Assembly: GCA_001873005.1 (NCBI GenBank)
Contig: MNYE01000107.1
Span: 2,126 to 18,264 of the forward strand
Origin: Dehalococcoidia bacterium CG2_30_46_9
GTDB taxonomy: Bacteria > Chloroflexota > Dehalococcoidia > GIF9 > AB-539-J10
Direction of reading: 5' to 3'
DNA length: 16,139 nt
Numbering within the stretch: the first letter of the stretch is position 1; each line of letters starts with the position of its first letter. The translations under genes and the position numbers were made by a program. Shown piece after piece: positions 1 through 16,139 of the stretch. The notes beneath the pieces were generated by a model, which was not told the DNA's origin, made no database searches, and worked only from the letters and a program-made list of their open reading frames with translations.

Positions 1-13
1 CTCCCCTCAAGCC

Positions 14-34
14 CCCCTTATTTGGCAAGGGACG
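14..34. repeat. 21-bp repeat, copy 1 (non-coding)
   Basis: The 21 bases here are the exact reverse complement of 4511-4531 inside mnmA. They match 6202-6222 at the end of rplM at 19 of 21 positions, also as reverse complement. The core contains TTATTTGGCAAGGGACG. The copy lies just upstream of the ribosome binding site of the 61-residue gene, in a C/G-rich stretch that may be the rest of the element. Its left boundary cannot be fixed this close to the window edge. Confidence 0.8.
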
Positions 35-56
35 CGAGGGAGAGGAGGCGATAAAA

Positions 57-242
57 ATGTGGCATAGAAGGTCATGGAGATTCTATTTTGGTTTCCCTCC
101 TTTTGGTTTCTACTTCCACGGGTTTAGACCTTTCCCGAGCAAGAAGGAATACCTCGATATGCTTGAAGAATATAAAAAGGAGCTTGAGGAAGAGCTTAAG
201 GAAGTGGAAAAGGAGATTGAGGAAGTAAGAAAAGGCACCTAA
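57..242 (+). CDS. Small hypothetical protein with aromatic N-terminus and acidic/basic coiled coil
   Basis: I do not recognise a named family with certainty. The 61-residue product starts at an ATG preceded 8 nt upstream by AGGAGG (43-48), which is strong support that it is translated. Residues 2-26 are rich in W, F, Y, G and R (for example FGFPPFGFYFHGF). Residues 29-58 are a highly charged heptad-like helix of alternating E and K, with L/V/I at spaced positions, so a coiled coil is likely. There is no signal peptide or membrane segment. The layout, an aromatic/glycine N-terminus followed by a short coiled coil, resembles small DUF5320-like proteins found in anaerobic bacteria and archaea, but that link is only by appearance. 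The gene before it lies outside the window and pdxS follows after 181 bp with its own promoter, so no functional link is evident. Confidence 0.7.
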   Translation: MWHRRSWRFYFGFPPFGFYFHGFRPFPSKKEYLDMLEEYKKELEEELKEVEKEIEEVRKGT

Positions 243-253
243 ATCACTTTATT

Positions 254-282
254 TTGATTTTTACCCTTACTTGCTGTATAAT
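254..282 (+). promoter_or_regulatory. Sigma-70-type promoter for pdxS
   Basis: TTGATT at 254-259 and TATAAT at 277-282 are separated by exactly 17 bp. The -10 box is a perfect consensus and the -35 matches 4 of 6. The predicted start of transcription, near 288-290, falls at the left end of the 110-bp repeat element, so the pdxS mRNA would begin with repeat hairpins. Confidence 0.65.
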
Positions 283-303
283 TTCTGCAACTACTTCCCC
301 TGC

Positions 304-363
304 TGTCATTCTGAGCCGAAGGCGAAGAATCTCCGAGACCCTTCGCTTCGCTCAGGGTGACAT
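304..363. repeat. TGTCAT-bounded hairpin repeat inside element 1
   Basis: This is an imperfect inverted repeat whose outer arms are TGTCATTCTGAGC and GCTCAGGGTGACA; the two mismatches would be G-U pairs in RNA. Internal parts such as GAATCTCCGAGACCCTTCGC resemble the pieces at 6712-6735 in truA. It would fold in the leader of the pdxS transcript. Confidence 0.7.
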
Positions 364-366
364 AAG

Positions 367-385
367 CCCTGAACTTGATTCAGGG
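367..385. repeat. 19-bp palindrome, non-coding copy
   Basis: CCCTGAACTTGATTCAGGG is identical to the copy at 6783-6801 in truA and is a one- or two-base variant of those in mnmA, rpoA and the Ycf45-like gene. The stem is CCCTGAA/TTCAGGG around a short loop. Confidence 0.9.
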
Positions 386-423
386 TGTGTAGTTACTGAT
401 TTTTAAACTTGAGGTAAAGGAAG

Positions 424-1308
424 ATGCGGGAAAATGCTACCTGGAAAACTAAAATAGGGCTGGCCCAGATGCTCAAAGGTGGGGTAATTATGGATGTGAC
501 TACCCCAGAACAGGCGAAGATTGCTGAAGAAGCTGGTGCCTGTGCTGTCATGGCTCTGGAGCGAGTGCCCGCCGATATTCGTGCTGCTGGTGGGGTAGCT
601 CGGATGGCTGACCCTACCATAATTCTAGCTATGATGGAAGCAGTAAGCATACCGGTAATGGCCAAATGCCGCATCGGACATTTTGTCGAAGCTCAGGTAT
701 TAGAAGCTTTAGGCGTTGATTTTATTGATGAGTCTGAGGTGCTTACTCCTGCCGATGAAAGCCACCATATCTGGAAGCATGATTTTAAAGTTCCTTTTGT
801 CTGTGGCTGTCGTGATTTAGGTGAAGCATTACGTCGTATTGCCGAGGGAGCGGCTATGATTCGAACCAAAGGGGAGGCAGGCACAGGAAATATCGTTGAA
901 GCCGTAAGACATATGCGGGCAGTCCAGGACGGAATTCGCAGGCTTCAGGTTTTGCCCAAGGAAGAGTTAGTAGCTGAGGCAAAAAGCATTGGCGCACCAC
1001 TAGAGTTGGTCATGGAGATACACAATGCAGGAAAACTGCCAGTGGTAAATTTCGCTGCTGGTGGTATTGCTACGCCGGCTGATGCTGCTTTGATGATGCA
1101 ACTGGGGGCTGAGGGCGTGTTTGTCGGCTCTGGTATTTTTAAGTCAAGTGACCCAGCAGCCAGAGCAAAGGCTATTGTCCAGGCTACTACCCATTATCAG
1201 GATCCAGCCATCATCGCTGAAGTATCCAAAGGTTTAGGGATAGCTATGCCAGGCTTGGATATTAAAACCATACCGCAGCAGGAATTGCTGGCTACCAGAG
1301 GATGGTAG
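424..1308 (+). CDS. pdxS: Pyridoxal 5'-phosphate synthase, PdxS (synthase) subunit
   Basis: PdxS condenses ribose 5-phosphate, glyceraldehyde 3-phosphate and ammonia to pyridoxal 5'-phosphate in the DXP-independent vitamin B6 route. It forms a (beta/alpha)8 dodecamer in the cytosol and normally receives ammonia from the glutaminase PdxT. The 294-residue product has the usual family length. D24 lies in GGVIMD. Lys81, in the VMAKCRIGH motif, is the expected Schiff-base residue, and Lys149, in [11 protein letters not shown], is the second catalytic lysine. The start ATG is preceded by GAGGT at 411-415. Transcription probably comes from the promoter at 254-282, through a repeat-containing leader. 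No pdxT follows; the next gene is an unrelated ATPase, so the glutaminase must be encoded outside this window. Confidence 0.97.
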
Positions 1309-1326
1309 GGAAGAAATACGAAATCC

Positions 1327-1380
1327 TAAACTCTAAACACATTAGGAATTTGTCCTGAACTTAATTCAGGATAGAGTTTA
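1327..1380. repeat. Nested inverted repeat between pdxS and the Ycf45-like gene
   Basis: The outer arms TAAACTCTA (1327-1335) and TAGAGTTTA (1372-1380) are perfect 9-bp inverted copies. Inside them, TCCTGAACTTAATTCAGGA (1353-1371) is a perfect-stem variant of the 19-bp palindrome. Relative to the CCCTGAA/TTCAGGG copies, both outer bases of the stem have changed together (C to T and G to A), so pairing is kept. It occupies most of the 81-bp gap and could fold in the mRNA just before the next start codon. Confidence 0.75.
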
Positions 1381-1389
1381 ACCATTTGA

Positions 1390-2880
1390 ATGCGAAAGGT
1401 AATTACTGACGACCTAGATGCTCTCCTTGATGTTTTGCCCTCGCATATTCGTGAGCCTCTTTACCACCAACCTGATTATAATGAATTACTTGAAGTAGTT
1501 CTAGATTTAGGACGTTTTCCCGAAGCACGTTTTCCTCATCGAGAACTGGTACTTAACTCCCAGGAGGTAAACCAATCTGATATTGATTATGTAGTGTCCC
1601 GTCTTGGTGAGTTTACGGGAGATAACCGCGCTGGCATTGAGCGCACTCTTCATCGCATTTCCGCCATACGCAACAGAAACGGACGTATAATTGGTTTAAC
1701 TTGCCGTGTAGGCAGAGCCGTCTTCGGCACTGTAAAGATGGTTCAAGACCTTATCGAACCAGGCAAGAATGTCTTGTTACTGGGACGACCAGGAATAGGT
1801 AAGACAACTATTTTGCGGGAAGTTGCCCGAGTGTTAGCTGATGAATTGAAAAAACGTGTCATTGTAATCGATACCTCCAACGAAATTGCTGGTGACGGTG
1901 ATATTCCTCATCCGGCTATTGGACATGCTCGGAGAATGCAGGTAACCCATCCGAGCATGCAGCACGCGGTAATGATTGAAGCGGTGGAAAATCATATGCC
2001 TGAGGTCATCATTATTGATGAAATAGGTACTGAACTAGAAGCACAAGCAGCCAGAACTATTGCGGAACGCGGCGTGCAATTGATAGGTACGGCCCACGGA
2101 AATACTCTAGAAAACTTGATCATGAATCCTACTTTGTCCGACCTCGTAGGTGGTGTCCAGACGGTTATTCTGGGCGATGAAGAGGCAAAACGGCGCCACA
2201 CACAGAAATCTGTTCTGGAGCGCAAAGCACCTCCTACCTTCGATGTAGTAGTGGAAATCTTGGATTACTACAAAGTAGCTGTCCATCCTGACGTGACGCA
2301 AGCTGTGGATGCTATTTTGCATCAACAACCCCTACTAGCCGAAGTCCGCTGGTTGGATGAGACTGGAGAAGTGCATAAAAAGACGAATGGTAGAGAAAAT
2401 TCCGTCTTAGGTAGGGGCGAGCATGCTCGCCCCTACCAAGTGGCGGATAAAGTACTACGATTCTATCTCTTTGGTGCCAGCCGTTCCCGTTTGGAGCAGG
2501 TTGCCAAGGAAAAGCAAAAAGAACTTATAATTGCCACTGATTTAAGACAAGCTGATATTCTCCTCACTACACGGAGTCATTATTGCCGCAAGCCACAGAA
2601 GATAAGAGATGCTGAGGCATCAGGCATACCAATTTACGCCCTGAAAAACAACAATCTTGTTCAAATAAGGCGGTGCTTGGATGCTATCTATCCCACTAAT
2701 GGTGAATCACCATACATTCATTATTTGCAGTATTTGCTAAGCCAGCATCATGACCTTAATTCCAATGCCAGCCACCGTGTTGACCCTGAAACAAGTTCAG
2801 GGAAAGAGAATGAGAGCAAGGTAAGTCCTGAGCCAGTGAGCCGAAGCCCTGAACGAAGTGAAGGGGAAGGATCTAAATAG
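1390..2880 (+). CDS. Ycf45-like / SpoIIIAA-type AAA ATPase with altered C-terminal R3H region
   Basis: The product has 496 residues. An N-terminal region (about 1-115) is followed by an ATPase core: Walker A GRPGIGKTT at 132-140, the DTSNEIAGDGDIPHP segment near 161-175, Walker B EVIIIDE at 205-211 and a GTAHG sensor-like motif at 233-237. The core resembles the SpoIIIAA/Ycf45 group of ATPases found in cyanobacteria, plastids and Chloroflexota. A second conserved segment (about 351-432, with ADILLTTRSHYCRKPQKIRDAEASGIPIYALK-like sequence) is typical of Ycf45 proteins, which then usually end in an R3H single-stranded nucleic-acid-binding domain. Here the YIHYLQYLLSQHH region (442-454) lacks the expected R and H pair, and residues from about 465 are written by repeats. 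Residues 341-350 come from a 28-bp palindrome. No Shine-Dalgarno sequence is obvious. The precise role of the family is uncertain. It overlaps tmk by one base. Confidence 0.85.
   Translation: MRKVITDDLDALLDVLPSHIREPLYHQPDYNELLEVVLDLGRFPEARFPHRELVLNSQEVNQSDIDYVVSRLGEFTGDNRAGIERTLHRISAIRNRNGRIIGLTCRVGRAVFGTVKMVQDLIEPGKNVLLLGRPGIGKTTILREVARVLADELKKRVIVIDTSNEIAGDGDIPHPAIGHARRMQVTHPSMQHAVMIEAVENHMPEVIIIDEIGTELEAQAARTIAERGVQLIGTAHGNTLENLIMNPTLSDLVGGVQTVILGDEEAKRRHTQKSVLERKAPPTFDVVVEILDYYKVAVHPDVTQAVDAILHQQPLLAEVRWLDETGEVHKKTNGRENSVLGRGEHARPYQVADKVLRFYLFGASRSRLEQVAKEKQKELIIATDLRQADILLTTRSHYCRKPQKIRDAEASGIPIYALKNNNLVQIRRCLDAIYPTNGESPYIHYLQYLLSQHHDLNSNASHRVDPETSSGKENESKVSPEPVSRSPERSEGEGSK
2410..2437. 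repeat. 28-bp perfect palindrome inside the Ycf45-like gene
   Basis: GGTAGGGGCGAGCA is followed directly by its exact reverse complement. Read in frame it gives G-R-G-E-H-A-R-P-Y plus the first base of a Gln codon (residues 341-350). It falls between the ATPase core and the second conserved segment, so it probably lengthens a linker. A 14-bp perfect stem with no loop would make a strong cruciform or RNA hairpin. Confidence 0.95.
2784..2802. repeat. 19-bp palindrome inside the Ycf45-like gene
   Basis: CCCTGAAACAAGTTCAGGG is identical to 4027-4045 in mnmA and is the reverse complement of 6996-7014 in truA. The frame here is CCT GAA ACA AGT TCA GGG (P-E-T-S-S-G), different from the CTG frame used in mnmA, truA and rpoA. 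Confidence 0.9.
2824..2866. repeat. Repeat-derived end of the Ycf45-like gene
   Basis: The stretch AGTCCTGAGC...CCGAAGCCCTGAACGAAGTG has the composition and CCTGAGC/CCGAAG/GAAGTG pieces of the repeats at 304-363 and 6712-6735. It encodes the final S-P-E-P-V-S-R-S-P-E-R-S-E-G-E-G tail. The adjoining AAGGA (2866-2870) is the likely ribosome binding site of tmk. Confidence 0.6.
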
Positions 2881-3515
2881 TGTTGGGACTACTTATTGCA
2901 TTTGAGGGAGGTGAAGGCTGTGGCAAAAGCACCCAGGCAAAAATTTTGTGGAAGAATTTATGCCAAAACATTCCGGTGATACTGGTACACGAACCCGGAG
3001 ATACAGCTCTAGGCGATAAGATAAGGAAGTTACTTAAAAGAAAGCAAAGTTACTCTATTTCGCCTGAAGCTGAGTTGTTCCTTTTTGTAGCTTCCCGTGC
3101 CCAATTGGTATCTGAAATAATTCGCCCCGCTTTAGAGGCAGGAAAAGTAGTCATCTGCGACCGTTTTGCCCATTCCACCCTGGCTTATCAGGGCTATGGT
3201 AGAGAACTTAACCTGAGTGCTGTAGCGGCGATTAATAATCTGGCAACACAAAACCTTAAACCAGACCTTGCCATCCTTCTGGATATACCTCCAGAGCAAG
3301 GATTGGCACGAAAGCAAAGTCCAAGGGACCGTTTCGAGCTGGAGGATTTGTCTTTCCATTGTCGAGTAAGAGAGGGCTATCTTAGGATAGCAGCACCTGA
3401 GCCTAGCCGCTGGCTAATAATAGACGCTATGTTACCCAAGACAAAAATCAGTCACATTATCTGGGAGAGGGTAAGCCAGCTATTACCTCTCCCCTCGTCA
3501 TTGCGAGGAGCGTAA
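2880..3515 (+). CDS. tmk: Thymidylate kinase
   Basis: This enzyme phosphorylates dTMP to dTDP with ATP, an essential step toward dTTP. The product has 211 residues. Evidence is the P-loop GGEGCGKST (10-18), the EPGDT...R segment (38-49), the DRF...S..AYQG motif (94-104) and the basic SPRDRFE segment near 147-153 followed by F...VR.GYL. The start is a GTG sharing one base with the TAG of the preceding gene, with AAGGA 9 nt upstream, so translation is likely coupled. Residues about 196-211 are written by an inverted repeat and by the first part of an ATTGC...GCAAT hairpin repeat, and the stop TAA lies inside that repeat. The last ten residues are thus probably a dispensable acquired tail. Bacterial Tmk is usually 200-215 residues. 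Confidence 0.96.
   Translation: MLGLLIAFEGGEGCGKSTQAKILWKNLCQNIPVILVHEPGDTALGDKIRKLLKRKQSYSISPEAELFLFVASRAQLVSEIIRPALEAGKVVICDRFAHSTLAYQGYGRELNLSAVAAINNLATQNLKPDLAILLDIPPEQGLARKQSPRDRFELEDLSFHCRVREGYLRIAAPEPSRWLIIDAMLPKTKISHIIWERVSQLLPLPSSLRGA
3463..3493. repeat. Inverted repeat at the end of tmk
   Basis: GGGAGAGGGTAA (3463-3474) pairs with TTACCTCTCCC (3483-3493) with a single bulged G. The loop is 8 nt. There is no following T-run, so it does not look like a standard intrinsic terminator. Confidence 0.7.
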
Positions 3516-3532
3516 GCGACAAAGCAATCTCG
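3496..3532. repeat. ATTGC...GCAAT hairpin repeat between tmk and mnmA
   Basis: CGTCATTGCGAGGAGCG leads into AAAGCAATCTCG; ATTGC (3500-3504) and GCAAT (3524-3528) are the stem. It is related to 6676-6697 (truA end) and 15972-15993 (before rpsH). It provides the last residues and the stop codon of tmk and most of the 54-bp spacer before mnmA. Confidence 0.8.
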
Positions 3533-3569
3533 CTATACGCTACTCTGTGCGATATACTTATAAGCACCT

Positions 3570-4793
3570 ATGAGTAAAGGGAAGGTAGCTGTAGCATTAA
3601 GTGGTGGAGTGGATTCCTCTGTGGCGGCTTTACTACTCCAAAGAGATGGCTACGAAGTCTGGGGAGTACACATGCGCTTGTCGGACTCTCTGCGCTCTCA
3701 AGCTCAAGCACACCATGCTGAGCAGGTATGTCATACTCTAGACATTCCCTTTCAAATAATGGATTTGCGAAAGGTGTTTGGACGCTATGTAATTGATTAT
3801 TTTTGCCAGGAATACCAGCACGGCTGGACCCCCAACCCTTGCATCGCCTGCAATCAACACATCAAATTCGGTGCATTGCTTAATAAAGTCCTTTCTCAGG
3901 GCATAGATTACATTGCTACTGGACACTATGCTCGGATTAGCCAAAGTCATGGCCCTGAGCTGAAGCTCCGAGCACAGCGAGGAGGCAGCGAAATAACTGA
4001 AGACTTTGCCAAGGATAATCTCCAACCCCTGAAACAAGTTCAGGGCAAGTACCACTTGCTTAAAGGGGTAGATGTCAGCAAGGACCAATCCTATTTTCTT
4101 TGCACTTTAAGTCAAGAAAAACTCAGCCATATTCTTTTTCCGTTAGGTAGCTATAGCAAAGACGAAGTCCAGAAGATAGCTAAACAAGAGGATTTGCCGG
4201 TAGCCAGCAAATCCAGCCAGGATATTTGCTTTATCTCGGAAAAGAATTACCGTGCTTTCCTTAGGGAACGTCTTTCCCAGAGACCTGGAGATATCGTAGA
4301 TGTTCAAGGGAAGTTATTGGGACACCATCAAGGCATAGCTTTCTACACTATTGGGCAAAGGCATGGTTTAGGATTGGCCTTTGGTAAGCCTCTCTATGTT
4401 TTAAGGATTGAGCCTGATAATGACAAAATTATTCTTGGCGAGGAGAGTGAGCTTTACAGTCAGGAGGCTATTGTCAAAAACCTGAGCTGGGTATGTGGTA
4501 TGGCACCATCCGTCCCTTGCCAAATAAGGGGCGGCGTGGACGAGGGCCTCCTACCACCCCCCACTAGCGTTAATGCTAAAATACGGTATAAATCGAGAGA
4601 AGCTGCAGCTACATTGTTGACGAAGGGTGATTCTGTCGTTGTCCTGTTTTCCCAACCACAGTGGGCAGTTACCCCGGGACAAGCTATCGTGTTCTATAAG
4701 GGTGAAGAGGTATTAGGTGGTGGCATTATCGAAAGTTCAAAGCCAATAATAAAGGTGAGGAAGGAAATTGAGGTCACAGCCACCAAATCTTGA
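3570..4793 (+). CDS. mnmA: tRNA-specific 2-thiouridylase MnmA, with two repeat-derived insertions
   Basis: MnmA thiolates U34 at position 2 in tRNAs for Lys, Glu and Gln, using ATP to adenylate the base and persulfide sulfur. The PP-loop SGGVDSS is at 11-17, the first catalytic Cys is C91 in NPCIACN, and the second is C220 in SKSSQDICFI. The KDQSYFL segment (171-177), IGQRHGL (261-267) and the C-terminal AVTPGQAIVFY (366-376) are all present. At 407 residues it is longer than the usual 350-380. Two segments explain this. Residues about 127-160 include PLKQVQG from a 19-bp palindrome. Residues about 313-332 come from the 21-bp repeat and its flank. Both fall in loops between conserved blocks, so the enzyme is probably active. 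No clear Shine-Dalgarno precedes the ATG. The gene overlaps rnhB by 26 bp. Confidence 0.96.
   Translation: MSKGKVAVALSGGVDSSVAALLLQRDGYEVWGVHMRLSDSLRSQAQAHHAEQVCHTLDIPFQIMDLRKVFGRYVIDYFCQEYQHGWTPNPCIACNQHIKFGALLNKVLSQGIDYIATGHYARISQSHGPELKLRAQRGGSEITEDFAKDNLQPLKQVQGKYHLLKGVDVSKDQSYFLCTLSQEKLSHILFPLGSYSKDEVQKIAKQEDLPVASKSSQDICFISEKNYRAFLRERLSQRPGDIVDVQGKLLGHHQGIAFYTIGQRHGLGLAFGKPLYVLRIEPDNDKIILGEESELYSQEAIVKNLSWVCGMAPSVPCQIRGGVDEGLLPPPTSVNAKIRYKSREAAATLLTKGDSVVVLFSQPQWAVTPGQAIVFYKGEEVLGGGIIESSKPIIKVRKEIEVTATKS
4027..4045. repeat. 19-bp palindrome inside mnmA
   Basis: CCCTGAAACAAGTTCAGGG is read as part of CCC CTG AAA CAA GTT CAG GGC, giving P-L-K-Q-V-Q-G at residues 153-159. It lies in a stretch without counterpart in typical MnmA proteins, just before the conserved YHLLKGVD block. 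Confidence 0.92.
4511..4551. repeat. 21-bp repeat and flank inside mnmA
   Basis: Positions 4511-4531 are the exact reverse complement of 14-34, and the trailing GAGGGCCTCC also follows the copy near 6232-6242. It encodes roughly residues 314-328 (V-P-C-Q-I-R-G-G-V-D-E-G-L-L). The conserved family sequence resumes at VNAKIRY. Confidence 0.85.
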
Positions 4794-5406
4794 TCATGAG
4801 GATAAGCTCAAATCGCAAGGTTACGAGCTTATCGCTGGCGTTGATGAGGTGGGGAGAGGAGCCCTTGCTGGCCCGGTAGTTGCTGGCGCTGTTATCCTGC
4901 CAAGAAATTATTCCCCTTGGTTTGAACTAGTTAGAGATAGTAAGGAGCTCAGTCCTAAGAAGCGTGAATGTCTTTTCCACTTGATTACTCAAGAAGCTAT
5001 TGCTGTCGGAGTTGGCATCGTTTCCCAGGAGGTAATTGATACCGTAAATATCCTCGAAGCAACCAAACTGGCTATGATGCAGGCAATAGAAAAACTACCT
5101 GAACAAGCGCAATATCTCCTTATTGATGGATTAACTTTAATGATTTCTATTCCTCAGAAGGGGATAATAAAAGGCGATAAGCTGTGCCTCTCCATTGCTT
5201 GCGCCTCCATCATAGCCAAGGTAACTCGAGACCATATTATGGAAGAGCTTGATAAGGTCTATCCTGGTTATAGTTTAGCCAAGCATAAAGGTTATGCCAC
5301 TGAAGAACATATTTCCCGCTTGAAGCAACTGGGACCATCACCAATCCATCGTCTCTCTTTCGCCCCTGTTAGGAATGTCATTGCCAGCCATGTTCCTCTC
5401 CCTTGA
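4768..5406 (+). CDS. rnhB: Ribonuclease HII
   Basis: RNase HII cuts RNA in RNA-DNA hybrids and starts removal of ribonucleotides misplaced in DNA. The product has 212 residues. It carries AGVDEVGRGALAGPV (23-37) with D26 and E27, DSKELS (57-62), LLIDG with D120, and AKVTRD with D155, which together give the expected D-E-D-D metal site, plus GDK at 136-138. The start is taken as TTG at 4768 because no in-frame ATG occurs between it and the conserved core and GGTGAGG lies about 7 nt upstream. This makes a 26-bp overlap with mnmA and suggests coupled translation. rnhB next to yraN is a common arrangement in bacteria. Confidence 0.95.
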   Translation: MRSQPPNLDHEDKLKSQGYELIAGVDEVGRGALAGPVVAGAVILPRNYSPWFELVRDSKELSPKKRECLFHLITQEAIAVGVGIVSQEVIDTVNILEATKLAMMQAIEKLPEQAQYLLIDGLTLMISIPQKGIIKGDKLCLSIACASIIAKVTRDHIMEELDKVYPGYSLAKHKGYATEEHISRLKQLGPSPIHRLSFAPVRNVIASHVPLP

Positions 5407-5418
5407 AGCTCAAATCAA

Positions 5419-5784
5419 ATGAACCGTCAAGAAGTTGGTACGCTAGGAGAAAAACTAGCGCAAAAATTCCTAAAAAGAAAAGGCTACCGTATTCTAGAGA
5501 CAGGTTTTCGCTGCCGTGAGGGGGAAATTGATATTATTGCCCGGCAAAAGGATTACCTTGTTTTTATTGAGGTTCGCACTAAAAGTAATTTAAATTTTGG
5601 CACTCCGGAGGAATCAATAACGCAAAGCAAGAAGAAAAAACTCATTGCCTCCGCTCTCGCCTACATAAATGCTCACCAAAAGGTGCCATCCTTATGGCGC
5701 ATAGATGTTGTAGCTATAGAGATTGATACGAAGGGCAAAGCAAAACGCATTGAGTTGATTGAAAATGCTATCGGGCAGGATTAA
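5419..5784 (+). CDS. yraN: YraN/UPF0102 family endonuclease-like protein
   Basis: The 121-residue product matches the YraN family: an N-terminal GTLGEKLAQKFLKRKGY helix region, REGEIDII (33-40) with E36 and D38, and the FIEVRT segment with E51 (the family usually has EVK or EVR). These residues form a PD-(D/E)XK-type nuclease fold similar to Holliday-junction resolvases. The cellular role is poorly defined. It follows rnhB after 12 bp and is probably cotranscribed with it. No good ribosome binding site is seen. Its stop lies only 7 bp from the stop of the converging rpsI gene. Confidence 0.92.
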   Translation: MNRQEVGTLGEKLAQKFLKRKGYRILETGFRCREGEIDIIARQKDYLVFIEVRTKSNLNFGTPEESITQSKKKKLIASALAYINAHQKVPSLWRIDVVAIEIDTKGKAKRIELIENAIGQD

Positions 5785-5791
5785 CTCCAAT

Positions 5792-6187
5792 TTATCGCTT
5801 AGTATATTGTGGTGCCTTACGAGCTCTCTTTAGCCCATATTTCTTGCGCTCTTTGATCCTGGCATCTCGGGTAAGCAGACCTTCTTTTCGCAGTAGTGGC
5901 TTAAATGCCTCGTTTTCCTTGGCTAAAGCTCGAGTAATACCATGGCGAATGGCACCGGCTTGACCACTTATACCACCTCCTGCTACCTTTATAGTGGCAT
6001 GAAACTTGCCTGAGGTATTAGTAGCTACAAAGGGACTCTCGATTGTGTGGCGATGTTCAAGCCGAGGGAAAACTTCTTTGTAGGGCTTGCCATTGATAGT
6101 GACTTCGCCATCGCCGGGAAAAAGTCTAACCTGAGCTACAGCACATTTACGCTTTCCTGTTGCCCAAATATATGTCTCGTCACTCAT
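5792..6187 (-). CDS. rpsI: 30S ribosomal protein S9
   Basis: S9 is a head protein of the small subunit whose C-terminal tail reaches the P-site tRNA. The 131-residue product has the family blocks [30 protein letters not shown] and [29 protein letters not shown] sequence, ending in the invariant KR. It is the last gene of the minus-strand ribosomal cluster, downstream of rplM as in many bacteria. The ATG overlaps the end of rplM by 8 bp because rplM carries an added tail. GAGGT about 8-12 nt upstream, inside that tail, may serve as the ribosome binding site. Confidence 0.97.
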
Positions 6188-6668
6188 TGATTATTACCTC
6201 ACGTCCCTCGCCAGATAAGGGGAGAAGAGGGGAGGGCCTCCTTTTTTCTTTCACCAACTTCACTTGAGCTTGGTGTGGGTGTTCACCACCGGAATATACC
6301 TTAAGTTTCCTGAACATAGCTCTGCCCAAGCTATTATGCGGCAGCATACCTTTAATAGCATGCTCTAGTATATACTCAGGCTTGCTATTAAATATTTCTT
6401 TAAAGGTAGGACTTTTCAGCCCTCCAGGGTAGCCCGAATGGCGATAATAGATTTTCTGCTCTGCTTTTTTCCCAGTTACCTTTATTTTAGCCACGTTAAT
6501 TACCACCACATAGTCACCGGTATCGAGGTGAGGAGAATAGATTGGCTTGTGCTTGCCCATAAGCAAGTTGGCTACCTGCGAAGCTAGTCTTCCCAAAGTT
6601 TTACCTGTTGCATCAACCACATGCCATTCCCTTTTTATATCCTTAGCTTTAGTGCTATAAGTTTTCAT
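6180..6668 (-). CDS. rplM: 50S ribosomal protein L13 with repeat-derived C-terminal tail
   Basis: L13 is an early assembly protein of the large subunit. I start it at the ATG at 6668 ([20 protein letters not shown]), which overlaps the truA stop as ATGA. An in-frame extension to 6707 is only truA and repeat sequence. Family blocks include [37 protein letters not shown] and [20 protein letters not shown]...HPHQAQ. Normal proteins end soon after HPHQAQ at about 142-148 residues. Here 162 residues are encoded, and the last 20 or so ([16 protein letters not shown]) come from the 21-bp repeat family. The tail pushes the stop codon into rpsI. Confidence 0.96.
6202..6242. repeat. 21-bp repeat and flank at the end of rplM
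   Basis: 6202-6222 matches 4511-4531 at 19 of 21 positions in the same orientation. GAGGGCCTCC follows about 10 bp later in both copies. It encodes the C-terminal tail of L13 on the minus strand. Confidence 0.8.
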
Positions 6669-7510
6669 GCTAGTGATTGCCGCGCTTCGCTCGCAATGGT
6701 ACCCCACAGCCGAGATCCTTCGCTTTGCTCAGGATAATTTACCTTCATAAGGTACAAGCCACAGGGAGGAGCTACAGGATTGCCCTGAACTTGATTCAGG
6801 GCTAAATTCTTTGCCTCCACAATATCTTGGAAATTCCTGGTGCTAATCTTCCCGAGACCAGACCTTAGTAAAAGCCCCACAGTGCGGCGCACCTGGTGAG
6901 GCAAGAAAGAATTGGCTACCATGCGGAAAATAGTAAAATTTCCTCTTCTCTCAACCTTTGCTTCATAAACATAACGCACTGTACTTTTGCCCTGACCCTG
7001 AACTTGTTTCAGGGGATTCAGGGCTAAAGAACTGGTAAAAGACATGAAATCATGTTTACCTTGGATGAGTTGACATGCCTCATTCATTGCCTCTATGTTT
7101 AACATTCCAGGTACAAATAAAGCAAATCTCTGACCGAAGGGTGAGCGTGTATTCCGATTAAGGATATAATAATGATACTCACGACTTAGAGCATCACGCC
7201 GAACATTGAAATCGCCATCAGCTATACCGGCAGCTTTGACGGCGATATCCTGAGGTAAATAATAGTTTAATGCCTTGACCAGCGTTGTAAGAGATAAACT
7301 TGGTTTAGCCCAGAAACTTACTACCTGCCCTTTTGCATGCACACCAGCATCAGTTCTACTAGCTGCCGTGACACGACTGCTTCCGCCACAAAATTTCTTC
7401 ATAGCTTGCTCCAGTTCATTCTGAATAGTAGGCAAATCAGCTTGCCATTGGAAACCATGATAATGTGTGCCATCATACTCCATAAGCAAAATATACTTAC
7501 TAGAATTCAC
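6665..7510 (-). CDS. truA: tRNA pseudouridine synthase A with repeat insertions and tail
   Basis: TruA converts U38-U40 of the tRNA anticodon arm to pseudouridine. Evidence is the N-terminal [11 protein letters not shown] (11-21), the catalytic Asp54 in [13 protein letters not shown], the [16 protein letters not shown] block (101-116) and [16 protein letters not shown] (200-215). At 281 residues it is longer than the usual 245-265. Residues about 162-174 ([13 protein letters not shown]) are a repeat insertion in the DFMSFTS...KSTVRYV loop. Residues 236-243 (LALNQVQG) are a second one before [10 protein letters not shown]. The tail from about 261 ([25 protein letters not shown]) comes from two further repeats. 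The start is a GTG that shares one base with the rplQ stop, so expression depends on coupling. It overlaps rplM by 4 bp. Confidence 0.95.
6676..6735. repeat. Two repeats forming the 3' end of truA
   Basis: ATTGC (6676-6680) and GCAAT (6693-6697) enclose CGCGCTTCGCTC; this is the hairpin repeat also seen at 3500-3528. Next to it, GAGATCCTTCGCTTTGCTC (6712-6730) belongs to the CTCAG/CTTCGC family of 304-363. Together they encode the last 20 or so residues of TruA. Confidence 0.75.
6783..6801. repeat. 19-bp palindrome inside truA (distal)
   Basis: CCCTGAACTTGATTCAGGG is identical to 367-385. On the minus strand it is read in the CTG frame and gives L-N-Q-V-Q-G, just before the conserved APPCGLYL block. 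Confidence 0.92.
6990..7023. repeat. Nested 19-bp palindromes inside truA (proximal)
   Basis: A complete palindrome CCCTGAACTTGTTTCAGGG (6996-7014) is bracketed by CCCTGA (6990-6995) and GATTCAGGG (7015-7023). The bracketing pieces are the two halves of another copy. It looks like one element inserted into another. It is translated as [13 protein letters not shown]. Confidence 0.85.
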
Positions 7511-7863
7511 TACTTAACCAATTCAATTTTAACCATAGGGGCATTATCACCAGGGCGGGGGCCCAATTTCACTAACCTTGTGTAACCACCAGCCCGGTCA
7601 GCATATTCCGGAGCAATTTCATGGAACACCTTGTCTACCACCTTTTTGTCAGTAAGGAAAGCTAAAACCCGCCGTCTTGAAGCAAGGCTACCGTCTTTTC
7701 CCAGGGTGATTATCTTCTCTGCCAAGCCGCGGGCCTCCTTAGCCTTGGCTTCAGTAGTAATAATTTTCTCGCACGCGAGCAAAGAGGTAACCAAATTGCG
7801 ATATAGTAACCAACGATGCTCTGTTCGCCGACCTAATTTCCTGCCACCTACTCGATGTCTCAT
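7510..7863 (-). CDS. rplQ: 50S ribosomal protein L17
   Basis: L17 is a large-subunit protein near the exit tunnel. The 117-residue product has the family start [20 protein letters not shown], the [18 protein letters not shown] block, and ends with the typical [23 protein letters not shown] sequence. The ATG overlaps the rpoA stop as ATGA, and GGAG (7872-7875) lies 8 nt upstream, next to the repeat in the rpoA tail. The order rpoA-rplQ is the conserved end of the alpha operon. Confidence 0.97.
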
Positions 7864-8795
7864 TCTTTCTTCTCCGAACCCTGAACTGGATTCAGGGCTA
7901 ACCTGGCAATTAAAGTCTCCACTTCCTGTCTTGATTTAGCTCCAAGTCCGGGCAATTGAGGCAAGCCTTGTTTACCTCGCTCTAGTAACTGTCCCAATGT
8001 GAAAATACCAGCTCTTTTTAAACTATTAAAAGACCGCACTGATAAATTCAATTCTTCCAAAGGAGTATTATATTGCTCCACTGAAACACCTGGCTCTTTG
8101 GGCAAATACGCCGCATAAACTGCCAGGTCTCGGAAGGGGGAAAACTGATTAATCAGGATGGCAGTGGCTTGACTAACCGCATCCTCAGGTGAAATGGTAC
8201 CATCAGTCCAAACTTCCAAGCTGAGTTTCTCTGGGCTTCTCTCCTCACCAGGCCTGATGCGTTCTACGGAGAAATTGACTTTTCGCACCGGGCTGAAAAT
8301 GGCATCTACCGGTAGTGCTCCCGCAGGTAAGCCATCAGAGGATTTAACCGTCACATAACCTCTCCCCAATTCCACATTGAATTCGACACAAAGCTTGGCC
8401 CCAGAAGAATCCAGAGTAGCTAAGTAAAGCTCGGGGTTCGCGATCTTGAAATCCACCGAGGGTTTAATATCAGCAGCGGAAACCTTGCCTTCTCCTGCCA
8501 CTTCCAAGAATAGTTTCCCTGCTTCATGAGAAAGAGGACATGTCCTTAGTTCCTTAACATTGAGCAAGAATTCTATAACATCCTCTTTAACACAAGGAAT
8601 AGGAGAGAATTCATGCTGAATTCCCTCAATTCTCACCCATGTTACCGCAGCGCCAGGCAGAGAACGAAGAAGCATACGACGCAAAGCATTGCCCAGGGTG
8701 ACGCCAAAGCCCGGCTCCAGAGGCTCGGCAAGAAAACGACCATAACTACCAGCAACTTCAACTGTAGTTACTTTGGGTATAGGTAATTCAAGCAT
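7860..8795 (-). CDS. rpoA: DNA-directed RNA polymerase subunit alpha
   Basis: This is the alpha subunit, a dimer that nucleates RNA polymerase assembly and contacts activators and UP elements. The product has 311 residues. The N-terminal domain (1 to about 230) contains [46 protein letters not shown] sequence. The C-terminal domain (about 240-299) contains [20 protein letters not shown] and [19 protein letters not shown]. After that come 12 extra residues, [12 protein letters not shown], of which ALNPVQG is written by a 19-bp palindrome. The start ATG lies 7 bp after the rpsD stop, with AGGA-type sequence upstream. Neighbours are the standard alpha operon. Confidence 0.97.
7879..7897. repeat. 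19-bp palindrome at the end of rpoA
   Basis: CCCTGAACTGGATTCAGGG has a one-base loop change from 367-385 with the stem intact. On the minus strand it is read as CTG AAT CCA GTT CAG GG (L-N-P-V-Q-G), immediately after the last helix of the alpha C-terminal domain. Confidence 0.92.
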
Positions 8796-8802
8796 GTCCT
8801 AT

Positions 8803-9435
8803 TTATCCTTTGGAATAGTATTCAACAATAGCTTGCATATTAAACTTGGCATCAATATCATCCTTACCGGGTAAAGTAGAAACAATACCTGTCATCTTTT
8901 CCTTATCTAAGCTTAACCACTTAGAGACAATCCTTTGCTTAATCTCCTCAGCAACTCTCTTATAATACTCGGTTTTCGTGCTAGATTCTCGCCATTTGAC
9001 AATATCTCCCGACTTCACTAAGTATGAAGGGATGTCTACTTTATGGTCATTAACCAGGATATGTCCATGCCGGACTATTTGTCTCGCCTGAGCGCGCGAG
9101 TCAGCAAAACCCAAGCGGTAGACGACATTATCCAATCGTCTCTCTAGCAAAATGAGAAGAGTATCCCCAGTAGCACCCGGAGTTCTTGCTGCCTCGGCAA
9201 AAAACTTACGAAACTGCCGCTCCAGAACACCATAGCTAAAACGCACTTTCTGCTTTTCCTTCAGCTGAATCCCGTGTTCAGAAATCCTGTAGCGACGAGC
9301 CTTAGAATGTTCTCCTGGAGGCCTATTTTTTCTTTCCAGAGAGCATTTAGGAGTGGAGCACTTCTCACCTTTGAGCATCAGCTTTTCGCCGAGAAAGCGG
9401 CATTTACGACAAACGGGGCCGGTATAACGCGCCAT
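8803..9435 (-). CDS. rpsD: 30S ribosomal protein S4 (zinc-type)
   Basis: S4 is a primary 16S rRNA-binding assembly protein. I choose the ATG at 9435 (MARYTGPVCRKCR) because GAGGAGG lies 8 nt upstream (9444-9450) and it is the family start; the longer in-frame start at 9468 is not needed. The protein has 210 residues. C9, C12, C26 and C31 form the zinc knuckle of the C+ form. The S4 RNA-binding domain follows, with LERRLDNVVYRLGFADSRAQARQIVRHGHILVN near 93-125. The gene lies 2 bp after rpsK and 7 bp before rpoA, the classic alpha operon order. Confidence 0.97.
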   Translation of the reverse strand: MARYTGPVCRKCRFLGEKLMLKGEKCSTPKCSLERKNRPPGEHSKARRYRISEHGIQLKEKQKVRFSYGVLERQFRKFFAEAARTPGATGDTLLILLERRLDNVVYRLGFADSRAQARQIVRHGHILVNDHKVDIPSYLVKSGDIVKWRESSTKTEYYKRVAEEIKQRIVSKWLSLDKEKMTGIVSTLPGKDDIDAKFNMQAIVEYYSKG

Positions 9436-9437
9436 TA

Positions 9438-9830
9438 TTACACCCTCCTCCTTCCCGGGGGACGGCAACCGTCATGTGGAATAGGAGTTACATCTCTAAT
9501 GGCGGTAACAATAAGCCCGGAAGCCTGCAAAGTGCGGATAGCTGCCTCACGTCCACTCCCTGGTCCCTTGACATAAACTTCAACTTGGCGCAAGCCGTTG
9601 CCCAGTGCCTCTCTTGCTGCCCCTTGGGCGGCTAGCTGAGCAGCGTATGGAGTGCCTTTCCGCGAACCTTTGAATCCCGCGGTGCCGGAACTCCCCCAAG
9701 TGATAACATTGCCTTGAAGGTCAGTTATAGTAACAATAGTATTATTAAAGGTAGATTGAATATAAACTCTACCATGGGAAATCCCCTTATGTCCCTTTTT
9801 GGTTCCTCTAGTTTGCTTCTGCTTGGGCAT
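9438..9830 (-). CDS. rpsK: 30S ribosomal protein S11
   Basis: S11 is a platform protein of the small subunit near the E site. The 130-residue product shows [17 protein letters not shown] (21-37), [37 protein letters not shown] and the canonical end [24 protein letters not shown] (9837-9842) stands 6 nt before the ATG. The gene lies 50 bp after rpsM and 2 bp before rpsD. No repeat-derived residues are seen. Confidence 0.97.
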
Positions 9831-9880
9831 ATTTAACTCCTTGCTCTAAATCTATCACTAACTGGGGCACTGGCAACATC

Positions 9881-10270
9881 TTATTTCTTAGCTACGCCAC
9901 GCCTTCGACCCCTACCAGCCACTGTTTTCTTAGCGCCTCTCTTGGTACGAGCATTGGTGCGTGTCCTTTGTCCGTGAACCGGTAAATTCATGCGGTGCCT
10001 TATACCACGCGTGCTGCCAATTTCTATAAGCCGCTTTATATTAGACTGAACCTCCCTCCTAAGATCACCTTCTACTTTATACTGTTCGCTAATGATGTTC
10101 TGAATACGGATAACTTGTTCTTCATTAAGATCCTTGGCTTTAATTCCAGACTCAATTTGGGCAACAGCCAAAATTTTCTTACTTGAAGTATGACCAATAC
10201 CATAGATATATTGCAACGCTACCCCAATTGGCTTCTCTTTAGAAAGATCTACACCAGCAATGCGTGGCAT
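9881..10270 (-). CDS. rpsM: 30S ribosomal protein S13
   Basis: S13 is a head protein that contacts the P-site tRNA and forms intersubunit bridges with L5. The 129-residue product starts [26 protein letters not shown], has the [33 protein letters not shown] region and a basic C-terminal tail. GGGGTGA just upstream of the ATG can act as ribosome binding site. The gene follows rpmJ after 3 bp. Confidence 0.97.
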
Positions 10271-10273
10271 TAT

Positions 10274-10387
10274 TCACCCCTGTCTTTGTTTATGTTTGGG
10301 GTTCTCGCAAATAACCCTGACGACGCCTTTCCGCCTTATAATCTGGCATTTCTTACATCGTCTCTTGACCGAAGAAGCTACTTTCAT
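10274..10387 (-). CDS. rpmJ: 50S ribosomal protein L36
   Basis: This 37-residue ribosomal protein begins [15 protein letters not shown] and ends PKHKQRQG. The zinc ligands C11, C14, C27 and H32 are all present, so it is the zinc-binding C+ form. AAGGAGAG lies directly before the ATG with an unusually short gap of about 2 nt. It sits between infA (75 bp away) and rpsM (3 bp away), its standard position. Confidence 0.96.
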
Positions 10388-10462
10388 CTCTCCTTGTCAC
10401 CCAACTCTCTCAATAAAAACAAAATATAATAAACTTCTTAGCTTAATTTGTCAAAAATAATT

Positions 10463-10681
10463 TTAGTGCAACCGATAGGTAACCCTACCACGGCTCAAAT
10501 CGTAAGGAGAAAGCTCGACTAAGACTCTATCACCGGGTAAAATTTTGATAAAGTGTTTTCTCATCCTGCCGGAAATATGAGCCAGCACAATATGACCATT
10601 AGGCAATTCAACACGGAACATAGTATTAGGTAAGCAGGTAACCACTTTGCCTTCGACCTCTATTCGTTCCTTCTTAGCCAT
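10463..10681 (-). CDS. infA: Translation initiation factor IF-1
   Basis: IF-1 binds the A site of the small subunit during initiation. The 72-residue product is a single OB-fold with the family blocks [65 protein letters not shown]. The length is exact for the family. No strong Shine-Dalgarno precedes it. The gene lies 16 bp after map, as in many Gram-positive-type spc operons. Confidence 0.97.
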
Positions 10682-10697
10682 GCTCTATTATTTAATG

Positions 10698-11435
10698 CTA
10701 AGCGAGTATTTCAGCCTCATCATCAGTGATAACGATGGTATGCTCAAAATGAGCGGAAAAACTTCCATCCTCGGTAAGAACCGTCCATTGATTGGGTGCT
10801 AATTTGGTACGCCAACTCCCCATGTTAACCATGGGCTCAATAGCTAGAGTCATTCCTTTGCGTAGCAGCGGACCCTTACCAAAGGCAAAATTAGGTATCT
10901 TCGGCTCCTCGTGCAAATCCCTGCCTACCCCGTGTCCCGTGTACTCTCTGACTACAGAAAATCCTTTTGATTCGACATAATGCTGAATAGCGGATGAGAT
11001 ATCACCAATATATGCCCCGCACCTGGCTTGGGCAATACCTGCCATTAGAGCTTCTTCAGTGACTGCTATAAGCTCTTTATTTTGTTCACTTATTGCTCCT
11101 ACGCCCACAGTTATAGCTGCATCAGTATGAAAGCCCTTAAATTTTACCCCGACATCTAAGGAGACGATATCTCCTTCGCGTAAAACTCTTTCCCCAGGAA
11201 AGCCATGGACAATCTCGTCATTCACAGAAACACATAAATTAGCCGGAAAGCCTTCGTAATTCTTGAAAGATGGCTCAGCCTCTCTCATTTTCGCTTCAAA
11301 GACAACAATATCGTCTAGCTCACGAGTTTTGATTCCTGCTCTTATTTCCTTCCTTAACCTTTCTATAATATCGGAAAGAATCTTGCCACATTGACGCATA
11401 ATCTCTATTTCTTGAGGTGATTTTATAATAATCAT
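10698..11435 (-). CDS. map: Type I methionine aminopeptidase
   Basis: The enzyme removes the N-terminal methionine from nascent proteins. I start it at the ATG at 11435 (MIIIKSPQEIEIMRQCGKIL), giving 245 residues. A longer in-frame start at 11501 would run back through the adk end and add 22 unconserved residues. The dinuclear metal ligands are D94, D105, H168, E200 and E231, and H77 (in the VHGFPG segment) is the conserved active-site histidine. It lies 25 bp after adk. AAGGTGAAGGT occurs upstream of the ATG but further than usual. Confidence 0.96.
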   Translation of the reverse strand: MIIIKSPQEIEIMRQCGKILSDIIERLRKEIRAGIKTRELDDIVVFEAKMREAEPSFKNYEGFPANLCVSVNDEIVHGFPGERVLREGDIVSLDVGVKFKGFHTDAAITVGVGAISEQNKELIAVTEEALMAGIAQARCGAYIGDISSAIQHYVESKGFSVVREYTGHGVGRDLHEEPKIPNFAFGKGPLLRKGMTLAIEPMVNMGSWRTKLAPNQWTVLTEDGSFSAHFEHTIVITDDEAEILA

Positions 11436-11460
11436 GCTGCGATTGCTCGTTACCTTCACC

Positions 11461-12144
11461 TTAATTCTCCCTCTTCCGGGAAAGGGATATTGAGCTAGCA
11501 ACGATGTTGAGTGATACAGCTATCTCCTTAGCTACTTCCTCTATACCCAAGTTGCCATCCACTTCCACTAGTTTATTCTGCCTTCTGTAATATTCAATCA
11601 AAGGGATAGTCTGGCTAAAGAAGACTTTTAATCGCTCTCTTACTGTCCCTTTCTTATCATCAGGACGCTGGTACAGTTCGCCGCCGCATTTATCGCATTT
11701 TCCCGGTACCCTAGGCGGTAACGTTACAATATGGTAAGGCGCCTGACAAACCCGGCAAAGCCAACGCCCACTAAGTCTTTTTACCAGCTCTTCACTGGGA
11801 ACCTTAATATATATTGCCTTATCTATACTTTTGCCTTGAGCAGCAAGAGCGCTATCCAGAGCTTTGGCTTGCTCTAAGGTGCGAGGAAAACCATCAAAGA
11901 GGCAGCCAGAGGCACAATCAGGGCTATTGCTCCTCTCCAGAATCAACTTTATCGTTATTTCATTGGGGACCAACTCTCCCCGCTCCATGTATGTTTTGGC
12001 TAAAAGACCTAATTCAGTCCTTTTTTCTAAGGCTTGACGAAATAAGTCGCCGGAAGCTATATGTGGCAAGCCCGCTTCCCGGGCTAATATATCTGCCTGG
12101 GTTCCTTTTCCCGCTCCCGGAGCACCTAGCATAACAATATACAT
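11461..12144 (-). CDS. adk: Adenylate kinase (long, zinc-lid type)
   Basis: Adenylate kinase interconverts AMP, ATP and ADP. The start is the ATG at 12144 (MYIVMLGAPGAGKGTQ); a TTG codon precedes it in frame. The protein has 227 residues. The P-loop GAPGAGKGT is at 7-15, the AMP-binding DGFPRT at 84-89, and the LID carries C130, C133, C150 and C153, which would hold zinc. The last ten or so residues (VASSISLSRKREN) look unconserved. No Shine-Dalgarno sequence precedes the ATG, which is unusual here. The 199-bp gap to secY holds an inverted-repeat element, so adk may need its own promoter. Confidence 0.96.
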   Translation of the reverse strand: MYIVMLGAPGAGKGTQADILAREAGLPHIASGDLFRQALEKRTELGLLAKTYMERGELVPNEITIKLILERSNSPDCASGCLFDGFPRTLEQAKALDSALAAQGKSIDKAIYIKVPSEELVKRLSGRWLCRVCQAPYHIVTLPPRVPGKCDKCGGELYQRPDDKKGTVRERLKVFFSQTIPLIEYYRRQNKLVEVDGNLGIEEVAKEIAVSLNIVASSISLSRKREN

Positions 12145-12158
12145 CAAAAGAAAATCAA

Positions 12159-12277
12159 AAATTAAAGTAACTACACAGCCTCAATGTCATTCCGAACTTG
12201 TTTCGGAATCTCAGCGAACTTTGGGGATGCTGAAATAAATTCAGCATGACAATATGGGTGAGTAGTTACAAATTAAA
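12159..12277. mobile_element. 103-bp miniature inverted-repeat element, copy 2, with 8-bp flanking duplication
   Basis: The element runs 12167-12269. Its ends GTAACTACACAGCC and, read inward from the right, GTAACTACTCACCC agree at 12 of 14 positions. Exact direct repeats AAATTAAA flank it at 12159-12166 and 12270-12277. Inside, TGTCAT (12185-12190) and ATGACA (12246-12251) form an inner inverted pair. Two hairpins follow: TTCCGAACTTGTTTCGGAA within 12189-12209 and TGCTGAAATAAATTCAGCA (12228-12246). No transposase is encoded. Terminal GTAA with an 8-bp duplication is characteristic of IS66-family elements, so mobilisation by such an enzyme is a reasonable inference. The AT-rich surroundings weaken the duplication argument. 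Confidence 0.65.
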
Positions 12278-12283
12278 CATCGA

Positions 12284-12343
12284 AAAATTAAATTTTTATC
12301 TTTTGCGTTTGTCATTTTTATTTTTGCATTTTTATCTTTGACT
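12284..12343. repeat. AT-rich low-complexity stretch after secY
   Basis: The plus strand repeats units such as TTTTTATCTTTTGCG, TTTTTATTTTTGCA and TTTTTATCTTTG, an irregular tandem pattern about 13-16 bp long. There is no hairpin followed by a T-run in the direction of secY transcription, so I see no standard terminator. No gene is visible in it. Confidence 0.5.
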
Positions 12344-13660
12344 TTATTTTAGGAAGCCCTCGTAGCGGCGCATGGTTAACTGAGCTTCCAATTGCTTCAT
12401 AGTATCCAGCGCAACGCCCACAGCTATGAGCAGAGCAGTACTGGAAAGGGTCAAGGCTTGGACACCGGTAATTTCTCGACCAATAAAAGGAATGATTGCC
12501 ACAATACCAAGAAAGAGGGCACCACCCCAGGTAAGGTTCTTTATGGTTTTATTCAGATAGTCAGCGGTCGTCTTCCCGGGGCGAACTCCGGGGATAAAGC
12601 CACCTTGTTGTTGCAATGTTTGCGGCAAATTCATCTGCTGAAATATAATCATGGTATAGAAGAAGGTAAAAGCAATTACTAATAAGAAATAGGGTAACCA
12701 GTAAGCTAAGCCAAGCGGAAGGCTATTATTACCATTAAAAACATTATAAATGGTATTCCAAAAATTCGGCTTTGCTGGGTTCATGAACCAGGTAGCAATC
12801 GTCGCTGGAAGTTGCATTAAAGCTATGGCAAAAATAAGAGGTATCATTCCTGCGGTGTTCACTCGCAGAGGAATATAGGTTGAACCTGATTGGCGATACA
12901 TGCGACCACTACGAAAGGTACTGCGCGCATATTGCACCGGGATGCGGCGGTGGGCTTCTATGAATACTACTATTAATACTAAAGTTGCTAAACCAATTAT
13001 AATGAAGGTAATCAAACCTAAAGGATCCTCCTTGGCAATAAAGCCTTGACCGACCATCTGCGGCAACCCAGCTACAATACCACCAAAGATTATTATTGAT
13101 ATTCCGTTCCCTACTCCACGCTCAGTAATAAGTTCGCCTAGCCAGACAAGAAATACTGTGCCCGCAGTCATTGACATTACTATGCAAGCAGTAGTCAACG
13201 GTTCAAGGTGACTAATAATAGGCGGGCTCTGGCTACGTAGCAGAGTCAGCATGCCATAAGCCTGGAGAGCAGCTAAGGGTATAGTCAACAAATGAGTGAT
13301 ACGATTGACCTTGTGCTGTCCAGCTTCTCCTTGCTGGGACAAAGCCTGAAGGCTAGGGATAACCGGGACGAGCAATTGCATAACTATTGAAGCGGTAATA
13401 TATGGGTAGACTCCCATGGCAGCCACGCTGAAACGCTGCATGGCACCGCCGCTGAAGAGGTTAAGCATGCCAAAGAGGAGATTTTGCTGGAAAAATTGGT
13501 TCAAGGTATTAAGGTCTACGCCAGGCAGAGGGACATGAGCTATAAAGCGGAAAGCCACAAGGATGCCAAGGGTGAAAAGGAGCCTTCGCCTCAAATCTGG
13601 CAAGGTGAATATATCCATCATTGCCTGAATCAGGCGCGGCTGTTTTTCTCGGCGCTGCAT
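12344..13660 (-). CDS. secY: Preprotein translocase subunit SecY
   Basis: SecY is the channel subunit of the SecYEG translocon in the cytoplasmic membrane. I start it at the ATG at 13660, 1 bp after the rplO stop, with GGTGG about 12 nt upstream. Earlier in-frame starts lie inside rplO. The protein has 438 residues with about ten hydrophobic membrane segments (first at 27-44, last at about 402-419). Signatures include LGELITERGVGNGISIIIF (174-192), STFRSGRMYRQSGSTYIPLRVNTAGMIPLIFA from about 247, FIPGVRPGKTTADYL (355-369) and the usual C-terminus RRYEGFLK. secY directly after rplO is the standard spc operon order. Confidence 0.97.
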   Translation of the reverse strand: MQRREKQPRLIQAMMDIFTLPDLRRRLLFTLGILVAFRFIAHVPLPGVDLNTLNQFFQQNLLFGMLNLFSGGAMQRFSVAAMGVYPYITASIVMQLLVPVIPSLQALSQQGEAGQHKVNRITHLLTIPLAALQAYGMLTLLRSQSPPIISHLEPLTTACIVMSMTAGTVFLVWLGELITERGVGNGISIIIFGGIVAGLPQMVGQGFIAKEDPLGLITFIIIGLATLVLIVVFIEAHRRIPVQYARSTFRSGRMYRQSGSTYIPLRVNTAGMIPLIFAIALMQLPATIATWFMNPAKPNFWNTIYNVFNGNNSLPLGLAYWLPYFLLVIAFTFFYTMIIFQQMNLPQTLQQQGGFIPGVRPGKTTADYLNKTIKNLTWGGALFLGIVAIIPFIGREITGVQALTLSSTALLIAVGVALDTMKQLEAQLTMRRYEGFLK

Positions 13661-13661
13661 A

Positions 13662-14105
13662 TTAAATCTTTTCCACCTTTCCCCCGGCAGCGATAATCTT
13701 CTTCTCTGCGGTAGCGGAAAATTTGTTAGCCTTGACTGAGAGCGAATGACGGATGTCACCATCACCAAGAATTTTGGTCGGCAGTTCTAAGGACTTAATT
13801 AACCCGGCTTGGAAAAGTTCTTTAGGGGTTATTTCGCTTCCTGGCGGGAAAACATTAAGATTTTTGGCATTAACAATATTACATTCCACCCTAAATATAT
13901 TAGTGAAACCTCTATTTTCAGGTAACCTTTTTATCAAAGGCAACTGCCCACCTTCAAAGCCGAGACGTACACCACCACCAGAACGAGCCTTTTGTCCTTT
14001 ACTGCCCTTTCCAGAGTAGCTACCATGTCCACTGCCATCCCCCCGTCCCACACGCTTACTTCTATGCTTGGCACCTATAGGGGGCTTCAATTCATTCTGT
14101 TTCAT
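13662..14105 (-). CDS. rplO: 50S ribosomal protein L15
   Basis: L15 is a late assembly protein of the large subunit. The 147-residue product has the glycine/basic N-terminus [48 protein letters not shown], then the globular C-terminal domain. The ATG overlaps the end of rpsE by 14 bp, in a different frame. In most bacteria rpmD (L30) lies between rpsE and rplO; the overlap leaves no room for it. Confidence 0.97.
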
Positions 14106-14628
14106 TTACTTTATCTTCCACAGCTTTAGTTTCTGTCACTGTTTCCTTGGGTTTCTTCAAGTTGGTTAAAGCCACCATCGTCGCTTTAATCACATTGATT
14201 CGATTTGAACTACCCAGCGATTTACTGAGAATATCTCTTATACCAACCAATTCCAGTACGGCACGAACGGTATTGCTACAAATGAGACCGGTGCCTGGCA
14301 GTGCTGGCTTGAGCAAAACTTTAGAAGCTCCGTACTTGGCTAAGATCTCGTGAGGGATGGTGCTATTTGTGACAGGCGCTTCAATTAGGTTTTTTTTTGC
14401 CATGGCACTTGCCTTCTGTGTGGCGTCGGGAACTCCACCGGCTTTAGCCAAACCAAACCCGACATGTCCTTTGCCATCACCAACTACAACTAAGGCTCGA
14501 AAGCGAAGATGTCTGCCACCTTTGACTACTTTACTTACTCTGTCAAGGCTTACTAATTTCTCTTTCAGTTCAAGCTCAGAACTGTCAATCCTAATCTTTT
14601 CCTCTCTTATCTTTGTAACCGCTTTCAT
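14092..14628 (-). CDS. rpsE: 30S ribosomal protein S5
   Basis: S5 sits at the mRNA entry site and affects decoding accuracy. The 178-residue product has the N-terminal double-stranded-RNA-binding-like domain (about 22-87, with [30 protein letters not shown]) and the C-terminal domain with [40 protein letters not shown] polar tail of some 20 residues ([20 protein letters not shown]) follows. The ATG overlaps the rplR stop as ATGA, so translation is coupled. Confidence 0.97.
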
Positions 14629-14990
14629 AATTCCAATCCAGCTTGCCGGGCAGCTTCAGCCAAAGCCTTGATCCTACCATGATACTTGTATCCACCACGG
14701 TCAAAAACGACCTGTTTTATTCCCCTATTTAGCGCCTTCTCAGCAAGCAAAGTCCCTACTGCTTTAGCTTTCTCTGTTTTCGACATTCCGTCAATCCTAT
14801 TTCTCACTGTGGGGTCAAGGGTGCTCATAGCGACTAAGGAATGTCCTTGAGAATCATCGATTATTTGCGCATAAATATGATTCAAACTTCGAAAAATATT
14901 CAATCGAGGTCGTAATGGTATACCCATTACCTTTTTTCTCACTCGTTTATGACGTATCTTTCGCATTAACCTTGGGTTTACCTTAGCCAT
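14625..14990 (-). CDS. rplR: 50S ribosomal protein L18
   Basis: L18 binds 5S rRNA together with L5. I choose the ATG at 14990 ([21 protein letters not shown], 121 residues). An in-frame GTG at 14999 is possible but would place AGG only 2 nt upstream, while the ATG has it about 12 nt away. Family blocks are [29 protein letters not shown] and [26 protein letters not shown]. The gene follows rplF after 12 bp and overlaps rpsE by 4 bp. Confidence 0.96.
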
Positions 14991-15002
14991 TTTTGCCACA
15001 AC

Positions 15003-15554
15003 CTATTTCTTTGCCAGTGCCTTAGCTGACTTACCTGGCTTAAGACGGAGTCTCTCGCCAACGTATTTGATTCCCTTCCCCTTATAAGGGTCAGCAGGTT
15101 TTATAGCTCGAATCCTAGCAGCTACCTGGCCAACAGCTTCCTTATCAATACCAGTGACGTGGACACGATTTGTACCTTCAACGCTTACATCTACGCCTGG
15201 GATTGGTGAGAATTCTATCGCATTAGCCAACCCCACCTGAAACAATAATTTATCGCCGACTTTTTGTGCCCGATAGCCTACACCATTTATCTCCAAAATC
15301 TTCTCAAAACCTTTGCTCACTCCTTCAACCATGTTGGCTAAGAGACTCCGGGTAAGCCCGTGCAAAGCACGGTGAATCCTATTATCACTAGGTCGGGTGA
15401 CAATCAATTTTCTATCCTGCAAAGCAATGGAAATATCGCTGTGAAAACAGCGGGTTAGTTTTCCCCTGCTTCCCTTTACTGTCACTTCATTTGCTTTAAT
15501 CTCTACCTCGACCCCTTGAGGTAACGGGATAGGAAGACGACCAATATGAGACAT
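15003..15554 (-). CDS. rplF: 50S ribosomal protein L6
   Basis: L6 binds 23S rRNA near the sarcin-ricin loop. The 183-residue product has two tandem L6 folds, with MSHIGRLPIPLPQGVEVEI at the start, EINGVGYRAQ near 88-97 and the conserved RAIKPADPYKGKGIKYVGE region near the C-terminus. AGGAG (15564-15568) lies 9 nt before the ATG. The gene follows rpsH after 22 bp. Confidence 0.97.
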   Translation of the reverse strand: MSHIGRLPIPLPQGVEVEIKANEVTVKGSRGKLTRCFHSDISIALQDRKLIVTRPSDNRIHRALHGLTRSLLANMVEGVSKGFEKILEINGVGYRAQKVGDKLLFQVGLANAIEFSPIPGVDVSVEGTNRVHVTGIDKEAVGQVAARIRAIKPADPYKGKGIKYVGERLRLKPGKSAKALAKK

Positions 15555-15576
15555 AACTTACTACTCCTGTATTAAT

Positions 15577-15969
15577 TTACCACACACGACATAAAAATTC
15601 ACCACCAGTGTGATTGTGCCACGCTTCTTGACCAGTCATAATACCTTTGGAGGTGGATAAGATAGCAATTCCCAGCCCTCCATAGACACGTGGGATTTCA
15701 TGGCGTTCCACGTAGACCCTTAAGCCCGGTTTACTCACTCTTTCCAGTCCCAATATTGCTGATTGCCCGTCTATATATTTAAGGCGAATCCTTATCATTG
15801 ACTGTGGCTTATCTTCCACCTTCTCGTAATCGTTTATAAAATCTTCTCGTTTAAGTATCCTGGCAGTGGAGAGTTTCATCCTGGAGAAAGGCACAAGCAC
15901 GTCATCGTGCTTCGCCATTATGGCATTTCGTATCCGAGTCAACATATCAGCGATAGGATCGTTAACCAT
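15577..15969 (-). CDS. rpsH: 30S ribosomal protein S8
   Basis: S8 binds helix 21 of 16S rRNA and in some bacteria represses its operon. I start it at the ATG at 15969 ([16 protein letters not shown], 130 residues). An in-frame GTG at 15981 would add MKQP, which is written by a repeat rather than by conserved sequence. Family blocks are [44 protein letters not shown] and the usual end GGEFLCRVW. The 28-bp gap to rpsN is almost entirely filled by a hairpin repeat, and no Shine-Dalgarno sequence is seen. Confidence 0.96.
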
Positions 15970-15970
15970 A

Positions 15971-15996
15971 GGTTGCTTCACTCCGTTCGCAACGAC
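15971..15996. repeat. GTTGC...GCAAC hairpin repeat between rpsN and rpsH
   Basis: GTTGC (15972-15976) and GCAAC (15989-15993) enclose TTCACTCCGTTC. The element is related to the ATTGC...GCAAT copies at 3500-3528 and 6676-6697, with the outer pair changed on both sides so that the stem is kept. It fills the gap before rpsH and may replace its ribosome binding site. Confidence 0.65.
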
Positions 15997-15997
15997 A

Positions 15998-16139
15998 TCA
16001 CCAACTTGATTTTCTTATCCCCGGGATTATACCAGTTACAGCAAGTTTCCGGAAACAAATACGGCACAGGCCAAACTTACGCATATAGGCACGTGGCCGG
16101 CCACATAGCTGGCACCGGTTATGCTGTTGCACCTTATAT
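15998..16139 (-). CDS. rpsN: 30S ribosomal protein S14, zinc type (5' end outside window)
   Basis: The C-terminal 46 residues are visible, beginning [19 protein letters not shown] and ending in GIRKSSW before a TGA at 15998-16000. Two CxxC pairs (RCQLC and LCRIC) mark the short zinc-binding S14 of about 61 residues found in Gram-positive-type operons. Some 15 N-terminal residues lie beyond the right edge. The position before rpsH is standard for the spc operon. Confidence 0.95.

Follow-up and report, generated by a model that had tools for sequence, protein, structure and literature searches.

The 16,139-nt window, by which we mean the whole stretch of DNA analysed, contains four host genes that carry copies of a 19-bp palindrome: a SpoIIIAA/Ycf45-like ATPase gene (1390–2880, plus strand), mnmA (3570–4793, plus strand), truA (6665–7510, minus strand) and rpoA (7860–8795, minus strand). 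A pattern search recovered all seven copies claimed in a preliminary description of this DNA, starting at 367, 1353, 2784, 4027, 6783, 6996 and 7879; when up to three mismatches were allowed there were 15 strand matches, two of which are a related hairpin at 2847, and the mean in 200 shuffled sequences was 0.09. Two copies are intergenic, the hairpin CCCTGAACTTGATTCAGGG at 367–385 (plus) and a diverged copy with three mismatches, TCCTGAACTTAATTCAGGA, at 1353–1371 (plus), ahead of the Ycf45/SpoIIIAA-like gene. A hairpin of a second type (CCCTTCGCTTCGCTCAGGG, 339–357, plus) lies in the intergenic DNA beside the former and ends 9 bp before it; elsewhere in the genome, the 19-mer has entered the loop of such hairpins.

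The copies within genes are read through in frame. The Ycf45/SpoIIIAA-like gene has a copy in its C-terminal tail (2784–2802, minus) that encodes PETSSG and is followed at 2847–2865 (plus) by the related hairpin CCCTGAACGAAGTGAAGGG, which is of the second type and encodes PERSEGEG. The mnmA copy (4027–4045, minus) encodes LKQVQG, where a 31-residue insert ends, and the rpoA copy (7879–7897, plus) encodes LNPVQG in the C-terminal tail. In truA, one copy (6783–6801, plus) encodes LNQVQG, another (6996–7014, plus) encodes LNPLKQVQG, and the C-terminal tail includes a hairpin of the second type (6710–6733, plus; PEQSEGS). The frames and peptides given previously (PETSSG, and the LKQVQG, LNQVQG and LNPVQG type) are thus confirmed, although the 6996–7014 copy, while present, is not the simple insertion that had been described. 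It is the inner member of a nested pair (6990–7023, plus) whose outer halves are CCCTGA (6990–6995) and GATTCAGGG (7015–7023), with the inner 19-mer occupying the place of the ACTT of uninterrupted copies; its peptide is longer than the others because it sits within an older copy.

A scan of the whole genome, as had been suggested, found the 17-bp core 180 times without mismatch in 1.08 Mb (the assembly is 83% complete) and a reversed-pattern control not once. Among 400 genomes sampled from the phylum, the host genome is the sole carrier of the 19-mer. The 17-bp core is present in two relatives outside this sample, with 4 copies in G017 and 8 in G019, although one G019 stretch is 99.9% identical to the host genome across 1,380 bp, so that contamination and transfer are indistinguishable for the G019 copies. 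The host copies are found in both orientations, in genes and in intergenic DNA, and are 19 bp long with sharp ends, information in the flanks dropping at the ends of the hairpin. Complementary bases at the −1/+1 positions are depleted (z = −4.4 in a flank pairing test), showing that the hairpin does not extend into its flanks and ruling out a longer stem formed by flank pairing. We saw no clear sign of a target-site duplication in the flanks of 129 copies, of which 13 have 2 bp of flank identity (7.2 expected, shuffle maximum 13), nine have 3 bp (5.5 expected), three have 4 bp (1.1 expected) and none has 5 bp. The flanks favour T-W-R on the left and Y-W-R on the right, alike in coding and other copies; this target preference is weak.

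The hairpin is the core of the CGTC-tagged REPs (PMC3733652), a published superfamily that the preliminary description overlooked. As described in the available text of that survey, these REPs carry at one end an unpaired tag, CGTC (TGTC), and have a stem of 8–9 bp, a loop of 4–5 nt and a short unpaired tail of the CCA type, and they occur mostly as head-to-head dimers, scattered over phyla; copies within genes are reported there, as are REPs in tRNA pseudouridine synthase genes, and RPE-4 and RPE-6 are classed as CGTC REPs (PMC3733652). The bare 19-mer folds into a 7-bp stem with a 5-nt loop, CTTGT or CTTGA, and the tagged form has an 8-bp stem; the 19-mer therefore shares the loop length of CGTC REPs but differs in tag, stem length and CCA-type tail. 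The YGTC tag is in place in 8 of 177 host copies (169 are without it; 34 have it on the left side if a looser 12-base window is used) versus 127 of 143 outside copies, which come from 115 loci in other genomes among the matches listed, near-duplicates included. Similarly, the TC that follows, scored as the tail, is present in 29/177 host copies and 127/143 outside copies listed. The host 19-mer and the CGTC-tagged REPs are alike in being stem-loops with a 5-nt loop, with copies in genes and no linked transposase (here, the Y1 family was tested), whereas elsewhere the hairpin is mostly tagged and, in the 50 other genomes that have it, not nested, and the host copies are mostly tagless with nested loop insertions.

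The preliminary description had proposed that coding copies use two of the three frames, and this holds genome-wide: long ORFs contain 64 copies, 63 of them in open frames and one in the stop frame (p = 2e-10 versus 2:1), and at a lower ORF threshold the counts are 65 and two. Its comparison with the in-frame, in-gene palindromes of Rickettsia is also supported. The frame giving LKQVQG or LNQVQG is over-used (26/63 read-through copies versus 1/4 expected, p = 0.005), and 24 of the 63 are in the other orientation, giving LNLFQG, LNLIQG, PELVSG or PELDSG (39 to 24, p = 0.08). Copies are under-represented in ORFs, which hold 63 of the 177, versus 64% of 3,000 positions drawn at random from the fetched loci. 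Stricter gene calling by codon score passed 11 read-through copies, in an orientation ratio of 10 to 1 (p = 0.012) and with two apparent frame changes, but it is a weak method that passed just 206 of 1,500 random positions; we used ORF length instead, and the codon-score list of 62 copies served only for choosing genes.

To determine what the copies add to proteins, we compared them with relatives, and the relatives compared do not have the palindrome peptides. Both refuting conditions named in the preliminary description, shared peptides in relatives and random frames, thus turned out in its favour. We took 20 of 36 usable gene pieces into this search, picked by presumed gene identity; those outside the window we take, from their sequences, to include rplC, pheT, ribF, trxB, pyk, pepA, ispD, purD and aroA. 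Each relative was counted once, and 24 of 39 queries gave alignments, with relatives 50–79% identical over the pieces. At 14 of the 24 sites at least two relatives agree fully, with net gains of one residue (twice), two, three, four (four times), five (four times), nine and ten, the last two being nested pairs (in truA and at L080); no agreeing site has a gain of six or seven residues. Examples are +4 in 27/27 and 5/5 relatives, +2 in 8/8 and +1 in 6/6. The 12 single-copy agreeing sites have therefore gained 3–15 bp, never 19, and eight of them 12 or 15 bp, a shortfall from the palindrome's length that had also gone unremarked. Where relatives agree, host bases thus appear to have been replaced, commonly four or seven, although at only 50–79% identity later indels could also have shortened the net gain. 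Relatives disagree at eight sites (L040, L055, L081, L082, L084_3550, L084_968, L098 and L112), with values such as +5 and +8, or +5 and −1; L098 and L084_968, with medians of +2 and +6.5, each have two disagreeing relatives. The remaining two sites depend on a single relative.

Within the window, the 6783–6801 copy in truA adds four residues relative to 27 of 27 distinct relatives and the nested copy adds nine relative to 28 of 28. In MnmA, 31 residues are absent from 23 of 23 aligned relatives, so the palindrome is merely part of a larger insert, and RpoA has no clear gain in length, its 22-residue tail falling within a variable range (18–36 residues in 26 distinct relatives, ten of which have 20). 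MnmA (+31 residues) is an exception to the 3–15 bp pattern.

Nested loop insertions occupy 16 places in the host genome and were not found in 50 other genomes carrying the hairpin. By comparison of flanks within the genome, 13 copies sit in the loop of another hairpin, where they take the place of four bases; by pattern, nested copies number 14 in one orientation and one in the other, at an identical position. For one of the 14 (L084_968) only the right half of the outer hairpin is clear, and another nested copy (L022) has no empty relative in the flank comparison. The stems of three outer hairpins differ (TGCTGA twice and TTCCGA), so that duplication of the outer arms cannot account for these cases. 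Nested copies at non-coding sites are likewise short of four bases, although ACTT is also present within the inserted copy, and replacement and a 15-bp insertion are consequently indistinguishable at nested sites. For 35 of 177 copies the flanks adjoin elsewhere in the genome without an exact palindrome, versus 7–13 with mispaired flanks; in four of the 35 the sole matching place holds a diverged hairpin. The commonest middle at such places is 4 bp, a class dominated by nested hairpins, and there are also middles of 6, 8, 9, 10 and more bases.

We favour the interpretation, about evenly balanced between right and wrong in our judgement, that the palindrome is a non-autonomous, selfish, tagless REP hairpin that multiplied in one lineage, spreads by replacement and is filtered by selection; such filtering explains both the use of the other orientation and the under-representation of ORFs. 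The starting unit would be a bare CGTC-type stem-loop (7-bp stem, 5-nt loop), mostly without YGTC tag and tail. A trans-acting enzyme may cut either within a hairpin loop or at a TWR...YWR site, for which the preference is weak, and swap in the hairpin as a whole; swaps for four or seven bases keep the reading frame, since 19 − 4 = 15 and 19 − 7 = 12 are multiples of three. Insertions that cause damage or fall in the stop frame would then be purged by selection, so that the surviving copies lie in loops, tails and gaps. More tentatively, we suggest a minimal mobile hairpin of 19 nt that exchanges itself for four or seven target or loop bases through some enzyme, is frame-neutral and can thereby colonise essential genes.

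An unlikely alternative is that a clean insertion of 19 bp or slightly more took place first, and that frame and length were restored afterwards by small deletions. Loops tolerate indels, the eight disagreeing sites show that lengths differ among relatives, and the original event would be masked if in-frame survivors were favoured by selection. This does not readily account for the exact agreement of relatives at 14 sites with the hairpin intact beside the lost bases, nor for the missing four bases at non-coding nested sites, which are free of frame selection. We consider it unlikely that template switching at replication forks, or gene conversion, copied the hairpin from elsewhere with no dedicated enzyme: the variable loss (0–19 bp) and the nesting in hairpin loops fit stalling at secondary structure, as does the lack of a Y1 transposase match in the host genome fit an enzyme-free process, but the exact 19-bp ends, the preference common to both flanks and the single position of nested copies, 14 of 15 in the main orientation, do not, and random switching would be predicted to leave partial copies.

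Mobilisation of the REP in trans by a RAYT (Y1 HUH) transposase, since lost or absent from the assembly, seems quite improbable. RAYTs are proposed as mobilisers of GTAG REPs in the available text of PMC3733652 and PMC8266576, and a Y1_Tnp match is present in 26 of 50 hairpin-bearing genomes, including high-copy G076 (104 copies), G069 (70), G088 (46) and G114 (43), versus 4 of 24 genomes of the host family and order. However, there is no Y1_Tnp/RAYT match in the 83% complete host genome, nor a Y1_Tnp match in G099 (148 copies), G082 (57), G095 (36) or G115 (31), no 19-mer was near the Y1 gene at any of 30 fetched loci (a single locus from each genome, taken from about 100 matches), and the available text of the 2013 survey records no association of CGTC REPs with a transposase (PMC3733652). 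Finally, the preliminary description proposed an element that evolves proteins by adding hydrophilic loops. The over-used LKQVQG/LNQVQG frame and the 10 to 1 orientation by codon score are as expected for an element retained for such loops, but purifying selection yields the same bias, and the depletion from ORFs, the other-orientation and hydrophobic versions, the unrelated host genes and the differing sites leave this proposal unsupported and, in our view, highly improbable.

Compared with other known elements, the selfish hairpin that we favour resembles the Rickettsia palindromic elements in lying in frame within conserved genes and also in gaps, but classical RPEs (RPE-1 type) are 105–146 bp (available text of PMC2229807), as against 19 bp and a net gain of 3–15 bp at single-copy agreeing sites. 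Bacterial MITEs (NEMIS, RUP and ERIC; 100–200 bp, same source) are likewise non-autonomous, dispersed and at times within genes, but the 19-mer is far shorter and has no clear target-site duplication. GTAG REPs and REPINs are also short imperfect palindromes of high copy number, some within genes, but have RAYT, whereas the host genome has no Y1_Tnp match. Our search of the open-access literature found neither a 19-for-4 exchange nor a tagless CGTC form in print, and the matches listed for the hairpin letters were unrelated. The net gains of 3–15 bp at gene sites where relatives agree, the loop nesting in place of four bases and the tagless form are, to our knowledge, new.

Dozens of events with flanks are available in one genome, as nested copies, as empty places in paralogous DNA and as gene sites that were aligned with relatives, so that movement of CGTC-type REPs becomes testable, and they offer a way to study the movement of tiny mobile sequences without a known enzyme. 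The repeat can enter truA, mnmA and rpoA, and, by the names we give them from their sequences, rplC, pheT or purD, without breaking the frame, and caution is warranted because such peptides in metagenome proteins can derive from repeats. The window also contains, at 12185–12251 (no strand assigned), a pair of tagged CGTC-type REPs whose stems are different, TGTCATTCCGAACTTGTTTCGGAATCT ... GATGCTGAAATAAATTCAGCATGACA.

All copies in the preliminary description of the 19-bp palindromic hairpin were found again in the window, where 15 strand matches at three or fewer mismatches compare with 0.09 expected. The truA copy at 6996 is nested inside an older copy; related hairpins lie at 339-357, 2847-2865 and 6710-6733, and 12185-12251 contains a pair of tagged REPs whose stems are different. 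The exact 17-bp core, CCTGAACNNGNTTCAGG, occurs 180 times in the assembly of the window's own genome, G000 (1,075,535 bases in 138 contigs, 82.75% complete), with 86 and 94 copies per strand, or 237 times if one mismatch is allowed; a reversed-pattern control gave 0 in G000. We analysed 177 copies, distinct by flank, with their surroundings, and the finding itself is real.

In-gene, in-frame placement is confirmed across G000. Within ORFs of at least 150 codons, with 40 on either side of the copy, an open frame continues across 63 copies, and 1 copy lies in the stop frame (p = 2e-10 against 2:1; 65 and 2 at 100 codons), and this test leans somewhat to open frames because an ORF is needed on each side; the stop-frame class was searched at the same ORF lengths as the open-frame class. 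The resulting peptides are LKQVQ/LNQVQ (26 copies), PESSSG/PETSSG (13), LNLFQ/LNLIQ (12) and PELVSG/PELDSG (12), with orientations of 39 versus 24 (p = 0.08). Such ORFs hold 36% of copies versus 64% of positions drawn at random from these loci, and another 8 ORFs, each 100 codons or longer, take their stop codon from the hairpin. This pattern fits insertion everywhere followed by removal of harmful events, and protein innovation as the purpose of the element, as originally proposed, is unsupported.

Comparison with sequences of relatives indicates that the copies at most gene sites are insertions. In alignments, truA has two extra stretches, of +9 residues versus 28 of 28 distinct relatives and +4 versus 27 of 27, and a 31-residue stretch of mnmA ending in LKQVQG is missing from all 23 relatives; since these lack the whole 31 residues, the palindrome accounts for only part of that insert. 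The roughly 24 residues of the MnmA insert before the palindrome (3941-4026) have no clear counterpart elsewhere in the part of G000 that was fetched, and the rpoA copy, in a tail of variable length, gives no clear gain. Across 24 gene sites the median net gain is 0 residues at two, 1 at three, 2 at two, 3 at two, 4 at six, 5 at five, 6.5 at one, 9 at two and 10 at one; relatives conflict at 8 sites and 2 have a single relative. At the 14 sites where at least two relatives agree fully, gains are +1 (twice), +2, +3, +4 (four times), +5 (four times), +9 and +10, and none shows the 6 or 7 residues expected from in-frame insertion of a whole 19-21 bp. The highest gains fit nesting, as 4+5 in truA and 5+5 at locus L080 (+10); the L112 site (+9), in a gene we take to be purD-like, lies within another hairpin type.

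Empty places, in which the 8 bases to the left of a copy and the 8 to its right lie close together without the exact palindrome, were sought in the fetched part of G000 and found for 35 of 177 copies (4 with only a diverged hairpin between), versus 7, 7, 9, 10 and 13 for five controls with mispaired flanks. For 13 copies the empty place is a hairpin, CCCTGA-ACTT-GATTCAGGG or its reverse, with ACTT exchanged for the 19-mer (net +15); at locus L087 seven bases of a hairpin of this type are exchanged (net +12), and others are hairpins with GCTTCGC (seven bases) or GCTT (four), and places with 6, 8, 9, 10 or more bases between the flanks. Of 15 nested copies identified by a pattern search, 14 share an orientation and 1 is reversed, at the same position; at two or fewer mismatches the nested pattern occurs at 16 places in G000 and is absent from 50 other hairpin-carrying genomes. 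The nested form folds as a single long hairpin. Because the stems of three outer hairpins differ (TGCTGA, TTCCGA), copying of the outer arms is not the source there. At L112 900 and L024 1500, the latter in a presumably aroA-like gene, the 19-mer lies within another repeat, GATTGCTTC...TCGCAATGACA, with CHCDPETSSGEAIS-type peptides, and within this family of outer hairpins several apices can replace one another.

With nested and duplicate cases taken out, 129 copies show a preference for T-W-R as the left flank and Y-W-R as the right flank, the same in coding and other copies, with no clear sign of target-site duplication; pairing between the first flank bases is below expectation. The bases adjoining the hairpin in these 129 flank pairs are mostly G...T (57) or A...C (21), which are not complementary. 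The novelty lies in the nesting and in a swap of 19 bp against 4 or 7, whose arithmetic is frame-neutral. From the anatomy of the copies we infer that the swap may be driven by an enzyme.

The hairpin itself falls within what has already been described, being a tagless form of the CGTC REPs and an analogue of the Rickettsia elements. Flank information around G000 copies drops to background a few bases beyond the hairpin. Among the matches listed, the prevailing form outside G000 is YGTCA-CCCTGAA-CTTGW-TTCAGGG-TC; the YGTC tag is directly in place in 127 of 143 outside copies versus 8 of 177 in G000 (34 of 177 within a looser 12-base window on the left side), and TC follows the hairpin in 127 of 143 versus 29 of 177. 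In their tag, 8-bp stem and 5-nt loop, these outside copies agree with the CGTC REP superfamily as characterised in PMC3733652. That study describes CGTC REPs inside genes, equates two with Rickettsia RPE-4 and RPE-6, notes that tRNA pseudouridine synthase genes can hold REPs, and reports that no linked transposase was found (PMC3733652). Opposed hairpin pairs in several other genomes (loci L165, L178, L187, L214, L218 and L223), spaced at about 46-48, 67 or 110 bp, resemble REPIN dimers.

Our transposase search covered the Y1 family, and found no Y1_Tnp in G000. Among the matches listed, 26 of 50 hairpin genomes have Y1_Tnp versus 4 of 24 genomes of G000's family and order; high-copy genomes with it include G076 (104 copies), G069 (70), G088 (46) and G114 (43), and those without it G099 (148), G082 (57), G095 (36) and G115 (31). 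Y1 loci were fetched from 30 genomes, one from each, and none of these loci contains the 19-mer.

Core matches occur in 3 of 41 genomes (G000 and 40 relatives), namely G000, G019 (8) and G017 (4), and in a 400-genome sample of the phylum, putatively Chloroflexota as in the preliminary description, that did not include G017 and G019 the 19-mer is confined to G000 (137 copies). When one genome per species was scanned, at least 115 stretches with the hairpin were recovered; hosts among the matches listed include Sphingomonadales, Bacteroidetes, Nitrospirae, Melainabacteria, Elusimicrobia, Treponema and Caldiserica, and the 50 hairpin genomes among these matches have 1 to 148 copies (reversed control, 0). 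Positions 1465-2844 of L439, a stretch from contig C90 of G019, are 99.9% identical over 1,380 bp to L102 of G000; G019 is a relative from another genus. The shared stretch encodes a 374-aa ORF, which holds PELVSG and PETSSG and gave no family in a Pfam search; the near-identity reflects either contamination or transfer of a hairpin-carrying gene. The exact 19-mer is also present on 31 viral-contig stretches (L262-L292), a possible route between phyla.
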